The notes beneath the pieces are model-generated. The model had not been told where the DNA came from, ran no database searches, and saw only the letters and a list, made by a program, of their open reading frames with translations. From Bdellovibrionales bacterium Ga0074139 (GTDB lineage: Bacteria; Bdellovibrionota; Bdellovibrionia; Bdellovibrionales; Bdellovibrionaceae), in assembly GCA_001464795.1 (NCBI GenBank), contig LNEB01000008.1:62001-126000 (forward strand): a DNA stretch of 64,000 nt, read 5' to 3'. Positions 1 through 64,000 of the stretch are shown in pieces; the stretch's first letter is position 1; every line of letters begins with the position of its first letter. The position numbers were made by a program, and so were the translations under genes.

Positions 1-556
1 TGAGCTTTGCTTGATACAACTGAAGCAACTGATCCTTCACCGCTTGACCTTCTAGATGACCATAGGCCAAGGCAATGGCCTGAAGGGTTGAGAAACCATG
101 ACTTGTATGTTCTTTACGCAAATGTTGAGTCCCTTGGTTTATTTCATTAATACAAACTCTTGGCAAATTTTTGAGCTCAGGTTGCCTGCGGTGCAACTTC
201 CCCGCTTGTCGCCAATTTCCATCGGACACGATCAGTTGTACAGGTTTTGAGGGCTTAAGGCTTTCGATATCTTGAGCATCCTCTGACGGAAAAAATACAT
301 AGGTTTCATAGTCATCAGACAAAATTTTGGATAAATCCAGAATATTATTCTCCTGGCCTCTAATGAAAATTTCAGAATTTACCAAAGCATGAACAGCCAG
401 TGTTCCTGTATTGGTTGTTCGCTTTAACTCTCGGTGGTGAATCACTAAGCTCAGTTTAGTACTCGTGATTATTTTTGGAATCAAATGACAGATGCAGCGA
501 TCTTGATGCAGCAAACAGGTCACACAGGGATTTTTTGTTTTTCTTTTTCGTATCAT
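1..556 (-). CDS. DTW-domain protein, probable tRNA-uridine aminocarboxypropyltransferase (3' end off window)
   Basis: The reading frame starts at an ATG at 556 and runs off the left edge after about 185 codons. The N-terminus has a Cys cluster (C11, C14, C21, C23) followed by an HHRE segment (40-43), as in DTW-domain proteins. The signature stretch reads SDGNW at 111-115, so the usual Thr before Trp is Asn here. Members of this family transfer the aminocarboxypropyl group of SAM to uridine in tRNA (acp3U). A later stretch around residues 150-165 (LRKEHTSHGFSTLQA) matches the conserved family helix. The start overlaps the stop of the upstream exonuclease gene by four bases (ATGA), so the two are probably translationally coupled. 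The substrate is inferred from the family. Confidence 0.85.
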   Translation of the reverse strand, partial: MIRKRKTKNPCVTCLLHQDRCICHLIPKIITSTKLSLVIHHRELKRTTNTGTLAVHALVNSEIFIRGQENNILDLSKILSDDYETYVFFPSEDAQDIESLKPSKPVQLIVSDGNWRQAGKLHRRQPELKNLPRVCINEINQGTQHLRKEHTSHGFSTLQAIALAYGHLEGQAVKDQLLQLYQAKL

Positions 557-1095
557 GTGGGTTCACTTAGTTTTTGATAAATCATAAGCCCCACCCACGC
601 ATCGGTGGCCGCATAGTTCAGCTGCCTTTGATCCAGATGACTCAGTTCCCAATTGGTGGTTTTAGGTCCTTTAGATATGGGCTGACCTAAAACTTCTTCA
701 CTCATTCCTTTAAGGCCTCTGTTTTGTAGACCTTTGATTTTTGCTAAACTTTGAAGCTCGACAAAACTTTCTGGCTTAAAAGGAAAAAGCTTTTGCAAAA
801 GATTAAGATCGTCACGAATGGCAACCCCTACTTTGGTAATATCAGGATTTTCCAAAATGGCTTTCAACCCGTCAAACCGAGTCACATAGTGAAGTCTTAT
901 AATGTAAGCTTCTTCTTCCGTGGACAGTTGCAAAAGTGCCACTTTGTGAACCACACCCTTCTTGAAACTGGGCCTTGTTTCAGTGTCAAAGCCAAGCACC
1001 TTGGCACGAGACAAAGCTTCAGTGGCCTGATCAAGCACCGCATCGGTTGTGATTAAGTGGATTTTTCCAGGAAACGATAGGAACGTAGACATCAT
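553..1095 (-). CDS. RNase D-like 3'-5' exonuclease domain protein
   Basis: A 180-residue protein made of a single DEDDy exonuclease fold. The catalytic motifs are visible: Exo I FDTET (D37, E39), Exo II GVAIRDDL (D95 or D96) and Exo III YAATD (Y161, D165). It is about half the length of full RNase D because it lacks HRDC domains. Such stand-alone domains act on RNA or DNA 3' ends in the cytoplasm. It is the promoter-proximal gene of a pair with the DTW-domain gene and overlaps it by ATGA, which suggests, without proving, a shared role in tRNA metabolism. The first two codons are both ATG, so the start may be three bases further in. Confidence 0.85.
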   Translation of the reverse strand: MMSTFLSFPGKIHLITTDAVLDQATEALSRAKVLGFDTETRPSFKKGVVHKVALLQLSTEEEAYIIRLHYVTRFDGLKAILENPDITKVGVAIRDDLNLLQKLFPFKPESFVELQSLAKIKGLQNRGLKGMSEEVLGQPISKGPKTTNWELSHLDQRQLNYAATDAWVGLMIYQKLSEPT

Positions 1096-1143
1096 CTAGG
1101 AATTACACTAGAACAGGGCCTGAACTACGACAAGGAGCTCTGC

Positions 1144-1488
1144 ATGCTGAATTTAACAAAAGAACAAATGACTGAAATGGCCGAACTGATTAAACAGGAA
1201 AACGGGGCTAACCTGGAAGAGGTTTCGCAAATCATGAAGCGAATGATGACAGTCGGCGATCTTAAAAAAGTGATCGCTGGTATGGACGATTCATTACCCA
1301 TCGAGCTTGAGGTTGTTCTTGAAATCACTGAAGACGGCGATTGCTCGACTCAGCCAGGACTTGCCATTCATCACTACCAAGTGCAAAAAGGTGACGATGG
1401 CTATGCACGCCTCACTTTAGTGGGTGCCCAACCACAAAACGCAGAAGCCTATGCCACTGCCTTTGAAATTGATGTTTTGAAACAATAG
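1144..1488 (+). CDS. Conserved hypothetical protein, 114 aa
   Basis: Not recognised. A good ribosome-binding site (AAGGAG, six bases before the ATG) supports this start. The N-terminal 35 residues are predicted helical and charged. The middle (MTVGDLKKVIAGMDDSLPIE) looks like the phrase found in small proteins that control a value or setting, and the rest alternates strands. It has no signal peptide or membrane segment, so it is probably cytoplasmic. It diverges from the exonuclease gene and converges with the old yellow enzyme gene, so it is likely a single-gene transcription unit. No function can be assigned. Confidence 0.7.
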   Translation: MLNLTKEQMTEMAELIKQENGANLEEVSQIMKRMMTVGDLKKVIAGMDDSLPIELEVVLEITEDGDCSTQPGLAIHHYQVQKGDDGYARLTLVGAQPQNAEAYATAFEIDVLKQ

Positions 1489-1495
1489 AAATTAG

Positions 1496-2548
1496 CTAGG
1501 ACCTGGGGTAATCGATATAGCCTTCAGGTCCACTGGAATAAAAAGTATTCGTATTAAATTCTGCCAGTGGAATGTCTTTTTGAATTCTTTTAGCTAAATC
1601 AGGATTAGAAATATAATACTTCCCCCAAGCCACTGCGTCTGCTGTTCCACTTGTGATCAACTGGCTGGCCACGGCAGGTGTCAATCCTTGATTGGCAATC
1701 ACGACACCACCAAATTCTTTTTTAATACTTTTTGTAATATAATTTTCACTTTGACCTTCACGAGTGAAAATAAAAGCTAGTTTTCTTTTGCCTAGTTCAC
1801 GAGCCACATAACTAAAAGTTTCTTGGGGGTTCACGTCCCCCATGTCATGGGAATCGCACGCAGGAGCCAAATGAACACCAATTCTGCCCGGTGACCAAAC
1901 AGATTTCACTGCATCTACTATTTCAAGTAAAAATCGGGCCCGGTTTTCTGTAGACCCACCGTAAATATCAGTTCTTAAATTAGATTTTGTTTGTAAAAAT
2001 TGATCAATCAAATAGCCGTTGGCTGCATGAATTTCAACTCCATCAAAATGGGCTTCTTTAGCATAAATAGCTGCCTGTTTATATTGATTCACAATGATTT
2101 GAATTTCACTTATTTCTAAAGCCCGTGGAGTCACGAAGGGACGCTGAGGCCGAAGCAGACTGACAAAGCCTTTCGGAGCAATAGACGAAGGAGCGACAGG
2201 CACTTCACCATTCAGAAACTCAGGATCAGACACCCGGCCCACATGCCAAAGTTGTAAAAAAATTCTTCCGCCCTTGCTATGCACAGCTTCAGTGATTTTT
2301 TTCCAGCCCTGAACCTGCTTTTGGTTCCAAATACCAGGCGTGTCTTTGTAGCCCACTCCCATGGGATCTATACTTGTGGCTTCTGAAATAATAAGCCCTG
2401 CTTCTGCTCTTTGCGCATAATATTCGGCCATCATGGAATTGGGGATTCGTTCGCTTCCTGCACGCTGACGAGTCAAGGGGGCCATGATGATTCTATTAGG
2501 TAATTGAAGATCACCCACTTGCAGTGATTCAAATAATACTGATGTCAT
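1496..2548 (-). CDS. Old yellow enzyme family NAD(P)H:flavin oxidoreductase
   Basis: A 350-residue FMN-dependent ene-reductase of the NemA/OYE class, which reduces activated alkenes, nitro compounds or N-ethylmaleimide with NAD(P)H. Visible landmarks are the FMN-binding start MAPLTR (22-27), QLWHVGR (99-105), the substrate-anchoring His/Asn pair in IHAANGYL (H174, N177), the RTDIYGGSTENRARF block near 195-210 and the C-terminal phosphate-binding region near 300-325. In that last region the usual GGRPFIANPDL is altered to WGKYYISNPDL. A strong site AAGGAG lies seven bases before the ATG. It lies just downstream of the diguanylate cyclase gene gap and is probably its own unit. Physiological substrate unknown. 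Confidence 0.9.
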   Translation of the reverse strand: MTSVLFESLQVGDLQLPNRIIMAPLTRQRAGSERIPNSMMAEYYAQRAEAGLIISEATSIDPMGVGYKDTPGIWNQKQVQGWKKITEAVHSKGGRIFLQLWHVGRVSDPEFLNGEVPVAPSSIAPKGFVSLLRPQRPFVTPRALEISEIQIIVNQYKQAAIYAKEAHFDGVEIHAANGYLIDQFLQTKSNLRTDIYGGSTENRARFLLEIVDAVKSVWSPGRIGVHLAPACDSHDMGDVNPQETFSYVARELGKRKLAFIFTREGQSENYITKSIKKEFGGVVIANQGLTPAVASQLITSGTADAVAWGKYYISNPDLAKRIQKDIPLAEFNTNTFYSSGPEGYIDYPRS

Positions 2549-2559
2549 TTTAAAACTCC

Positions 2560-3648
2560 TTAAAAATTAAGCTTGTACAGGGGATCAAATTTTTCTGGAA
2601 ACTCTTTTTGAGTGATTCCTCGTACGCAGTTACGGCCTGCTTTTTTTGCATTATAAAGAGCAAAATCTGCCACACGAATTAGACTTTTAGAGGTTAAATT
2701 ATTGGCCCCAGGGGTTGAAATGGCATAACCGAAGCTTGCTGTTAGTTTAATTTGATAATGTTCATTTTTAAAAAGATAGCTTTCAATTTTTGCACGCACA
2801 CGTTCACAAAAGGCTTCCACGCCTTCTTGATTGGTTTGCGGCAGTACCACCATGAACTCGTCACCGCCGTAACGAGCAGCAAAATCCACATCCCGAACAG
2901 ATTGTTTCAGCATTTTTCCCATTTCTGATAACACAAAACTACCAAATAAATGATCATTGCTGTCATTCACTGATTTAAAATGATCCATATCAAACATCAC
3001 AACAGCCGTTGAATTTTGAAAACGATGTCCCCTGATCAGCTCGGCCTCTAATTTTTCATACATAGAGCGCATATTATAAAGACCCGTCAAATCATCAATA
3101 TCAATGAGTTGCTCGGCATCTTTTAATTTTTTTTCAGTTTGCTTAAGCTTCGTGGTTTCAACACCTATGATAACGGCCCCTTTACCTTCTGAGTATTTAC
3201 TACCGACCACCCAAAAGTATTTATTTTCTTTTCCTAGTGATGAGGCGAGCTCTTTTTGTAAACTACTTTCTTTTGAGGCAAAAAGCTCTTTTGCGAAACG
3301 ATGAAAGTAATTGTCTTTGGTTTGAAATCCCACAGACTTACCGATGTACTCTTCTTGCTTTTGCCCTGTTAACCTAAGAAGTGTTTCATTGATACCTTCG
3401 TATTCCAATCGGTCATTGATCCAAGAAATTGTACAAGGGGTATTATCCACAATGACTTTGAGTCTTTCAAATTGTACCTGGGCATCATTGAGTCTTTTTT
3501 GTAGCTTTAAGTAATCTTGATTGGTCTTAAGCAGAAGATTTTCTGTTTGCTTGAGGCTCAAGCCTTTTTTGATTTTTCCCTTAAGATCTAAAATCTTTAA
3601 ACTTTTAACCTTTCGGGCCAGCCAGGGATGAAGTTTTTTAATGTCCAT
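2560..3648 (-). CDS. PAS-GGDEF diguanylate cyclase
   Basis: A 362-residue soluble enzyme that should make cyclic di-GMP from two GTP. A coiled-coil N-terminus (residues 30-65) leads to a PAS domain (about 60-165), a short helical linker, then the GGDEF domain (about 185-350). The active site is intact: FDMDHFKSVND metal site (D220) and GGDEF at 261-265. The autoinhibitory I-site RxxD (RDVD, 252-255) sits exactly five residues ahead of it, so product inhibition is expected. There is no membrane segment. The PAS domain implies an input ligand that cannot be named. Cyclic di-GMP controls gliding and predation in Bdellovibrio, and a PilZ effector lies elsewhere in the window. Confidence 0.93.
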   Translation of the reverse strand: MDIKKLHPWLARKVKSLKILDLKGKIKKGLSLKQTENLLLKTNQDYLKLQKRLNDAQVQFERLKVIVDNTPCTISWINDRLEYEGINETLLRLTGQKQEEYIGKSVGFQTKDNYFHRFAKELFASKESSLQKELASSLGKENKYFWVVGSKYSEGKGAVIIGVETTKLKQTEKKLKDAEQLIDIDDLTGLYNMRSMYEKLEAELIRGHRFQNSTAVVMFDMDHFKSVNDSNDHLFGSFVLSEMGKMLKQSVRDVDFAARYGGDEFMVVLPQTNQEGVEAFCERVRAKIESYLFKNEHYQIKLTASFGYAISTPGANNLTSKSLIRVADFALYNAKKAGRNCVRGITQKEFPEKFDPLYKLNF

Positions 3649-3675
3649 AGCAAAATTTAACCTTACAAAAGCAGA

Positions 3676-4722
3676 CTAATCAAATAGCTTGTCCAGTTTT
3701 GCCTTGATATCAGCTCTATTAATTTTTAAAGCCAAACGCTTCGCTTTTTCAGGTTGCAAAATAGACAGCGAATAGACCATGGCATAGGTGGTCTCTTGGT
3801 CTTGAATCAAGGAAGACCTTTCAAAAGGTCCTGATAAGGCAGAAATTGGCAAATAAGAAGATCGATCAATCAACAAAGAAATTTTTGCTTTCAACTGAGT
3901 CTCTTGATCAAAAATGAGGGATGATAAATACTCAGCCTGTTGAAATTGAGCCTGTGACCTAAGAAGTTCTGAAGTTGCAAATAAGTACTCATGGTCAAGC
4001 TGACTTGCCACTTGAAATCCAAAAGTGGCACTGCGGACTCGTTTTAATAAATATTCATTAGCTGACCATTCAGCCCAGATACGACTGGATTTCGGGCTTT
4101 GAACTTTTAAGATCTCTAGAGCTTGAGTTTTTTCAGACTCTGGTAATGATCTTACAAAATTAAGTATTAAATCCTCAGGAAATTTGAGACTCGCCCAATT
4201 GATCAGCTGAACTTGAGCTTCTTTAAAAAGATTCAATTTTATTAAAATTTTCCACTTTAAATGAGCTAAACTTGGATCCTGAGTCATTTGCACTAAATGA
4301 TAGGCAAGATTCCAATTTTCATTTTGATAGTAGCAATCAAATACCACAGGAATTTGTTCAATTTTTAACGACTCATGAGGAGACCATTGAATACTGGCAC
4401 ACTGCTTAAATTTTTTAAGCTTGTTCAGTGCAAAGGCTTTTTCATACAACAATTCCTGAGTCGGGCTTTGCGTTTGAATCAACTGCAGAGCTTCTTCATA
4501 TTGATTTCTTAAATTAAGAATTTGAATGTTAAATAATATTTTTTGCTTTTGTAATGCAGATGGAAGTTGTTTTATTTCAGCTTCAGCGAAATCTAATTTA
4601 TTATCTTGAATTAAAGCCTGAATTAACTTTGGGCCTTCCAGTTCATCATAAAAAGGCTCTAGGCTGGTGGAATAGGGCTGAGCCCATGACAACTGAAAAA
4701 GAAATAAAATAAGTTTACTCAT
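3676..4722 (-). CDS. Secreted TPR-like repeat protein, last gene of the TonB operon
   Basis: A 348-residue protein with a signal peptide (cleavage expected after QLSWA) and helical, weakly TPR-like repeats through most of its length. The ATG at 4722 is preferred over an upstream TTG at 4728 because AAGG lies seven bases before it. It overlaps the end of tonB by eight bases. In the TonB2-type loci of Vibrio and Shewanella a TPR protein also closes the cluster, which is the main reason to treat it as a system component, perhaps a periplasmic scaffold. The repeats are too degenerate to be certain of TPR identity by eye. Confidence 0.7.
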   Translation of the reverse strand: MSKLILFLFQLSWAQPYSTSLEPFYDELEGPKLIQALIQDNKLDFAEAEIKQLPSALQKQKILFNIQILNLRNQYEEALQLIQTQSPTQELLYEKAFALNKLKKFKQCASIQWSPHESLKIEQIPVVFDCYYQNENWNLAYHLVQMTQDPSLAHLKWKILIKLNLFKEAQVQLINWASLKFPEDLILNFVRSLPESEKTQALEILKVQSPKSSRIWAEWSANEYLLKRVRSATFGFQVASQLDHEYLFATSELLRSQAQFQQAEYLSSLIFDQETQLKAKISLLIDRSSYLPISALSGPFERSSLIQDQETTYAMVYSLSILQPEKAKRLALKINRADIKAKLDKLFD

Positions 4723-5302
4723 AATCAAACCTTATTTTTTGAGTCCACCACGCTTGAATGGCTTGACCCGTTTGAATCTCTGGCAAAAATTTCCATTTTC
4801 TGACCTGATTCATAACATCCTGATCAAAGACACCTGGTGGCTCACTCTTTATAATGCTGAGCTGCCCGATCTCTCCCGATAAATCCACCAATCCTTTAAT
4901 CACTACAAAGCCTTTTAGACCTTTTGCTTTCGCATGGCTGGGGTACTCGATGGAAGGATGCCCTAACACCTGGGCCTTTCGATTCTGATTTTGTGCTTGA
5001 TCGATGGAACCTTCCACTGAGTCTCCACGACCTGAACGAAGGCCAGCAGATCCTTGAGATGATTGGGATAAAAATCCTTGAAAGGTCTGCATTTGTAGAG
5101 GCTGATTCATTGGTTTCAAATCAGCCGGAAGAGGCTTTTCTTTTTTTACAATTTTTGGTGGTGTTTCTGTCGCTTTCATCTTCACTTTTATTTTTTCTTG
5201 AACTTTTGTATCAGCTGACGAATTTTCTAATTCAATTGGGTCATGGGACAACCAATAGACAAAAATCGCACTACAAAGAAAAAATGAAAATAAAATCTTC
5301 AT
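4715..5302 (-). CDS. tonB: TonB-family energy transducer
   Basis: A 195-residue inner-membrane protein with one N-terminal membrane anchor (about residues 3-20), a Lys/Pro-rich periplasmic linker (35-70), a Gln/Ser-rich stretch (70-110) and a TonB C-terminal domain (about 115-195). The conserved YPSHAKAKGLKGFVVIKGLV segment and the final WKFLPE region are clear. The ATG at 5302 with AGGGA upstream is chosen over an in-frame TTG one codon earlier. It sits four bases behind the TtpC-like gene and overlaps the repeat-protein gene. It should carry proton-motive energy from the ExbB/ExbD pair to the receptor encoded in the same operon. Confidence 0.88.
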   Translation of the reverse strand: MKILFSFFLCSAIFVYWLSHDPIELENSSADTKVQEKIKVKMKATETPPKIVKKEKPLPADLKPMNQPLQMQTFQGFLSQSSQGSAGLRSGRGDSVEGSIDQAQNQNRKAQVLGHPSIEYPSHAKAKGLKGFVVIKGLVDLSGEIGQLSIIKSEPPGVFDQDVMNQVRKWKFLPEIQTGQAIQAWWTQKIRFDYE

Positions 5303-5305
5303 CAA

Positions 5306-6079
5306 TTAATCCCTAGCAAACAAAGTAAATAAGTAAGCCACTAAACTAAGAATCAAGCCCAGTACGATCAGAGGAAGCTGATCCGCCAATCGGTCCCAAA
5401 TATTGGCTGTGACTTTTAAATCCACCTTTTCAAAAACACTTTCAAATAAATAAAGCTTGAACAAACCAGAGGGATCCACTTGAGCTTGAATTGGTTTCAG
5501 TAATCCTTCAGGCGAAGGTCCTAGAATTTGATTGTCTTTAAAGGCTCCGATGCGCCCCACTCGTGTGATGGGATCCATTGCCAAATCACCTTCTGCATTT
5601 CGGTAGTGAGCCCTGACATTTTCCACGCGAGTGGCCAAAGTCAAAAGTTCTAAACTTTTCTTAGCGACTGATTCCAACTGATGAATTTGAATGTCACCGA
5701 CATCAATCGTTGGAATCTTTTCCTTTTTTTCAAAAAGAAGTTCTTGTTCAAGCACACTTAATTCGTTTTGAGCTAAAGAATAAAGCTGATTTAAGTTATC
5801 AAGTTTTTTGAAATTATCTTTTTTCTTCTTATCCAGTCTTGAAAACTGTTCTTGAAGATCATCATTATTCGTTTTTATTAAAGTCAGTTCTGATTCTAAT
5901 TTTAAAATTTCTGATTCTAGACTTTTTTGAACCGATTCAGTTTCAGACTTTAACTTTCTTTTATCACGCTTTAAGCTTTCGGTTTGCAGATTCACATAGC
6001 TGATTTCACGTTTTAAAGCTTCTTCTAAATTTTGTGCAAAAGACACCTGAGAAATGATTAAAAATAATATAATTTTCAT
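5306..6079 (-). CDS. TtpC-like periplasmic coiled-coil protein lacking the proton-channel domain
   Basis: A 257-residue protein with a signal peptide, a long coiled coil (about 17-125), a conserved segment around DPITRVGRIGAF (165-176) and a C-terminal membrane span (about 235-254). In Vibrio-type TonB2 systems, TtpC has this periplasmic half joined to a MotA/TolQ/ExbB channel domain. Here the protein stops just after the membrane segment. The channel domain is not recovered in a nearby frame; a separate complete exbB is in the operon. It overlaps the DUF3450 gene by ATGA. The assignment rests on architecture and gene order rather than strong sequence identity. Confidence 0.65.
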   Translation of the reverse strand: MKIILFLIISQVSFAQNLEEALKREISYVNLQTESLKRDKRKLKSETESVQKSLESEILKLESELTLIKTNNDDLQEQFSRLDKKKKDNFKKLDNLNQLYSLAQNELSVLEQELLFEKKEKIPTIDVGDIQIHQLESVAKKSLELLTLATRVENVRAHYRNAEGDLAMDPITRVGRIGAFKDNQILGPSPEGLLKPIQAQVDPSGLFKLYLFESVFEKVDLKVTANIWDRLADQLPLIVLGLILSLVAYLFTLFARD

Positions 6080-6807
6080 AACTGACCTCGAGGGGGGTTA
6101 AGTCCAGGTAAAGCAAAAATATTTTTAAATACGCGAGCCCTTGAAGCCTTTAGCACTTTCTCGATGGCTAAAATCTCGTCTGTATTTTCAGTGGTGACCC
6201 AAATCCAACCTGCGTCTGTTTTTTTAGTGAAGCCTAGTTGCTGATCTGTGGTTTTAAAGTACATATGAAGCATTCCAAGTCTTGCAACTTCAGCTGTTAC
6301 TTTATTGTTATTAAGATTGATTTCCAAAACCTCATTGGCAAAACCTTTGGTGTTTTTAAGTTCTAAGGAAGTGAAATTCCATAGATCCCAAACAAGGGGC
6401 TCTAGGGGTTCCTTTAATTCCAGCCTTTGCTGGATTTCTTCTAGTTTCTTAAGCCTTGTTTCTGTTTGATAGGGCACCGAGGACTGAACCCAAATTTTAA
6501 GATCATTGATCCATTGTGTAACAAATTTTTTATCTTCCAAAGAATTTGTAGATCCAGAACTAAGGACTTTTTTAAGTCGGCTCATTTTTTCATTTAAAAT
6601 TTTTGCCTTTAATTTTTCAGCAGCTAAATTCTGTTTGAGATCTGAAATCTGATCTTTCAAAGCTGACAAGTTTTGAAGGCTACTTTGTCTTAAAGTTTCA
6701 AGATCCGCAGCTTCAGATTCCATTTGTGATCTTAAAGGAACCAGCTGACTGGATAACTCCATAATGGGATCAGCAAAACTTAAAAATGGAATAAATAGAA
6801 ATATCAT
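6076..6807 (-). CDS. DUF3450-family periplasmic coiled-coil protein
   Basis: A 243-residue protein with a short signal peptide (MIFLFIPFLSFA), a coiled coil (about 20-90), a charged helical region with the family phrase SVPYQTETRL (about 112-121) and a C-terminal segment with EVARLGMLHMYFKT. Those two phrases and the length fit DUF3450, a family found beside TtpC in TonB2-type loci. The gene overlaps exbD by ATGA and the TtpC-like gene by ATGA, so the four motor genes are translationally chained. It presumably acts in the periplasm with the TtpC-like protein. Biochemical function is unknown. Confidence 0.72.
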   Translation of the reverse strand: MIFLFIPFLSFADPIMELSSQLVPLRSQMESEAADLETLRQSSLQNLSALKDQISDLKQNLAAEKLKAKILNEKMSRLKKVLSSGSTNSLEDKKFVTQWINDLKIWVQSSVPYQTETRLKKLEEIQQRLELKEPLEPLVWDLWNFTSLELKNTKGFANEVLEINLNNNKVTAEVARLGMLHMYFKTTDQQLGFTKKTDAGWIWVTTENTDEILAIEKVLKASRARVFKNIFALPGLNPPRGQL

Positions 6808-7214
6808 AAAATCTCCCTGTCTGTGGAAACTGCAAAATCATCCACCCCTGCTTTTTTTAACCAGTCCATCACTTTTATCACGTTTCCATGATAGGCCTCT
6901 TGATCAGCTGTAATAACCGCTTGGACTTTTGGATTTTTATCAAGCTCGATTTTTGCAAGTTCAAAGGCTTTTTCTGCGTCCACTTCAATATTATTAATTA
7001 AAATTCGACCCTCTTCAGAAACAGTGACTTGTAAAAAAGAAGGTTCTGTTTCATCTGAACTTGAAGCTGTCGGCAAATTAACCTCGATGCTGGGTTTGAT
7101 CAGGCTTGGCGCTGTCACCATAAAAATAATCAAAACCACCAGGATAATATCTACTAAGGGAACAATATTAATATCCGAGATAATGCTGTCATCAGAACTT
7201 GTTTTAGCGGCCAC
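6804..7214 (-). CDS. exbD: ExbD/TolR-type biopolymer transport protein
   Basis: A 136-residue protein with one membrane span near residues 17-37 carrying the conserved NIVPLVDIILVVLIIFMVT block, including the Asp needed for proton conduction, and a periplasmic ExbD/TolR domain (45-135). It starts at GTG 7214 with AGGAG six bases upstream and overlaps the end of exbB by 11 bases. With ExbB it forms the proton-driven motor that energises TonB. Everything about length and motif is typical for the family. Confidence 0.93.
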   Translation of the reverse strand: MAAKTSSDDSIISDINIVPLVDIILVVLIIFMVTAPSLIKPSIEVNLPTASSSDETEPSFLQVTVSEEGRILINNIEVDAEKAFELAKIELDKNPKVQAVITADQEAYHGNVIKVMDWLKKAGVDDFAVSTDREIL

Positions 7215-7845
7215 TGGTGTCTCCTGATGTTTTGATGTAAAGCATGAAGAGCTCTTGTGCCGAATCTAAACTTGAAAGAATAGCTTTCACTTGTTTTTGA
7301 AAATAATTGTAAGCCAGCACTGATGGAATGGCGACAAGCAGACCTGCAGCTGTCGCAATAAGGGCTGCAGAAATTCCTGACATCACTGTGTTTTGTCCAG
7401 CACCCGAGCTTTGTGCTAAATCGTGGAAGGATTTCATAATTCCTAATACAGTCCCGAACAGTCCAATATAAGGTGCGTTGGATCCCACTGTTGCTAAGAA
7501 TCCTAGTGACCTTTCAAGTTTTGGTTTTTCGATCATCACAAGGCTTCGAAACAATTCATCCAAACCTTTTTCGCCAAATTTGTTAAAATGATTGATAGCC
7601 ACAAAACAAACTCTTTCAGCTAAATCTGTGTTTTGCTTGGCCAGTTTTTCAACCACTTCATAGTTTTGATTCAGCAATGCTGATTTCATAATGGCTTGGC
7701 TATTTTTACTTTTAATTGAAATAGCCCTTAATGCAAAATAACGATCTAAAATTAGGTAGACCGCCATCACAGTTAAAAATAGAAGTAACACTAAAACGGC
7801 TTGGTCAGCGTAATGGGCCACGGCAAAAACTCTTTCAGTCATCAT
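7204..7845 (-). CDS. exbB: ExbB/TolQ-type proton channel protein
   Basis: A 213-residue protein with three membrane segments (about 15-35, 120-145, 165-190) and the MotA/TolQ/ExbB signature, seen as APYIGLFGTVLGIMKSF and ISAALIATAAGLLVAIPSV. It begins immediately after the stop of the ankyrin lipoprotein gene (TAAATGATG), with AAAGGA inside the preceding codons serving as ribosome-binding site. It is the channel half of the TonB motor encoded here. The second TolQ-like protein in the window, near 56.5 kb, belongs to a different operon. Confidence 0.93.
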   Translation of the reverse strand: MMTERVFAVAHYADQAVLVLLLFLTVMAVYLILDRYFALRAISIKSKNSQAIMKSALLNQNYEVVEKLAKQNTDLAERVCFVAINHFNKFGEKGLDELFRSLVMIEKPKLERSLGFLATVGSNAPYIGLFGTVLGIMKSFHDLAQSSGAGQNTVMSGISAALIATAAGLLVAIPSVLAYNYFQKQVKAILSSLDSAQELFMLYIKTSGDTSGR

Positions 7846-8538
7846 TTATTCCTTTGCAAAACGTTTTAAAAGTTCATTTTCAATATTTTTTAAGTTTTTC
7901 TTTCGTGCCACTTTCAGTGGGCTTTCACCATTCAAGTCAGCTAAATTCACATCCAGCTTGGGATCTGAAAAAAGAACTCTTAGTGAATTCATCCACTCAT
8001 TTTCAATGGCCATAATGAGAGGTGTGGATCCCTCGGGACTTATAAAGTTAACATTGATGTCTTCATTTAAAAGGGCTTTCAATGGACGAAATTCATTTTT
8101 TACAAGCACTGATAAAAGATCCATTTGATCTTCAGCTTCCGTTTTAAATAAAGCTCTGGATAGTTTTAACTTTTCAGGTTGAAGCTGGATCCAATTTTTA
8201 AGGCTTTCACCGTTAATTAAACTGATTTCTAAATTAGCACCCTGGATCACTAAGTAGCGCATGATTTTTGTTTTTTTTAAACTGGACGCTTCAGCTAGTA
8301 AAGTTCTTTCAGACTTCAAAACAAGATCGATGGAATATTTTTGGCTTGTTAAAATTTCAATGATTTGATCAAGGCGATCATCAAAAATGGCCTGTTGCAA
8401 AAGTACAAAGGGATCTGAGGACTCTACTGGCTTTTGCTGGACACCTGACTTTTCAAAAAATTGACTGCTGGATGTGTGCTTTCCGCAGGCTGACACAAGT
8501 AAACACAGCAAAAGAGTTAATATTTTTATAGGGTCCAT
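7846..8538 (-). CDS. Ankyrin-repeat lipoprotein
   Basis: A 230-residue protein with a lipoprotein signal (LLCLLVSAC, lipidated Cys about residue 18) and ankyrin-type repeats. The clearest are SPEGSTPLIMAIENEWMNSLRVL and NGESPLKVARKKNLKNIENEL near the C-terminus, with an earlier degenerate pair around 75-110. It overlaps the end of the receptor gene by 13 bases and abuts exbB. An ankyrin lipoprotein is not a usual part of TonB operons. It may hold receptor or motor parts together in the periplasm, which is inference from position only. Confidence 0.82.
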   Translation of the reverse strand: MDPIKILTLLLCLLVSACGKHTSSSQFFEKSGVQQKPVESSDPFVLLQQAIFDDRLDQIIEILTSQKYSIDLVLKSERTLLAEASSLKKTKIMRYLVIQGANLEISLINGESLKNWIQLQPEKLKLSRALFKTEAEDQMDLLSVLVKNEFRPLKALLNEDINVNFISPEGSTPLIMAIENEWMNSLRVLFSDPKLDVNLADLNGESPLKVARKKNLKNIENELLKRFAKE

Positions 8539-11405
8539 GTGAGCCCCGCTGAATAACTTCGACCTTTTTGATAGGAGCGAATCGTCTGTCCACCCTGGCT
8601 GGATTGAATTTTGGGATCAATCAAATTTCTTATTTTGAAACCAAAACTGAGGCCACTTTTATTTCTTTTGCTCACATTTAAATCCACCTGATGAATGGGC
8701 TCTTCAAAAATATCAGGCCTTTGATCAGTGCCCACTTCAGTGATTCTTCGTCCTAACACATTGTACATCAGGGATCCTTGAAAACCCAAAAGTGGACGAT
8801 CATAAAAAAGTCCAAGGTTAACAACATATGGAGATTGGCCCTGCAAAGCTCTTTTTTCACTGGTCAGCTGTGATGCAGTTTCAGGATTCAATTGAACTTC
8901 TGAATCAATCCATGAAATGTTACCCAAAATAGACCACCGACGTAAACCTCTAGCCCATCTTCGTAATGAAACTCGAGATTCAAACTCAAGACCGCGGTTT
9001 TCTGCACTCAAGGCATTTTGTGGAACTTTAATCAAAGATCCCGCAAGCGGCTGAAAGACATCTTCAATGGGATTTTCAAATTTTTTATAAAAAAGTCCAA
9101 CAGAGACAAACTCATCGGGTGCAAAATAGTATTCAATGCGCTGATCAAGATTTAGAATGATGGTAGGAACAAGAGCTGTATTGCCTTTGGCTTCATAACC
9201 TGTTTCATCATCGATGTAGCGAACTGTGGAAAGCTCACGGAAGTCTGGTTTTGCTATGGTCTCTCCGTAGGCAAGTCTTAACCTCCACTTGTCGCTGGGT
9301 GTCCATTTCAGTGAATAGGCAGGCAGTTGATTCAAGGTTTTATTTTCACCCAATGACTGGGTGTCATCAGGACTGTAGTAAAAATAAGTTTTGACCGTTT
9401 GCTCGGAGGATTCAATCCTGAGTCCCGAACTGAGTTCCCACTGGGGATGAATGGCATATTTTAAATCTAAAAAAGCATGCTCTGTGATTTGGGATCCAGA
9501 ATAACTATCTGCAGTTCCTGTCTGATTAACGAGTATCCAATCGTTTTCATTGGAAAATATTTGATCCGGATTAAGGGTAAGATCAGGAGTATTTCCAGCT
9601 AAGTAATCTTTAACAAATTGAAAGCGAAAGGTATCGGATTCTCGGGATCTGACAATTTGTCCAAGTCCCAATTGATAATTTAATTTTTCATAGCGACCTT
9701 CAAAGTTCACAGCTAAATCCTGGCTGTTTTCAGCTAAATCATTAAAGGTTCTAATATTTCCTGATACTTCCGCATCCAATTGATAGGGATCTTCAGCTGA
9801 AACTTTTCTATAATTCACTTCTTTTTGATCCGGAGCTTCTCTGCGGATCTGACTTCTTCCCCACTTCAAGGCCATTTTGTGAGCTGGTCCCAATTTGTGC
9901 TGGGTTTGAACTTGTTGAACATTTAAATTTCTCTCGACCCATTCTGTGCGGGTTCGCTGTCTTGAGAAATCATTCACACCGGGACCAGAGAATTCCTCAA
10001 TCTGTGTTTCGTCTGTGCTGTGACGAAGGCTTAATAAGGTCAGTCTTAATTGGTGTGTGCTATCATACTCAGCACTTAGATCTGTCGCTAATGATAACTT
10101 TCTTTCGATCTCATAAATTTCAGAAACGGAAGTTTCGGATAAAACTAGCTCACCAGGCCTTGGCACATCAAGCTTTGAGCTTTGCTGACTTATAACATCT
10201 TGATCCGTGTTATAACTTCCCGAACCTGTCACACCCCACTTCCATAAAGCGGTTTCTTTTTTTAATCCCAGTCCCAGTTGAAGATTGGGAAGTGAGGAAT
10301 CTTTTCTTTCAAATGTAGAGTAATTTTTTTTAAATTGAATTCCTAAAGCCCTTAGTTCTTCTTTTGAAAAACCAGTGGTAGGATCACCATTATCAACTAA
10401 TTTTTTACCACTCAGCAATGCTGCTTTCACCCGAGACGGCATCTGCCTGGTTCCATCATCTTGACCAAGATAATCAGTTTTTCCACCAGCGTAGGTCAAG
10501 AACTGGTCACTGGGTTCGTAATTCACACTGGTTCCTACTTGCACAAAAGTTTCTTGAGGCTTTGATTTGGTTTCTAGCTGAATCAGTCCACCACCAAATT
10601 CCCCTGGAAATGAAGAAGCATAACTTTTTTGTACCTGAACTTGATCCAAAATGGAGACAGGAAATAAATCTAAGGGAACCACTTTTCTTGCAGGCTCGGG
10701 ACTTGGTAAAGAAAATCCATTCAGTTGAACCGACGAATAGCGATCACCAAGACCACGAACAAATACATACTTACCGTCTAACAAAGTAAGACCTGTCACT
10801 CTTCGTAAGGAACTTGCCGCGTCCGAGTCCCCTTGTCTTGCCATTTGTTCTGAGCCTAAAATTTCAGAGACCCCTGAATTTTTTTTTCTTAACTCTAGAA
10901 GAGCTGTAAAAGAAACCCGGCTTTGCGGAGCCAGTACTAAAATCTCACCTGGATCTGCAGCTTTCACTTTTGAGCTAACAGTTTCAGTATCCGTTGAATT
11001 TAAAGTTTCAGAGTCATCAGGTGTTTCCAGAGAAGTTGAAAGAAGTTCTTTTTTTTCAATTTCGATTTTAAAATAGGTTTGCTGGTTTTCAAAGATAGAT
11101 GCCGTCAGTGTTTTTTCACTTTGAGGAAGAAATATTTTAATGGGACCTTCTGTTAGTTCGATCAGCAGTGATCCTGCTGAATTCGTCTGGTATTTTTTAT
11201 TATCGATCATTAAAATAAGGGATTGAACAGGTTTTGAGCCCTCAAAGGCTTGAATAAATAATTCACCGGTTTTTATAGGTTTTGATGTTTCAATTTTGAT
11301 TGTATTGATTTGCGCAAATGTAAGTTTGGAAAAAAACAGAATCAGACTTACCCCTAAGGTAAGCCTGATTTTTTTAGAATTAAATTTAAAATGTTTAAAA
11401 TGCAT
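8526..11405 (-). CDS. TonB-dependent outer-membrane receptor
   Basis: A 959-residue receptor. A signal peptide ends near FAQ (residue 32). A beta-sandwich region like the carboxypeptidase regulatory domain follows (about 33-130), then an acidic Ser/Thr linker, a plug domain (about 165-290, with VRGLGDRYSSVQLNGF and GGGLIQLETKS) and a 22-strand-type barrel to the C-terminus. The substrate cannot be read from sequence; no haem or siderophore motif is evident. It starts ten bases after the beta-helix protein gene stops and overlaps the ankyrin lipoprotein gene. Clustering with its own ExbB/ExbD/TonB suggests a dedicated uptake system. Confidence 0.9.
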   Translation of the reverse strand: MHFKHFKFNSKKIRLTLGVSLILFFSKLTFAQINTIKIETSKPIKTGELFIQAFEGSKPVQSLILMIDNKKYQTNSAGSLLIELTEGPIKIFLPQSEKTLTASIFENQQTYFKIEIEKKELLSTSLETPDDSETLNSTDTETVSSKVKAADPGEILVLAPQSRVSFTALLELRKKNSGVSEILGSEQMARQGDSDAASSLRRVTGLTLLDGKYVFVRGLGDRYSSVQLNGFSLPSPEPARKVVPLDLFPVSILDQVQVQKSYASSFPGEFGGGLIQLETKSKPQETFVQVGTSVNYEPSDQFLTYAGGKTDYLGQDDGTRQMPSRVKAALLSGKKLVDNGDPTTGFSKEELRALGIQFKKNYSTFERKDSSLPNLQLGLGLKKETALWKWGVTGSGSYNTDQDVISQQSSKLDVPRPGELVLSETSVSEIYEIERKLSLATDLSAEYDSTHQLRLTLLSLRHSTDETQIEEFSGPGVNDFSRQRTRTEWVERNLNVQQVQTQHKLGPAHKMALKWGRSQIRREAPDQKEVNYRKVSAEDPYQLDAEVSGNIRTFNDLAENSQDLAVNFEGRYEKLNYQLGLGQIVRSRESDTFRFQFVKDYLAGNTPDLTLNPDQIFSNENDWILVNQTGTADSYSGSQITEHAFLDLKYAIHPQWELSSGLRIESSEQTVKTYFYYSPDDTQSLGENKTLNQLPAYSLKWTPSDKWRLRLAYGETIAKPDFRELSTVRYIDDETGYEAKGNTALVPTIILNLDQRIEYYFAPDEFVSVGLFYKKFENPIEDVFQPLAGSLIKVPQNALSAENRGLEFESRVSLRRWARGLRRWSILGNISWIDSEVQLNPETASQLTSEKRALQGQSPYVVNLGLFYDRPLLGFQGSLMYNVLGRRITEVGTDQRPDIFEEPIHQVDLNVSKRNKSGLSFGFKIRNLIDPKIQSSQGGQTIRSYQKGRSYSAGLTWTL

Positions 11406-11414
11406 TCTTATGGA

Positions 11415-12680
11415 TTACTGGCGAGCTTTTAAAACCCAACCGGCAGACCAATCTTCAGAACCAAAGGCTCCAATGAAATCAACAGGTTCAAAAAAGAAAT
11501 CCTCAGGAGTTACTGCACCTGAAAGTGCAGGACTGCCAGCCGCTGGGATCCAGCCTTGTAATTTAGGACTCAACACTTGAACTTCAATCTGATTGGATAA
11601 AAAGCTTTCAGTTGAAAACAAATCACCAGCCTCAGCTTCGAATGGTTTTTTGCAATCAAGAATCATATGACTCATAAGGATTCCAGATGCCGTCGTTGCA
11701 TTCACAAAAGTTTCATTGTCATCAATATCAATGCAGCCTTTTGCAAAGCCAGAGATAATCGTGTTGGATAACTCAGCACCCGTTCCGCGACGAAGTAGCA
11801 TTCCATAGCCTGACTTAGGGGCTCCAATTAAAGTCATATTGCTGATAGTTGGGCGACTTCTTGGCATTGCATTCATAGGTGATTGAAGATTGTCAGCTTC
11901 GATGCCGTTATCAACAGTGTCAACACCTTGATCAACAACAAGAAATTGAATTTTACCAGTCCAACCCATGTCCCAGTCCAATGAATCATCTTCATTTTCA
12001 GTTAAAACCACATATTTTGCATTCACAGTCCCACCAAAAAATTCAATTCCATCATCCGAATTCATGTGCACTTGAATGTTTTCTACAAGGGTTCCAGAAC
12101 CCACACCATTAAAAGTGATTCCATTCAGCTCATTATCAGGAGCAATGGGATATCCAGCAAATTCCACTCTTACATATTTTAGTGCACCACTGCTGTCTTG
12201 AGGTTGATTGCCACCAAATTTAACTTCTTTGATTTTGATGCCCTCTGAAATGGCTTCACATACACTTGATCCTGCACGGCAGCGATTGATCGGAGCATTT
12301 CCATTTAATACAAGTCCACCCCACTCACCGCGCTTACGCTCAGAAGTTTTTAAAGATGTAAAAGTAATGGGCTTAGTACTTGTGCCTTCAGCAATAATTT
12401 GTGACCCGCGTAGAACAGCGATAAAGCTTGCAGGTCCACCGCGCAATACAGTTCCCGCTTCAATGCGAAGTACAGAATTCTGTTGGTTGTCGGCACCGAT
12501 AAACACACCGTCTTCAATGAGGTATTGATGATCAGCTGTTAAGCGAAGCTCTGTGGACACATAGTTTCCACTTAAAGCACACAATTTTAAATTATTAACA
12601 ACTTTTGCGACAGTTCCGTTGGGACAAGCCATCGATAAGCTCGATAAAATTGTCACAAGCGATAAAATTACTTTTTTCAA
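11415..12680 (-). CDS. Secreted right-handed beta-helix-like protein, first gene of the TonB operon
   Basis: A 421-residue exported protein. The signal peptide ends near SLSMAC, and the Cys leaves lipidation possible. The body shows repeating short strands and N/G turns (LRIEAGTVLRGG, LVLNGNAPINR, MTLIGAPKSGYGMLLRR) typical of parallel beta-helix folds. Conserved Cys and Asp-rich turns (NSDDGIEFFGG, NEDDSLDWDMGW) could bind calcium. The start is a TTG at 12680 backed by AAAGGAG six bases upstream. Paired directly with the receptor gene, it may capture the substrate at the cell surface, as inferred for other receptor-linked surface proteins. Confidence 0.75.
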   Translation of the reverse strand: MKKVILSLVTILSSLSMACPNGTVAKVVNNLKLCALSGNYVSTELRLTADHQYLIEDGVFIGADNQQNSVLRIEAGTVLRGGPASFIAVLRGSQIIAEGTSTKPITFTSLKTSERKRGEWGGLVLNGNAPINRCRAGSSVCEAISEGIKIKEVKFGGNQPQDSSGALKYVRVEFAGYPIAPDNELNGITFNGVGSGTLVENIQVHMNSDDGIEFFGGTVNAKYVVLTENEDDSLDWDMGWTGKIQFLVVDQGVDTVDNGIEADNLQSPMNAMPRSRPTISNMTLIGAPKSGYGMLLRRGTGAELSNTIISGFAKGCIDIDDNETFVNATTASGILMSHMILDCKKPFEAEAGDLFSTESFLSNQIEVQVLSPKLQGWIPAAGSPALSGAVTPEDFFFEPVDFIGAFGSEDWSAGWVLKARQ

Positions 12681-12697
12681 ACAAAACTCCTTTGTTT
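12679..12697 (-). promoter_or_regulatory. Hairpin presenting the ribosome-binding site of the beta-helix gene
   Basis: Read on the minus strand, seven-base arms AAACAAA and TTTGTTT are perfect complements around a five-base loop, GGAGT. The Shine-Dalgarno core is thus in the loop and the TTG start lies at the foot of the stem. The AT-only stem is weak; it could modulate initiation or be chance. Confidence 0.35.
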
Positions 12698-12846
12698 AGT
12701 TTCTTGTGATTAAGCTAGGCCAAAGGACAGCTTCAGAGCAAAACAAGGTTGAGTTGATAATTTTTTAGGATTTGATCAGGAAAGCGTTTGTTTGCTGTAT
12801 GTGTCAAAACAGTTGCACAGTTTTTTTGCAAAGGTAGTATCACTTT

Positions 12847-13953
12847 ATGAAGCAAATACTCTTTATTTTACTTTCCTGCTCGCTTGGTTTTGCACTTGAT
12901 GAAATCGTTGCTAAACAAGAATTTCAAATTCCGAAATACACCACAGTGGGTGGAAAATTAATTTCCAATGTGCGCATTGGCTATGAAACCTACGGAAAAC
13001 TCAACGCTGAAAAAAACAATGCCATTTTAATTACCCATTATTTTTCGGGTAGTTCTCATGCGGCTGGAAAATACAAATCCAATGATTTAGCTCCCGGATA
13101 CTGGGATCAAGTGATCGGTCCTGGAAAAGCCTTTGATACCAACAAATATTTTATCATTTCCTCTGACACTTTAGTTAACATTAATCCCAAAGATCCCAAT
13201 ATTATCACCACAGGTCCTCTTTCCATTAATCCAATAACAGGAAAATCCTACGGAGCCGATTTTCCCAAAGTCACTTACTCTGATTTTGTAAATGTTCAAA
13301 AAGCTTTGATAGAATCATTGGGCATTAAAAAATTAGTCGCAGTCGCTGGGCCCTCAGCAGGCTCTATGCAGGCTTTGCAATGGGCGGCTGATTATCCCAA
13401 TCATGTGGGAAAAGTGATTGCAGTGATTAGCCCAGGGCTTTCCATGCCCGCACTCACAGTTGCTGTTTTGAATGGCTGGGCTTCACCGATCAAAAAAGAT
13501 CCTAAATGGAAAAATGGAAATTATGAAAAAGGCAAAGAGCCCAATATTGGATTAGCTGAAGCTTTAAAAGCAGTGACAGTATCAGCAGTGGATTTTGCTT
13601 GGGCTGAAAAAAACTTAGGGCATCTTCCGGTTGATGAAATTGATTTAAAGCTTCAAATGGGGGCCGATGCTAAAACAAAATTTGTGGATGCCAATTCTTT
13701 TCTTCATATGGTGCAAGTGAATCAAGCCTTTGATATCGAAAATAAGGTGGGACCCGAAACCCCACCCCTGTTATTTATCTCGGTCAAAACTGATTACTTA
13801 TTTCCCCCTGATTTAGTCATCGATGCGGCTAAAAAAGTAAAAAAACTGGGTGGATCTGCAAAAGTCACCATTATAGAAGGTGAAGGCGGCCATTTGGTCG
13901 GCCTCACCGATATTCAAAACGCAGAAAAAGAAATCAAAGAATTTTTAAAGTAA
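12847..13953 (+). CDS. Secreted alpha/beta hydrolase of the homoserine O-acetyltransferase (MetX-like) family
   Basis: A 368-residue protein with a signal peptide (cleavage near GFALD) and a complete MetX-type hydrolase fold. The family opening (VRIGYETYGKLN, about 37-48), the nucleophile elbow GPSAGSMQALQWA (about 168-180), the acid in TDYLFPPDL and the base in EGGHLVGL are visible, so the Ser-Asp-His triad is intact. True MetX enzymes are cytoplasmic and read GGSLGG at the elbow. Export and the altered elbow argue for a secreted esterase or acyltransferase instead of methionine synthesis. No strong ribosome-binding site precedes the ATG. Confidence 0.83.
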   Translation: MKQILFILLSCSLGFALDEIVAKQEFQIPKYTTVGGKLISNVRIGYETYGKLNAEKNNAILITHYFSGSSHAAGKYKSNDLAPGYWDQVIGPGKAFDTNKYFIISSDTLVNINPKDPNIITTGPLSINPITGKSYGADFPKVTYSDFVNVQKALIESLGIKKLVAVAGPSAGSMQALQWAADYPNHVGKVIAVISPGLSMPALTVAVLNGWASPIKKDPKWKNGNYEKGKEPNIGLAEALKAVTVSAVDFAWAEKNLGHLPVDEIDLKLQMGADAKTKFVDANSFLHMVQVNQAFDIENKVGPETPPLLFISVKTDYLFPPDLVIDAAKKVKKLGGSAKVTIIEGEGGHLVGLTDIQNAEKEIKEFLK

Positions 13954-14199
13954 TTATTCTTTAGTCTTTAAACGGCTGTCATTTTCAGCGATAAATTTCT
14001 TTAACTCGTCGGCAATTCCAAGCAGTTTGAGCCACTGTTCTTTATAAAGTGTAACAGGAAATCGACCCATTCCATAAACAGATAAAGCCCCTTTTTCACT
14101 GACCTTCATTGATAAAGTGCCCGAGCTGCTTTTTTTGCTTTTTAAAGCTTCATTTTCGGCTTTTAATCTTTCCAGTTCTGCTTTTAGATCATCAGACAT
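13954..14199 (-). CDS. Small conserved coiled-coil protein, 81 aa
   Basis: A small soluble protein: an N-terminal heptad-like helix (residues 1-22), a Ser/Lys linker, then a compact domain with the conserved phrase KGALSVYGMGRFPVTLYKEQW. This phrase recurs in unnamed proteins of many Gram-negative bacteria (recalled, not searched). The ATG at 14199 is chosen because AAGGGG lies eight bases upstream; an in-frame GTG at 14208 overlaps that site. It is convergent with, and abuts, the secreted hydrolase gene. Function unknown. Confidence 0.72.
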   Translation of the reverse strand: MSDDLKAELERLKAENEALKSKKSSSGTLSMKVSEKGALSVYGMGRFPVTLYKEQWLKLLGIADELKKFIAENDSRLKTKE

Positions 14200-14265
14200 T
14201 TCAATCACCCCTTGTTATGACAAAACTTTAGCTTAAAATAAGTCCTTTGCCAATTCAGTGATTAT

Positions 14266-15486
14266 TTATTTTTGCCCACTGGCTTTTGAACCTCTAATTG
14301 AAGTAGGAAGAAATTTTCTTTCCACTTGATCTTCAAAAACTTCAAAGGCCACTTTACAGGTATCAGCTATATCTTTTTTGGCTTTTCGCTGAATTTTTCT
14401 AGCCTCTAGTGCGTCAGCATCACAAAGTGATTCCAGCTGAGATACAAATTCTTTGTACAGAGCCTCACCTGATTGGCTTTTCCAAATCTCTGCCACATTT
14501 TCAAAAGAATTTTTTTGTTCAGCTAGCAATTGGCAATCCCGAGTGGCTGATGCTGATCTTGAAATACACAGCGGTAATTTTTTTTGGCAGGGTTTTTTTT
14601 CTTCATTTTTACATTCAGGTTCATAGCCAAATAGCAAAGGGTTACACATAACAGGAACACTTGCTGAACATTGAAATTCATCGCGATTAAAAAAATTAGA
14701 ACTCCAACTTTTTGGTAACTGACTTAAAGGCTTGCAGCTTGATTTATCATTTTTTGAAATCACAAATCCTGCATACAAACAAATAAGTGTTTGATCAATA
14801 ACCGCTGATTTTATTTCAGGAGCTGGCATTGCCGTTCGAGCCGTCGGAACAGCTTCAACAGCGGTTGATCTGACTCTTGGAGCGACCCCTGAGACAAATA
14901 TTCTTTCTGTGACTTCAATGTTTTCACTAATGGTCTGAAGCTCGGAAGTGTAATCGCCTCCTCCACCATAAACACCATCTTTTCTAACACCTGATACCAC
15001 TGCAGAAAAAATTCCATTCGCCTCTTGCACTCTGCGAGAATTTCGCTTCAGTGTTCCCTTTTCTAGTCTGTTTCTATATTCGTTTGATAAAACGACAGCA
15101 GACCTGGGTGCCATAGGCAAAAAAATATTTCTCCCCTTAGGGCCCGTTTTTTCTACACACCACATAAATTGTTCAATTCTACTTAAAAAATTATCGGTAT
15201 TTAAATGTGCGACGGATTTCACATCACACAGCCTCTCCAGCTCAGAGGCTTCAGCTTGGTTTACTAATGCCGCTAACATACGCGTGTAGGAGTGTGGTCC
15301 ACCGTTCATTTCCGAATAAAGATGGGCATCCTTTTCTAAGCTTACGACAAGCTGCTTAACAGATGAAATATACTGAATTTGCTGGTCGGACTTAAGAGCT
15401 TGAAACTCAGAATAAGTTAAGAAGGGTCTTGCCGCAGCCAATTGAGGTAACAAAAAAGAAATAAGCAAAAAAAGCAGAGTTTTCAT
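14266..15486 (-). CDS. Secreted hypothetical protein with C-terminal Cys cluster
   Basis: Not recognised. A 406-residue protein with a clear signal peptide (MKTLLFLLISFLLPQLAAA). The N-terminal half is helical. The middle is basic and has a GGGGD segment near 175. A Cys-rich region (about 235-320, at least ten Cys) suggests disulfides formed in the periplasm or outside the cell, and the tail is helical and charged. It stands alone between a small coiled-coil gene and a divergent membrane-protein gene. Proteins of this kind, long, secreted and without known domains, are frequent in Bdellovibrio-like genomes. No function is proposed. Confidence 0.72.
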   Translation of the reverse strand: MKTLLFLLISFLLPQLAAARPFLTYSEFQALKSDQQIQYISSVKQLVVSLEKDAHLYSEMNGGPHSYTRMLAALVNQAEASELERLCDVKSVAHLNTDNFLSRIEQFMWCVEKTGPKGRNIFLPMAPRSAVVLSNEYRNRLEKGTLKRNSRRVQEANGIFSAVVSGVRKDGVYGGGGDYTSELQTISENIEVTERIFVSGVAPRVRSTAVEAVPTARTAMPAPEIKSAVIDQTLICLYAGFVISKNDKSSCKPLSQLPKSWSSNFFNRDEFQCSASVPVMCNPLLFGYEPECKNEEKKPCQKKLPLCISRSASATRDCQLLAEQKNSFENVAEIWKSQSGEALYKEFVSQLESLCDADALEARKIQRKAKKDIADTCKVAFEVFEDQVERKFLPTSIRGSKASGQK

Positions 15487-15555
15487 AGCTTTACTATCGG
15501 TTTTTAGATCCTCGATCTTGAACTGTTCCAGGTATAGAATTACTGTTTATTAAGA

Positions 15556-16782
15556 ATGCGAAATAAACTAACCATCTTCAATTCCATTAAGATTCTAACA
15601 CTTGTTCAGCTGGTGATAAGTCTATTTAGGAATCACAGCGATCTTTTGCTGTGGAATTCAAAGACCTGGCTTCACTTTCCTTTACCTGGACTGGAGTTCC
15701 TAGGCCATCCTCCAGTTACTTTTATCCTAGCCTGGGTGTGCCTGATATCTAGCGTTTTTTTAATGTTTTCCAAAAAATCTAATTTTCTATCATTAGGAAT
15801 CTTAAGCCTGCTTTTGATGCTTCTGACCACCGAGAAAAGGTTTTCATTTAGTTACTTCACACCAATGGTTTTAATGGCACTTTCCTTTTCAGACAGACAA
15901 AAAAGCCCGCTACCTTTTCTTTATCTTCTTGTTTTTATGTATGTGTCAGCAGCTCTGCATAAACTTTTTAATCTTGAAACCATGCTTGAGGTTCTTCCCA
16001 CTTCAACCAATTTTTTACTGGCTCCTGAGCTTAAGGATTTTCAATTTCCAATCGATGGATTTTCTGAATTTTTAGCCCTTTCCGTCATTCCTGCTGAGTT
16101 TCTTATGGGTCTCTTACTTGTTTTTAAAAAAACAAGATTTATGGGATTTTATTTGTGCGCTATTTTTCATGTGACCGTGGGGCTTTTTATCACCCAAGAT
16201 AATATTACTTACGTTGGGTTTATGATTTTATCCGTGCATGTTTTATTTGTAATTCATAATAAAAGTTGGCTTTGGCACCAACTCATCAGCCCCCTGATAA
16301 TGATTAGTTTTTTTCTCTCTTTTATTATAAGTTTTTTCTTAACCGATTATTTTTTCTTGAGCTCAGTTTTAAGAATCTACGGTCTTTACGGACCTTTTTT
16401 ACTAATCGCGCATAAGCTTTATGGATCTGATGGCACTGCAACCAGCTTCTGGAAAGCTCAGGCTTCCACCAGGCTATGGGTAGGTCTTCTTTTCTTGTGG
16501 ATTATTTTACCCGTTATGAATCAATACCGGAACACAGCTTTGGGCTGGTCCATGCTTTCAGGGGCTGAAACCCGGTCAACTGAATATTGTTTGCAATCAC
16601 CCAATGATGGCTGCTATCCCATGCAAAGCTTAAGGCCTATTATTCGAATTTATAACTATAAAGACTTTCTTGAGTTTAGATCCTACCAACCTTCAAGCTT
16701 GAAAAGGCTTCAAATGCATTTGGAAGGTCAATGCGCAGCCGAGCTTTCGATATTTGAATGCTACAATCCGAAGACCAAGTAA
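15556..16782 (+). CDS. Polytopic membrane protein, possibly HTTM/DoxX-like
   Basis: A 408-residue protein with about ten hydrophobic spans distributed from residue 10 to 330 and a soluble C-terminal tail of about 75 residues containing four Cys. Segments such as YVSAALHKLF and IFHVTVGLFI loosely recall HTTM and DoxX family membrane proteins, where His near membrane ends is common. The match is by eye and weak. It precedes a lipoprotein gene and a beta-barrel gene on the same strand with almost no gap, so these three probably form an envelope operon. Confidence 0.65.
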   Translation: MRNKLTIFNSIKILTLVQLVISLFRNHSDLLLWNSKTWLHFPLPGLEFLGHPPVTFILAWVCLISSVFLMFSKKSNFLSLGILSLLLMLLTTEKRFSFSYFTPMVLMALSFSDRQKSPLPFLYLLVFMYVSAALHKLFNLETMLEVLPTSTNFLLAPELKDFQFPIDGFSEFLALSVIPAEFLMGLLLVFKKTRFMGFYLCAIFHVTVGLFITQDNITYVGFMILSVHVLFVIHNKSWLWHQLISPLIMISFFLSFIISFFLTDYFFLSSVLRIYGLYGPFLLIAHKLYGSDGTATSFWKAQASTRLWVGLLFLWIILPVMNQYRNTALGWSMLSGAETRSTEYCLQSPNDGCYPMQSLRPIIRIYNYKDFLEFRSYQPSSLKRLQMHLEGQCAAELSIFECYNPKTK

Positions 16783-16842
16783 CTTTTGCCTGTTAGAATA
16801 CTGACACTGGTGACCCATTTCTTAGCTGTTATGATTCGCCCC

Positions 16843-18201
16843 ATGAAACTTGGAAGTTTAATTTTTTTAGCATCTTTGATGGTTTTTCAATGGGGCTGCC
16901 AGAAACCTGAAAAGAAAACTAGTGATGCCTCTGTTTATAATGAAGGTATTAGCCAATTAGAACTCCTTTACCAATCTTTAAAAAATAAAGGCTTAGAACT
17001 CAATTCGGATCAACTGTCTCGTGAAATAGAATACGCTGATACTTCAAAGGGGCATAGAACCTTTCCTAAAATCCAGAACTTCTTAAAACCTGAGCATTCA
17101 ATTGATGAGGTCAAAACAGAGCTTACAAAATTTGTAATTGCAGCAGAAAAATTACTGTCTTTAGGAAATAGTAAAACAGTGGTGTTCCCCGAAAAAGAAA
17201 AAATAATGAAGCAAAATTATATTGCCTCGTTCTTTTTAGCTGATATTTTTCAAAGCCAAAAATTTAACTCGGAAAATGAACCGGGCCAAATTTCGAAATC
17301 AGTGGATCATCACGAATTTATTATTCGATTTGCACGCTTTGGTGCAAATTTAAAAAAATTAAAAGATGCTGGCTTTCCCATCGGCGAAGAGACCTACGAA
17401 CTTCCTAATAAAAACCACGAATGGGCCATTCATCTTTATCAAGAGGGCATTTCTGATGCTCTTCGTATGAAAACCCTGATTGATCGAACTGATGGATTTC
17501 AAACAAGCACTTATGATGTATTTAAAACATTCTTCTTTCCAGCAGCTGGATACTTTCATGATATTATAGCAAAATTATCAAAACCTAAAAAAACAAGTGG
17601 ATATGAAACACTGGACTCTTCGGAAATCATCAGAAGTCTGCTTCAGATCAATTTAGATCTTAACTCGATGGTCACTTTAAAAAAATTAAGTGAAACTGTT
17701 TTCACAGAGCCAAAAATTGAAAACCTGATTCACCCTTCTTCATCACTTCAAGATGTGCGCACAAAATTAGAGCTTTACTTAGAATTAACAGAAGAGGATG
17801 CAAAATCAAACAATGCCTTTTTGAGTGTTCGAAGGTTAAATGCCTCTGGATTGTTAGCACAAATCTATTTGAAAACCAGTTTAAAATCTCTACCCGAAAT
17901 CACAGCCTCTTCAATCATAGAAATTGAGAAGACTATGCGCTTGCAAAGGTGGATGAAAAATGAAGAGTCTGTAAAAGACATGCAAGTTTCAGATAGAAAG
18001 CAAGCTGTGATAAAAGCTAATTTGTTCGCAGAATTGATTCGTGATGTTCAAAGGCTTAGCCAGCTCGAAAGTCAAAATCAAGCCTCCAGCAAAAGAATTT
18101 CTGACTACCAAGCTTTGACAGATTATTACTTTCTACAATTCAAAGATTTGATTCAAAAGCACTCGTTACAGGAACAAGACCTCAGTGATGCACCTTTATA
18201 A
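16843..18201 (+). CDS. Predicted lipoprotein, helical, unknown function
   Basis: A 452-residue protein. The ATG at 16843 is preferred over an in-frame TTG at 16786 because it places a clean lipoprotein-like signal at the N-terminus (MKLGSLIFLASLMVFQWGC, Cys at residue 19). The rest is predicted almost wholly alpha-helical and charged, with no recognised domain. The residue at -3 from the Cys is Gln, unusual for a lipobox, so lipidation is probable but not certain. The 3' end overlaps the next gene by 14 bases, indicating translational coupling with the outer-membrane protein. Confidence 0.65.
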   Translation: MKLGSLIFLASLMVFQWGCQKPEKKTSDASVYNEGISQLELLYQSLKNKGLELNSDQLSREIEYADTSKGHRTFPKIQNFLKPEHSIDEVKTELTKFVIAAEKLLSLGNSKTVVFPEKEKIMKQNYIASFFLADIFQSQKFNSENEPGQISKSVDHHEFIIRFARFGANLKKLKDAGFPIGEETYELPNKNHEWAIHLYQEGISDALRMKTLIDRTDGFQTSTYDVFKTFFFPAAGYFHDIIAKLSKPKKTSGYETLDSSEIIRSLLQINLDLNSMVTLKKLSETVFTEPKIENLIHPSSSLQDVRTKLELYLELTEEDAKSNNAFLSVRRLNASGLLAQIYLKTSLKSLPEITASSIIEIEKTMRLQRWMKNEESVKDMQVSDRKQAVIKANLFAELIRDVQRLSQLESQNQASSKRISDYQALTDYYFLQFKDLIQKHSLQEQDLSDAPL

Positions 18202-18874
18202 AGCATTACTCTTGATTTTAATTGCACCCGGAGCTTTTGCTCTCGATTTTAAAGAATCTTTTGATCTGTTACCCAACTCACTTAGTTATCAAACGGCACA
18301 AAGCTCGACCGCTCTAAATCTTAGGGGTAGTCAAAATTTAAATGTTAAAACAAAATCATTTAATAACGACCGTGGTGAGGTTTCACAATTTGCCAGTCGA
18401 TTACAATTAAAAAAAATTCGTAATGAAGCTAAAAAATTCTTCTCTGTCAATTGGGGGCCTACAGGATCCTTTGCCTACTACCCTTTTGCCATTGAATCAG
18501 GAGATGTGTTCTTTAGTGAAACAGACTTTCAAATTATGCGCGCTCTTGTCGGATACGGACCTGAAGCACGCATTAATTTTGAATTTGGATCTTTTCTTTT
18601 ATCCGCTAGTCCTGGAGTTCAATACTCTTGGGTTTCTTGGTCGTCACCCATCAGTGCGGGAACTTTTAACCGTTTTGAAACAAGCCTGCTTGCTTCCGCG
18701 CAATTTTTAAAGCCACTGACTAAAAATATTTTTCTTCAAGTTTTCTCTGATTGGGTGATGGAAGACACCCAAACCTGGGAAAAAGCCATGACATCAAGCC
18801 AAGGGTTTCCAGTGGACGTGAAACAAGTCAATACGGCCACCTTCGGCGTTTCCATTGGTTATAATTGGAATTAG
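18188..18874 (+). CDS. Predicted outer-membrane beta-barrel protein
   Basis: A 228-residue protein with a signal peptide ending at AFA, a 60-residue leader region, then alternating hydrophobic and polar strands (LVGYGPEARINFEFG, FLLSASPGVQYSWVSW, FGVSIGYNWN) ending near the C-terminus in an aromatic-rich strand, as in small outer-membrane barrels. The ATG at 18188 is used; a GTG one codon earlier is possible. It overlaps the preceding lipoprotein gene. The stop abuts that of the convergent fusion gene, leaving no room for a terminator. Function unknown. Confidence 0.68.
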   Translation: MHLYKALLLILIAPGAFALDFKESFDLLPNSLSYQTAQSSTALNLRGSQNLNVKTKSFNNDRGEVSQFASRLQLKKIRNEAKKFFSVNWGPTGSFAYYPFAIESGDVFFSETDFQIMRALVGYGPEARINFEFGSFLLSASPGVQYSWVSWSSPISAGTFNRFETSLLASAQFLKPLTKNIFLQVFSDWVMEDTQTWEKAMTSSQGFPVDVKQVNTATFGVSIGYNWN

Positions 18875-19744
18875 CTAATCCGACCTAAGCTTTGCAAAAA
18901 TAAGTGTGTCCCGGTACTCACCCTGCTCGATACATTCTTGGCGCAAAGTTCCTTCTAATGTGTAGCCATTTTTTTGTGGTAGATTGGCTGATCGAATATT
19001 CGCTGATGAACATCTGATTTCAATTCGGTTAAATCCAAGACCCCATAGAACTTCTTCAATCAACTTGGCCGCTTCACTGACATAACCTTGGCCTTCATAT
19101 TTTCCATTGATCCAGTATCCAAGTTCTGCCCGGTTGTGAGCCCAAGCAATATTATGGACACCGAAGCCCCCCATGTAGATGCCATCAATAGTATAAATTC
19201 CGTAATCAAAAAGTGAAGCCTCTAACCACCATTTTGCAGCTAATTTTAAATACTCTAATGAATCATCTTTAGATTTTGTTGAATCCACCCACGGTAAAAA
19301 TTTTCTAAGTCGCTTGCGGTCTTCATCAATACTAGCAAACATAGTCCCAGCCAGATCTTCATTATGCTTTTTTAAAATTATACGCTTTCCTTTAATTTCA
19401 AAGGGAAAGGATTTTTTTAATTCAGCTGGCAATTGAAAAGGTGTGGGAAAAGAAAACACTTGGCTGACAGCCTCTAAATTCAAAGCACCATAGATGTGAG
19501 GAAAATCTTCACCGGATTCGTACAGGTCTTCAAACTTAACGGGTGATTGAAGCTGATTTAAATCAATTTCCAATAAAACAAGATTGTTCTGATTTTTAAA
19601 ATTAAATTCGGCCACATCAATAATTTGATGGGCCATAGAGCAATGGATAAACCCCTCTTTATTAAAAGAGGGTGGAGTGTAAATTCCTTTGGCTTTAGCC
19701 ATCTCCCAATCTGTTTTTGCTGTGATGTGCAGAATCTTATTCAT
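18875..19744 (-). CDS. DUF952-GNAT acetyltransferase fusion protein
   Basis: A 289-residue soluble protein of two parts. Residues 1-110 match DUF952: LHITAKTDWE near the start, EGFIHCSM around 30-37 and a FPHIYGALNL segment. Residues 115-289 are a RimJ/RimL-type N-acetyltransferase with the family phrases GYWINGKYEGQGYVSEA (acetyl-CoA loop), NRIEIRCSSANIRSANLPQKNGY and a final EGEYRD-like turn (EQGEYRDTLIFAKL). RimJ-class enzymes acetylate protein N-termini or small amines. DUF952 is an ADP-ribosyltransferase-like fold of unknown role in bacteria. The two domains are normally separate genes, so the fusion is unusual. Confidence 0.8.
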   Translation of the reverse strand: MNKILHITAKTDWEMAKAKGIYTPPSFNKEGFIHCSMAHQIIDVAEFNFKNQNNLVLLEIDLNQLQSPVKFEDLYESGEDFPHIYGALNLEAVSQVFSFPTPFQLPAELKKSFPFEIKGKRIILKKHNEDLAGTMFASIDEDRKRLRKFLPWVDSTKSKDDSLEYLKLAAKWWLEASLFDYGIYTIDGIYMGGFGVHNIAWAHNRAELGYWINGKYEGQGYVSEAAKLIEEVLWGLGFNRIEIRCSSANIRSANLPQKNGYTLEGTLRQECIEQGEYRDTLIFAKLRSD

Positions 19745-19774
19745 CTAAAATAGTTTAACTGCTAGCATTGACCC

Positions 19775-20617
19775 ATGTCAAAGATCCCCCAGGTGTCGAT
19801 CATTATTCCTGTTTACAACCGCACACACCCCCTGGTCAGAGCTCTCGAGTCTTTAAAAAAACAAACTTTTACAGACTTTGAAATCTTGGTGGTAGATGAC
19901 CATTCTGAAATTGATTTGAAGCCCTATTTGGAACCCTTTGATCTCAGGTATTTAAAAACAAGCGGGAAAGGTGTGAGTGCAGCAAGAAATACAGGTGTTC
20001 GTGCTGCCAAATCAAATTTAATAGCCTTTCTTGATTCTGATGATGAATGGCTACCCACTAAGCTTGAAAAACAAATTAATTACTTATCCATAAACAGTTC
20101 CATTTCCATTGTTCACACTAACGAAGTCTGGATCCGGGAACAAAAAGTTATTAAACAAAATTCTAAACAGCAAAAGTTGGGCGGCCGACTCTTTGCTGAA
20201 TTCACCAAGCAATGCTTGATCGCCTCCTCAAGTGTATTAATTAGAAAATCACTATTCAATCAAGTCGGTCTTTTTGATGAAAGCTTTCCCGTTTGTGAAG
20301 ATTTTGATCTTTGGCTACGAATTGCAGCCTCATATGAAATTGGCTTTTTAGAGGAAGAGTTAATCATCAAGCACGGGGGCCATGAGGATCAGCTGTCTAT
20401 GAAATTTCATTCCATGGATTTATGGCGAGCCCGGGCTTTAGTGAAGCATCTTAACAATCCAGACTTAACCTTGATTCAGCAAACTGCACTTCTTGAAAGT
20501 ATAAAAACAAAATGTGAAATACTACTCAAAGGTTTTCAGAAGCATCAAAATTTTGAAAACATTCATGAGGTGGAACTTTACTTAGAGCGATGCGCTGGCA
20601 CAGTGATTGCAAAATAA
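19775..20617 (+). CDS. Family 2 glycosyltransferase
   Basis: A 280-residue soluble GT-A enzyme. The N-terminus carries the family 2 nucleotide-sugar motifs: VSIIIPVYNR (7-16), VVDDHSE (about 37-43), AARNTGVRAAKSN (about 69-81) and the metal-binding DSDDEW (about 88-93). A later ED motif in FPVCEDFDLWLR, near residue 175, should be the catalytic base region. It probably adds a sugar to a surface polysaccharide or lipid, but the acceptor is unknown. The 3' end of the gene contains the sigma-54 promoter of the next gene. Confidence 0.88.
   Translation: MSKIPQVSIIIPVYNRTHPLVRALESLKKQTFTDFEILVVDDHSEIDLKPYLEPFDLRYLKTSGKGVSAARNTGVRAAKSNLIAFLDSDDEWLPTKLEKQINYLSINSSISIVHTNEVWIREQKVIKQNSKQQKLGGRLFAEFTKQCLIASSSVLIRKSLFNQVGLFDESFPVCEDFDLWLRIAASYEIGFLEEELIIKHGGHEDQLSMKFHSMDLWRARALVKHLNNPDLTLIQQTALLESIKTKCEILLKGFQKHQNFENIHEVELYLERCAGTVIAK
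20596..20611 (+). promoter_or_regulatory. Sigma-54 (RpoN) promoter, perfect -24/-12 elements
   Basis: TGGCAC (20596-20601), five bases, then TTGCA (20607-20611), giving the GG-N10-GC geometry of sigma-54 promoters. It lies in the last codons of the glycosyltransferase gene. Transcription would start about 20622, sixteen bases ahead of the copper-storage-like gene ATG and just before its GGGGG ribosome-binding site. Confidence 0.7.
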
Positions 20618-20637
20618 GTCTTCACCTTGGGGGTAAA

Positions 20638-21030
20638 ATGGATGCCAATATAAACGTCGCTGAAAGTATTCAAGTTCGATCATTTATAAAAAACATGACT
20701 GATGAAATGCAAAAGTGCATACAAAATTGCACACGGTGTGCACAGGTCTGTGAACAAACCATTCAACATTGTTTAAAAGAAGGTGGCTCGCATGCTGAAA
20801 TCGGCCACATTCGCTTACTGCAGGATTGTGCCGATATTTGTACAACTTCGGCTAGGTTCATGCTGAGAGATTCCCCACGTCATTCAAAAACTTGTGGTGT
20901 TTGTGCCGACGCCTGCTTATCTTGCGCCGAGGCCTGTGAGAAAATAAGTGATGATGAAATCATGCAAATGTGTGCCGTGACCTGCCGGGATTGTGCAGAG
21001 ACTTGCAAAAAAATGAGTCAGGTGCACTAA
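20638..21030 (+). CDS. Four-helix-bundle copper-storage protein (Csp-like, DUF326 family)
   Basis: A 130-residue protein with 16 Cys, mostly in CxxC or CxxxC spacing along predicted helices (for example CIQNCTRCAQVC, CGVCADACLSCAEAC and CAVTCRDCAETC). This is the pattern of Csp copper-storage proteins, whose Cys line the core of a four-helix bundle and bind many Cu(I) ions. There is no signal peptide, so it resembles the cytosolic Csp3 type. The ATG at 20638 is chosen over an ATG 48 bases upstream that lies inside the preceding gene; TTGGGGG precedes it. A MerR-type regulator gene follows. Metal identity is inferred from the family. Confidence 0.88.
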   Translation: MDANINVAESIQVRSFIKNMTDEMQKCIQNCTRCAQVCEQTIQHCLKEGGSHAEIGHIRLLQDCADICTTSARFMLRDSPRHSKTCGVCADACLSCAEACEKISDDEIMQMCAVTCRDCAETCKKMSQVH

Positions 21031-21053
21031 ATTTACGAGGAAAATAAATCCTT

Positions 21054-21084
21054 TTGACCTTGCCCTTGGGGTAAACTTTATCCT
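21054..21084 (+). promoter_or_regulatory. MerR-type promoter with 19-bp spacer
   Basis: A -35 TTGACC (21054-21059) and -10 TATCCT (21079-21084) are separated by 19 bases, the overlong spacing that MerR-family activators untwist. The spacer begins with CTTGCCCTTGGGG, close to the left half of CueR/HmrR operators. It directs transcription of the MerR fusion gene from about 21091, ten bases ahead of the ATG, so autoregulation is likely. Confidence 0.65.
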
Positions 21085-21100
21085 AAATTCCGAGGTCAGA

Positions 21101-22087
21101 ATGAAGAATTGGAATACGATCGGTCAATTTTCAAAAAAAGTGGGAATGTCTTCCAAGGCACTCAGACTTTATGAAAAATTGCAGCTTATTAAATCTCATG
21201 CTCGTGGTGAAAATGGATACCGTTATTACCATGATGATCAGATAGAATTAGCAATGCGGTTGAATGAATTCAAAAATCTGGGCTTCACCTTGGCAGAAAT
21301 TAAGTCACTGTTACACGTGGATAAGCAACTCAGCCGTCAGTTGATTGCTGAGTCCATGCAAAAACGACTGATTCTGATTTCTCAGCAAGTTGAAAAGCTC
21401 AGCTCACAAAAAATCCAAATAAAAAAAATTCTGACCTCCTTGAATAAAAAAACAGAGCCTCTACAGGCCGAACAAAGGAGAGTCATCATGAGTTTATTTG
21501 GAAAAGTCTTTATTGCAGTGACAGGTTGTGACGGTCATGAAAAAACGGCTGAAAATATTCAGGCCCATTTTAAAAATGCGGGCCAAAAGATTAGTATTCA
21601 CACATGGCATGAAAACTTCATAATTCCTGAAGCAAAACCCTTTATTTTGATTATCAAAGAAGTAGATCTTAAATCAGAAAAAATTAAACATCTCAAGCCT
21701 GATGTGATCGTCATCACCAAACTGGGTGAACATTCTAAAGCAACTCAAAAAAATTACTTAAATTTATTTTCTCACATAGGCCCGCACGTGAACACCATCA
21801 TCAACGCTGATGACAGGTCCTCTGTGGAATTAGCTGGTGAGTCTTTGATTAAAAAGGGAAGAATTTTTTATTTTTCGAAAAACAAAGCCCTTATCCCCCA
21901 GATTAAAAACATCGGTGGTGTGGTCAGTGACGGTGAAGAGCTTGAAATTTACGGCTTTAATTTGCAACCAGGTCCTATTCAGTTAAGTTTTAAAAAAATC
22001 ATGACCTTTGATGAAGAAGTGGCCTGGCTGTCTTCCCTGGCGTCGGTCATGACTGTTGGCTTTGATAAAAATCACCTGAACGGCTGA
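21101..22087 (+). CDS. MerR-family regulator fused to a degenerate Mur-ligase-like domain
   Basis: A 328-residue protein. Residues 1-70 are a MerR winged helix (TIGQFSKKVGMSSKALRLYEK at the start, NGYRYYHDDQ at 38-47). Residues 75-125 are the dimerisation coiled coil. Residues 130-328 resemble the central ATPase domain of Mur ligases or the cyanophycin-synthetase C-terminus: a P-loop-like TGCDGHEKT (141-149), VIVITKLGEHS (202-212) and INADD (234-238) in the right order and spacing. The P-loop Lys is replaced (canonical TGTDGKTTT), so ligase activity is unlikely; a ligand-sensing role is inferred. CueR-type metal-binding Cys are absent. An internal ATG with a strong ribosome-binding site lies exactly at the domain boundary. 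Confidence 0.78.
   Translation: MKNWNTIGQFSKKVGMSSKALRLYEKLQLIKSHARGENGYRYYHDDQIELAMRLNEFKNLGFTLAEIKSLLHVDKQLSRQLIAESMQKRLILISQQVEKLSSQKIQIKKILTSLNKKTEPLQAEQRRVIMSLFGKVFIAVTGCDGHEKTAENIQAHFKNAGQKISIHTWHENFIIPEAKPFILIIKEVDLKSEKIKHLKPDVIVITKLGEHSKATQKNYLNLFSHIGPHVNTIINADDRSSVELAGESLIKKGRIFYFSKNKALIPQIKNIGGVVSDGEELEIYGFNLQPGPIQLSFKKIMTFDEEVAWLSSLASVMTVGFDKNHLNG
21474..21490 (+). promoter_or_regulatory. Internal ribosome-binding site and ATG at the MerR/Mur-like domain boundary
   Basis: AAAGGAG (21474-21480), seven bases, then ATG (21488-21490), in frame with the fusion gene at codon 130. The downstream product would be a free 199-residue Mur-like domain. The match and spacing are as good as at any real start in the window. 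Confidence 0.5.
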
Positions 22088-22941
22088 ATTTTCACAACGA
22101 CTGGTAAGTGATCGGATAACTGCTGACCACTGGGGCTTTTAGGCTCCTTGATATCATAAGAACATGTGATCATCTGGGGGCTTACATAAACGTGATCGAT
22201 AGTGCCGTAAAAAAAGGACCTAGGCTGCCCTGTGGGCTTCGACCGAGAGCTATCTTTAGCTTCTAAAAAATACTCTAAAAAAGGTTCAAGAGCTGAGGCT
22301 CCGTGCTCGGCATTAAAATCCCCCATGATAATCACTTTTTCTTTACCAGCGATTTTTTTAACTCTGTCTAAAATAATTTGAGTGGATTGTGCCCTGGAAT
22401 AGGATCCCCAATGATCATAGTGTGTGTTGAAGACAAATAACTTAGAATTGTCTTTTTTGTTTTTAAGCTCGGCCCAAGTGCACAGTCTGGTGTACCTGGA
22501 ATCCCAGCTTCGGCTAAACGGCACATCAGGAGTTTTCGATAGCCAAAAGTCCCCGCTGTTGAGAACTTCAAACTTTTGCTGGTTAATAAAAAGGGCTGAA
22601 TACTCGGCTACTTTTTTATCGTCACTTCTTGCTCTTCCTACCATTTCAAACTCAGGGAGATCCTTTTTTAAAAGTGCCAGCATTTCGAAAAGACCTTCCT
22701 GAGTGCCCAGGATATCAATATTATTTTTCTTTACCCATGAAGCGATCATGGACATTCGCTGTTCCCAGGGGGGATAGGTCTGAAGCCATAGGCTTTTCCA
22801 AGTGTGGCGGCTTAGGATATTATAAGTCGCCACCTGAATTTGATTGGATGGGTCAGTACATACCTTAGCTAGAGCTGAGGAAGAAACACCAAAAGATAAA
22901 AGAAGGAAAATGACGTTTAGCATGCTGGTGAGTTTTAACAA
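22072..22941 (-). CDS. Secreted endonuclease/exonuclease/phosphatase-family hydrolase
   Basis: A 289-residue protein with a signal peptide (cleavage near ALAK) and the DNase I/sphingomyelinase-like fold. The motifs are in order: TYNILS (about 39-44), ILGTQE (catalytic Glu, about 76-81), FNTHYDH, MGDFNAE, GTIDHVYV and SDHLPV (final His/Asp pair). The intact metal and catalytic set predicts a phosphodiesterase acting outside the cytoplasm on nucleic acid or phospholipid; the sequence does not separate these. It overlaps the preceding hypothetical gene by seven bases, and its 3' end overlaps the convergent MerR fusion gene by 16 bases. Confidence 0.88.
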   Translation of the reverse strand: MLKLTSMLNVIFLLLSFGVSSSALAKVCTDPSNQIQVATYNILSRHTWKSLWLQTYPPWEQRMSMIASWVKKNNIDILGTQEGLFEMLALLKKDLPEFEMVGRARSDDKKVAEYSALFINQQKFEVLNSGDFWLSKTPDVPFSRSWDSRYTRLCTWAELKNKKDNSKLFVFNTHYDHWGSYSRAQSTQIILDRVKKIAGKEKVIIMGDFNAEHGASALEPFLEYFLEAKDSSRSKPTGQPRSFFYGTIDHVYVSPQMITCSYDIKEPKSPSGQQLSDHLPVVVKIQPFR

Positions 22942-23489
22942 TTTTTGATGACCCTTTCGATTTGAGGCTTAATCCACAGCTGGTACTCGATATGTAATTT
23001 GTTGGGATTATCCTGGATGCTTTCTAAAAGATGTTCCAATTCATCAAGTTTATAAACCAGTAAGCACAAAGGATTTAAGTATTCTTGACCTAGCTTGAGC
23101 CGATAGTCCTCACACATAGAAAACAAACTATCACCGTAGGTGAAGCTCACTGCTTGCTCGGGAATATCACGTAAATTTATTTTATAAGCCACATTATTTT
23201 TGTGCTTTTCAAAGCTGGCATTATTTCCTAGGAAAAAGTAAATGGGATGAAGAAGCTCTGGTTCCCCACCCTTTTTGATCAAATCTTGGCGAATTTTTTC
23301 TTCAACTTGAAGTCGCCTGGGTAAATACTCAGGATCTGAAAATCTTTTTAAACCCCATGAGTTACTTTCATCAAGTTGACCTAAAACCTCTAGCAATCGA
23401 TCACTTGCGACATCACTTACAGTGCGAAAGGGTTCGCCTCTGTTATAGTGAGTGATGTAATCGGGGCTGGGTGTGTATTTCATGAGCAT
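22935..23489 (-). CDS. Hypothetical protein, 184 aa
   Basis: Not recognised. A soluble, mainly helical protein with no signal peptide. Its C-terminal third is charged and leucine-rich (YKLDELEHLLESI) and it ends in Cys. Two in-frame ATGs, at 23489 and 23483, are equally plausible because neither has a clear ribosome-binding site. It lies six bases after the S9 peptidase gene and overlaps the secreted phosphodiesterase gene, so it is part of a four-gene minus-strand run from the aldo/keto reductase onwards. No function is proposed. Confidence 0.65.
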   Translation of the reverse strand: MLMKYTPSPDYITHYNRGEPFRTVSDVASDRLLEVLGQLDESNSWGLKRFSDPEYLPRRLQVEEKIRQDLIKKGGEPELLHPIYFFLGNNASFEKHKNNVAYKINLRDIPEQAVSFTYGDSLFSMCEDYRLKLGQEYLNPLCLLVYKLDELEHLLESIQDNPNKLHIEYQLWIKPQIERVIKNC

Positions 23490-23495
23490 AGATTT

Positions 23496-25310
23496 CTATT
23501 TAATAAATTTCTCAAGAAACTCAGCTGCTTTTCTAAAAGCTTTGAGCTCATTTTCAGGTTTGAAAAATCCATGTCCTTCGTCATCAAATAGCAAATATTC
23601 GACTTCTTTATTCATGGCTTTTAGTTCTCCAACAACCTGATCAGATTCTGATTTAACCACTCGTGGATCCAAGGCTCCTTGAATAACAAGTAAGGGACAA
23701 TCAATTTTATTAAGAGCATTAATCGGTGATTGTTCTATTAGCATTTGTTTATCATTAATGGGATGACCTACCAAAGCATTCATTGAAAACTTCCAATCTT
23801 CAGGAACACTTTCACAAAATGTTAAAAGATTCGAAACCCCGAAAATGTCTACCGCTGCTTTAAATGTTTTTGGAATTTTTGTAATTGATCTTAGGGTCAT
23901 ATAACCGCCGTAAGATCCTCCCATAATAGTCATCTTGTCTGGATCTATCCAACCTGATTTTTTTAGCCAGTCGATACCATTAAGCATATCAGGAAGGTCT
24001 GCTGTTCCCCAAGCCCGCTCGATTTGTTTACAAAAACTCATTCCATAGCCTGTTGAGCCTCTGTGGTTGGGGGCCCAAATTGCAAATCCTTTTGAAAGAA
24101 AGTACTGAAAAATGGGACGAAATTGTTTTCGCTCTTGAGCCTGAGGCCCCCCGTGAGGCCAAACAATAATAGGATTTTTTCCATTCTTTTTGGCTAGTTT
24201 CGGTAAAAACAGCAGACTATGAATTTGCGTATCACCAGACAGGTACCAAACAGATTTTGGATTCACCATTTTTGATTCTGGCACGATTGAACACCAAGTA
24301 TCTGTTAGCCGATCTATCTTTTTTGACTTCAGTGAAAGATGGTAAAAATTCTTAGGCTCTGTTGGTGACATATACCCAACAATTAATGTCTTTTCTTTGT
24401 GCAAATAATCAACACTAGAAATAATTCCACCCTTTTTAAACTGAGTTTTCAAACGATTAAAAGAAGGAAACGAGTAATGTTCAAGACGGCTTTCAGCTTC
24501 AGCATTGCGAACCACAAAAAGGTTTTTCTTATCTTGACTGAGCTTTGCAAATTCCACATCCCAAGCGTCTTTTTGAAAGTATTCAAGTTCGCCTGATTTT
24601 AAAGAAAGAATAGCTAAAGACATAAATTCTCGACCAAAATTTGTCGTCACTAATAAGCGATCTTTTGGCAACAAAGCCACAGGCTGAATTGTCGTGTTTT
24701 CTTTTACAAAGACATCCGTAACTTCTTTAGTTTTTAGATTGATTCGCTTCAAGTGCATGGAAGTATTAGCAATGGCCTCAATGAAAAAATAAGAACCTTT
24801 CCAAGGTGTTGGAATGGTCCAAGTGGACCATCTATTTTCTGCCACATACTGCTTAACAACTTCTTTTGTCTTTAAATCATAGGTGTAAAGACCTTGATAT
24901 CTTAAATCATCACGGTTTGAACTAAAATAAAGTGTCTTTTTATCCTCAGAAACAAAACCAAGATAATCACGACCTTTTCCTTGAGGAATCTCGGTGTGTA
25001 TTCCTTCTTTAAAATCAATAATACTGATTTTGGTTTTTTCATCTCCGTGACGATCAAGAGTCACAACCAATTTGTCATTTCCAATCCATTCAAGGGCTGG
25101 AGCCATAACGTGTGGAAACTGATCTGTGGCTGTCGTAACAGGTTTTGGAAATAATAGCTTTGGCGAATCTGGGTGAATTTCCCCGACCCACACTTGGGGG
25201 GCCCCTGTGATATTAGAAATATAAGCTAACTTTTTTCCATCCTTAGATAAAGCTGAATGCTGATAAATGGTAATTCGATCAAAAAAATTTTTTATATCAT
25301 AGTTTTGCAT
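23496..25310 (-). CDS. S9 family (prolyl oligopeptidase-like) serine peptidase
   Basis: A 604-residue protein with an N-terminal beta-propeller of WD/YWTD-like blades (about 20-340) and a C-terminal alpha/beta hydrolase (about 355-604). Catalytic residues are visible: Ser in GGSYGGYM (near 470), Asp in QGALDPRV and His in DEGHGF. HGGPQAQER and NHRGSTGYG mark the oxyanion region. The layout is that of acylaminoacyl-peptidase or dipeptidyl-peptidase relatives, which trim short peptides. No signal peptide is seen, so it should work in the cytoplasm. Its ATG overlaps the aldo/keto reductase stop by one base (TAATG). Confidence 0.9.
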   Translation of the reverse strand: MQNYDIKNFFDRITIYQHSALSKDGKKLAYISNITGAPQVWVGEIHPDSPKLLFPKPVTTATDQFPHVMAPALEWIGNDKLVVTLDRHGDEKTKISIIDFKEGIHTEIPQGKGRDYLGFVSEDKKTLYFSSNRDDLRYQGLYTYDLKTKEVVKQYVAENRWSTWTIPTPWKGSYFFIEAIANTSMHLKRINLKTKEVTDVFVKENTTIQPVALLPKDRLLVTTNFGREFMSLAILSLKSGELEYFQKDAWDVEFAKLSQDKKNLFVVRNAEAESRLEHYSFPSFNRLKTQFKKGGIISSVDYLHKEKTLIVGYMSPTEPKNFYHLSLKSKKIDRLTDTWCSIVPESKMVNPKSVWYLSGDTQIHSLLFLPKLAKKNGKNPIIVWPHGGPQAQERKQFRPIFQYFLSKGFAIWAPNHRGSTGYGMSFCKQIERAWGTADLPDMLNGIDWLKKSGWIDPDKMTIMGGSYGGYMTLRSITKIPKTFKAAVDIFGVSNLLTFCESVPEDWKFSMNALVGHPINDKQMLIEQSPINALNKIDCPLLVIQGALDPRVVKSESDQVVGELKAMNKEVEYLLFDDEGHGFFKPENELKAFRKAAEFLEKFIK

Positions 25311-26122
25311 TAAAACCCTACTTCCTCTATAGTTTTCAAATCAGAATCTTCCAAAGCAATCGAAAGACTTTCTAAATCTTGTTTCATATGTAGGAGATCT
25401 GTCGTTCCCGTCAGAGGCAACATTCCCACTTGTCTAGAAAAGGCAAAAATAATTTGTGCAGAAGTTGCACTGTACCGCTTTGCCATTTCATTTATTTTTG
25501 GACCGGTGAGATGTTCTTTATTGGCAGTTAACAGCGAAAAACCTTGGTAGATAATATTTTTTTCTGCGCAGTACTTTCTGATTTCTAGGTCCCAGCCATT
25601 TTTTGCATAACAGCGAATTTGTGCAAAGCTTGGCTTCACACTGGCATTTTCATAAAACTGTTTTAATTGTGACAGGTTCACATTACTCACACCAAGTAAG
25701 TGAACTTTTCCTGCCTTATGCAATTCCTGAATGGAATTCCACGCTTCCCAGTCCTTATCATCTAATGACTCCCCATTTGAAATTGCGGGTCCATGCAAAA
25801 CCAAAGAGTCTAAATAATCGGTATGCAGATGCTCAAGTGAGCTTTCAAAGGATTGCTTCACTTGATTTGCGATTGAAGCTTTTGGATCATAGGGTAAACG
25901 GTGATCTTGACCTCTTTGAAAAGTATATTTGGTTTGTAAAAAAATCTCAGAGCGAGAAATTCCCGATAACTTGAGAGCCTCACCCACACCCGCCTCATAG
26001 TAATGCTTTCTTTGGTTGGCTGTATCAAATCCCCGAAATCCTGCAGCTAGGGCTGAGGCCACACATTGCTGGGTGGATTCTTCCTTCCACGCAGTTCCAT
26101 AAAGAAGTTGAGGCAATGTCAT
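25310..26122 (-). CDS. Aldo/keto reductase
   Basis: A 270-residue NAD(P)H-dependent carbonyl reductase with a TIM-barrel layout. The catalytic tetrad is identifiable: Asp in GFDTAN (about 33), Tyr in the HYYEAGVGEAL segment (about 42), Lys in LQTKYTF (about 65) and His in LVLHGP (about 108). The cofactor-binding region near the C-terminus (PLTGTTDLLHMKQDLES) is the variant of the usual P-x-S-x-x-x-R motif, with Thr and Met substitutions, so the NADP preference is uncertain. It is first in a coupled run with the S9 peptidase. Substrate unknown. Confidence 0.88.
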   Translation of the reverse strand: MTLPQLLYGTAWKEESTQQCVASALAAGFRGFDTANQRKHYYEAGVGEALKLSGISRSEIFLQTKYTFQRGQDHRLPYDPKASIANQVKQSFESSLEHLHTDYLDSLVLHGPAISNGESLDDKDWEAWNSIQELHKAGKVHLLGVSNVNLSQLKQFYENASVKPSFAQIRCYAKNGWDLEIRKYCAEKNIIYQGFSLLTANKEHLTGPKINEMAKRYSATSAQIIFAFSRQVGMLPLTGTTDLLHMKQDLESLSIALEDSDLKTIEEVGF

Positions 26123-26197
26123 TGAAGTACTCCCTTTCCAAAGATTGGCTAAAGTTGAGAGCTTGGCTCTAGAAATTAACCATGCTACCCTACTCCA

Positions 26198-26812
26198 ATG
26201 AATTCAAATGAAAACCACTCTCAAGCTGCAGAAAACAACAAAGGTCCCATACTGGAAGTTCTTAAAAAGTACATTCATGGTGAAAAGCGCTTACTGGAAA
26301 TTGGCACGGGCACCGCTCAACATGCCATTTATTTCACAAAGCATTTTGGAAAACTACAGTGGGTGACATCGGATCTTGCCAGAAATCATCTTCCTATAGC
26401 GACTCTTCTTAAAAAAGAAAAGATTCAAAACTTGCACGGCCCAGAGAAATTGGAAATTGGTGTTGATGATTTTCCCAAAGGATCTTTTGATTTTGTTTTT
26501 ACTGCGAACACACTTCACATCATGAGCTGGAAAGAAAATAAAACTCTGTTCAAGCTTCTTGGTAAAAGACTGCGTGAAGGGTCCCTGGTTTTCTTTTATG
26601 GACCCTTTAAGTATAATGGTGAATTCACAAGCACAAGTAACAGCGAATTTGATGCTCAACTAAAAGAGCAAAACATATCAAGTGGCATCAGAAACTTTGA
26701 AGATGTTAAAAAGAATATGATTGATTACGGATTTAAATTAATTAATGACCATGAGATGCCAGCAAACAACAGATTGATCGTTTTTGCCAGGGAAGCTTTT
26801 CGGAAACGATGA
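26198..26812 (+). CDS. DUF938-type SAM-dependent methyltransferase
   Basis: A 204-residue class I methyltransferase fold. The N-terminus has SQAAENNKGPILEVL, the family start, followed by the SAM-binding motif LLEIGTGTAQHAIYF (about 32-46) and WVTSDL (motif II). FDFVFTANTLHIMSW and FFYGPFKYNGEFTSTSN are characteristic of DUF938. The natural substrate of this family is not established. It is transcribed alone, divergent from the aldo/keto reductase gene and convergent with the YHYH gene. Confidence 0.85.
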   Translation: MNSNENHSQAAENNKGPILEVLKKYIHGEKRLLEIGTGTAQHAIYFTKHFGKLQWVTSDLARNHLPIATLLKKEKIQNLHGPEKLEIGVDDFPKGSFDFVFTANTLHIMSWKENKTLFKLLGKRLREGSLVFFYGPFKYNGEFTSTSNSEFDAQLKEQNISSGIRNFEDVKKNMIDYGFKLINDHEMPANNRLIVFAREAFRKR

Positions 26813-26835
26813 ACAAAGCCCTAGGCAATAAAGCT

Positions 26836-27153
26836 CTAACCGCCACAATTTCCACAAGCATGACCTTGACGATTTAAAGCCTCAGATTTCATCAGGTTGA
26901 TACAATTAACTGTACAGCTTTTTGCAGACTTGCAGCCAGGCCTATGTATTTTTTTTGTTTTCTGATTAAACACAACTTCATAATCTTCTGAGCTGACTTC
27001 TCTAGATTCATTTTTTGGATCAGAGTGATGGCAATGATAACCACCATTTTTACGATCATGATGACAACCAGACGAGTCAGTGCCTCCGGAGTGAGAGTTG
27101 GCTGCTAAACTGAAAATTATTATCGATGCTAAGGTAAAAATAAATTTGCTCAT
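26836..27153 (-). CDS. Secreted YHYH-domain protein
   Basis: A 105-residue exported protein. A signal peptide (to about residue 20) precedes the His/Cys-rich YHYH signature HSGGTDSSGCHHDRKNGGYH. A charged linker and a Cys-rich C-terminus (HRPGCKSAKSCTVNC and HACGNCGG) follow. The many His and Cys suggest metal or disulfide chemistry in the periplasm, but no role is known. An 18-base perfect palindrome lies 30 bases upstream of the start. Confidence 0.8.
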   Translation of the reverse strand: MSKFIFTLASIIIFSLAANSHSGGTDSSGCHHDRKNGGYHCHHSDPKNESREVSSEDYEVVFNQKTKKIHRPGCKSAKSCTVNCINLMKSEALNRQGHACGNCGG

Positions 27154-27182
27154 AATTACTTATCGGAAATTTTAATTTTTTG

Positions 27183-27200
27183 CTTAATAAATTTATTAAG
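27183..27200. promoter_or_regulatory. 18-bp perfect AT-rich palindrome upstream of the YHYH gene
   Basis: CTTAATAAA followed directly by its reverse complement TTTATTAAG. It sits between the methyltransferase stop (27266) and the YHYH start (27153). It could be an operator. Because it is AT-only apart from the ends, chance is also plausible. Confidence 0.3.
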
Positions 27201-27265
27201 TAATCCACAATGCTCCTTATGGTTCGTAGCTTTATGAGACACTCAAAAGCATCACAACTTTTTGT

Positions 27266-27886
27266 TTAAACAGCTCGGCAAAGCCAAACGGTATGTCCAC
27301 CGCAATCTTTATCGACTGGGTGATAACTCTCAACGCTGAAGCCATTTTTTTCCAAATGACTACGGTACTCAGTCGGTGCAAGTGAGGCATGAAAAAGTGG
27401 ATGCCCGTTCATATCACCCACGGCTTCTCCTTTTTCAGGACCCGAAGTAAAGACAAGAACACCACCTTCAATTAAGTGGGCTCTAAATATTGGAAACATT
27501 TGTTCCTGTTCTAAATAACTCAAGTGAAAAAAACTATCCCAAGCAACAAGCGCATGGAATGTCTGATTCAATTGAAGCTTTCGCATATCCATGACTTCCC
27601 ATTGGGCTTGTGGATATTTTTTCTTTGCAACATCAATCATTGCATAAGCACCATCGACTCCAGTAACAATGATTCCATTTTTAATAAAATAATCAGCAAT
27701 TGGAAAACCACTTCCACAACCCACATCTAATAACTGATCACCGGGGGAAAGCTGCTGCATGACCCAGGACATATACTTTTTTTCAAAGAATGATCCTTGT
27801 TCACGCTGCTTAGACCAAAACGATGCACTTTCTTCGTAAATATCAAGAACAGGTCTGAGTGCTTGTGTTTTATTGTTAGTTCCCAT
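27266..27886 (-). CDS. Class I SAM-dependent methyltransferase
   Basis: A 206-residue protein with SAM motif I LLDVGCGSGFPIADYF (about 49-64), VTGVDGAYAMIDVA (motif II) and FHALVAWDSFFHLSY (motif IV). It is a small-molecule-type methyltransferase; substrate unknown. The ATG at 27886 is preferred. The frame is open for 59 more codons upstream to 28063, but that extension is low-complexity, lacks domain character, and places the start inside what is probably the intergenic promoter region. AAGG lies 11 bases before the chosen start. The neighbouring GlsB-like gene diverges. Confidence 0.8.
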   Translation of the reverse strand: MGTNNKTQALRPVLDIYEESASFWSKQREQGSFFEKKYMSWVMQQLSPGDQLLDVGCGSGFPIADYFIKNGIIVTGVDGAYAMIDVAKKKYPQAQWEVMDMRKLQLNQTFHALVAWDSFFHLSYLEQEQMFPIFRAHLIEGGVLVFTSGPEKGEAVGDMNGHPLFHASLAPTEYRSHLEKNGFSVESYHPVDKDCGGHTVWLCRAV

Positions 27887-28136
27887 GACTTTATCTACCT
27901 TGCAATTGGGAGCACTGAACTGCAACAAGTAGCTAATGCTCAAACCATAGGTAATAGCTGAAATTTCTCCTAGGATCAATATAGCTATTTTGATTTGAAT
28001 TATAGACTGAGATTGTAAATCAAAAATAAATCTAGCCGTCAAGCCAAGAGACTTTGCTATCATTTCAATTGGGTCTTTAAGTGTTGTAACCCCTCATCAT
28101 AGCAACTAGGGTGGAATTTTAACATAAGGAGCTTCA

Positions 28137-28388
28137 ATGATCTGGGTGATTCTGATTGGTTTTATAGTGGGTGCGATTGCAAAGTTTTTGATGCCTGGTC
28201 GCGATCCCGGTGGAATCATCGTCACCATTTTGCTTGGTATCGGCGGATCCATGTTTGCTAACTGGCTAGGAATTAATATGGGAATCTACGGTGCAGGTGA
28301 ATTCGCTGGCCTGATCGGAGCAGTCATTGGTGCTATGCTATTACTTGGAATTTACCGCGTATTTGCTGGAAGAAAGTATAACGATTAA
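28137..28388 (+). CDS. GlsB/YeaQ/YmgE-family small membrane protein
   Basis: An 83-residue protein with three closely spaced membrane segments (1-20, 28-45, 58-75) and the family phrases FIVGAIAKFLMPGRDPGG and GLIGAVIGAMLLLGIYR. AAGGAG, six bases before the ATG, supports the start. The family is described as transglycosylase-associated and is often induced by stress. The true function is unsettled. The stop codon overlaps the stop of the convergent methyltransferase gene by four bases. The 250-base stretch upstream (27887-28136) shows no other gene. Confidence 0.9.
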   Translation: MIWVILIGFIVGAIAKFLMPGRDPGGIIVTILLGIGGSMFANWLGINMGIYGAGEFAGLIGAVIGAMLLLGIYRVFAGRKYND

Positions 28389-29143
28389 TTCGAATCTACC
28401 CTGCAATCAAAGATCTGCTTCTGCGATGAACTTTGAAAGCGAGATTTATCAAAGTCCCCATACTTATTAATAATCTGAAAACCGTTGTACTGAAGAAGTG
28501 CATTGATTTCTTGAGGGAAGTAGCAGCGCATATCCAAGGGGTGAGAGTGATAATCAGGTTGGTCTTTCTTTGAGTAATAATAAGTTACATGATTGATTTG
28601 AGTGGCCGCATCGTAGTAGTTATCTTCTGTCACAAAAATGTGTTCATTGGTCGACGGATCAACAAAATCATCCATTTTACTTCTGACTTTTTGTTGATTT
28701 AAAATGGCTAGGCTTGGATTAAAGATATCAAATAAAAATCGACCATTAGGTTTCAAATTCTTTTTTACGGAACTTAAGAAGTTCTTAAAGTCTTCATTAG
28801 TTAAAATATGGTGAACAGAATTATAGCCTACAAAAATAACATCAAAGGGACTGTTTAAATTAAAATTGATCATACTGCCTAAGTGCCAATCAATGTTAAG
28901 ACCCATTTTATCCGATTTTACTTTTGCTTGATCCAGCATCGTCTTTGATAGATCCAAGCCTGTGATTTGTTTTCCAGCTTTAGCCAGTGCGCATGTAATT
29001 CGGCCTGTACCACAAGCAAGCTCTAAAATGGTGCCCTTTTCATTTTTTAACTCTTCCAAGTAAAAATGCATATCTTCAACCAATGAATCATTCATAGCAT
29101 CGTAAATTAAACCGCTTCGGTAAAGAGAGCTATCGTTTGACAT
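28385..29143 (-). CDS. Class I SAM-dependent methyltransferase
   Basis: A 252-residue methyltransferase with SAM motif I ILELACGTGRITCALA (about 39-54), ITGLDLSKTMLDQAK (motif II) and FDVIFVGYNSVHHIL (motif IV), resembling small-molecule and glycine-type N-methyltransferases. The ATG at 29143 has GAGG five bases upstream and is preferred to one 42 bases further out, whose extra residues overlap the promoter region of the divergent helix-turn-helix gene. Substrate unknown. It is the second SAM enzyme within 2 kb but is not in an operon with the first. Confidence 0.82.
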   Translation of the reverse strand: MSNDSSLYRSGLIYDAMNDSLVEDMHFYLEELKNEKGTILELACGTGRITCALAKAGKQITGLDLSKTMLDQAKVKSDKMGLNIDWHLGSMINFNLNSPFDVIFVGYNSVHHILTNEDFKNFLSSVKKNLKPNGRFLFDIFNPSLAILNQQKVRSKMDDFVDPSTNEHIFVTEDNYYDAATQINHVTYYYSKKDQPDYHSHPLDMRCYFPQEINALLQYNGFQIINKYGDFDKSRFQSSSQKQIFDCRVDSN

Positions 29144-29209
29144 ATACACCTCGCTAGACCTGTTAATTATCTCATTTTGATACATCTAAGCAATTAAAAA
29201 TATTATATT

Positions 29210-29238
29210 ATTCAATATTCTAAATTGGAATATTGAAT
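29210..29238. promoter_or_regulatory. Inverted-repeat operator before the helix-turn-helix gene
   Basis: Perfect 11-base arms ATTCAATATTC (29210-29220) and GAATATTGAAT (29228-29238) with a seven-base spacer, 30 bases ahead of the ATG. The position and symmetry fit binding by the encoded helix-turn-helix dimer, giving toxin-antitoxin-style autoregulation. Confidence 0.55.
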
Positions 29239-29267
29239 TTTAAACTAATATAGCCGATACTTAAAAT

Positions 29268-29786
29268 ATGCAGAAATCCATAAGTTTAAAGCCTCAAGAT
29301 GTTGCTCTTCTCGCAAAACTTCTTTCAATTAAGAAGGAGGACTGGCGGCAAGTTGATTTAGCCATGGAATTAAAATTGAGCCAAAGTGAAATCGCGAAAG
29401 CCTTAGCTCGCTTATCTAAGTCTGGCCTTGTTAACAACAAAAGAGTCAATCGATCAGCTGCTCTTGAATTTATCATTCACGCAATCAAGTATATGTTTCC
29501 AGCTGAGATTGGTGCATTAACGGCAGGTGTACCAACTGCCATATCATCACCTATGCATAAAAATATGGTGGTGCAAAATAGTGATGACATTTATGTTTGG
29601 CCATCGATCAATGGCAGCAAGCGTGGCCAAATGATAAAACCTTTCTATCCAGAGTTAGCCGAGGCTGCTTTGAAAGACCCCGAATTTTATGGATTGATGG
29701 CAGCCATCGAAATTCTTCGGGTTGGCAGAGCAAGGGAGCGAAAGCTTGCTGCTAGTTACATCGAAAAGAAAATAAAAAACGTATAA
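29268..29786 (+). CDS. Winged helix-turn-helix protein, partner of an AbiEii-type nucleotidyltransferase
   Basis: A 172-residue DNA-binding protein. Residues 20-65 form a MarR-like winged helix (DLAMELKLSQSEIAKALARL). The C-terminal half carries phrases I recall from an uncharacterised family next to nucleotidyltransferase genes: FPAEIGALTAGVPTA and DPEFYGLMAAIEILRVGRARER. It is probably the autorepressor half of a two-gene module whose second gene, starting 23 bases downstream, is broken. The start is the first ATG after the operator-like inverted repeat. It appears full length. Confidence 0.78.
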   Translation: MQKSISLKPQDVALLAKLLSIKKEDWRQVDLAMELKLSQSEIAKALARLSKSGLVNNKRVNRSAALEFIIHAIKYMFPAEIGALTAGVPTAISSPMHKNMVVQNSDDIYVWPSINGSKRGQMIKPFYPELAEAALKDPEFYGLMAAIEILRVGRARERKLAASYIEKKIKNV

Positions 29787-29809
29787 GCCGACAACCCAAC
29801 ACAAAAGAA

Positions 29810-30395
29810 ATGATCATGGTTGTTGCGAAAGCTCTGGGTGAGCTTAACGACAGTGCCGTGTTCGTTGGTGGTGCAACCATTCCCTTTTACTTACCTGAAA
29901 TCTACCAGCCTCTTGCTCGCGCAACCGATGATGTGGATGTCGTGATGGAAATTATGGGGAAAAAACAAAATTGGCTAAATGAAGAATTACTTCGATCAAA
30001 AGGTTTTAAAAATGACATGAGCGAAAATGCTCCGATATGTCGATGGATTTACCGAGATTTCAAAGTCGACATCATGAGCTCTAATATTTCAGCTCTTGGC
30101 TTCACAAACAAGTGGTACAAAAATTGAGGCTTTTAAAGATCGAGGCTATAATGATTTCTTAGCTAGCCCAGATATGGAAGACATCATTTCTGTTTTAGAG
30201 GTTTCACCCAAAGAAATATTTGAGGGGATGCTGGATAAATGCTCTGAAGATTTCGTAAAATATTTAAAAAAAGAATTTAAGTCTTTACTAAGTAACAATG
30301 GATTTTTAGATGCTCTTCCTGGGGCATTGTTTAATCGTGAAAGTGATTTAGCTGTGCAGGCGATAAAAGAGCGAATGGCTAAAATTGGAAAATAA
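29810..30395 (+). pseudogene. Broken AbiEii-type nucleotidyltransferase gene
   Basis: Two overlapping frames together match one protein. The first (29810-30127) has the nucleotidyltransferase core: FVGGATIPFY, then ATDDVDVVMEI (metal-binding Asp pair), APICRWIYRDFKVDIM and ALGFTNKWYK. It then hits a stop at 30125. The second frame (read to 30395) resumes with GTKIEAFKDRGYNDFLASPDMEDIISVLE, the usual next conserved block. About 25-30 residues normally lie between these blocks and are missing. The join is at TGGTACAAAA (30112-30121), which can encode the end of one block and the start of the other, so a deletion between short repeats is likely. Residual activity is doubtful because the C-terminal block is lost from the first frame. 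Confidence 0.7.
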
Positions 30396-30474
30396 AGAAA
30401 CGAATTGTGATAGCTGAACTTATTTGCCGACAGTTCCATCTTGACCGAGCCTGCTCGATCAGAGAGGCTAAGTC

Positions 30475-30828
30475 ATGACTGAGCCCGAGTGCCCCAAATG
30501 CAATGCCCAATTTACTTACGCTGATGGAAGTATGTGGATCTGCCCGCAATGTGCCCACGAGTGGAGCCAGTTTGCCGCCAAAGAAATCACCGAAGAGAAA
30601 GCTTCTGACTCCTCGATTCGTGATGCCCACGGAAATGTTCTTCAAAATGGAGATTCGGTTATAGTCATCAAAGAACTCAAAGTAAAAGGCTCGTCCTCGG
30701 CCATCAAAGTCGGCACCAAAGTTAAAAATATCCGTTTGATGGATGGGGGTGATGGCCACGACATCTCCTGCAAGATCGATGGTTTTGGTGCAATGAATTT
30801 AAAATCTGAATTCGTAAAAAAAGCATAG
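30475..30828 (+). CDS. yjdM: YjdM/PhnA-family zinc-ribbon protein
   Basis: A 117-residue protein with an N-terminal zinc ribbon ([13 protein letters not shown] to CPQCAHEW, two CxxC pairs) and a C-terminal SH3-like PhnA domain ([20 protein letters not shown] and [20 protein letters not shown]). Length and layout match E. coli YjdM (old name PhnA), which despite the name does not itself cleave phosphonates. AGAGG lies seven bases before the ATG. It stands between the broken toxin gene and the convergent HEPN gene. Function remains unclear. Confidence 0.92.
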
Positions 30829-30861
30829 CAATATGACTTAACCATAAACCTTCTTAAAACA

Positions 30862-31230
30862 TTAATGATAAGCTTTCTCAGCCTTCTTAACTGCTGACTT
30901 CGCAGTAGCCAACGTCAAAGGCTTTACCTCAGCATCAGGATATCGATAAACGATCGCGAGTTTAGTAAGAGATTTATATTTCAAAATTGACTTAGCATAT
31001 GTCTTATCCACAGTCTCTGCAATTTCAGCCAAAGCTTTGATGTCATGTGTTTTTGCCACACGGCAATTTGCAAAAGTCAGATAACCTTTAATTGCTTTTT
31101 CAGCACATTGTTGAGCATGATAAGCGGCTGCGTGTTTATAGTCAGAATCCATTTCCAAAAGTGCTTTAGCTGTTTTTAAATCCCTGATTGCATGCTTGAA
31201 CCAAAGCTTGGTCATTTTAGGATTAGCCAA
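30862..31230 (-). CDS. HEPN-domain protein of a HEPN-MNT pair
   Basis: A 122-residue helical protein of the HEPN fold, with the phrase AAAYHAQQCAEKAIKGYL (about 35-52) and the HEPN motif RVAKTH (R-x4-H, near residue 58-63). The usual following Tyr (H-x-Y), the modification target in HepT toxins, is Ile here, so this is the other HEPN subgroup. HEPN proteins of such pairs are RNases or RNase-like toxins. The start is a TTG at 31230 with GGGAG seven bases upstream, overlapping the MNT gene by eight bases; an ATG at 31215 is an alternative. Confidence 0.85.
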   Translation of the reverse strand: MANPKMTKLWFKHAIRDLKTAKALLEMDSDYKHAAAYHAQQCAEKAIKGYLTFANCRVAKTHDIKALAEIAETVDKTYAKSILKYKSLTKLAIVYRYPDAEVKPLTLATAKSAVKKAEKAYH

Positions 31231-31549
31231 GATCGAACTCCCGACCTGTATTCAAGGCCGTTTCAGGAATCGAGTTCAGTTCATCCTTCCACTCATTGAA
31301 TTCTTTTTCAGAATATACAAAGACATCAGCCGATATTTTAAATTTCTCGAAAAGCAGATCACTGGCTTTGTTCATATTGGAGAGTCTGGATTTTTTATTT
31401 CCAGGAACTACTAAAACAAAATCATAATCGCTATCTTTGCGATGAGCCTTATCCGCCCGTGATCCAAATAGAAAAAGGCGCGTAGGATTGAATTCTTCCT
31501 TCAGGGCTTTCACTATTTTATTAAGTTTAGGATCTCGCTTTACTGCCAT
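31223..31549 (-). CDS. MNT-type minimal nucleotidyltransferase, antitoxin-like partner of HEPN
   Basis: A 108-residue protein with the nucleotidyltransferase signature FLFGSRADKAHRKDSDYDF (GSR and DxD, about 24-42). In HEPN-MNT modules this protein counteracts the HEPN partner, in known cases by adding AMP to it. The ATG at 31549 gives the usual short N-terminus; a frame open to 31624 adds 25 residues without family character. It is upstream of and overlaps the HEPN gene, the usual order for such pairs, and lies just 34 bases from the tRNA-Asp gene when the longer frame is taken. Confidence 0.87.
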   Translation of the reverse strand: MAVKRDPKLNKIVKALKEEFNPTRLFLFGSRADKAHRKDSDYDFVLVVPGNKKSRLSNMNKASDLLFEKFKISADVFVYSEKEFNEWKDELNSIPETALNTGREFDLG

Positions 31550-31656
31550 CACACAAGTCATCTCGTAAACATCCATGATTGTCAAAATAGACTGGCTAAG
31601 GTAGCCACATGAAAGACTGTGCAACCTAATATAATAATTCTATGAGATTTGAAAAT

Positions 31657-31733
31657 TGGCGGGGTGGAAGGGACTCGAACCCTCGGCCTTCCGCGTGACA
31701 GGCGGACGTTATAACCAACTTAACTACCACCCC
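31657..31733 (-). tRNA. tRNA-Asp (GTC)
   Basis: A 77-base cloverleaf on the minus strand: acceptor GGGGTGG paired with CCACCCC, D-arm with GTTAAGTTGG, anticodon loop CTGTCAC with GTC, T-arm GAGGGTTCGAGTCCCTT, discriminator G and an encoded CCA. All stems pair. It sits at the edge of the accessory patch holding the HEPN-MNT pair. Confidence 0.97.
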
Positions 31734-31771
31734 GCTAGGGAAATCACGTGAACGAAATTTATACTGGCCTT

Positions 31772-31803
31772 GTTGATCCGGATCAACTATTATTTTTAAT
31801 AGT
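31772..31803. promoter_or_regulatory. Tandem palindromes over the promoter of the metal-binding-protein gene
   Basis: A perfect 16-base palindrome GTTGATCC-GGATCAAC (31772-31787) is followed at once by ACTATTA-TTTT-TAATAGT (31786-31803). A possible -35 TTGATC (31773-31778) and -10 TAATAG (31797-31802), 18 bases apart, lie inside them, so a repressor bound here would block RNA polymerase. Confidence 0.5.
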
Positions 31804-31823
31804 CTTTTAAAAGGAGTTTCTCA

Positions 31824-32123
31824 ATGAATAAGTCTCTATTATTGCTTACTTTTTTGGCATCTGGTATCGCCCTCGCCGATTCTCAAACTTTCACAGTGGA
31901 TAAAATGACCTGCGGTAGCTGTGTTGAGCGCGTGGAAACTAAGGTTTGTAAGCCTATGTTAACAGCTAAGAAGCTGACAACTTGTGAAGTAACTGTGGGT
32001 CAAGTGGTTGTTACCGCTGACAAAGTCAACGTGGACGAAATCAAAGCGGCTATCGACAAGCAAGGCTACCCTGTGAAGTCTGTAGCTGCCACTGTTGCCC
32101 CTGCAGCCCCCGTTACTAAGTAA
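31824..32123 (+). CDS. Periplasmic heavy-metal-associated (HMA) domain protein
   Basis: A 99-residue exported protein: signal peptide ending ALAD, then one HMA fold with the metal site MTCGSC (residues 29-34, CxxC) and a third and fourth Cys further on (VCKP and TTCEV) that are not typical. It resembles MerP/CopZ-type carriers of Hg(II) or Cu(I) but works outside the cytoplasm. The Pro/Ala-rich tail is probably disordered. AAAAGGAG precedes the ATG. It lies four bases ahead of the oligoribonuclease gene, so the two are cotranscribed. Metal specificity cannot be read. Confidence 0.86.
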   Translation: MNKSLLLLTFLASGIALADSQTFTVDKMTCGSCVERVETKVCKPMLTAKKLTTCEVTVGQVVVTADKVNVDEIKAAIDKQGYPVKSVAATVAPAAPVTK

Positions 32124-32127
32124 TATC

Positions 32128-32673
32128 ATGGATGGATCGCTAATTTGGCTTGATATGGAAATGACGGGCCTCAATGTGGACATTGAGCGCCCCATCGAAG
32201 TGGCTTGTATTGTGACGGACTTTGAATTCAAAGAACTGGCCACCTACGAGTCCGTGATCAAACAACCCCAAGAATTCTTAGACCGCATGGACGATTGGAA
32301 TAAAACCCACCACGGGGCCTCGGGCCTGCTGGCCAAGGTTCCAAAAGGTAAAGACATGGCGGTGGTGGAAAAAGATCTGATCGATATGATTCAATGGTAT
32401 TTTCCAAACGGCCGTGAAAATGCGGTACTAGCCGGAAATTCTATTATGCAAGACCGCTTGTTCATCGAAAAATATTTTAAAAACCTGGCGCCACTTCTTC
32501 ATTACAGAATGCTGGATGTGACGGCTTGGAAAATTATTTTTAAAGATAAGCTAAAAACTGAGTATAAGAAAAAAAATCAGCACAGGGCTTTAGATGACAT
32601 CCGTGAAAGCATTGCAGAATTAAAATATTACTTATCTTACGTCAAAACCGATTCGCTGGAAAATAAAATCTAG
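32128..32673 (+). CDS. orn: Oligoribonuclease
   Basis: A 181-residue DEDDh 3'-5' exoribonuclease that degrades di- and oligonucleotides, including the pGpG made when cyclic di-GMP is broken down. Motifs: WLDMEMTGLN (Exo I), AGNSIMQDRLF (Exo II) and HRALDDI (Exo III, His and Asp). Length equals the family norm. The ATG at 32128 is used; a frame open upstream overlaps the HMA gene. Being in one unit with a metal-binding protein is unusual for orn. Given the diguanylate cyclase and PilZ proteins in the window, a role in clearing pGpG is expected. Confidence 0.95.
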   Translation: MDGSLIWLDMEMTGLNVDIERPIEVACIVTDFEFKELATYESVIKQPQEFLDRMDDWNKTHHGASGLLAKVPKGKDMAVVEKDLIDMIQWYFPNGRENAVLAGNSIMQDRLFIEKYFKNLAPLLHYRMLDVTAWKIIFKDKLKTEYKKKNQHRALDDIRESIAELKYYLSYVKTDSLENKI

Positions 32674-32674
32674 T

Positions 32675-33421
32675 TTACCAGTGAACTCCGGTACCAACTA
32701 AAAAGCTACTATTGTCTTGAGTGTTCGACCCACCTTCATCAAATTTCCATTTGGTGGAAATGGAGCTCATCTCGAGCCACAAATACCATTTTTCACCGTA
32801 GGTGCCGCCAAGGCTTATGATGGTATGATCAAATTGGTCATCATATTTAAAGATCTTGGTGGGCTGAGTGATTTTCGTTTTGGCTTTCCCGTCCGTTGTA
32901 CCAACTGATAGATACAGACCGTTGTTAGCTGTCCAGTAATGTCCAAATGAAAGTCCGTACTCGACTCCTGATATTTCTGTGTCTGCGCTGGTGGTGCCAG
33001 AATTTTCCGAGTCACTTTGAGCGCCGTAACCAGCCGCCCCCGCAAAGACAGCTGCATTCCAGCCCGTGGATTTAGAGTCACCCAACCACTGATAACGAAG
33101 TCCCAAACCAGAGGTGTAATAAACATCAAGATTATTAAAAACGCCTAAGCTCAAATCGATGAATGGTAAAATGGGAATAGCAATTTCCAATAAATCTAAA
33201 TCTACGCCATCAGTTCTTTGCGGAGGATCCGTCGTGATATCATTAAAGACTTCCACAGAAACCATTTCTTGAATGCCGAGGCCGACTTCCCCGCCCCATT
33301 GTTTTTCTGCTGATTTTGGTTTTTGACGATAAGACCCTGGTAAAATCACAGAGTGCGAACAACCAATTAAAAACGACATAAGTATTAAAAATAAAAAAGG
33401 CTTCATAAAGATTATCTTCAT
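32675..33421 (-). CDS. Outer-membrane beta-barrel-like lipoprotein
   Basis: A 248-residue protein with a lipoprotein signal (LMSFLIGC, Cys about residue 21) and a body of alternating strands rich in Gly and aromatics (SGLGLRYQWLGDS, GVEYGLSFGHYWT, IISLGGTYGEKWYLWLEMS), ending in VGTGVHW like an outer-membrane barrel. A lipidated Cys on a barrel-like protein is odd; it may be a periplasmic beta-rich lipoprotein instead. The start at 33421 has AAAAGG four bases upstream, but that site is within the stem of the preceding terminator hairpin. An ATG at 33406 is the alternative. Confidence 0.68.
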   Translation of the reverse strand: MKIIFMKPFLFLILMSFLIGCSHSVILPGSYRQKPKSAEKQWGGEVGLGIQEMVSVEVFNDITTDPPQRTDGVDLDLLEIAIPILPFIDLSLGVFNNLDVYYTSGLGLRYQWLGDSKSTGWNAAVFAGAAGYGAQSDSENSGTTSADTEISGVEYGLSFGHYWTANNGLYLSVGTTDGKAKTKITQPTKIFKYDDQFDHTIISLGGTYGEKWYLWLEMSSISTKWKFDEGGSNTQDNSSFLVGTGVHW

Positions 33422-33431
33422 GAAGCCTTTT
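33390..33431 (-). terminator. Terminator of the S-adenosylhomocysteinase gene, overlapping the next start
   Basis: On the minus strand a perfect 12-base stem (AAAAGGCTTCAT with ATGAAGCCTTTT, loop 13) is followed by a T-run, the form of an intrinsic terminator. The 5' arm holds the ribosome-binding site, and both arms carry in-frame start codons of the downstream lipoprotein gene. Confidence 0.75.
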
Positions 33432-33458
33432 AAAATTAGCAATTAATAATTTAAGGAC

Positions 33459-34856
33459 TTAGTAGCGGTAATGTTCAGGCTTAAATGGTCCTGCCACATC
33501 CATACCTAAGTACTTGCTTTGCTTAGTTGATAGCTTTGTGAGTTTTGCACCCACGTGAGCCAAATGAAGTTCAGCTACTTTTTCATCTAAGTGCTTAGGA
33601 AGTCTGTAAACATCGATTTCTTGATACTTATCACGGTTCAAGAAAAGCTCCATTTGAGCCATCACCTGATTCGTGAAGGAATTTGACATCACAAAACTTG
33701 GGTGACCAGTGGCACAACCCAAATTCACTAGACGGCCTTCAGCCAGTACGATGATTTCACGGCCATTTTTCAACGTGTGAATATGAACTTGAGGCTTCAC
33801 TTCACGGCGCTTGGAATTTTTATTCAACCAAGCCATGTCGATTTCGATATCAAAGTGACCAATGTTACAAACAATGGCGTGTTCTTTCATTTTTGTGAAA
33901 TGCTTTTCGGTGATGATGTCACAGCATCCAGTGGCTGTTACAAAAATGTCAGCCACACCAGCCGCCTCATCCATTGTCACAACTTCGAAACCTTCCATTG
34001 CAGCTTGAAGAGCGCAGATAGGATCAATTTCAGTGACAAGAACGCGGGCGCCTAAACCTTTAACAGATTGTGCGGAACCTTTTCCTACGTCTCCGTAACC
34101 AGCGACCACGATCACTTTACCAGCGATCATCACGTCTGTGGCACGCTTCAAGCCATCAGCTAAGGATTCACGGCAACCGTACAAGTTATCAAATTTCGTT
34201 TTTGTGACCGAATCGTTAATGTTGATCACAGGCACTTTTAATTTTTTGAATTCTTTAAGCTTCATCACGTTATGAACACCAGTGGTTGTTTCTTCAGAAA
34301 TACCAATGATTTTTTTCATTTCTTTTGCAAAACGTGGTTCGTGCATCATGTTCGTCAAATCACTGCCGTCATCCAAAATCAAATTGAAGCCTTCATTGCC
34401 CCAACCGGTAATTGTTTGCTCGATGCACCAGTTGAATTCCGCTTCTGTTTCGCCCTTCCAAGCAAAAACAGGAATTCCTGCAGCTGCAATGGCGACTGCT
34501 GCGTGATCTTGAGTGGAAAAAATATTGCAAGAAGACCAACGAACTTTAGCACCTAAGTGAGTCAAAGTTTCAATGAGCACTGCCGTTTGAATAGTCATGT
34601 GAAGGCAACCAGAAATTCTAGCACCTTTCAGTGGTTGCTGTTTACCGAATTCTTTTCTTAAAGCCATCAGACCTGGCATTTCTTTTTCAGCAATTTTGAT
34701 TTCTTCTCGGCCCCATTTAGCAAGCTTTTGGAAAACTTCAGGATTTTCCATGGCCTCTTTGCACACACGGTAATCTTGTTTATTAAAAGTTAAATTTTTG
34801 TTTTTTGTTGATTTTTTTGTCATTGATTTTCCATTCGTTATCATTTGAGTAGCCAT
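33459..34856 (-). CDS. ahcY: S-adenosylhomocysteinase
   Basis: A 465-residue NAD-dependent enzyme that splits S-adenosylhomocysteine, the product of SAM methylations, into adenosine and homocysteine. Seen are [16 protein letters not shown] (near 80), [11 protein letters not shown], the catalytic region [13 protein letters not shown], the NAD-binding [10 protein letters not shown] (near 258) and the C-terminal KPEHYRY ending. The first 20 residues are a Lys/Thr-rich extension. AAAGGA lies five bases before the ATG. The window has at least four SAM methyltransferase genes, whose by-product this enzyme removes. No SAH riboswitch is visible in the short leader. Confidence 0.97.
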
Positions 34857-34906
34857 GGATTTCCTTTTAAAAAAGTTGAATTGAAAGTGTAACCGATAAG
34901 GGTCAA

Positions 34907-35683
34907 CTAGGACAAGGTTAAGATTTCATAACCTTTGTCAGTGATCAAAACGGTATGTTCATATTGAGCCGATAGTAAACCATCAGTGGTCTTGTAGGCC
35001 TTAACCGTGGAGCCTGGAATATCCATTTCCTCGATGTCTTCTTCGCCCTGGTTCACCATGGGTTCCACAGTGATACAGTAAAAGGGCTTTAAACGCTCGC
35101 CCTTGCCCTTTTTACCAATGGAGGGAATGAAGGGGTCGGTGTGGAAAATTCGTCCTATACCGTGGCCTCCGATTTCTTTAACAGTGGTATAACCCTGACG
35201 AGTCACATACTTATTGACCTCAAAACCAATGTCACCGGTGAACCCATTGGGGGTGATGCTTTCGATTCCGGTCATGCGAGCCTGTTCTGCCACGAGACAA
35301 ATTTTTTCAGCCTCTGCAGAAACCTTCCCAATTTTATACATCCTTGAAGTGTCGCCAAAAAAGCCTTTGTACAAAGCCGTCACATCCACATTTAAAATGT
35401 CACCGTCTTTAAGAACAGTATTATCAGGAACGCCGTGGCAGATCATATCGTTCACAGAAATACAAGTGTACTTGGGGTAGCCATGATAATTCAAACAAGC
35501 CGATATAGCCCCTTGAGTTTTCATATAATCGTTGGCCATTTCATCGATGTCATTGGTGGTGATGCCAGCTTTTATATACTTCGTTAAATAATTAAGAGTG
35601 TCCGCAGCAATACGGCACGACTTGGTCATGATTTTGATTTCTTCTAAATTCAGAGGGTCTTGGGTTTGGCGAGGCTTTAGCAT
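34907..35683 (-). CDS. map: Type I methionine aminopeptidase
   Basis: A 258-residue cytoplasmic enzyme that removes the initiator Met from new proteins. The five metal ligands are all present: Asp in LNVDVT and in FGDTSRM, His in IGGHGIGR, Glu in TVEPMV and in YEHTVL. The ATG at 35683 gives the normal length. The frame stays open to 35785, but that part reads through the terminator of the SWIB gene, so the extension is rejected. AAAGGA lies 11 bases before the chosen start. It stands alone between the S-adenosylhomocysteinase and SWIB genes, all on the minus strand. Confidence 0.97.
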
Positions 35684-35755
35684 GACTGAGATTTTCCTTT
35701 GATAGTGAAGATTAAGCCTATCATAGGAATCTAAAAAAAGAAACTTGTGGTCCAT

Positions 35756-35791
35756 AAAAACAAAAACCCCCATGAATTTCTTCATAGGGGC
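35756..35791 (-). terminator. Intrinsic terminator of the SWIB gene
   Basis: On the minus strand GCCCCTATGAA and TTCATGGGGG pair (one bulged base) around GAAA, followed by TTTTTGTTTTT. It lies about 30 bases past the SWIB stop codon and ahead of the methionine aminopeptidase start. Confidence 0.8.
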
Positions 35792-35822
35792 TTAAAACAT
35801 TAAACGTAATTAACGCTTAAAA

Positions 35823-36188
35823 CTATTTTAAATGCTTGCTAACGATTTTAGTCATTTCAAACATGTTAACAGTTGCTTTACCGAAAAGTGATTTCAACTT
35901 GTCGTCAGCATTGATGTTACGTCTGTTTGTCTTGTCTTGAAGATTGTGCTTCTTGATGTAAGCCCAAAGTTTTTTTACAACTTCAGTGCGTGGAAGTGGT
36001 GAAGCACCAACAACTGCAGCCAAAGTTGAGCTAGGAGTCAAAGCCTTCATGAATGCAGGATTTGGCTTGCGCTTAGCAGTTGCTTTTTTAGGAGCAGCGG
36101 CTTTTTTAGCAGGCTTAGCTGTTTTCTTTGTTGCTGTTTTAGCAGTTGTCTTTTTTGCAACTTTTTTAGTTGCTTTCTTTTTTGCCAT
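35823..36188 (-). CDS. SWIB/MDM2-domain protein with histone-H1-like Lys/Ala tail
   Basis: A 121-residue protein. Residues 2-45 are almost only Lys, Ala, Thr and Pro with repeated KKA/AKK units, like the C-terminal tail of eukaryotic histone H1 and of bacterial H1-like proteins. Residues 48-121 form a SWIB domain (LAAVVGASPLPRTEVVKKLWAYIKKH, then the conserved DDKLKSLFGK). SWIB was first known from eukaryotic SWI/SNF complexes and chlamydiae. The protein probably binds and compacts DNA. GGAGG ten bases upstream and a strong terminator suggest a single, highly expressed gene. Confidence 0.92.
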   Translation of the reverse strand: MAKKKATKKVAKKTTAKTATKKTAKPAKKAAAPKKATAKRKPNPAFMKALTPSSTLAAVVGASPLPRTEVVKKLWAYIKKHNLQDKTNRRNINADDKLKSLFGKATVNMFEMTKIVSKHLK

Positions 36189-36425
36189 TGTACGAATTCC
36201 TCCGTTAAGGGTTGTTATGGTTCATCTCTAATAAGATCAAGTGTAAACACTTCCGGTCGTTTGTCCAAAGAAAAATGCATGGAAATTCACTTTTTTCATA
36301 GGGGATTTACCTCCCCTGTCTAAAAATTGACGGTTTTCCCCTCTAGAAAGTCGTGTTTTTCAGAGGGAAAATGCATTTCTCGACTCTTAGAAATCCCTAT
36401 TCTTCCCGAGAAGATAGCTAGATTT

Positions 36426-36878
36426 ATGAGAGACAAAAGCTTTTTAGACATTCTAACTGAGAAACTGGAAAAAAGAATCCGTGAGGATTCCCATAGGGAA
36501 ACTCAACAAAACTTCTACAAACCTGAAGAAATTCCCTCGTGGATCTCGAAAATCCCCTCTCAGAAGTATACTTTTACAGAATTTGCGACCAATCGAATCA
36601 AGAATACATACAGTTTTTCCACTGCGAAAACAGCCAAACCTCAAGCTGTTAAGCCCGGTGAAGTACGAGTTAAACATCAACTTAATGAACAGCAGTCGGT
36701 CGCGTTTGCCTACTTTTTAAATTGGAAAATGGGTATCAGCCAGGACTACACAGCCCACGAATTAAAAAGCCTTTTTCGAAAGCTGGCCCATAGGCTTCAC
36801 CCTGACCGAAATCAGGGAAGCTCGAGTTTGTATTTGGAATTAAAGAAAAACTACGACCTATTGAAACAGGTTTTTTAA
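36426..36878 (+). CDS. J-domain protein with C-terminal J domain
   Basis: A 150-residue protein. The C-terminal 60 residues form a J domain: YTAHELKSLFRKLAHRLHPD contains the essential HPD motif, preceded by the usual helix II positives, and the last helix reads YLELKKNYDLLKQVF. The N-terminal 85 residues are charged and unrecognised. J domains stimulate DnaK ATPase, so it should deliver a specific client to DnaK (a dnaK gene ends the window). The J domain at the C-terminus is the reverse of DnaJ. The ATG at 36426 gives a natural N-terminus; 33 further upstream codons lack domain features. Confidence 0.8.
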   Translation: MRDKSFLDILTEKLEKRIREDSHRETQQNFYKPEEIPSWISKIPSQKYTFTEFATNRIKNTYSFSTAKTAKPQAVKPGEVRVKHQLNEQQSVAFAYFLNWKMGISQDYTAHELKSLFRKLAHRLHPDRNQGSSSLYLELKKNYDLLKQVF

Positions 36879-36886
36879 GGCCTGAT

Positions 36887-38557
36887 TTAGACCATTCTAA
36901 AGCGTGGTCTTTTAGGAGTGGCTTCCTCACCCAATCTTTTTTTACGATCTTCGTCGTACTCAGACCATGAGCCTGGGTAAAAATTGACTTTGGAATCCCC
37001 TTCAAAGGCTAGCGTATGGGTGCAGACGCGGTCCAAGAACCAGCGATCATGGGAGATAATTACGGCGGATCCACCGAATTCGAGCAGAGCTTCTTCAAGG
37101 GCCCGCATGGTGTTTACATCTAAATCATTGGTCGGTTCATCAAGTAAAAGTAGGTTCGCCCCTTCTTTTAAAATCTTAGCTAAGTTCACGCGGTTTCTTT
37201 CACCGCCGGAAAGTGTGCCCACTTTTTTCTGCTGAGTGTCGCCTGCGAAATTAAACCAAGAACAGTATTGGCGAGCGTTGATTTCACGGCCTCCTAGTTT
37301 GATCACATCGTCCCCGCCCGACAATTCTTCAAAAACTGTTTTATTGGGGTTTAATGTTTCTCGGGACTGATCCACGTAGGCAATCTTAACCGTTTCACCC
37401 ACTTTAAAAGTGCCTGCATCTGGTTTTTCTTTACCTGTGATCATTTTAAACAAAGTGGTTTTACCCACACCGTTCGGTCCCACCACTCCGACAATGGCTC
37501 CTTTGGGAATGGAAAATCCCACATCATCCAAGAGCATCTTTTTATCAAAGGTTTTTGATACACCGTGAGCTTCCACAACGATATCCCCAAGTCTTGGCCC
37601 TGCAGGAATATAAATGGTTAAATCCTGAAGTCTTTCAGGAGTCGGTTCTTTGAGTAAATTTTCGTAGGCTGAAATTCGTGATTTCGCTTTCGCCTGACGA
37701 GCTTTTGCACCCTGACGAATCCAGTCCAATTCACGGGATAATGTTTTCGAGCGTTTCATTTGTTCTTTTTCTTCCTGGGCCGAGCGCTTATCTTTTTGTT
37801 CAAGCCATGAAGAGTAATTACCCTTCCAAGGAATGCCTTCCCCGCGGTCAAGCTCTAGAATCCATCCCGCCACGTTATCTAAGAAGTAGCGATCATGGGT
37901 CACCGCAATCACAGTGCCTGGAAATTTTCCGAGGTACTGTTCTAGCCAGGCCACACTTTCTGCATCCAAGTGATTGGTTGGTTCGTCTAGAAGCAAGATA
38001 TCAGGCTGGCTCATGATCAGTCGGGCCAAGGCCACACGGCGCTTTTCTCCACCAGAGAGTTTATCCACTTTTGTATCTGCATCGGGACATCTGAGAACAT
38101 CAATCATCATCTCAATTTTTTGATCCACTTCCCAGCCGCCCAATGCTTCTAGTTTTTCCTGGATGGCCCCTTGTTTTTCAATCAAAGTATTCATCAAGTC
38201 AGGATCTAAATCAGGGTCATTAAATTTTTCAGAAATTTCGTTAAAATCTTTCATGAGCTTCGGTAGTTCACCCATGCCAGAGAAAATATTATCACGAACG
38301 CTGAGCTCGGGATCCAATTGAGGCTCTTGTTCGAGGTAGCCCACTTTCATTGTTTTTGAAGGAAAAGCTTCACCGATAAAATCCTTATCAACACCTGCCA
38401 TAATTTTTAGCAAAGTGGATTTCCCTGAACCATTCAAACCGAGAACACCAATTTTTGCGCCGTAGAAATAAGAGAGATAAATGTTTTTTAAAACATAACG
38501 AGTGGGTGGATAAATCTTTGAAACACCCTTCATTGTATAAATAATTTCTTGCGACAT
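36887..38557 (-). CDS. ettA: ABC-F translation factor, energy-dependent translational throttle
   Basis: A 556-residue soluble ABC-F protein with two ATPase domains: Walker A GLNGSGKST (near 40) and GPNGVGKTT (near 350), signature LSGGEKRRVALARL and LSGGERNRVNLAKI, and Walker B LLLDEPTNHLD and LLLDEPTNDLD. Between them is the linker with the charged arm (DKRSAQEEKEQMKRSKTL), and the toe loop is of the EttA kind. EttA binds the ribosomal E site and gates the first peptide bond in response to the ATP/ADP ratio. AGGAG precedes the ATG. It converges with the J-domain gene, leaving eight bases between stops. Confidence 0.96.
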   Translation of the reverse strand: MSQEIIYTMKGVSKIYPPTRYVLKNIYLSYFYGAKIGVLGLNGSGKSTLLKIMAGVDKDFIGEAFPSKTMKVGYLEQEPQLDPELSVRDNIFSGMGELPKLMKDFNEISEKFNDPDLDPDLMNTLIEKQGAIQEKLEALGGWEVDQKIEMMIDVLRCPDADTKVDKLSGGEKRRVALARLIMSQPDILLLDEPTNHLDAESVAWLEQYLGKFPGTVIAVTHDRYFLDNVAGWILELDRGEGIPWKGNYSSWLEQKDKRSAQEEKEQMKRSKTLSRELDWIRQGAKARQAKAKSRISAYENLLKEPTPERLQDLTIYIPAGPRLGDIVVEAHGVSKTFDKKMLLDDVGFSIPKGAIVGVVGPNGVGKTTLFKMITGKEKPDAGTFKVGETVKIAYVDQSRETLNPNKTVFEELSGGDDVIKLGGREINARQYCSWFNFAGDTQQKKVGTLSGGERNRVNLAKILKEGANLLLLDEPTNDLDVNTMRALEEALLEFGGSAVIISHDRWFLDRVCTHTLAFEGDSKVNFYPGSWSEYDEDRKKRLGEEATPKRPRFRMV

Positions 38558-38574
38558 TTGTGCGGTCTCCTACT

Positions 38575-38594
38575 ATGAAAGTGGAATCACTTTC
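38575..38594. promoter_or_regulatory. Inverted repeat in the ettA leader
   Basis: TGAAAGTG and CACTTTCA are perfect eight-base arms around GAAT, 18 bases upstream of the ettA ATG and ahead of the divergent small gene. This could be an operator or a leader hairpin. Confidence 0.35.
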
Positions 38595-38656
38595 ACTGAA
38601 GAAAAGGCTCTTGTCAAAGCTAAGCTGTCAGTCTAGAGTTTCGAAACACAAGTATT

Positions 38657-38866
38657 ATGAAGAAAAAGAAAAAAACCTCATCCCTATTTCGCGCTGATCT
38701 TAAAAAAGAAAGGTGGCAATCCGTGCAAAGCCACTTGGATCAGGCGCTCAATCAATGGAATGAAATTAGTGTTATCACTGAGGGTCAAATTTCTCCGGAT
38801 AAAAAACATATGAATGAGGTCAAAGATCTTCTGCAAGATCTTAAAGGCCAATTGGATCAATTTTAA
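38657..38866 (+). CDS. Small basic helical protein, 69 aa
   Basis: Not recognised. A 69-residue protein with a very Lys-rich start (MKKKKKTS) and two predicted helices with coiled-coil character. There is no clear ribosome-binding site. It diverges from ettA and converges with the RDD gene, and fills the gap between them. It is kept because the codon use resembles neighbours and no overlapping gene explains the frame, but it could be non-coding. Confidence 0.4.
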   Translation: MKKKKKTSSLFRADLKKERWQSVQSHLDQALNQWNEISVITEGQISPDKKHMNEVKDLLQDLKGQLDQF

Positions 38867-38875
38867 TTGGATGGA

Positions 38876-39478
38876 TTACCGCTTAAGCATTTCGGTCAGA
38901 ACTTCAGATTTTTTATCTAGAAACTCTTGCTCAGAAATTAAACCTTGCTTCAACAAATCCTGAAGCTTAATGATTTTCTTACCGGCCTCATCAGAAGTGA
39001 GCTCTTGCTCGGGTGGCGTGGAAACATTTTTAAACGGCGCTGACATTTCTGCACTTTTTAAAATCAATTTGATTTGCTGAAGCCAAGCCCCAGCCCAGTC
39101 AGGCGCTTGGGACCATTGATGATCAACAACAACGGCACCGGCCACGATGTCATGCAAAGCCTGGCGCTTCGCTGTAAAGATTTGCACCAAATATCCAATC
39201 CCCATCAATAGGCCTGAAACAATCTTCATAAAATAGCGAATCGAAGCACTGGTCAGATTCAGCTTAGAGCCATCTTCTGATAATACGCGGATTCCCATTA
39301 GATATTTTCCCGGTGTGGCCTGAATCACGGAGACTTCAAAAATCACGTAATAAAGAAAACTGACGACCATGGCGCCCACGTAAGGCAGTGCCACACCCAG
39401 AGCTAAGCCTGGTAAAAAAACGATACAAGCATCGATGATAAAAGCAAAAAATCGTCTTAAAAAGCCTGAGTAATTCAT
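38876..39478 (-). CDS. RDD-family membrane protein with C-terminal SHOCT-like motif
   Basis: A 200-residue protein with an RDD membrane domain (residues 1-125): RRFFAFIIDACIVFLPG carries the Arg and Asp that name the family, followed by two to three further spans. The ending residues 163-200 (IIKLQDLLKQGLISEQEFLDKKSEVL) match the SHOCT pattern found at ends of oligomerising proteins. The function of RDD proteins is mostly unknown; some act in ion exchange. It overlaps the BolA gene by ATGA and is the last of three coupled genes. Confidence 0.88.
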   Translation of the reverse strand: MNYSGFLRRFFAFIIDACIVFLPGLALGVALPYVGAMVVSFLYYVIFEVSVIQATPGKYLMGIRVLSEDGSKLNLTSASIRYFMKIVSGLLMGIGYLVQIFTAKRQALHDIVAGAVVVDHQWSQAPDWAGAWLQQIKLILKSAEMSAPFKNVSTPPEQELTSDEAGKKIIKLQDLLKQGLISEQEFLDKKSEVLTEMLKR

Positions 39479-39774
39479 TTTTTACACTCCGGAGATTGAA
39501 ATAGATTTTGTTTTTGTTCCCACTCATGGGGGGTCAAGGCACGAATGGATAAGGCGTGCAAACCCGTTTGCAATTCATTTTTTAAAAGATCAAAAATCTG
39601 GCGCTGACGGTCCACACGGGATTGGTTTTCAAAGGCAGAGCTTACGATCAAAAGCTTAAAGTGAGTTTCCCGGCCTTTGGGACCTGAATGCTGATCACTT
39701 TCATTTTCTAATTCAAAATGAACTGAATTTAAGGTTTTCAACTGATCTTGAATCCGCTGAGCTCTTGAATTCAT
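39475..39774 (-). CDS. bolA: BolA-family protein
   Basis: A 99-residue protein with a BolA fold: a helix at the start (RAQRIQDQLKTL), HFELENES as the first strand, GRETHFKLLIVSSAFENQSRVDRQRQIFDLL as the core and LHALSIRALTPHEW as the final strand. The family binds Fe-S clusters with monothiol glutaredoxins or acts as a stress regulator. The Cys/His ligand pattern here is compatible but incomplete, so cluster binding is only inferred. It overlaps both neighbours by ATGA, coupling it tightly to the RDD protein gene and to an unknown acidic protein. Confidence 0.92.
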   Translation of the reverse strand: MNSRAQRIQDQLKTLNSVHFELENESDQHSGPKGRETHFKLLIVSSAFENQSRVDRQRQIFDLLKNELQTGLHALSIRALTPHEWEQKQNLFQSPECKK

Positions 39775-40181
39775 TTTTGTTTATTCACTTTGTTTTTAAG
39801 AACTTCAAAGCCCATTCGCACAATTGGCAATACGCCCTTTTCTTCTAATTTTTTTTCTAGTTTTTTAGCATTTTGTAAACCTAAGGCCACAGCCATATTG
39901 GCGTACTGGTTTTCGATGCCGAGGTTCATGAAGCTGCCTTCGGTTTTCCAGTCCATCAAAACTTTGTCGGCCACAGCCATAGCATCGGGGACATAGGTTC
40001 TGACCACATCCGAGTAGGGAAAATCAGCCCTAATAGGTGCAGCTTCTTCTGTTGCCATGTCATCAGTGGGTGCTGCTTCTTCTGCTTTCACTTCTTCAGC
40101 AACAGGATTCACGTGTTCAACTTCAGCTTCTTGTTTTACTTTTTTATGATTTTTTTTAGCTTTGTGATTTTTAGCAGACAC
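39771..40181 (-). CDS. Hypothetical protein with basic start and acidic middle
   Basis: Not recognised. A 136-residue protein: a Lys-rich start (residues 1-18), an acidic Glu/Ala/Pro region (20-50), then a folded-looking domain (52-136) with YVPDAMAVADKVLMDWK and GIENQYANMAVALGL. No signal peptide. The start is GTG with AAGGTGG six bases upstream. It is first in a three-gene run with bolA and the RDD gene, each overlapping by four bases, so it likely works in the same process, but nothing names that process. Confidence 0.7.
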   Translation of the reverse strand: MSAKNHKAKKNHKKVKQEAEVEHVNPVAEEVKAEEAAPTDDMATEEAAPIRADFPYSDVVRTYVPDAMAVADKVLMDWKTEGSFMNLGIENQYANMAVALGLQNAKKLEKKLEEKGVLPIVRMGFEVLKNKVNKQK

Positions 40182-40234
40182 TTTTCACCACCTTGTAGAA
40201 GTGGCAAATTATCAGAGACAAATGCCTATGACAA

Positions 40235-42253
40235 TCAAACTTTAGGCTTTGATTTTTCAAGGCGTCCTAAAAATTCACCGACCATATTAGCCCGCTCTTC
40301 GGCTTTCCAGGGCCTGACACCGTGTTCATGCTCGACATAAAGAGCAGGATCGAGTTGAACCAAAAACCTTGAGGGTGACACGGGCCTGAGTTGCCCGTAG
40401 CGAAGCCTGGCCCGGCACCGGGTCATCATCAGCCGCTCCTGGGCACGGGTGACTCCAACGTAAAAAAGTCTGCGCTCTTCTTCGATGTGGCCACCCAAGG
40501 TTCTATGGGGAAGCAGATCTTCTTCAAGGCCTGCTAAAATCACCACTGGAAACTCTAAACCTTTTGAAGCATGCAAAGTCATCATCTGCACAAAGCCCGA
40601 GCGATCTTCGTCCTCATCATCAACCCGAAGCAAAATCTTTTCGATAAATTCCTTTAAAGACTCTAGGGAAAATCCATTTTTCAATAGATGATTTTCCAAG
40701 ATCCGACCCACAATTTCCACTCGGATCCAACGACTTTGTGCTGTTTCTGACTTCAAAGAATCTTTTTGCAAATACTGATAATATCCAATGCTTTCAAAAA
40801 AAGATTTCCACGCTTGTGTGACATTTCCAGGCTCGTGGGTGCTATTAAGAAGTTTCTGGGGAAGGGATTTTAAGTGATTTAAAAAATCTTGCACACTTTC
40901 CGTTTGTGCAAGAGCCAATCCCACACTGGAAATTTCACCCAAGGTTTTCATAAGCTTTTGTTTATGAAGCTTCGAGTGATCCACTAATTTTTCCAGCGCC
41001 ACATCACCAAGACCACGGTTGGGCACATTGAGAATTCTTTTCAAACCCAAATCGTGAGGCTTCATGGATTGTTCAAGATAGGTCATCACATCTTTGGCTT
41101 CTTTGCGCTCGAAAATAGAAGTTCCACCTGTAATCTGGTAGGGAATCCTGTTTTTTCTAAGCTCGCCTTCGATGTAAGCCCCTTGCGAATTGGACCGATA
41201 AAGAATAGATAAATCCCCAGGTTTTTTACCCGATTTTAATTGCTCTTGCAGTTCGCGAACGATGCCCGAGGCCTCTTCACTTTCATTTTCAAAAACAAAA
41301 ACTTCAGGGCGCTCTTTTTTTTCAAATACTCGCTCTGGCTTCAGGGATTTTCCGTGGCGTTTTTCATTAAATTGAATGGCCTGATTGGCTAACGTTAATA
41401 TAGGTTCGTTAGATCGGTAATTGCGGTTCAACTGAATGACTTCACATTTTTTAAATTCCTTTGGAAAGTCTAAAATATTAGACACCAAAGCCCCACGCCA
41501 GCCATAGATGCTTTGATCATCATCACCGACAACTGCAATGTTTTGCGTGTCTCCCCACATCAAACGAATCCATTCCATTTGGATAAAATTGGTGTCTTGA
41601 AATTCATCCACCATTAAAAAATGGGCCCGGGTGCGGATTCGCTTTAAAACGTGCTCGTGATTTTTCATCATCTCGAGTGGCAACAGCAGTAAACTTTCAA
41701 AATCCACCACGTTTAGAAGTTTCAACTTCTTTTCATATTTTTGCTTTAAAACTTCAGCCATGTCTTCGTATTCATCTTCGATGGCACCGTAAGCTTGCTT
41801 GGATCTTTTAGAATTAATGATATTCAACAATCGATCCGGATCAAAAGCTGCTTTTGCGCCGGACTTGGTTTCTTTCAAAAGCTCTCGGATTAGGCTTGCA
41901 GAATCCGAAGAATCAAGAATTCCAAATTGGGGATCAAGGCCCGCTTCCTCAGTAAAAGTTTTTACCATTTGTAAACCAAAGCCATGAAAAGTTCCGGTCC
42001 AAATTTGCGCGGCTGCTTCTCCAATTTTTTTTCCCACACGGGATTTTAATTCCCGGGCCGCTTTATTGGTGAAGGTCAAAACTGTCATGTTTTCGGGCTT
42101 GGTGATTCTTTCAGTGATCATGCGGCCTGTTCTTGCAACAAGCACAGTGGTCTTGCCTGAGCCCGCACCGGCCAGGATCAAAAGCGGTCCTTCATTATGT
42201 AAAACGGCCTGAATCTGTTCAGGATTCAGGCCCTCTGTCCATTTGGATTTCAT
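40235..42253 (-). CDS. UvrD/PcrA-type superfamily 1 DNA helicase
   Basis: A 672-residue 3'-5' DNA helicase. Motifs in order: LNPEQIQAV (Q motif, residues 9-17), AGAGSGKTT (Walker A), VLTFTNKAA (Ia), DEFQDTN (II), VGDDDQSIYGWRGA (III), NYRS (IV), TLHASKGLEF (V) and YVGVTRAQERL (VI). It acts in excision and mismatch repair and in removing proteins from DNA; Rep and PcrA are closely similar, and the sequence alone does not separate them. It starts 15 bases after a strong hairpin and is preceded by no clear ribosome-binding site. Confidence 0.95.
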   Translation of the reverse strand: MKSKWTEGLNPEQIQAVLHNEGPLLILAGAGSGKTTVLVARTGRMITERITKPENMTVLTFTNKAARELKSRVGKKIGEAAAQIWTGTFHGFGLQMVKTFTEEAGLDPQFGILDSSDSASLIRELLKETKSGAKAAFDPDRLLNIINSKRSKQAYGAIEDEYEDMAEVLKQKYEKKLKLLNVVDFESLLLLPLEMMKNHEHVLKRIRTRAHFLMVDEFQDTNFIQMEWIRLMWGDTQNIAVVGDDDQSIYGWRGALVSNILDFPKEFKKCEVIQLNRNYRSNEPILTLANQAIQFNEKRHGKSLKPERVFEKKERPEVFVFENESEEASGIVRELQEQLKSGKKPGDLSILYRSNSQGAYIEGELRKNRIPYQITGGTSIFERKEAKDVMTYLEQSMKPHDLGLKRILNVPNRGLGDVALEKLVDHSKLHKQKLMKTLGEISSVGLALAQTESVQDFLNHLKSLPQKLLNSTHEPGNVTQAWKSFFESIGYYQYLQKDSLKSETAQSRWIRVEIVGRILENHLLKNGFSLESLKEFIEKILLRVDDEDEDRSGFVQMMTLHASKGLEFPVVILAGLEEDLLPHRTLGGHIEEERRLFYVGVTRAQERLMMTRCRARLRYGQLRPVSPSRFLVQLDPALYVEHEHGVRPWKAEERANMVGEFLGRLEKSKPKV

Positions 42254-42267
42254 TAATAGTCCATTAT

Positions 42268-42294
42268 AAACCCCTTTTTTGAAAAAAGGGGTTT
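42268..42294. terminator. Strong hairpin between uvrD-like and zinc-ribbon genes
   Basis: AAACCCCTTTTTT and AAAAAAGGGGTTT are perfect 13-base arms meeting at a single G, so about 11 base pairs close a tight loop. It ends the minus-strand unit led by the SDR gene. The T-rich tail is better on the plus strand, and the hairpin may work in both directions. Confidence 0.65.
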
Positions 42295-42301
42295 CTTTTC
42301 T

Positions 42302-42715
42302 TTAGGCTCTGTTGTGCATGAGAAACTTAACTTCGTCTTCGAACACAACTTCAATTTTATCTTGCTGAGCTTCTTTGATGTAGCCTTTACCGAATTTGGG
42401 ATGAATCAAAATTGTATTCACTTCAAATTTTTGTTTTAAATTGTAATTCATCTCGGGGGATTTTCCGCTGTTTTGCATGAAAAGTTCCCACTGATCTTTG
42501 TGTGTGCTTCTGGCTTTACGAGCCACACCTTCTTTTTTTACAGCTGCTTTTTGAGCTGCTGTTTTTGGAAGATTCCAAGTCATTAGCTTAGCGCAAACTT
42601 CACACTTCATTTTTGCAGATGTTGAAGTCGGATGTGATTGCACCATGTGGTACCGATCAGTGTCACATTTTTTACAAAAGGTATAAAAGGATTTCGCTAC
42701 GGCTGGTAATGACAT
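42302..42715 (-). CDS. Zinc-ribbon protein with C-terminal SH3/CarD-like domain
   Basis: A 137-residue protein. The N-terminus holds a zinc ribbon (FCKKC at 13-17 and CEVC at 38-41). A basic linker (50-85) precedes a small beta domain (95-137) with FEVNTILIHPKFGKGYIK and KIEVVFEDEVKFLMHNR. This last domain recalls short CarD- or KOW-like folds, and I remember similar phrases in unnamed deltaproteobacterial proteins. It may bind nucleic acid or RNA polymerase, but that is inference. It is the last gene of the SDR-fumC-unknown run, with a 12-base gap before it. Confidence 0.75.
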   Translation of the reverse strand: MSLPAVAKSFYTFCKKCDTDRYHMVQSHPTSTSAKMKCEVCAKLMTWNLPKTAAQKAAVKKEGVARKARSTHKDQWELFMQNSGKSPEMNYNLKQKFEVNTILIHPKFGKGYIKEAQQDKIEVVFEDEVKFLMHNRA

Positions 42716-42727
42716 CGTTCACTCTTT

Positions 42728-43672
42728 CTAACTGTTAAGTTGTCTTTTAGGTTGATAAATCGAAAGTTTTTGATTCAACGGATTTTGAGCAATCTCGTGC
42801 GCACTCAAATAAAAAGGTCCTTTATCATTTTCGATCATCTGTTGTAATTTCAACATAGATGCTTCGTTTTGGGGATCAATTTCTTGCTCAGTCCTGCCGA
42901 AGTTTTCTAAAAATGGCAGATCAAGTTCCTTCGTGAAAAAATTCTTCCAAGAATCCGTGTGAACTTGTGCTCTATAGGTCACTGTTTGTCGATGGGAATG
43001 AACCGGTGCGTAGGCGCCGATCACTTCAAGCCATCCGTAGTGGGAATGCAATTTCAACGCAGGGCTTCCCCATTGAGTCATTCCCGAGCACTGTTCCACG
43101 TTGGCGTACCAAAGACCGAAGGCTTTGGACATAAACCCCAGACCATAGAATTGGTCTTCTTTATCAAGCAGGGAATTTACAGAGCATAAATTATGCGCCA
43201 CCCATTCACCCTTGTGCATGGTGGGAATGATAATAAAAAGCGACAGGGGCACCCAATCCATATCATCCAAAGAATGCAGGTTAGTGAGATGCGGAGTCTG
43301 CCCCACCGGACTGCCAGTGGCTTTTAGGTTTTTTGGATCCAACACATTTTTAATAGAAGCTTTCAATGCCCCCGCCCGGGCTGCGAAACCTGCCACAAAA
43401 CCTGGCATCACTGCACAGTCATAAAAAACCCAACGAGGCATGGCCATATTCGATGGACCAAAGGCTTTTTCTTCAATGGCATAAATGCGGTCTGCAAAAT
43501 GAATCTCTTTGATATCCAGAGGGTTTTTTAAAATGGGAGCGTGTGGAAACCAATCCGTCTTGTGACGAGCACCAGGATTTTGAATGGCGTTTTCAGGTCT
43601 TACAAAAACGTAAGGCCTGATGTCACCTGATTCAATCCACGGCATTTTTTCACACAAATCTTGAAACATCAT
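42728..43672 (-). CDS. Hypothetical protein coupled to fumarase, 314 aa
   Basis: Not recognised. A soluble protein without signal peptide, unusually rich in His, Trp, Pro and aromatic residues. Conserved-looking segments include [48 protein letters not shown] and [19 protein letters not shown]. The composition suggests an enzyme with a buried pocket, but no family motif is clear to me. The ATG overlaps the fumarase stop (ATGA), so it is made together with fumarase. The next gene is 12 bases away. Confidence 0.7.
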
Positions 43673-45060
43673 TTTTGAATGGGTCCAATCATGTCTTCGG
43701 CTTTTACAACAGAATCAAACTTTTCAGCTGTCATAAGTCCTAAATTGACAGCCTCTTCTTTTAAAGTGGTGCCATTCTTATGGGCTGTTTTTGCAATTTT
43801 AGCTGCGTTGTCATAACCGATATGGGGATTTAAAGCTGTGACCAGCATCAAAGAATTGTCCAAATGTTTTTTTATCTGCGTGGTGTTCGCAGAAATTCCA
43901 GTCAAGCAATTGTCTGTAAAGGAATCCATGGCATCCGCTAACAGTCTTATGGAATTGAGAACATTAAAAACAATTACAGGTTTAAACACATTGAGCTCAA
44001 AATGTCCGTTCATTCCGCCCACGCTGACGGCTACATCATTACCAATCACCTGTGCGCACACCATGGTCATGGCTTCACTTTGTGTGGGATTCACCTTACC
44101 AGGCATAATGGATGATCCCGGTTCATTTTCAGGTAAGTTCAACTCTGCGATTCCACATCTAGGACCACTGCCAAGTAAGCGAATGTCACTGGCAATTTTC
44201 ATCAAAGAAACACTTAAATTTTTCAGTGATCCGCTGACTTCTACTAAAGCATCATGACTAGCCAAAGCTTCAAATTTATTTTCGGCGCTGACAAAGGGAA
44301 TTCCTGTTTCTTTTGCGATGGCTGCTGCTGCTTGAATTGGAAAATCAACATGAGTATTAAGTCCTGTTCCGACAGCGGTTCCACCAAGAGCTAACTCATG
44401 CAAATGCGGCAAAGTATTTTTGATTCTAACAAGAGAGTGTTTCAATTGAGTGGCATAACCTGAAAATTCTTGGCCAAGCGTTAAAGGAGTTGCATCCATT
44501 AAATGGGTTCGACCGATTTTCACAATTTTTGCAAATTCATTTTGTTTTTTCACCATCGCATGATGCATTTTTTCTAGAGAAGGAATCAGTCTTTGGTGAA
44601 CTTGCAATCCCACTGCAATGTGCATGGCTGTGGGAAAAGTATCGTTGGAACTTTGGCCTTTATTCACATCATCATTGGGGTGAACATCTTTTGATGGTAA
44701 TGTGAGCCCCATTAATTGCATTGCGCGGTTCGCGATCACTTCGTTGGAATTCATATTGGTTTGCGTACCAGAACCCGTTTGCCAAACAACTAATGGAAAT
44801 TGGTCATCCCACTTTCCTTCGATCACTTCATTTGCCGCTTTCACAATAAATTCTGTTTTCTTTTTATCTAATAATCCAAGGTCTGCATTGGTTTGAGCTG
44901 CACATTTTTTTAAAATTCCAAGGGCTTTAATCATTTCGCGGGGGAATCGGTCGCCCCCGATTTTAAAATTTTCACGAGATCTTTGGGTCTGCGCACCCCA
45001 CAAGGCATCGCTTGGAACTTTCACATCACCCATGGTGTCTTTTTCAATTCGAAAACTCAT
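43669..45060 (-). CDS. fumC: Class II fumarate hydratase
   Basis: A 463-residue tricarboxylic-acid-cycle enzyme that interconverts fumarate and malate. The superfamily signature [17 protein letters not shown] is intact (about 315-331), as are the regions [35 protein letters not shown] and [11 protein letters not shown]. Length matches E. coli FumC. It overlaps the SDR gene stop and the unknown 314-residue gene start by four bases each, forming a chained unit of three genes. Iron-independence makes this class useful under oxidative stress. Confidence 0.97.
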
Positions 45061-45830
45061 GATTTTTTCTTCCCTTCATTTTTCACTGGGCCTCGAGATA
45101 CATAGTGAGGCCCCACCCCTGCTTGATCCGTGGGGAAAATTGTAATCTCAGAGACGTTCACACGGTTCGGTCTTTCCACACACCACAAAATACTTTCTGC
45201 AATATCATCTGCGGTCAGAGGTTCCATGCCTTGATAAATTTTATCAGCTAATTTTTTTGATCCTGTACGAACAACGCTGAATTCTGTTTCCACCATGCCA
45301 GGCTGCATGTTGGTGACTTTTACTTTTTTTCCCAAAAGATCCAGGCGAAGTCCTTGCGAAAACAATTTCACGAAAGCTTTTGTTCCACTGTAAGTGTTGC
45401 CCCCGGGATAAGACCAAACTCCTGCCACAGAGCCAATGTTGACAATGTGTGAACCTGGTTTTTTTGCCATGAATGGCAAAACCGCGTGGGTCACTCGTAA
45501 TAATCCCATGATGTTGGTGTCGATCATTTTTTGAAAATCAGAGAGCTTTGCATCTTGAGCGAGATCAGTTCCAAGTGCTAGGCCCGCGTTGTTAATCAAA
45601 ATATCTAAATTTTGTGGACTGTTTTTAGCAAAAAACTGATCCACTGATTTATCTTGGGTTACGTCCACTTTTCCCACAACAAGTTGGGATCCGTATTGTT
45701 TTTTAAGTGTTTCTAGTTTTTCAGTTCTGCGGCCGACAGCCCAAACTTTGTAACCTTTTTTCAAAAAAGCTTGCGTCGTTGCAAACCCAATTCCCGCGGT
45801 AGCACCCGTAATTAACACTGTTTTTGTCAT
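45057..45830 (-). CDS. Short-chain dehydrogenase/reductase (YdfG-like)
   Basis: A 257-residue NAD(P)-dependent oxidoreductase. The cofactor motif TGATAGIG is near residue 7-14, NNAGLALG follows at about 77, the catalytic Ser is in NIGSVAG (about 131), and Tyr and Lys in YSGTKAFVK (about 146-154). It resembles YdfG-type 3-hydroxy acid dehydrogenases, usually NADP-dependent. ATG 45830 gives a natural start; 12 upstream in-frame codons include another ATG at 45839. It leads the SDR-fumC-unknown-zinc ribbon run. Confidence 0.9.
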
Positions 45831-45945
45831 GGGAAGCATCTTCGTGTTCTCGCGTGACAGGTACAAGGATCGTAACGCCGCGTTGGCAGAGCTTGCCTCC
45901 GTTTATGCTCTTTTTGAGGTTCGATAATTGTGCTACACCACTCGA

Positions 45946-46338
45946 ATGTCGGACAATCTTGATATTTCACTCTATGAGCAGATCGGTGGCGAAGCTAAAA
46001 TCAAAGCTCTGGTCGACCGCTTCTATCACCACATGGACACCCTGCCTGAAGTCAAAGGTATCCGTGATATGCACCCCACGTCACTTCAAGGATCCAATGA
46101 AAAACTTTTTGAATTCTTGTGTGGTTGGACCGGTGGCCCCCAACTTTATATCGAAAAACATGGTCACCCTCGCCTCAGGGCTAGACACATGCCTTTTAAA
46201 ATTGGAGTTCCTGAACGTGATCAGTGGCTTTTGTGTTTTTTTAAAGCTTTAGAAGATTGTCAAATTGCTGAAGCTCCCAAAAAAATTCTGCTGAGCTCCA
46301 TTGGAAGGTTGGCCGACCACATGAGGAATCAAGCATGA
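45946..46338 (+). CDS. Group 2 truncated haemoglobin
   Basis: A 130-residue globin. Tyr of helix B (RFYHHMD, about 20-26), the proximal His in GHPRLRARHMPF (about 73-84) and Trp G8 in RDQWLLCFF (about 91-99) are the hallmarks of the group 2 (O-type) family, which binds oxygen or nitric oxide tightly in the cytoplasm. The ATG at 45946 gives a normal start; an earlier in-frame ATG at 45928 adds six residues. It overlaps the EVE gene by ATGA, leading a plus-strand run with EVE, Dus and glutaredoxin genes. Confidence 0.92.
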   Translation: MSDNLDISLYEQIGGEAKIKALVDRFYHHMDTLPEVKGIRDMHPTSLQGSNEKLFEFLCGWTGGPQLYIEKHGHPRLRARHMPFKIGVPERDQWLLCFFKALEDCQIAEAPKKILLSSIGRLADHMRNQA

Positions 46339-46793
46339 ATTACTGGTTAATGAAATCTGAGCCTGATGTTTTTAGTATTGATCAATTAAAAAAAGACAAA
46401 ACCACCTGGTGGACGGGTGTTCGTAATTACCAAGCCAGAAATTATATGATGAAAGATATGAAGCCAGGTGATCAGGTTTTATTTTACCACTCCAATGCCG
46501 AACCCCCTGGAATTGCAGGATTGGCTGAAATCACAAAATTAGCGGAAGCTGACCTTGAACAGTTTGATAAAAAATCCCAGTATTTTGACCCGAAAGCGAC
46601 AAAGGAAAAACCCATTTGGTTTTGTGTGCAAGTGGGGTTTGTGAAAAAGTGGCCGCAAATGATCAGCTTACAAGAACTTCGCGATGATCCATCTTTAAAA
46701 GAAATGCTAGTTTTACAAAAAGGCTCAAGACTTAGTATTCAGCCCGTTGAAAAAAAACATTTTGATTATTTAAACAAAAAGGCCAAAGCCTGA
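46335..46793 (+). CDS. EVE-domain protein
   Basis: A 152-residue protein that is a single EVE domain: YWLMKSEPDVFSIDQL at the start, WWTGVRNYQARNYM (pocket region) and GDQVLFYHSNAEPPGIAGLAEI, as in the human THYN1 family. EVE domains belong to the PUA-like group and are thought to bind modified bases in DNA or RNA. It overlaps the globin gene by ATGA, and the dihydrouridine synthase start overlaps its end. The company of a tRNA-modifying enzyme suggests an RNA-related role, but this is inference. Confidence 0.93.
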   Translation: MNYWLMKSEPDVFSIDQLKKDKTTWWTGVRNYQARNYMMKDMKPGDQVLFYHSNAEPPGIAGLAEITKLAEADLEQFDKKSQYFDPKATKEKPIWFCVQVGFVKKWPQMISLQELRDDPSLKEMLVLQKGSRLSIQPVEKKHFDYLNKKAKA

Positions 46794-47758
46794 AATATTT
46801 AAGTTTAGCCCCCATGGAAGGTGTGATGGATTGGGTCTTCAGAGATCTGATCACTTCTTACGGCGGAGTCCATCAAGTGACTACCGAATTTATCAGGGTC
46901 ACAAAAAACCTTCATCCTAACAAAGTTTTCTATCGCTACGCCCCTGAACTGCACACAGGCTCAAGAACCCGAGCTGGAACGCCACTCTACATTCAACTTT
47001 TAGGCGGAGAGCCTGAACCCATGGCCATGAATGCAAAACGGGTCGCAGAACTGGGGGCCTTAGGCGTTGATCTCAATTTTGGCTGCCCGGCTAAAACTGT
47101 GAACCGTCATGATGGTGGAGCAAGCCTTTTAAAATCACCTGACCGACTTTATAAAATTACAAAAGCGGTTCGAGATGCTGTGCCACATGATATTCCAGTG
47201 ACCACAAAAATGCGCTTAGGTTTTGATGATACAAGTCTTTGTTTAGAAAATGCGCAAGCTTTAGCTGAAGCAGGAAGTACGAAGCTAACTGTGCACTGCC
47301 GCACAAAAAAACAAGGTTATGCACCTCCTGCCCATTGGGAGTACATCCCCCGGATTCGCGAAAAAATAAAAATTCCCGTAGTGGCTAACGGTGATATTAC
47401 TTCTTTAGAATCTTTAAAAAAATGTTTTGCGGTCACTGGTTGTGAGCATTTTATGATTGGCCGCCAGGCTTTAAAAAATCCTAAAATATTTTCTGAGCTG
47501 GGTTCACAAGAAACAACAAAAAAAGATTGGATCTCGCAAAAGCAGCTGATTGCTGGTTTTTATCAAGCCAGTCGCAGTCATGTGAACGCCCATTTTGCGT
47601 TGGCCCGGACCAAACAATTTTTAAGAAATTTATCTTTTGAGTGTGATTCTTCAAAAGATGTGTTTAATCAAACAAAAATTTTGATGAAACCTCACCTGTT
47701 TGAGCCTGTGCTGTCTAAGCTTTTAGATGTGGACCTTGTGTTGACGAAAAACACTTAA
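46790..47758 (+). CDS. tRNA-dihydrouridine synthase, probable CTG start
   Basis: A flavin enzyme of the Dus family (DusC-like length, 322 residues from CTG) that reduces uridine to dihydrouridine in tRNA. Visible are LAPMEGVMD (FMN loop), FGCPAKTVNRHDGGASLLK (catalytic Cys), VTTKMRLGFDD, HCRTKKQGY and NGDITSLES. The only nearby ATG (46814) would remove the first beta strand that every Dus has (KYLSLAP). A CTG at 46790, with AAAAAGG seven bases upstream and overlapping the EVE stop, restores it. No ATG, GTG or TTG exists in frame between them. Confidence 0.87.
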   Translation: MKYLSLAPMEGVMDWVFRDLITSYGGVHQVTTEFIRVTKNLHPNKVFYRYAPELHTGSRTRAGTPLYIQLLGGEPEPMAMNAKRVAELGALGVDLNFGCPAKTVNRHDGGASLLKSPDRLYKITKAVRDAVPHDIPVTTKMRLGFDDTSLCLENAQALAEAGSTKLTVHCRTKKQGYAPPAHWEYIPRIREKIKIPVVANGDITSLESLKKCFAVTGCEHFMIGRQALKNPKIFSELGSQETTKKDWISQKQLIAGFYQASRSHVNAHFALARTKQFLRNLSFECDSSKDVFNQTKILMKPHLFEPVLSKLLDVDLVLTKNT

Positions 47759-47776
47759 AAAAGATAGAATCACAAT

Positions 47777-48031
47777 ATGGCAAACATTAAACTCTACAAA
47801 AAAAATCCCTGTCCCTACTGTGACCGTGCTATCAATTTATTGAACTCAAAGGAAGTCCCCTTTGAAATCATTGATTTGACAGACAACATGGATCAATTAA
47901 TGGAAATCAAAAACAAATGGGGTTGGAAAACAGTTCCTGTGATTATCATTAATGATAAACTAGTGGGTGGTTACACAGATTTAAAAGCACTGGATGAATC
48001 TGGTGAACTTGATAAAATGCTTACTGCCTAA
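47777..48031 (+). CDS. Glutaredoxin (GrxC-like)
   Basis: An 84-residue dithiol glutaredoxin with active site CPYC at 12-15, the cis-Pro segment KTVPVIIIND (about 50-59) and the glutathione-binding GGYTDL (63-68). It reduces protein disulfides using glutathione. It follows the Dus gene by 18 bases in the globin-EVE-Dus run, and its 3' end overlaps the convergent second Dus gene by 11 bases. Confidence 0.95.
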   Translation: MANIKLYKKNPCPYCDRAINLLNSKEVPFEIIDLTDNMDQLMEIKNKWGWKTVPVIIINDKLVGGYTDLKALDESGELDKMLTA

Positions 48032-49055
48032 GTTCGGTCCAACCCGTCATTTCCTGCGGAGTTTTAAAAAACTCTGCAACCCCAAGTTTTAATTCTTGTA
48101 GATTTTTGGCCTTTGTTGAAACAGAGATCAAAGCATGCCCAAACAACAGCCACACACTTGTGGTCCTGATGTAGAACCTAATTTTTCGAATGGCCATATC
48201 TTGATTAAAATATTTTTCACACAAATCAATCAATTGCAGTAAGGCCCGACCGTACTCGGCCCCTTCTGCAGTCGGCGTTCTTGGAGCCTCTAAGGATTGC
48301 AAATGCTGGGGCATTTCCCAGCCTAAATCTTCCCCCATTTGCCAAAACATCCATGGCCTTGCAGCTAAGCCCCGGCCTGACATAACTAAATCACAGTTTG
48401 TTTGGCTGATCATTTCATGGGCGTCTGAAGATGTTTGCACATCACCGTTTCCGACCACAGGAAAATCCACTTTCAGTTTTAAATCTCTAATTTGATTCCA
48501 ATCCGCAGAACCACGCCTTTTTTGCGCCGCCGTTCGAGGATGCAGACAAACCCAGGAAGCTCCACCTGCACGCAGTCCTGATACAAAATCATAAAGCTTT
48601 GAAAAATCACCGTCCGTGCCTGCAGCCCTTAGCTTTACAGAAACAGGTAATGAAGTGCTTCGTGTGGCCATGCGAACCACATCAGAGGCGTACTGAGCGT
48701 CACCCATCAGGGCCACACCATAATTATGCTTTAAAGCTTTTTGTACGGGGCAACCCATGTTGATATCGATGCCGCGAGCTCCCCATTTTTCTAAGCGATG
48801 AATGCTTTCTTTGATGCAAGCTTCATCATTACCTAAAATTTGCGGCATCAAAAATTCTTCATTTTCACCGCGAAAAGTTTCATTCGTGAATCCCACTTTT
48901 TCATTGGGAAGTCTTCTAGAATTCAGCATTTCTGTGGGCCAAGGAACCACAGCGTTTTTTGGCAAATAGCTTTGCATCACAAGCCTAAGAGCCACGTGGG
49001 AAAGCCCCACCATGGGGGCCAGACAAAGAGGAAAATTAATACCAAACTGTTTCAA
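48021..49055 (-). CDS. Second tRNA-dihydrouridine synthase (Dus family)
   Basis: A 344-residue Dus-family flavoenzyme: LAPMVGLSHVALR at residues 12-24, IDINMGCPVQKALKHNYGVALM (catalytic Cys near 100), VSVKLRAAGTDGD, CLHPRTAAQKRRGSADW and NGDVQTSSDA. It differs from the other Dus in the window and has a longer helical C-terminal RNA-binding domain, so the two should modify different tRNA positions. The start is TTG at 49055, with only a poorly spaced site, TTAGG, right before it. It follows the FHA-TonB gliding gene by 12 bases and may share its transcript. Confidence 0.9.
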   Translation of the reverse strand: MKQFGINFPLCLAPMVGLSHVALRLVMQSYLPKNAVVPWPTEMLNSRRLPNEKVGFTNETFRGENEEFLMPQILGNDEACIKESIHRLEKWGARGIDINMGCPVQKALKHNYGVALMGDAQYASDVVRMATRSTSLPVSVKLRAAGTDGDFSKLYDFVSGLRAGGASWVCLHPRTAAQKRRGSADWNQIRDLKLKVDFPVVGNGDVQTSSDAHEMISQTNCDLVMSGRGLAARPWMFWQMGEDLGWEMPQHLQSLEAPRTPTAEGAEYGRALLQLIDLCEKYFNQDMAIRKIRFYIRTTSVWLLFGHALISVSTKAKNLQELKLGVAEFFKTPQEMTGWTELRQ

Positions 49056-49067
49056 CCTAACAGGTTT

Positions 49068-50846
49068 TTACGATGAACGACCTTGGAACACAAACGGAAA
49101 CACAACATTTGTCGGTTGTCCGCTGGGTGCTTTAGGAAATTGAATTCGGTTGATGATGTTTCGAATGCAACCACCCAGTTTCGCATCATTAAAGGAATTC
49201 GTACGAATTTGATTGGCGGTCACACTACCATTGGGTCTGATCTGCCACACCAATGTCACTCGGCCCGTTTCCACTTTGCTTGTGGATGTGGTGAGATAAT
49301 TATTATAACAAGATCTGATTTGCTGAGTGTACTCCCTGATCGCGCGGATGACGGCTTCTCGGTCAAGGCCTCCCAAAACTTCTGTCTGACTTGAAAATCC
49401 AGAGCCTGCCAAAGATCCACTTCCAGATCCAGTGCCTGCGCGCTTTGCTCCTAAAGCTCCACTGCCAAGAGTTCCCGAATCACGGCCGGCGATTCCACCA
49501 CTTCCCGATTCAGAAACAAATCCACCTTTTAATTGTGTCCCTGCACTATCAAGATCCACTCCTTTTTCAGAGCCCGTATTTTTTGAACCCACAAGTGCAC
49601 CGGGACTGGATCTGGCCACCGCCACTGTGCCTGAAGAAGTATCAAGTGCTGAGGAAGGTCTGTCGGCCACAAGCGTATCCGCTTTCAATGGCTTAGCTCC
49701 GCCAGAACCTTTACGTAAAACTCCGAGCACTCCAGGCAGTCCTGGTTTAGATGCTGATTTTTGAGTTGGGGCGACTGCAGCTCCAGGCTTTGGAGTGATC
49801 GTGGCTGCAGGTTTCGCAGCCGCTTGAGGTTTTGGTTTTGCAACTGGAGGTGCGAGCTCCACTTGCTGCTTGGGTTGTGGAACAGGAGGCTTCGGAGCCG
49901 CCACCTTTGGAGGTTGCACTTCAGGAATAGGTTCTGGAGTTGGCTCGACGGGTGGAGGCAGCGGTTTTTTCACCGGTGGCAATTCCACTTTCACAATTCT
50001 CTCTGGTGTTTTTTCAATTTCTGTTGGTTGAATTCCACGAATGAAAAATTGCGAAGCTGCAAAAGTTAAAAACAATAAGGATAAAAAAGCTAAGACCACA
50101 GGGTCTAAAGAGCTTTTTTTCCACTGAGCATGAATTTTAATTTTTGGCACGAGTCTGATGTAATACTGCCGGCTAGGTCCACGGGCGACCACCACATCAC
50201 GTGGTGAAATTTCGATATTTTGCGAACTTTTCAAAGCTCCGTCGTGCAAAAACTCATCCCTGTTTCGAATATCCCAACTGTCACTGGAAGGTAAAAATTC
50301 AATTTTGGCTTTTGTTGGCTCTTCCCATTGATAACGAATTTGATTTTTATTTTTGAGTAACCACTGACTGGATTTCACTGAGGAGAAATAAGTGTGCTCG
50401 ACATCCTCGACACGTTCTGAATCTGTACGCACGCTGACCACTTCTAAACAGTAGCCACCAGGGCCGCTTGAAAGAACGGATTCCGTTGTTAAAGCCTGAT
50501 TCAGTTGTCCTGTGAGTCGACCTTTTTGCAAAGCTTTTTCAATCCATGCATCATCAGTGAAACCAAAACTAAATCTCCCTAATGCTGTTTTCTTTTGTGA
50601 AAGAATTAAACCTTCACCACGAGCCTGATCTTTTTTTTCTGTTGATAAATCCATCAACGTCCAAAATCCACGATCGGGATCAAATTCGCCCTCACCCACC
50701 CACTCGATCAAATAATGCAGTGGCTTTACTCCTTTGACTCTTAAAATCACATCACAGCTTGGAGATCTGCCGACAAATAATGTGGGTTGATCAAGAATGA
50801 ATCTTTCAAGTTCGCGACCATTGAGTTCAATGATAAGAGCTTTCAT
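49068..50846 (-). CDS. FHA-TonB-like gliding protein (GltG/AgmX-PglI C-terminal family)
   Basis: A 592-residue inner-membrane protein. The N-terminus has an FHA phosphothreonine-reading fold (GRSPSCDV near 26-33, with a second beta region around 190-235), then one membrane span (about 250-270), a long Pro/Lys-rich periplasmic segment (275-355), a Gly/Ser-rich region (365-485) and a TonB-like AgmX/PglI C-terminal domain (490-592) containing IRSCYNNYL and RVTLVWQIRPNG. This layout matches Myxococcus GltG. With the TolQR-like proteins upstream it would carry force across the envelope. It is the last gliding gene before the Dus gene. Confidence 0.87.
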   Translation of the reverse strand: MKALIIELNGRELERFILDQPTLFVGRSPSCDVILRVKGVKPLHYLIEWVGEGEFDPDRGFWTLMDLSTEKKDQARGEGLILSQKKTALGRFSFGFTDDAWIEKALQKGRLTGQLNQALTTESVLSSGPGGYCLEVVSVRTDSERVEDVEHTYFSSVKSSQWLLKNKNQIRYQWEEPTKAKIEFLPSSDSWDIRNRDEFLHDGALKSSQNIEISPRDVVVARGPSRQYYIRLVPKIKIHAQWKKSSLDPVVLAFLSLLFLTFAASQFFIRGIQPTEIEKTPERIVKVELPPVKKPLPPPVEPTPEPIPEVQPPKVAAPKPPVPQPKQQVELAPPVAKPKPQAAAKPAATITPKPGAAVAPTQKSASKPGLPGVLGVLRKGSGGAKPLKADTLVADRPSSALDTSSGTVAVARSSPGALVGSKNTGSEKGVDLDSAGTQLKGGFVSESGSGGIAGRDSGTLGSGALGAKRAGTGSGSGSLAGSGFSSQTEVLGGLDREAVIRAIREYTQQIRSCYNNYLTTSTSKVETGRVTLVWQIRPNGSVTANQIRTNSFNDAKLGGCIRNIINRIQFPKAPSGQPTNVVFPFVFQGRSS

Positions 50847-50853
50847 AACTTAG

Positions 50854-51111
50854 TTACCTCGAGTCCGGAATAAATCGATTACGTCTGACTTTATCAATTT
50901 TATGAAAATCATTAAAATCACGTCGCTGATAAAGAATATTATTAAGATCTAAATCAGGAGATTCGATTTGCAAATAAAGCATGGGACGCATGGCCTCTCC
51001 CTCGATCACTTCACCTTCAAAGTCTAAGGTTTTCACTTTTTCACTTTTCTGACCTTGTTGTGACCAAAGAAGCTGCGTTGATAAAAGAATCAGAACTGCA
51101 ATCCATTTCAT
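50854..51111 (-). CDS. Small exported CglF-like gliding protein
   Basis: An 85-residue protein with a signal peptide (MKWIAVLILLSTQLLWSQ) and the phrase DFEGEVIEGEAMRP followed by a charged tail, as in CglF-type proteins of myxobacterial gliding loci. CglF helps anchor the gliding motor complex at the outer membrane. The ATG at 51111 overlaps the stop of the large TPR gene (ATGA); an upstream in-frame ATG at 51126 is less likely. The small size makes the family assignment tentative, but position in the operon supports it. Confidence 0.65.
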   Translation of the reverse strand: MKWIAVLILLSTQLLWSQQGQKSEKVKTLDFEGEVIEGEAMRPMLYLQIESPDLDLNNILYQRRDFNDFHKIDKVRRNRFIPDSR

Positions 51112-54065
51112 TTGGCGGCCTTCCATTTATCTAAAAGTTCAACTGCATTCAGGGCAACAAGTTCTCTGCGGACCTGACCACGCATGAATTCATCATTACG
51201 AATCATCAACAGTACTCCGGCACGGGTTCTTGCATAATCCAGTTCTGTCAGAGCTTGAGTGCTGCGGTTGGTTTCAAGTTTTAGAAGCGTGTAAAAGGGA
51301 CCGTACTCAGAAAGACTTTGTTTAAATTTTGTATACTCGTCACCCTGCCAAAACCAATTTTGACTTTCCACTTTTGTAATTTTATTGGCTTGAGCCTCTT
51401 GCTCTTCCACCCAAAGCCGGGCTTTCACATCTCCCAAGGCCTTATCGTACTCTTCCGCTTGCTTATCAAAATCAATCGCCGCTTTATCAAGCTCTGCTTT
51501 ATAGCCCGTTAATTCTTCAGCTGACAAACCTTGAGGTGCCGGTGAATTTCTAATGGCACTTGCAATTTTTCTTTCAAATTCCGAGGCCTCTTCTAAAACA
51601 GTTTTCTTAGTTGAGCTGGCAAGATCAGCAGATTCCTTTTGAAATTTTGTTTTAATTAATTTGGATCGGTAAATCAAATCTTCCAAAATTTTAGAAAATC
51701 GATCCATTCCTGTTTTATCATTGGGGAATGTGGCTTCCTTAATGATTTTATTAATTGTGCTTGTGGTTTTAAGTGGCTTTACAGAAGTGTTCCGATTTCC
51801 GAGCTTAGACTTGAGGTTGGAAGGAATGGTCGGGTTGTCTGTATTTTGTGAAACCTGTAATGATAGCCAAAATAAATCCAGTACGCCTGAGCTGACCTTT
51901 GAGGGCAACTTCACTTGACTCATTTTTTGGGGTTCTGCCATGGCCATAAGTCCCCAAAAAATACTTTGTTGGTCATCGTTCATTTTCCAAATCACAGATT
52001 CATCGTCTTTGGTTAACGGCTTCTTCATGGATTTTGAATAAAGAAGAAGCTTAAAATCACGACTTTGTGGACCCTTTTTTCCTGCCCATGAACAATTCAA
52101 CAGCGGTCCAGATAAGAACATTTTATCCAGTGCAATTTCTTCGGTATCTAAAATAATTTTACTGGATTTTTCTTTATCAGATAATTTCGCTCTTTCTGAA
52201 CAATAGGAAGGAAGATCATTTTTTGTTAAATAGGAACTTAGCAAACTGGCTTTGACCACATTACTCTGCTCGAAAGTAGGATTGAGGGATAAATACTTTT
52301 TTAAATTCGCTTGGTACTCTAGATCATTTCCTTGCTCTTGAGCTTGCTGTGCTAATTTAAGATGTGTTTCTCGGTAGACCTCTTGGATCTTGATTGATTT
52401 TGGATAAAGACCCAAAGCAGGAGCCAATACAACTTCAGGTAATCGGTTCAGTTTAAATAGTGACCAAACAACATTATAGGAGTTTGTCTCATTGGGTTCC
52501 AGTGCTAGCAATTGTTGCAAAGACGGCAAGGCTTTTTCAAATTGCTCATCTAGCATATAAAGCTCAGCTAAACGATTCAGCAGCCTGGTTCTTTCTTTCG
52601 TATTGGGAAATTCTGCTAAATAGTTTTCAACTTCCGCAATTAAAACCTTGGCTGGTGTTTTTTTATCTCGAACCTGTCCGTCAAGAATGGCCACACTTTC
52701 AAGCTTTGCTCTTTCAAGTTCATCTAAAGGAACTGGCTTCAATTGATTAAGAACTTTAATCACATCCGTGATCATCTCAAAGCTTTGCTCTCGGTGAATC
52801 AAATCCAACCAAAGATTCATGGTGGGCTTTTGAGTTGTGGCATTCATCAAATACAAACTATAAAACAAAAGCTGGCGATGCAAAATCGAAACAACTTGAG
52901 GCTTTGTGTAAGAAAGCTTTACGTTGACCTTTCCCACGTAGTAATCCGAGAAATTTTGAATGTAACCGCGGATATCAGGTTCTAGATCAAGACTTTCTTT
53001 CATCCATTCACGCCATGGTAATTCTGGATTTTTTTTCACTAAGGTTTCCAAATAGGCAAAGGCCTTGTTCTGACCCACAGTGGGAATTTCACGCCTTTCA
53101 AAGCTAATCAACTGTCCAAGGACTTTGATTTTAGCTGCTGGTTGAGTGGTTCGCTTGTAAAGTTCACCAAAAAGCTTGTAGGGAACTTTTGTTTTATCAA
53201 TATTGTAAAAGTTTTGAATGGCAGCAGATAAAAAGACCAAACGCAAGGGCTCATCTAAAATGGATTTTTTAGCAAATTCAACAATCCATGTTTCAGACTT
53301 ATTAGAGGTCACAATAAAGGCCAATGCGCGTACCGAATCTTCACGGAAACTTTCCGATTTCTTTTGATTGGCAACTCTGAGGAAATAAAACTGTGCGTTG
53401 GCTGTTTCCTTTAATAGAAGCCAAGACCAACCCGATTTGAAATCAGCAATACTTTTTTGATGAGGTTCATATTGATCTTTAAGCTTTTGATACCATGCGA
53501 GTGCTTGTTTGTAATTTTCTTTGTCAAAGTAAGTTTCTCCCAAAATCAAAGCCATACTTGATGACTGAGGAAGCTTGGGATCAATTTTTATGGCACGAGC
53601 AAAATCTTCAATGAATTGCTTTTCAGGTCCAATCTCTTGAAAAATAGAACCACGAATAAAAAGAAGCAAAGCTTGCTGAGAAGTGGTGAGAACCACTTCT
53701 CCCGCTTTTGCCAGAGCGTTCAAATCATTGACAGCTTGGGTGGCTTCTCGAAAAAAGCTGGCTTTGGATTTTTCAAGCTTCGTATCTGCCAGAAGCCTTG
53801 CGCGACCGATTTTGAAATAAATGAAAGCTCTTCTTAATAGAAGTTCGTTTTTTCCATCTTTACGTAATTTATTATTTAAAATCAGCTCTAAAGCTTGCAG
53901 TTCATTTTTTAATTCTTTTTCTTGCTGACCCTTAAGTAAAGCTTGGTCATCGCGTTGGCGAATTCTTTGCAATTCAGATTGCGGTCTAACCGGCTGATTC
54001 ACTTTTTTTTGTGAATAAGCCATTTCAGAAAAAATTAAAATAAAAAATAGTAAACTTCGAATCAT
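51108..54065 (-). CDS. Large periplasmic TPR protein of the gliding operon (GltD/GltE-like)
   Basis: A 985-residue protein with a signal peptide ending near AYSQ and many tetratricopeptide-like repeats: AFIYFKIGRARLL, GETYFDKENYKQALAWYQKLK, LNRLAELYMLDEQFEKALPSLQQLLALEP and others between about 40 and 600. The last 250 residues are helical with coiled-coil character. Myxococcus gliding clusters contain long TPR proteins (GltD, GltE, GltI). This one fits as a periplasmic scaffold. It overlaps the upstream gene by ATGA and the CglF-like gene by ATGA. Exact orthology cannot be set by eye. Confidence 0.78.
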   Translation of the reverse strand: MIRSLLFFILIFSEMAYSQKKVNQPVRPQSELQRIRQRDDQALLKGQQEKELKNELQALELILNNKLRKDGKNELLLRRAFIYFKIGRARLLADTKLEKSKASFFREATQAVNDLNALAKAGEVVLTTSQQALLLFIRGSIFQEIGPEKQFIEDFARAIKIDPKLPQSSSMALILGETYFDKENYKQALAWYQKLKDQYEPHQKSIADFKSGWSWLLLKETANAQFYFLRVANQKKSESFREDSVRALAFIVTSNKSETWIVEFAKKSILDEPLRLVFLSAAIQNFYNIDKTKVPYKLFGELYKRTTQPAAKIKVLGQLISFERREIPTVGQNKAFAYLETLVKKNPELPWREWMKESLDLEPDIRGYIQNFSDYYVGKVNVKLSYTKPQVVSILHRQLLFYSLYLMNATTQKPTMNLWLDLIHREQSFEMITDVIKVLNQLKPVPLDELERAKLESVAILDGQVRDKKTPAKVLIAEVENYLAEFPNTKERTRLLNRLAELYMLDEQFEKALPSLQQLLALEPNETNSYNVVWSLFKLNRLPEVVLAPALGLYPKSIKIQEVYRETHLKLAQQAQEQGNDLEYQANLKKYLSLNPTFEQSNVVKASLLSSYLTKNDLPSYCSERAKLSDKEKSSKIILDTEEIALDKMFLSGPLLNCSWAGKKGPQSRDFKLLLYSKSMKKPLTKDDESVIWKMNDDQQSIFWGLMAMAEPQKMSQVKLPSKVSSGVLDLFWLSLQVSQNTDNPTIPSNLKSKLGNRNTSVKPLKTTSTINKIIKEATFPNDKTGMDRFSKILEDLIYRSKLIKTKFQKESADLASSTKKTVLEEASEFERKIASAIRNSPAPQGLSAEELTGYKAELDKAAIDFDKQAEEYDKALGDVKARLWVEEQEAQANKITKVESQNWFWQGDEYTKFKQSLSEYGPFYTLLKLETNRSTQALTELDYARTRAGVLLMIRNDEFMRGQVRRELVALNAVELLDKWKAAK

Positions 54066-55201
54066 TTCGATTTTTTATCCTCTGGGGCAACAGCACATAA
54101 GCTTTCACCTACAAATACGTGACTGCCGATTTCATCCAACCATTCCTCTGAATCATCAGCTGGCCACCACTCGATTCCTTTTGAGCGTAGAGTGATGGGA
54201 TCTTCCAATTTATTTACTTTTCCAAGTGTATTATCATTTTTAACTGCTAACGTGGAGTATCCGATTACAAGCCTCAAAGATTCAACTAAGTTTGGTTTAT
54301 TCACTGCAAACTGCTGTCTAAGGCGATCTTCAATTTTTTTGATTTCTGCTAATCGTTTTTCTTCACTGACAATATCAAGGCGTTCTGTTTTTTTACTGTT
54401 TCGCTCTGTCAGCAATTGTAAAGAGCTCCAGTAAAGGTCTCGCCTAGCCCACTCTTGATAGGTCAAGCTTCCGCTTTGCAAAGCCTTATAAAATTTCTTA
54501 ATGGATTCTAAGGCTTGCTGAGCTTGTTCGGACCGACACAAGCGCTTCAGAATATAAATTTGTACCAGATAGGCCTCTGGTTCTAAAAACTCGCTAAAAA
54601 AGGCGGATCTTTGACTGGCCACAGCCCCTAAAGCAATGTCGTATCGTTTTGCTTTAAAACCAGCCCACATTTTTTCAAACAGAACCTGCTGAGCCTGATA
54701 ATAGCTAGCAGGTATCCAGCCATAGACTTCCAAGGAATCATTGATTCGGCCGGCTCCGAATAATGCTCTGGCCATAGAATGAAGAACTGAATAGTAAAAT
54801 TGAATATTGGATTTTTTTATGCCTGCTTGGCTTTGTATCCTAAAAAATTTTGCGACGGACTGATAAGAAGTAAAAGCCTCTTGAAACTTTTTATCCATCA
54901 TTAATTTATCTGCTTTTTCTAGTGTATTAATAACGGTGATTGTTCGTTTGTCCATTTTCTTCAATGCTTTGTGACGATCCCAGGCCAGCACCAGGTCAAA
55001 ACCCACACTGGGTCTTCGCCCCAGCATGGCCCGAACATTTCTCCAGGTTTTTTCTGATAAATTAGTATTAAAATTTTCTCTCAAAAGAATTCGAATCGCT
55101 AAATCATCTTTAGCTGTTTCCAGTTGCGCCAGTTGAGATTCCAAATTGGCATGGGCTGATAAAGATACAAAAAACAGAAGAATTAAGGCTTTTAGCTTCA
55201 T
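54062..55201 (-). CDS. Periplasmic TPR-like protein of the gliding operon (GltC-like)
   Basis: A 379-residue exported protein (signal peptide ending SAHA) of mostly helical repeats, such as EKADKLMMDKKFQEAFTSYQSV and KMWAGFKAKRYDIALGAV. The C-terminus (WWPADDSEEWLDEIGSHVFV...LC) resembles the conserved ending of GltC-type gliding proteins (W/F-P-x-D-x-E-x-W-x-D-E). It overlaps the neighbouring TolR gene by ATGA and the large TPR gene by ATGA. In Myxococcus, GltC is a periplasmic linker between motor and outer membrane. The name is tentative. Confidence 0.68.
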   Translation of the reverse strand: MKLKALILLFFVSLSAHANLESQLAQLETAKDDLAIRILLRENFNTNLSEKTWRNVRAMLGRRPSVGFDLVLAWDRHKALKKMDKRTITVINTLEKADKLMMDKKFQEAFTSYQSVAKFFRIQSQAGIKKSNIQFYYSVLHSMARALFGAGRINDSLEVYGWIPASYYQAQQVLFEKMWAGFKAKRYDIALGAVASQRSAFFSEFLEPEAYLVQIYILKRLCRSEQAQQALESIKKFYKALQSGSLTYQEWARRDLYWSSLQLLTERNSKKTERLDIVSEEKRLAEIKKIEDRLRQQFAVNKPNLVESLRLVIGYSTLAVKNDNTLGKVNKLEDPITLRSKGIEWWPADDSEEWLDEIGSHVFVGESLCAVAPEDKKSK

Positions 55202-55665
55202 TGACCCTCACCTTCCGCCACAAATAACATAGATTGAAACCCTGCAATTCTTAAAGTTTTCACCACATTATAAATTTGTTTGTAGCTTGTGGCTGAATCA
55301 CTGATCACATTGACATGATCAGCTCCTTCCACATCTTTATTTTCTAAAAGAAAGCTTTTGAACTCTGCATATAAAGGATCGCGAGGATCCACTCCATCAG
55401 AATTAAACTCTGCAAGTGATTTTTCCTTATCAACCATTCGAAATTGAACTGTGTCCTTGGTAATAATCACCTGCGGTGCCACTTGACTGGATTCACGACT
55501 GCTACTTTTTGCTAAGTTCACATTTTCAGGCAAAACAATGGAGGTTTCTTGAAGAATAGTTCCCTTCAACAAAAACACGATGATCAATACAAAAATATCA
55601 ATCATGGGTGCCAGCTGTAACTGCACTATACTTTTTCTTTTTTTATCACCTTCAAACTGATACAT
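55198..55665 (-). CDS. TolR/ExbD-type motor protein (AglS/AglQ-like)
   Basis: A 155-residue protein with a cytoplasmic start, one membrane span (LAPMIDIFVLIIVFLLKG, about 19-36, with the conducting Asp) and a periplasmic TolR domain. It is the second of two TolR-like genes behind one TolQ-like gene, matching AglR-AglQ-AglS of the Myxococcus gliding motor. It starts at the base after the stop of the first TolR-like gene. Confidence 0.86.
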   Translation of the reverse strand: MYQFEGDKKRKSIVQLQLAPMIDIFVLIIVFLLKGTILQETSIVLPENVNLAKSSSRESSQVAPQVIITKDTVQFRMVDKEKSLAEFNSDGVDPRDPLYAEFKSFLLENKDVEGADHVNVISDSATSYKQIYNVVKTLRIAGFQSMLFVAEGEGQ

Positions 55666-56172
55666 TTATTCCTCTGTTTCAGTGGCGCTGTTTTCGGAAT
55701 CAACATAAGAACTCAGTGCAATGTCTTTTAATTGTCCTAAGGCACCGTCCATCATGGAAATCATTTCTTGATAGTTTAAATTTTCACTTAAACTGAGTTG
55801 CAAAGTATTTTCTTCAGGGTATTTTTCTTTGAAGCGAGTAGTTAACTTCTGAACAGCTTCAATTAAAGCCAAGTTTTTTTCAGTGGCAGGAACTCTGACT
55901 ACACTTTCCGTTAAAGACCCAGGCTGACTGCCTATCCAATCCAGCTTTACAATAATAGTCGATCGATCCAAATAGGCTCTGATACGTGTCGATAAGGGAG
56001 TTTCTTTAGACTCTGCAGCCACTGAGGCCACCGAAGGTGGCAAAGTGACTTTCGTCAGTCCAACGAAACTAATACTTAAAAGTAGAAAAAAAATAACAGC
56101 CGTTAAACCATCCAAAATGGGAACAAGATCTGGTTCTAAGGTATGTTTTCGCTCGCTTTCAAGATCAAACAT
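55666..56172 (-). CDS. TolR/ExbD-type motor protein (AglQ/AglS-like)
   Basis: A 168-residue protein with a short cytoplasmic start, a membrane span with the conserved Asp (LVPILDGLTAVIFFLLLSI, about 16-34) and a periplasmic TolR-like domain with a longer Ser/Glu-rich linker than usual. With the TolQ-like protein upstream it builds a proton-driven stator. The two TolR-like proteins differ from each other, as AglQ and AglS do. Confidence 0.86.
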   Translation of the reverse strand: MFDLESERKHTLEPDLVPILDGLTAVIFFLLLSISFVGLTKVTLPPSVASVAAESKETPLSTRIRAYLDRSTIIVKLDWIGSQPGSLTESVVRVPATEKNLALIEAVQKLTTRFKEKYPEENTLQLSLSENLNYQEMISMMDGALGQLKDIALSSYVDSENSATETEE

Positions 56173-56186
56173 GAGTGAACTCTTTT

Positions 56187-56819
56187 CTAGGCTTCCCGCT
56201 CTGATCTTTCAATTGTAGAAATCAAATCATAACCTGCTTTTTTTACTAAACTGATATGATCATCCGTTTTTGACGAACACAGTGTATAAATCACCATCGC
56301 CGTAATACCCACAACAAGACCTGCTGCTGTGGCGATCATGGCCTCAGAAATTCCAAGACCTAAAAGTTCTGACTTCTTTGCAGGATCGGCTGTAGCAAGG
56401 GCACTAAAGGTTTTAATTAGACCAGAGATGGTTCCAAGTAATCCTAGTAGTGTGGCGACACTGGCAATCAAACTAATAAAAGAGATTCTTTTTTCACAGT
56501 CTTTAACAACTTCAACAACAGCACTACCTAAAGCTGATTTCATGGCTTCACGGCCGCTATCCACTGCTAATAATCCAGATTTAATCACTTGAATTTGTGG
56601 TACATTACGAATGTCATTACAAATTTGAATGGCCTCCATGTACTTTCGGCTTTGGATCAACATCTGCAACTGATTCAAAATCTGATCGGTGGCAGGTTTA
56701 ATTTTAAAGTATAAGTACCTCAACCGCTCAAACCCAATGACTATTAATGATAGACCTGCTAATGCGATGAGGTAGGAAGTAAAACCACCCTCAACAAAAA
56801 ATATCCTTATCGACTCCAT
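56187..56819 (-). CDS. TolQ/ExbB-type motor protein (AglR-like)
   Basis: A 210-residue protein with three membrane segments (about 12-32, 115-140, 155-180) and the MotA/TolQ/ExbB signature: ASVATLLGLLGTISGLIKTF and ISEAMIATAAGLVVGITAMV. AGGAGG seven bases before the ATG at 56819 decides the start; an in-frame TTG two codons upstream is rejected. It is the channel half of the gliding motor, separate from the ExbB near 7.5 kb. Confidence 0.9.
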   Translation of the reverse strand: MESIRIFFVEGGFTSYLIALAGLSLIVIGFERLRYLYFKIKPATDQILNQLQMLIQSRKYMEAIQICNDIRNVPQIQVIKSGLLAVDSGREAMKSALGSAVVEVVKDCEKRISFISLIASVATLLGLLGTISGLIKTFSALATADPAKKSELLGLGISEAMIATAAGLVVGITAMVIYTLCSSKTDDHISLVKKAGYDLISTIERSEREA

Positions 56820-56843
56820 GAACAATCCTCCTGGTTCATTAAA

Positions 56844-57554
56844 TTAAAAATAAAATACAAATCCTGTTTCAATTAATCCAACTGTGATGCTTTCTTTTTT
56901 AGTGGGCTCTGCGCCAATTCTAGAAAAGGTTTCGATGATACTAGGCCCCGCTTGAATTCGAAAATTCAAATGGTCTGAAAAAAAGAAGGTTTTTCCCAAA
57001 GTAAATTTCATTTTACTTCCCTGGTTTTCTTCATAAGTGATCTGGCCGTAGGAAAAGTTTAAAAAAGTATCACTGCGTACGATATTATAAGGTCCCCAGG
57101 AATCTTTTCCGTAAATAGGTATCCAATTCACTTCTAAACCCATAAATGATTCTGGTTTTTCAGCATTAATAGCAAACTGACCATTATTAATTTTTTTAAC
57201 TTGCTTTGAAAGATTTCTTTCAGAGGCAATAAATACCGGAGAGTAGGCTAAATACATTTCAAAGGATTCACTAAATGCATAACCAAAATTCAGTTGAAGG
57301 CTGTACTGAGTGTAAGGGGCATCAGAAAAATCAAAGGAAAATAAAGGAGAAAACAAAAACGATCCGCTTTTGACTTTGGCTTTTCTTTGCACAGCCACGA
57401 CACCTTCAAAAACCGATGAGACTTCATCTTTATTATTTAATTTTAATCGTCCATCCAGTGGGGTCGACTTACTTTGAGCCCAACCTGTTTCAGACAACAA
57501 AGCTAAAGTACTAAAAATAGTCAGGATTATTTTTAAATTCAAACTCATTCCCAC
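56844..57554 (-). CDS. Outer-membrane beta-barrel protein of the gliding operon (CglE-like)
   Basis: A 236-residue exported protein (signal peptide ending GWAQ). Alternating strands with aromatic girdles begin near residue 60 (LFSFDFSDAPYTQYSLQLNFGYAFSESFEMYLAYS is split by turns), and the C-terminus ends in LIETGFVFYF, a typical outer-membrane barrel terminal strand with final Phe. In Myxococcus, CglE and GltA/GltB barrels form the outer-membrane part of gliding complexes. This one is first in the operon, 24 bases ahead of the TolQ-like gene. Naming is by position and fold. Confidence 0.72.
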   Translation of the reverse strand: MGMSLNLKIILTIFSTLALLSETGWAQSKSTPLDGRLKLNNKDEVSSVFEGVVAVQRKAKVKSGSFLFSPLFSFDFSDAPYTQYSLQLNFGYAFSESFEMYLAYSPVFIASERNLSKQVKKINNGQFAINAEKPESFMGLEVNWIPIYGKDSWGPYNIVRSDTFLNFSYGQITYEENQGSKMKFTLGKTFFFSDHLNFRIQAGPSIIETFSRIGAEPTKKESITVGLIETGFVFYF

Positions 57555-57722
57555 CTCAGTTGATTTTCATTTCTTGCCTCATCATAAATCATACCGAAGC
57601 ACAGAGTCACAGAGGATTCACTCCACTTCCAGACCTTCGTCGAAAAAACTCCGACTTAAATCTATTTGTTTCACTGAGTGGCTAGCCCATATAGACTTGA
57701 AAAAGGTTGGAGGGCTTTCAAA

Positions 57723-58343
57723 GTGTTTATAGTTTTTGATTCAGCATCAGGGCAACTATCAGAAAAACAAGATCTAGCCGGTCTTATTTCTCAGTTTGGT
57801 AAAAGTGATATGAAAACCCTTCATTTTTGGACATTGGGACTAGAAGACTGGATTCCCTTGAGTCAAGTTTTAACAACCACAATACTGGATAAGAAAAAAT
57901 ATCAAATGCCCTCACTACCTGCCATGCTTCCAAAAAAAGAAGAGACTTTTGTGAAGCCCGTTTCTCAAGCAGCCACTGCAACGGCACCAACTCCAGCAGC
58001 CGCTGAGCCCACTGCAAAGCCTAATTTGGATGTGAGAAAAAATCCCCGGTTTGATCTACGAATTAAAGTGATTTTATCCAACAAAGAAAAAACATTTTTA
58101 TCCTATACTCAAAACATTTCACTGACCGGAGTGTTACTTGAAGATGTGATCCCAGTTGATTTTTTCCAAAATGATGAAACTGAAATCTTTATTAGCTCTC
58201 CGAAGAAAAATGAATTTCTAGCTTTTCGCTGCAAACCTGTTGGTGATCAGTCGAGCCCCAGACGCTTTTCCTTTGGCGAGATTTCACAAGAATCTTTAAC
58301 TAAGTTCCAAGAATGGATTGATCGTCTTAGAAAAGAAACATGA
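57723..58343 (+). CDS. GYF-like-PilZ cyclic di-GMP effector
   Basis: A 206-residue protein. Residues 1-55 resemble GYF_2 domains (FIVFDSASGQLS and LHFWTLGLEDWIPLSQV), a Pro/Ala-rich linker runs to about 100, and a PilZ domain follows (105-206) with the cyclic di-GMP motif RKNPRFD (RxxxR-like) and NISLTGVLLE (the D/NxSxxG motif). GTG 57723 is chosen because GGAGGG lies eight bases before it and it starts cleanly at the GYF-like domain; a GTG at 57678 lacks a ribosome-binding site. It diverges from the gliding operon and overlaps purK by ATGA. Confidence 0.75.
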   Translation: MFIVFDSASGQLSEKQDLAGLISQFGKSDMKTLHFWTLGLEDWIPLSQVLTTTILDKKKYQMPSLPAMLPKKEETFVKPVSQAATATAPTPAAAEPTAKPNLDVRKNPRFDLRIKVILSNKEKTFLSYTQNISLTGVLLEDVIPVDFFQNDETEIFISSPKKNEFLAFRCKPVGDQSSPRRFSFGEISQESLTKFQEWIDRLRKET

Positions 58344-59371
58344 AGTCAGATTACAAAGCTCTTATTCTAGGTAATGGACAGTTGTCTTGGATGCTGCAAA
58401 TGCAAGCACGCAGACTTGGACTTAACACCCTAGGCATTGATCAACCATTAAAAAAAAATCTCAAAGCTGACATCATCACCTTTGAAAGCGAATTTTACAG
58501 CGCCTCAGAGCTTGAAAAAAAAATTCAAGAGCAGTCACAAGTTTTTCCAAGCCTTGAATGTATGGGACTGCTGCAGGACCGAAAATATCAAAAGGCCAGC
58601 CTTGTTGAAGCGGGCCTTCCCACAAGCCCCTTTTGGTTGATTGATAATACTGAAGATTTATCCCTCCTTTTTAAGCAAATTGGTGCCTTCGTCGCTAAAA
58701 AACGCACTGGTGGGTATGATGGTTTTGGAACATTTATTATTAATTCGAAACTTGATCTAAAAAAATTCAGTCAAAATTATCACTCACAGCTGAAAGATTT
58801 TATTTTTGAAAAAAAAATCAAATTCCAACAGGAAAGAGCTTTGCAAGTGGCCAGATCCTTTGCTGGTGATATTCAATTCTTTCCTATGGTTGAAACTGTT
58901 CAACAGGACAATAAATGTTTTTATGTGACAGGGCCTTTAAAGACTCCAGAAAAGCTAAAGAAACAAATCTATCAGTGGCTGAACAGTATTGATTATGTAG
59001 GAGTCATGGGAATTGAATTTTTTTATTCTCAAAACAATTATCTGATTAATGAAATTGCTCCTCGGGTGCACAACACGGGCCACCATACTTTGGATTCTTG
59101 CAATGTGGATCAATTCACAATGCATTGGTTATGTCTGCTGAGTAAAAAACTTCCTCAGGTAGAGTTGCACACTTCTCAGTTTCTCATGCTTAATCTTATT
59201 GGGAAGTCTGAAAAATCAGTGCAGTTTCCAAGCTATTTTGATGGCTCTCTTTATTGGTATCAAAAATCAAACCGTAAGGGTCGAAAGCTAGGCCACATTA
59301 ACTGGCTGGGAAAAAATAAAAAAGCCCTTGTGACAAGGGCTTTAAAATACCTTAAAGCATGGAAGCTTTAA
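58340..59371 (+). CDS. purK: 5-(carboxyamino)imidazole ribonucleotide synthase
   Basis: A 343-residue ATP-grasp enzyme of purine synthesis that carboxylates AIR with bicarbonate and ATP. Seen are GNGQLSWML at residues 10-18 (usually GGGQLGRM), KKRTGGYDGFGTF (near 120), and NEIAPRVHNTGHHTL (near 235). Slightly shorter than E. coli PurK, but with all core segments. Coupling by ATGA to the PilZ gene is unusual. Its last codons contain a terminator that works for the convergent gene. The purE partner lies 1.4 kb further on the same strand. Confidence 0.93.
   Translation: MKSDYKALILGNGQLSWMLQMQARRLGLNTLGIDQPLKKNLKADIITFESEFYSASELEKKIQEQSQVFPSLECMGLLQDRKYQKASLVEAGLPTSPFWLIDNTEDLSLLFKQIGAFVAKKRTGGYDGFGTFIINSKLDLKKFSQNYHSQLKDFIFEKKIKFQQERALQVARSFAGDIQFFPMVETVQQDNKCFYVTGPLKTPEKLKKQIYQWLNSIDYVGVMGIEFFYSQNNYLINEIAPRVHNTGHHTLDSCNVDQFTMHWLCLLSKKLPQVELHTSQFLMLNLIGKSEKSVQFPSYFDGSLYWYQKSNRKGRKLGHINWLGKNKKALVTRALKYLKAWKL
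59311..59343 (-). terminator. Terminator of the VWA lipoprotein gene, inside the purK 3' end
   Basis: On the minus strand AAAGCCCTTG and CAAGGGCTTT form a perfect ten-base stem with loop TCA, followed by TTTTATTTTTT. It lies 30 bases past the VWA gene stop codon and within the last 20 codons of purK. Confidence 0.8.
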
Positions 59372-59373
59372 AG

Positions 59374-60525
59374 TTACTGAACGGCTGCTGCAGGCGTAGT
59401 GGCAGGTACGAAACACTTATAGCTAACCGTATAATCACCAGCAGCTAATGGAACATCAAATTGAAGTTGATTGCCTTCCACTTTGTAGCCTTGAAGTTCA
59501 ACTGCAGGATTTAAGTTATTGACGATTTTAACGTCAGGAATTTTATTGTTATCACTATCCGAAGGTAAACACTCGAGGCTTACGTTTTTCACAAGCTCTG
59601 CTGATGATTGACCAATTTGTGCTAATTGAGTTCCGTAATCCAATTCACACACGCTGCCTACGATACCACTGGTTCCTAGACTTAGCGATTGGTAGGAAGT
59701 ACCAAAACCTTCGTTGCCTGAGTTCGGAAATCGTAAACAATCCGTATCATTGTTTCTCACAATCACAGAGTGAAACGAGAAAGCTTTAGCAGGAAAAATT
59801 TGTGTCACATAAGCGAGTAAATTCTCTGGTAAATTTCTTCTGTTCACACCTCGAGAATAAGGAGTTTCGTTGGCATCTGAAACAACAATGACTGACAAAG
59901 CTGCATCATTTCTGAAAAATGTGGAATTCACAGAATTTGTATCACGAGCTCTCTCAAGAGCGCGGTAAGTGGCGCGGATCCCTTGCTCGTTACCTGATCC
60001 TGTTTCTCTTCTTTGAATGGTGCTTGAAAACAAAGCTTGAGCTTCCATTAAACTATCAGCACTACTGATAAAATGTTTAGCAGGATCCGCAGTTCCCATT
60101 CGTAAAATTTTTCCATCAGCCACATTATTCACTTCATTAATTGTTTCTGAATCCGTATCAGCCACGTGAGTGGTGGTGATCGCTACACGCCAATTAAGAC
60201 CTCGAAGCTGAGTCAAAAAAGAAGCAAAGCGAGTGGCCATATTGGATTGCTCAAAGGACATCGAGCCTGAGTTATCAACAACCACGAGCACATCAAGGGT
60301 GTCCTGGGTGGCTTTAATGTTAACAGCTTTTGAGAAATCCCTATAGGAACCATTCGGTGTCGTAATCACTTCACCATCTGGTGTGGGAAGATTTGCGACT
60401 GATTCAAGCAGTTGAACCTCAGCGATTTGACCGGCCTGACCACAATTCTGGAAGCTTACAACAACGGCCATGGCCACTGCGACAACACCAGAATAGCGTA
60501 TCATATTGTATCGATTGATCCCCAT
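59374..60525 (-). CDS. VWA-domain lipoprotein
   Basis: A 383-residue exported protein. The signal ends in VVVSFQNC, with Cys at about residue 28 probably lipidated. A von Willebrand A domain spans about 75-290 with the metal site DNSGSMS (near 83-89) and the partner Thr/Asp region (VVSDANETPYS). Two Cys pairs in the later part may be disulfides, and the last 60 residues are a beta-rich tail ending in Ala/Pro. VWA lipoproteins commonly bind other proteins at the cell surface. GGGGGAAC precedes the ATG. The gene is inverted between purK and purE. Confidence 0.85.
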   Translation of the reverse strand: MGINRYNMIRYSGVVAVAMAVVVSFQNCGQAGQIAEVQLLESVANLPTPDGEVITTPNGSYRDFSKAVNIKATQDTLDVLVVVDNSGSMSFEQSNMATRFASFLTQLRGLNWRVAITTTHVADTDSETINEVNNVADGKILRMGTADPAKHFISSADSLMEAQALFSSTIQRRETGSGNEQGIRATYRALERARDTNSVNSTFFRNDAALSVIVVSDANETPYSRGVNRRNLPENLLAYVTQIFPAKAFSFHSVIVRNNDTDCLRFPNSGNEGFGTSYQSLSLGTSGIVGSVCELDYGTQLAQIGQSSAELVKNVSLECLPSDSDNNKIPDVKIVNNLNPAVELQGYKVEGNQLQFDVPLAAGDYTVSYKCFVPATTPAAAVQ

Positions 60526-60746
60526 GAGTTCCCCCTACTAAACATTATATACAAGAGCGATGCCAAAAAAAGGCACTCGTAGTGGATCTGGCCTGGACCA
60601 TTTTAAGATAAAGTGATGAGAACTTGCACGCCTGCAGCTCAATTCTGCTTTAAGCTCTTTAAATCTTTAAGTAATTTATGGATCTTAAAAAAAACATGAC
60701 AGTTCAAGACTTTGACATCGTTTCATTTCGATACAAGACTAGTCTT

Positions 60747-61241
60747 ATGAAGCCTAAACACCGTGTCGCTATCATCATGGGAAGTCTGACAGACTATAAA
60801 ATCTTAAAAAAAGCAGAAGTGCTTTTAAAAGAATTGAAAGTTCCCTTTATTACCGAAGTCGTTTCCGCTCATAGAAGTCCTGAGTTTATGTTTGAATTCG
60901 CAAGTACGGCTCATGAAAAAAATATTTCAGTTATCATCGCAGGTGCAGGTGGAGCTGCTCATTTACCCGGTATGGTGGCAAGCCTCACTCACTTGCCTGT
61001 CATTGGAGTTCCCATTCAAGTGGGTTCACTAAAGGGTTTGGATGCTTTGCTATCCATTGCTCAAATGCCTAAAGGAATTCCCGTAGCTTGCATGGCTGTG
61101 GATAATGCAGAAAATGCAGCTTTAATGGCCGCACGAATGATTGGTATCGCAGACGAGAAGATCAGAAATAAGGTCATTCAAGGTTTAAAGAAAAATAAAG
61201 CAAAAGTTAAGTTGATGAATAAGACTTTGAAAAAGGCTTAA
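60747..61241 (+). CDS. purE: 5-(carboxyamino)imidazole ribonucleotide mutase
   Basis: A 164-residue class I PurE, which shifts the carboxylate made by PurK to give CAIR. Motifs: AIIMGSLTDY (8-17), SAHRSPEFM, GAGGAAHLPGMVASLT and SIAQMPKGIPV. The ATG at 60747 gives the standard length; the frame stays open back to 60678, with two further ATGs and no good ribosome-binding site at any of them. The 220 bases upstream hold no other gene. Its end overlaps the convergent DUF6580 gene by 35 bases. Confidence 0.95.
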   Translation: MKPKHRVAIIMGSLTDYKILKKAEVLLKELKVPFITEVVSAHRSPEFMFEFASTAHEKNISVIIAGAGGAAHLPGMVASLTHLPVIGVPIQVGSLKGLDALLSIAQMPKGIPVACMAVDNAENAALMAARMIGIADEKIRNKVIQGLKKNKAKVKLMNKTLKKA

Positions 61242-61719
61242 GATTTTTCAAGCTAAAATACGCTCCGTAAAGAACGGCTAAATAGAAAAAATCTCCGGCG
61301 ATCTGGTTTTCAAAAAATGGTAAAGCCATCACGTAACACTGAATCAAACCTTCAAAGGTTTTTGCATAAAGATTTTGAGAAAACCAAACTCCAAAATTAG
61401 TGGTCATGAAAAAGATCAATGAACCAAGTAAACTGGAAGTAATAATCTTAGACTTTGATGTTTGAGCCCAAAAACCTAAACAAGTGATCAAAACGACCGA
61501 GGCATAAACATAGATCATAGTGATATGAAAACCTAAAATCAGATCTGTCCAAAGAAGAGTCAGAACAGGTGCTGTCAGGGCCCACTTTTTATTATTAAGC
61601 ATGGAGCCGGAAAATAAGGCCATGGCCCCTAGAGCTGTGAAGTTCCAAGGATGAGGAATCAGACGTGACAGACCTGCCAAAAGCACAAGACCAAAAATAA
61701 GAAAAAACTTTTTATTCAT
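61207..61719 (-). CDS. DUF6580-family membrane protein
   Basis: A 170-residue protein with about five membrane spans. The opening GLSRLIPHPWNFTALGAMALFSG (split as RLIPHPWNFTALGAMALF) is the hallmark of DUF6580, a family related in topology to ECF-transporter S components, which bind vitamins or metals in the membrane. No energising ATPase genes are nearby, so transport is only inferred. It overlaps purE at the 3' end and lies six bases after the acetyl-CoA synthetase gene stop, so it is probably cotranscribed with it. Confidence 0.85.
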   Translation of the reverse strand: MNKKFFLIFGLVLLAGLSRLIPHPWNFTALGAMALFSGSMLNNKKWALTAPVLTLLWTDLILGFHITMIYVYASVVLITCLGFWAQTSKSKIITSSLLGSLIFFMTTNFGVWFSQNLYAKTFEGLIQCYVMALPFFENQIAGDFFYLAVLYGAYFSLKNLKPFSKSYSST

Positions 61720-61725
61720 AATAAG

Positions 61726-63576
61726 TTATTTATGACCGAGGTTCAGGCGTTGGGCAACTAAATCTTGAACCACAGAAGGGTCTGCGAGTGTACTGACATC
61801 ACCCAGGCTTTCGGTTTCGTTTTCAGCGATTTTTCTTAGTATTCGCCGCATAATTTTTCCCGAGCGAGTTTTCGGTAGTGCCGGTGCCCACTGAATCAAA
61901 TCAGGTGTGGCCAGTGGCCCCAGGGTTTTTCTTACCCATAGGATCAGTTCTTTTTTTAATTCATCACTCGGTTCAAACTCTTTTTTTAAAGTCACATAGC
62001 AGTAAATGCCTTGGCCCTTGATATCGTGGGGATATCCCACAACTGCAGCTTCAGCGACTTTTGCATGGGCCACAAAAACACTTTCCAATTCAGCAGTGCC
62101 TAACCTGTGACCTGAAACATTCAAAACATCATCGACCCTACCCGTGATCCAATAATCCCCGTCCGCATCACGCTTGGCCCCGTCTCCCGTGAAATAATAT
62201 CCTGGATAACTACTAAAATAAGTGTCTTCAAATCTTGCGTGATCTTTATAAACGGTGCGCATTTGTCCCGGCCAAGAATCAGCAAGCACCAGCAAGCCTT
62301 CCCCAGCCCCATTGATGATTTGACCTTCTGGAGTCAAAAGCTCAGGCTTCACACCCGTAAGTGGCTTTGTGGCACTGCCTGGTTTTAATTTTGTTTTGTT
62401 GGGAACTGGAGAAATAAGAATTCCTCCGGTTTCCGTCTGCCACCAAGTGTCCACAATGGGAGACAGGGAATTTCCTACGACTTCATGATACCATCGCCAG
62501 GCCTCGGGGTTGATGGGTTCACCCACGGATCCTAAAAGTTGCAGTGACTTTCTGGATGTGCTTTCCACCCAGGAATTTCCCTCACGCATCAAAGCCCTTA
62601 AAGCTGTCGGTGCCGTGTAGAAGAGATTCACTTGATGGCGATCAATCACCTGCCAAAATCTTGAAGGTGTGGGATAATTGGGAATACCTTCAAACAGCAC
62701 ACTAGTGGCCGCATGGCTAAGTGGCCCATAAACGATGTAGCTGTGCCCTGTGATCCAACCCACATCGGCCGTGCACCAATAAATCTGATTTTGTTTATAC
62801 TGAAAAACCTCTTGAAAAGTAAAATGAGCCCACACCAAGTAACCACCCGTGGTGTGAACAACGCCTTTGGGTTTGCCAGTCGAGCCTGAAGTGTAAAGTA
62901 TAAACAAAGGATCCTCAGCCTGCATCACTTCTGGTTCACACCAATCTGATTCGAAGGGTGCTAATTCATCATAGTAAAAATCTCTGGCGGGCTTCATGGG
63001 GACTTGAGCTTTTGTGTTTTTAAAAACTAAAACTTTTTTCACCCGAGTGGCTTTATCAAGTGCTTGATCCACATTGGTTTTGAGTGGAAGAATTCGACCC
63101 CCACGCCTGGTTTCATCAGCTGTGATCACAAAATCAGATTCACAATCTTCAATTCTTGAAGCTATGGAATCCGGTGCAAAGCCTCCGAACACCACCGAGT
63201 GAACGGCACCGATGCGTGAGCAAGCCAGCATGGCCACCACTGCACTGGGGACCATGGGCATATAAAGAGTAACTCGGTCCCCTTTTTTCACACCCATTTT
63301 TTTTAAAACGTTGGCGCAAATGTTCACTTCGCGGTGAAGCTCTTGAAAAGTTATTTTGTTGGGGGTTTCATTCATTTCATCGGGCTCGAAGATATAAGCC
63401 ACTTTGTCTGCATACTTTGGCAAATGCCGGTCTAAGCAATTCACTGAAACATTCAGCAGGCCGTCTTTGAACCATTCAATTTTAACAGGTTTTTTAAAGC
63501 TTACCGTTTTAATGTGGCTAGGAGATTTTTCCCAATGGATATTTTCGGATAGATTTTTCCAGTATTGATCATTCAT
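61726..63576 (-). CDS. acs: Acetyl-CoA synthetase
   Basis: A 616-residue AMP-forming enzyme that activates acetate. Core motifs: [19 protein letters not shown] (P-loop, about 235-253), [24 protein letters not shown] (adenine/acetate pocket, Trp present), [20 protein letters not shown] and the C-terminal [11 protein letters not shown], whose Lys is the regulatory acetylation site in homologues. It is slightly shorter than E. coli Acs. A leader hairpin covers the ribosome-binding site. It lies 47 bases after dnaK. Confidence 0.95.
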
Positions 63577-63577
63577 A

Positions 63578-63607
63578 GTGACCCTAGCCTAAAATGACTA
63601 GGATCAC
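63578..63607 (-). promoter_or_regulatory. Leader hairpin covering the acs ribosome-binding site
   Basis: On the minus strand GTGATCCTAG pairs with CTAGGGTCAC (ten pairs, one G-T) around a ten-base loop, ending two bases before the acs ATG. The only Shine-Dalgarno-like bases, AGGG, are in the stem. There is no T-run after it, so it is not a clear dnaK terminator. Confidence 0.45.
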
Positions 63608-63623
63608 CTTTGCAAAATAAAAA

Positions 63624-64000
63624 CTAGTTCACGTCTTTAAAGTCAGCGTCAATCACATCATCACCCTTTTTAGTATCCTGGGCTTGATCATTTGACCCTT
63701 GAGCTTGTTCAGCTCCGGGTTGAGCCGTTTGGGATTGCTGCTTGTAAAGCTCAGTGGTCACCTTGTGCGTTGCCGCTTGGAGTGCTTCAAAAGCCGCTTT
63801 CAGTTCAGTGGCACCATTGGTTTTATCTTCCACAACTTTCTTAGCTGCAGTGACAGCTTCTTCCACTGTCTTTTTATCTGCTTCAGAAACTTTAGCCGCT
63901 TCATCTTTAATCAACTTTTCAGTTTGATAAATCAAATTATCTAAATTGTTTCTAGCCTGAGCGCCTTCTGCACGGTTTTTATCTTCTTCAGCCATGCGTT
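63624..64000 (-). CDS. dnaK: Chaperone DnaK, C-terminal part (5' end off window)
   Basis: The last 125 codons of a Hsp70 gene that continues past the right edge. The helical lid is recognisable ([19 protein letters not shown], then [19 protein letters not shown]), followed by a Gln/Ala-rich disordered tail and the ending [12 protein letters not shown], the acidic C-terminal motif that docks co-chaperones and clients in bacterial DnaK (compare EEVKDKK-like tails). The ATG at 63995 is internal to the gene. The J-domain protein encoded at 36.4 kb is a possible partner. Confidence 0.95.

Follow-up and report, generated by a model that had tools for sequence, protein, structure and literature searches.

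The intact open reading frame at 21101-22087 (+) of the window, the 64,000-nucleotide stretch of Bdellovibrionales bacterium Ga0074139 DNA that was analysed, encodes a protein of 328 amino acids in which a MerR-type DNA-binding domain is joined to a catalytically dead central domain of MurD (UDP-MurNAc-L-Ala--D-Glu ligase). This protein is referred to as MerR-Mur. In the explanation that we prefer, to which we give a probability of roughly one half, MerR-Mur would be a TipA-like autogenous sensor and trap whose bait is an inactive part of the MurD of its own cell. The features on which this reading is built, and the related fusions, are listed in Table 1.

Table 1. Features of the MerR-Mur gene and its surroundings, and loci of the sister MerR fusions. 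Positions without a locus name refer to the window.
Feature	Residues	Position	Strand	Basis or remark
Csp-like DUF326 protein, three repeats		20590-21030	+	Likelier start is an internal ATG near 20638
MerR-type promoter/operator		21054-21084	+	-35 TTGACC (21054-21059), 19-bp spacer with imperfect dyad, -10 TATCCT (21079-21084), 16 nt to ATG
MerR winged helix-turn-helix DNA-binding domain	1-71	21101-21313	+	PF13411 E 1.2e-13, PF00376 E 1.8e-12
Predicted long dimerisation helix/coiled coil	79-115	21335-21445	+	AlphaFold model, partly low confidence
Predicted internal start		21475-21490	+	AAGGAGA (21475-21481), ATG (21488-21490, Met130); gives 199-aa isoform, the Mur domain alone
Catalytically dead MurD-derived central domain	135-328	21503-22084	+	MurD match, Foldseek, VIA-align, hhalign, bit scores
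Degenerate P-loop TGCDGHEKT in place of TGTNGKTSV	141-149	21521-21547	+	Ortholog alignment
Segment common to fusion and Bdellovibrionales MurD, TIINADD..FYFSKN..L..QI..IGGVVSDG..	232-282	21794-21946	+	53% consensus identity
MerR + Lon substrate-binding domain, 361 aa		L042 6242-7327	+	PF02190 E 3e-24; promoter TTGACC-19-TTACCT
MerR + degenerate DNA polymerase III alpha pieces (PF07733, PF17657)		L049 4660-6213; L050 4374-5861; L051 4074-5585; L052 4761-6251; L053 5430-6935	-; -; -; -; +	

The first-pass annotation, made from the letters of the window, had described an N-terminal MerR winged helix plus coiled coil followed by a Mur-ligase central domain. The MerR part was confirmed, with the Pfam models MerR_1, MerR and MerR-DNA-bind matching residues 6-108, PF13411 and PF00376 above gathering score for the N-terminal winged helix-turn-helix, as in the MerR family, and a long helix after it in the AlphaFold model that is of low confidence in parts. 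The motifs quoted for the remainder of the protein were found at the residues given for them: TGCDGHEKT at 141-149, LGEHS at 208-212, NADD at 235-238 and LASVMTVGF at 313-321. The C-terminal half had no Pfam match above family cut-offs.

The MurD of the same genome was the best match of this C-terminal half (31% over residues 135-283, E 9.8e-16), and hhalign of the domain against MurD gave a probability of 99.4 and an E value of 9e-22. An AlphaFold model for which the fusion family alone was the input reached a pLDDT of about 90 over residues 135-328. Foldseek with this model gave top matches that were all Mur-type proteins (E 1e-8), and VIA-align to the central domains of CphA, MurD, MurC, MurE and MurF gave Z scores of 17.8-20.8 and an rmsd of 2.1-3.1 over 160-189 residues. 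A profile search against PDB sequences alone was uninformative, and it was the fold comparison that settled the Mur identity. Residues 135-328 have the Mur-ligase central-domain fold by three independent tests that far exceed chance, and the assignment made at first pass is thus borne out both by profile and by predicted structure. The fold matches also included 8r6s_Q and 8xzv_J, which we take to be the MurE-like subunit of plastid-encoded RNA polymerase. There, too, a Mur-ligase fold has been recruited into transcription, but as a polymerase subunit without a MerR domain and not as a DNA-binding regulator.

Judged by its sequence, the domain descends specifically from the MurD of Bdellovibrionales. 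It scored 63-86 bits against MurD of Bdellovibrionales families, whereas no MurD from the rest of the phylum exceeded 34 bits. Every fusion fell into one group (100/100) of a maximum-likelihood tree, and this group clustered with the Bdellovibrionales MurDs to the exclusion of the remaining MurDs (100/96), its attachment point lying on a long branch. Fusions were present in 19 of 144 class genomes, from three families of Bdellovibrionales, and a search at E 1e-24 that covered 369 genomes of this phylum gave none outside those families. Since the fusions are restricted to these families, fall into one group in the tree and carry a MurD domain of the type found in this order, a single capture of the central piece of MurD by a MerR gene of the Bdellovibrionales lineage is the most likely origin. 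A phage origin was rejected as no relative was confirmed in viral contigs, and a plasmid origin as the matches listed covered the MerR domain alone, about a quarter of the query. In an anti-phage library the best match was that of the MerR domain to mad1, followed by a weak match to LeoA. A search of the open-access literature gave no account of a MerR-Mur fusion.

The domain is a Mur homolog, yet no Mur ligase. H184 and K199 of MurD (E. coli, counted from Met) belong to the Mg/carbamate region, while the P-loop lysine and the SGxHNxxN motif make phosphate and adenine contacts. In the alignment the Mg/carbamate region is gone, and the SGxHNxxN motif and both outer Mur domains, the N-terminal UDP-binding and the C-terminal ligase domain, are lost, leaving an open reading frame that consists of MerR and central domain only. 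The replacement of the P-loop lysine, reported at first pass for the protein from the window, holds for every ortholog aligned: the residue is H, L or I, the motif reads TGxx[GDN][LHI] for TGTNGKT, and the GxxGK[ST] of Mur ligases is absent from the MerR-Mur proteins. MerR-Mur thus shares with MurD the fold, the descent and the NADD..FYFS..QI..IGG segment of the Bdellovibrionales enzyme, but differs by the lack of these domains and ligands and by being joined to a DNA-binding domain. Because the P-loop lysine is replaced and the other ATP and Mg ligands are gone, we discarded ATPase or ligase activity as a candidate function, and an ATPase is very unlikely from the residues present. The earlier suggestion that the fold had become a ligand sensor instead of an ATPase accordingly keeps its negative half, and a sensor-type role is plausible.

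Consensus identity between the fusions and MurD was 53% in residues 232-282, compared to 11-30% in other parts. Within the fusions these residues had a mean conservation of 70% and included invariant positions. The same segment was found to be the most conserved 45-aa span of Bdellovibrionales MurD (0.93) compared to 0.39 in other MurDs, and this is the widest conservation gap anywhere along MurD. In the MurD of the window's own genome (L002 928-2316 (-)) it lies in residues 217-268, and the sequence NADDNAVVELARDPxVQRGRIFYFSRKxxLEPQIMNIGG is hyperconserved among Bdellovibrionales MurDs, without conservation in other MurDs. Synonymous variation in the segment was normal, as elsewhere in the gene, so selection acts at the protein level, and a DNA- or RNA-level cause was ruled out. 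Genomes that lack the fusion showed the same degree of conservation in this segment of MurD. The fusion is hence not the cause of that conservation, which fits better with an endogenous partner than with a drug. These data suggest a lineage-specific binding surface on MurD that is mimicked by the fusion. The window's own genome carries a second MurD-family ligase (G000:C15:172123-173361; TIGR01087 over cut-off, 281 bits) beside the canonical 462-aa MurD.

The gene is preceded by a MerR-type promoter in all 18 orthologs examined, with the arrangement TTGACC-19 bp-xAxxxT, an imperfect dyad in the spacer and 46-48 bp from the -35 element to the ATG; several of them have a weak -10 element. Spacers of 19-20 bp mark MerR-regulated promoters (PMC9909328), and the dyad within a 19-bp spacer in every ortholog is in agreement with membership of the MerR family. 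A genome-wide scan with a degenerate pattern allowing two mismatches, which leaves targets with at least three mismatches outside its reach, gave this operator as the sole match in 12 of the 18 genomes, that of the window included. Two of the extra matches in the remaining genomes were located directly before sister MerR-DnaE genes (G007, G026), and another one in G007 precedes a different MerR gene. As a near-unique operator lies before its own gene, the protein most likely controls itself, and we regard autoregulation as very likely from the promoter sequences. No further gene seems to be under this operator in most genomes at two mismatches or fewer.

Met130 was kept in all full-length members aligned and follows AGG AGA (Arg126-Arg127) at a good Shine-Dalgarno spacing. 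Of 18 orthologs, 15 have AGGAG ahead of Met130 and three have the weaker AGGA or GAGG; AGGAG is present upstream of just 4 of the 243 internal ATGs in the window. Arginine codons at the internal Shine-Dalgarno were AGR in 34 of 34 cases, compared to 52 of 215 at all other places in these genes (Fisher p 1e-18, a value that is indicative as the sequences are related). Three Bdellovibrio-genus genomes each have two copies of a 16S 3' end with CCTCC; the exact anti-Shine-Dalgarno string was not found in the draft genome of the window. The predicted short form (130-328) begins where the structured Mur domain begins in the AlphaFold model. The conserved internal Shine-Dalgarno and ATG therefore predict a free Mur-domain form, as in TipA and AlbA, and we consider it probable that this isoform is produced from Met130.

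The N-terminal half of MerR-Mur is closely related to that of two sister types of MerR protein, which carry pieces of DnaE or Lon in place of MurD. In the 144 genomes its close relatives were of the MurD, DnaE and Lon effector types together with two shorter proteins, and the remaining matches were mostly ordinary short MerR proteins. In the genomes searched the DnaE piece matched full-length DnaE-size proteins weakly (E 6e-7 at best), while the Lon piece matched Lon-size proteins at an E value of about 5e-14. A MerR-type promoter was located directly before each sister gene examined. The internal Shine-Dalgarno and ATG were also present in the DnaE-type sisters, and the single Lon-type sister had no clear or strong internal Shine-Dalgarno. 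A single-sequence AlphaFold model of the DnaE-type effector had a pLDDT of 36 and was left out of the evidence.

TipA and AlbA are reported to regulate their own genes and to yield two in-frame products (PMC7762955, PMC6078987): the full-length protein acts as inducer of its gene, and the effector domain made alone traps the drug. MerR-Mur shares with the TipA class (TipAL/TipAS, SkgA, Mta, AlbA) the MerR winged helix-turn-helix with coiled coil and the autogenous MerR-type promoter, here read from the DNA alone. A second in-frame product, as in the TipA class, is predicted for MerR-Mur from its conserved internal Shine-Dalgarno and ATG. The effector differs, being a helical TipAS domain (PF07739) in the TipA class and a MurD-derived alpha/beta domain in MerR-Mur, where Pfam gave no match to TipAS and the Mur fold takes its place. 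The best-supported reading is that MerR-Mur works like TipA but stands outside the TipA class since the TipAS domain is absent.

We propose that a MerR-Mur dimer would occupy the promoter, with its 19-bp spacer, from which it is itself expressed, and that ligand binding by the dead MurD central domain would realign the promoter and turn the gene on. From two starts on one mRNA the cell would obtain the full-length regulator (1-328) and the free Mur-domain form (130-328), and the latter, in excess, would bind the same ligand as the regulator and thereby titrate it. Autoregulation and the short isoform are the steps for which the sequences argue strongly. Candidate ligands are an endogenous partner, an allosteric ligand or an inhibitor (a drug, or a competitor or phage product) targeting the NADD..IGGAV surface. 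Because the bait keeps this surface of MurD, the ligand would probably also bind the MurD of these bacteria; we see the odds of such a shared ligand as evenly balanced. Titration by the short form as its function is a more tentative proposal, for which the odds are slightly unfavourable.

Regulon activation is a common mode among MerR proteins, and MerR-Mur might be an ordinary activator whose Mur domain, with a fold that comes from a UDP-MurNAc- and ATP-binding enzyme, senses a small metabolite (a nucleotide or peptidoglycan precursor) and which acts on distant genes via weaker operators, beyond the mismatch limit of our scan. However, most genomes (12 of 18) have a single operator within that limit, the gene has no conserved neighbour, and the adenine and phosphate contacts (P-loop lysine, SGxHNxxN) and the UDP-binding N-domain are gone. 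We consider this rather unlikely. The retention of exactly the lineage-specific MurD segment, the predicted free isoform and the lack of another operator in most genomes would also suit a free Mur domain that acts on MurD itself, competing for or blocking the conserved segment or its partner and so tuning peptidoglycan synthesis, with the MerR half as a dose meter only. The patchy distribution (19 of 144 class genomes, and an empty locus in a relative) is unusual for a protein that regulates an essential enzyme, and parallel roles would be required of MerR-DnaE and MerR-Lon; such action on MurD is therefore improbable. The Mur domain might also serve as an inert module for dimerisation or stability that has drifted since the fusion. 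Most of the domain is indeed just 11-30% identical to the MurD consensus, but residues 232-282 include invariant positions and have a mean conservation of 70%, and together with the conserved internal start this makes such a module very improbable.

The first-pass annotation had noted an adjacent copper-storage gene and speculated that the CDGHE stretch could bind metal. A Csp-like DUF326 gene is in fact located next to MerR-Mur, and the top scores of the N-domain were to the ZntR, CueR and MerR models, in line with a copper or metal sensor for this gene. The scores lay far below the metal-MerR equivalog cut-offs, however, none of which was reached (57.9 compared to 147.4 bits for the CueR model), and the metal-ligand cysteines of CueR and ZntR are lacking. 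The Cys and His of CDGHE are not conserved (C/Y/V/T/I and H/L/I), Cys143 is the sole cysteine, and the operator sits downstream of csp and is directed into the MerR-Mur gene itself. None of the 14 other neighbourhood loci examined had a Csp-like gene, with csp adjoining MerR-Mur in the window only, and the copper idea was therefore dropped; it is largely refuted and retains next to no likelihood. The operator of CueR has TTGACC and a 19-bp spacer, and MerR-Mur is like CueR and ZntR in N-terminal domain and operator layout but has a large enzyme-derived effector and no metal-binding Cys loop.

If MerR-Mur is a sensor and trap with a MurD bait, the idea behind TipA, that the effector domain is itself the remedy, would no longer be limited to a specialised drug-binding fold but would extend to a part taken over from an enzyme of the cell itself, and a single lineage would have applied this design to three different housekeeping enzymes. 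Bdellovibrionota may in that case possess a family of modular bait switches that regulate themselves, in which MerR is joined to inactive parts of essential housekeeping enzymes (MurD, DnaE, Lon). Each bait would also be made free, and the switches would sense and mop up agents that target these enzymes (toxins, antibiotics or phage proteins), comparable to the integrated decoys of plant immune receptors. This generalisation is speculative and less likely than not. The analysis also points to a hyperconserved lineage-specific MurD surface in predatory-type bacteria, for whose partner the natural bait could be used as a pull-down reagent.

In the genus that has the largest number of carriers, MerR-Mur lies near the origin between atpE and a convergent phosphomannomutase-like gene, names that were assigned by eye from translations. 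The two genes adjoin in the relative G004, with MerR-Mur absent between them. In three other genera MerR-Mur follows toxin-antitoxin-type genes (HigB and an HTH protein, a ParE-like and an HTH protein, Fic/DOC), which are located directly ahead of it at L066 301-847, L159 6150-6765 and L160 6900-7343. The window itself also encodes, at 18875-19744 (-), a DUF952 domain joined to a GNAT acetyltransferase domain (PF06108 and PF13302).
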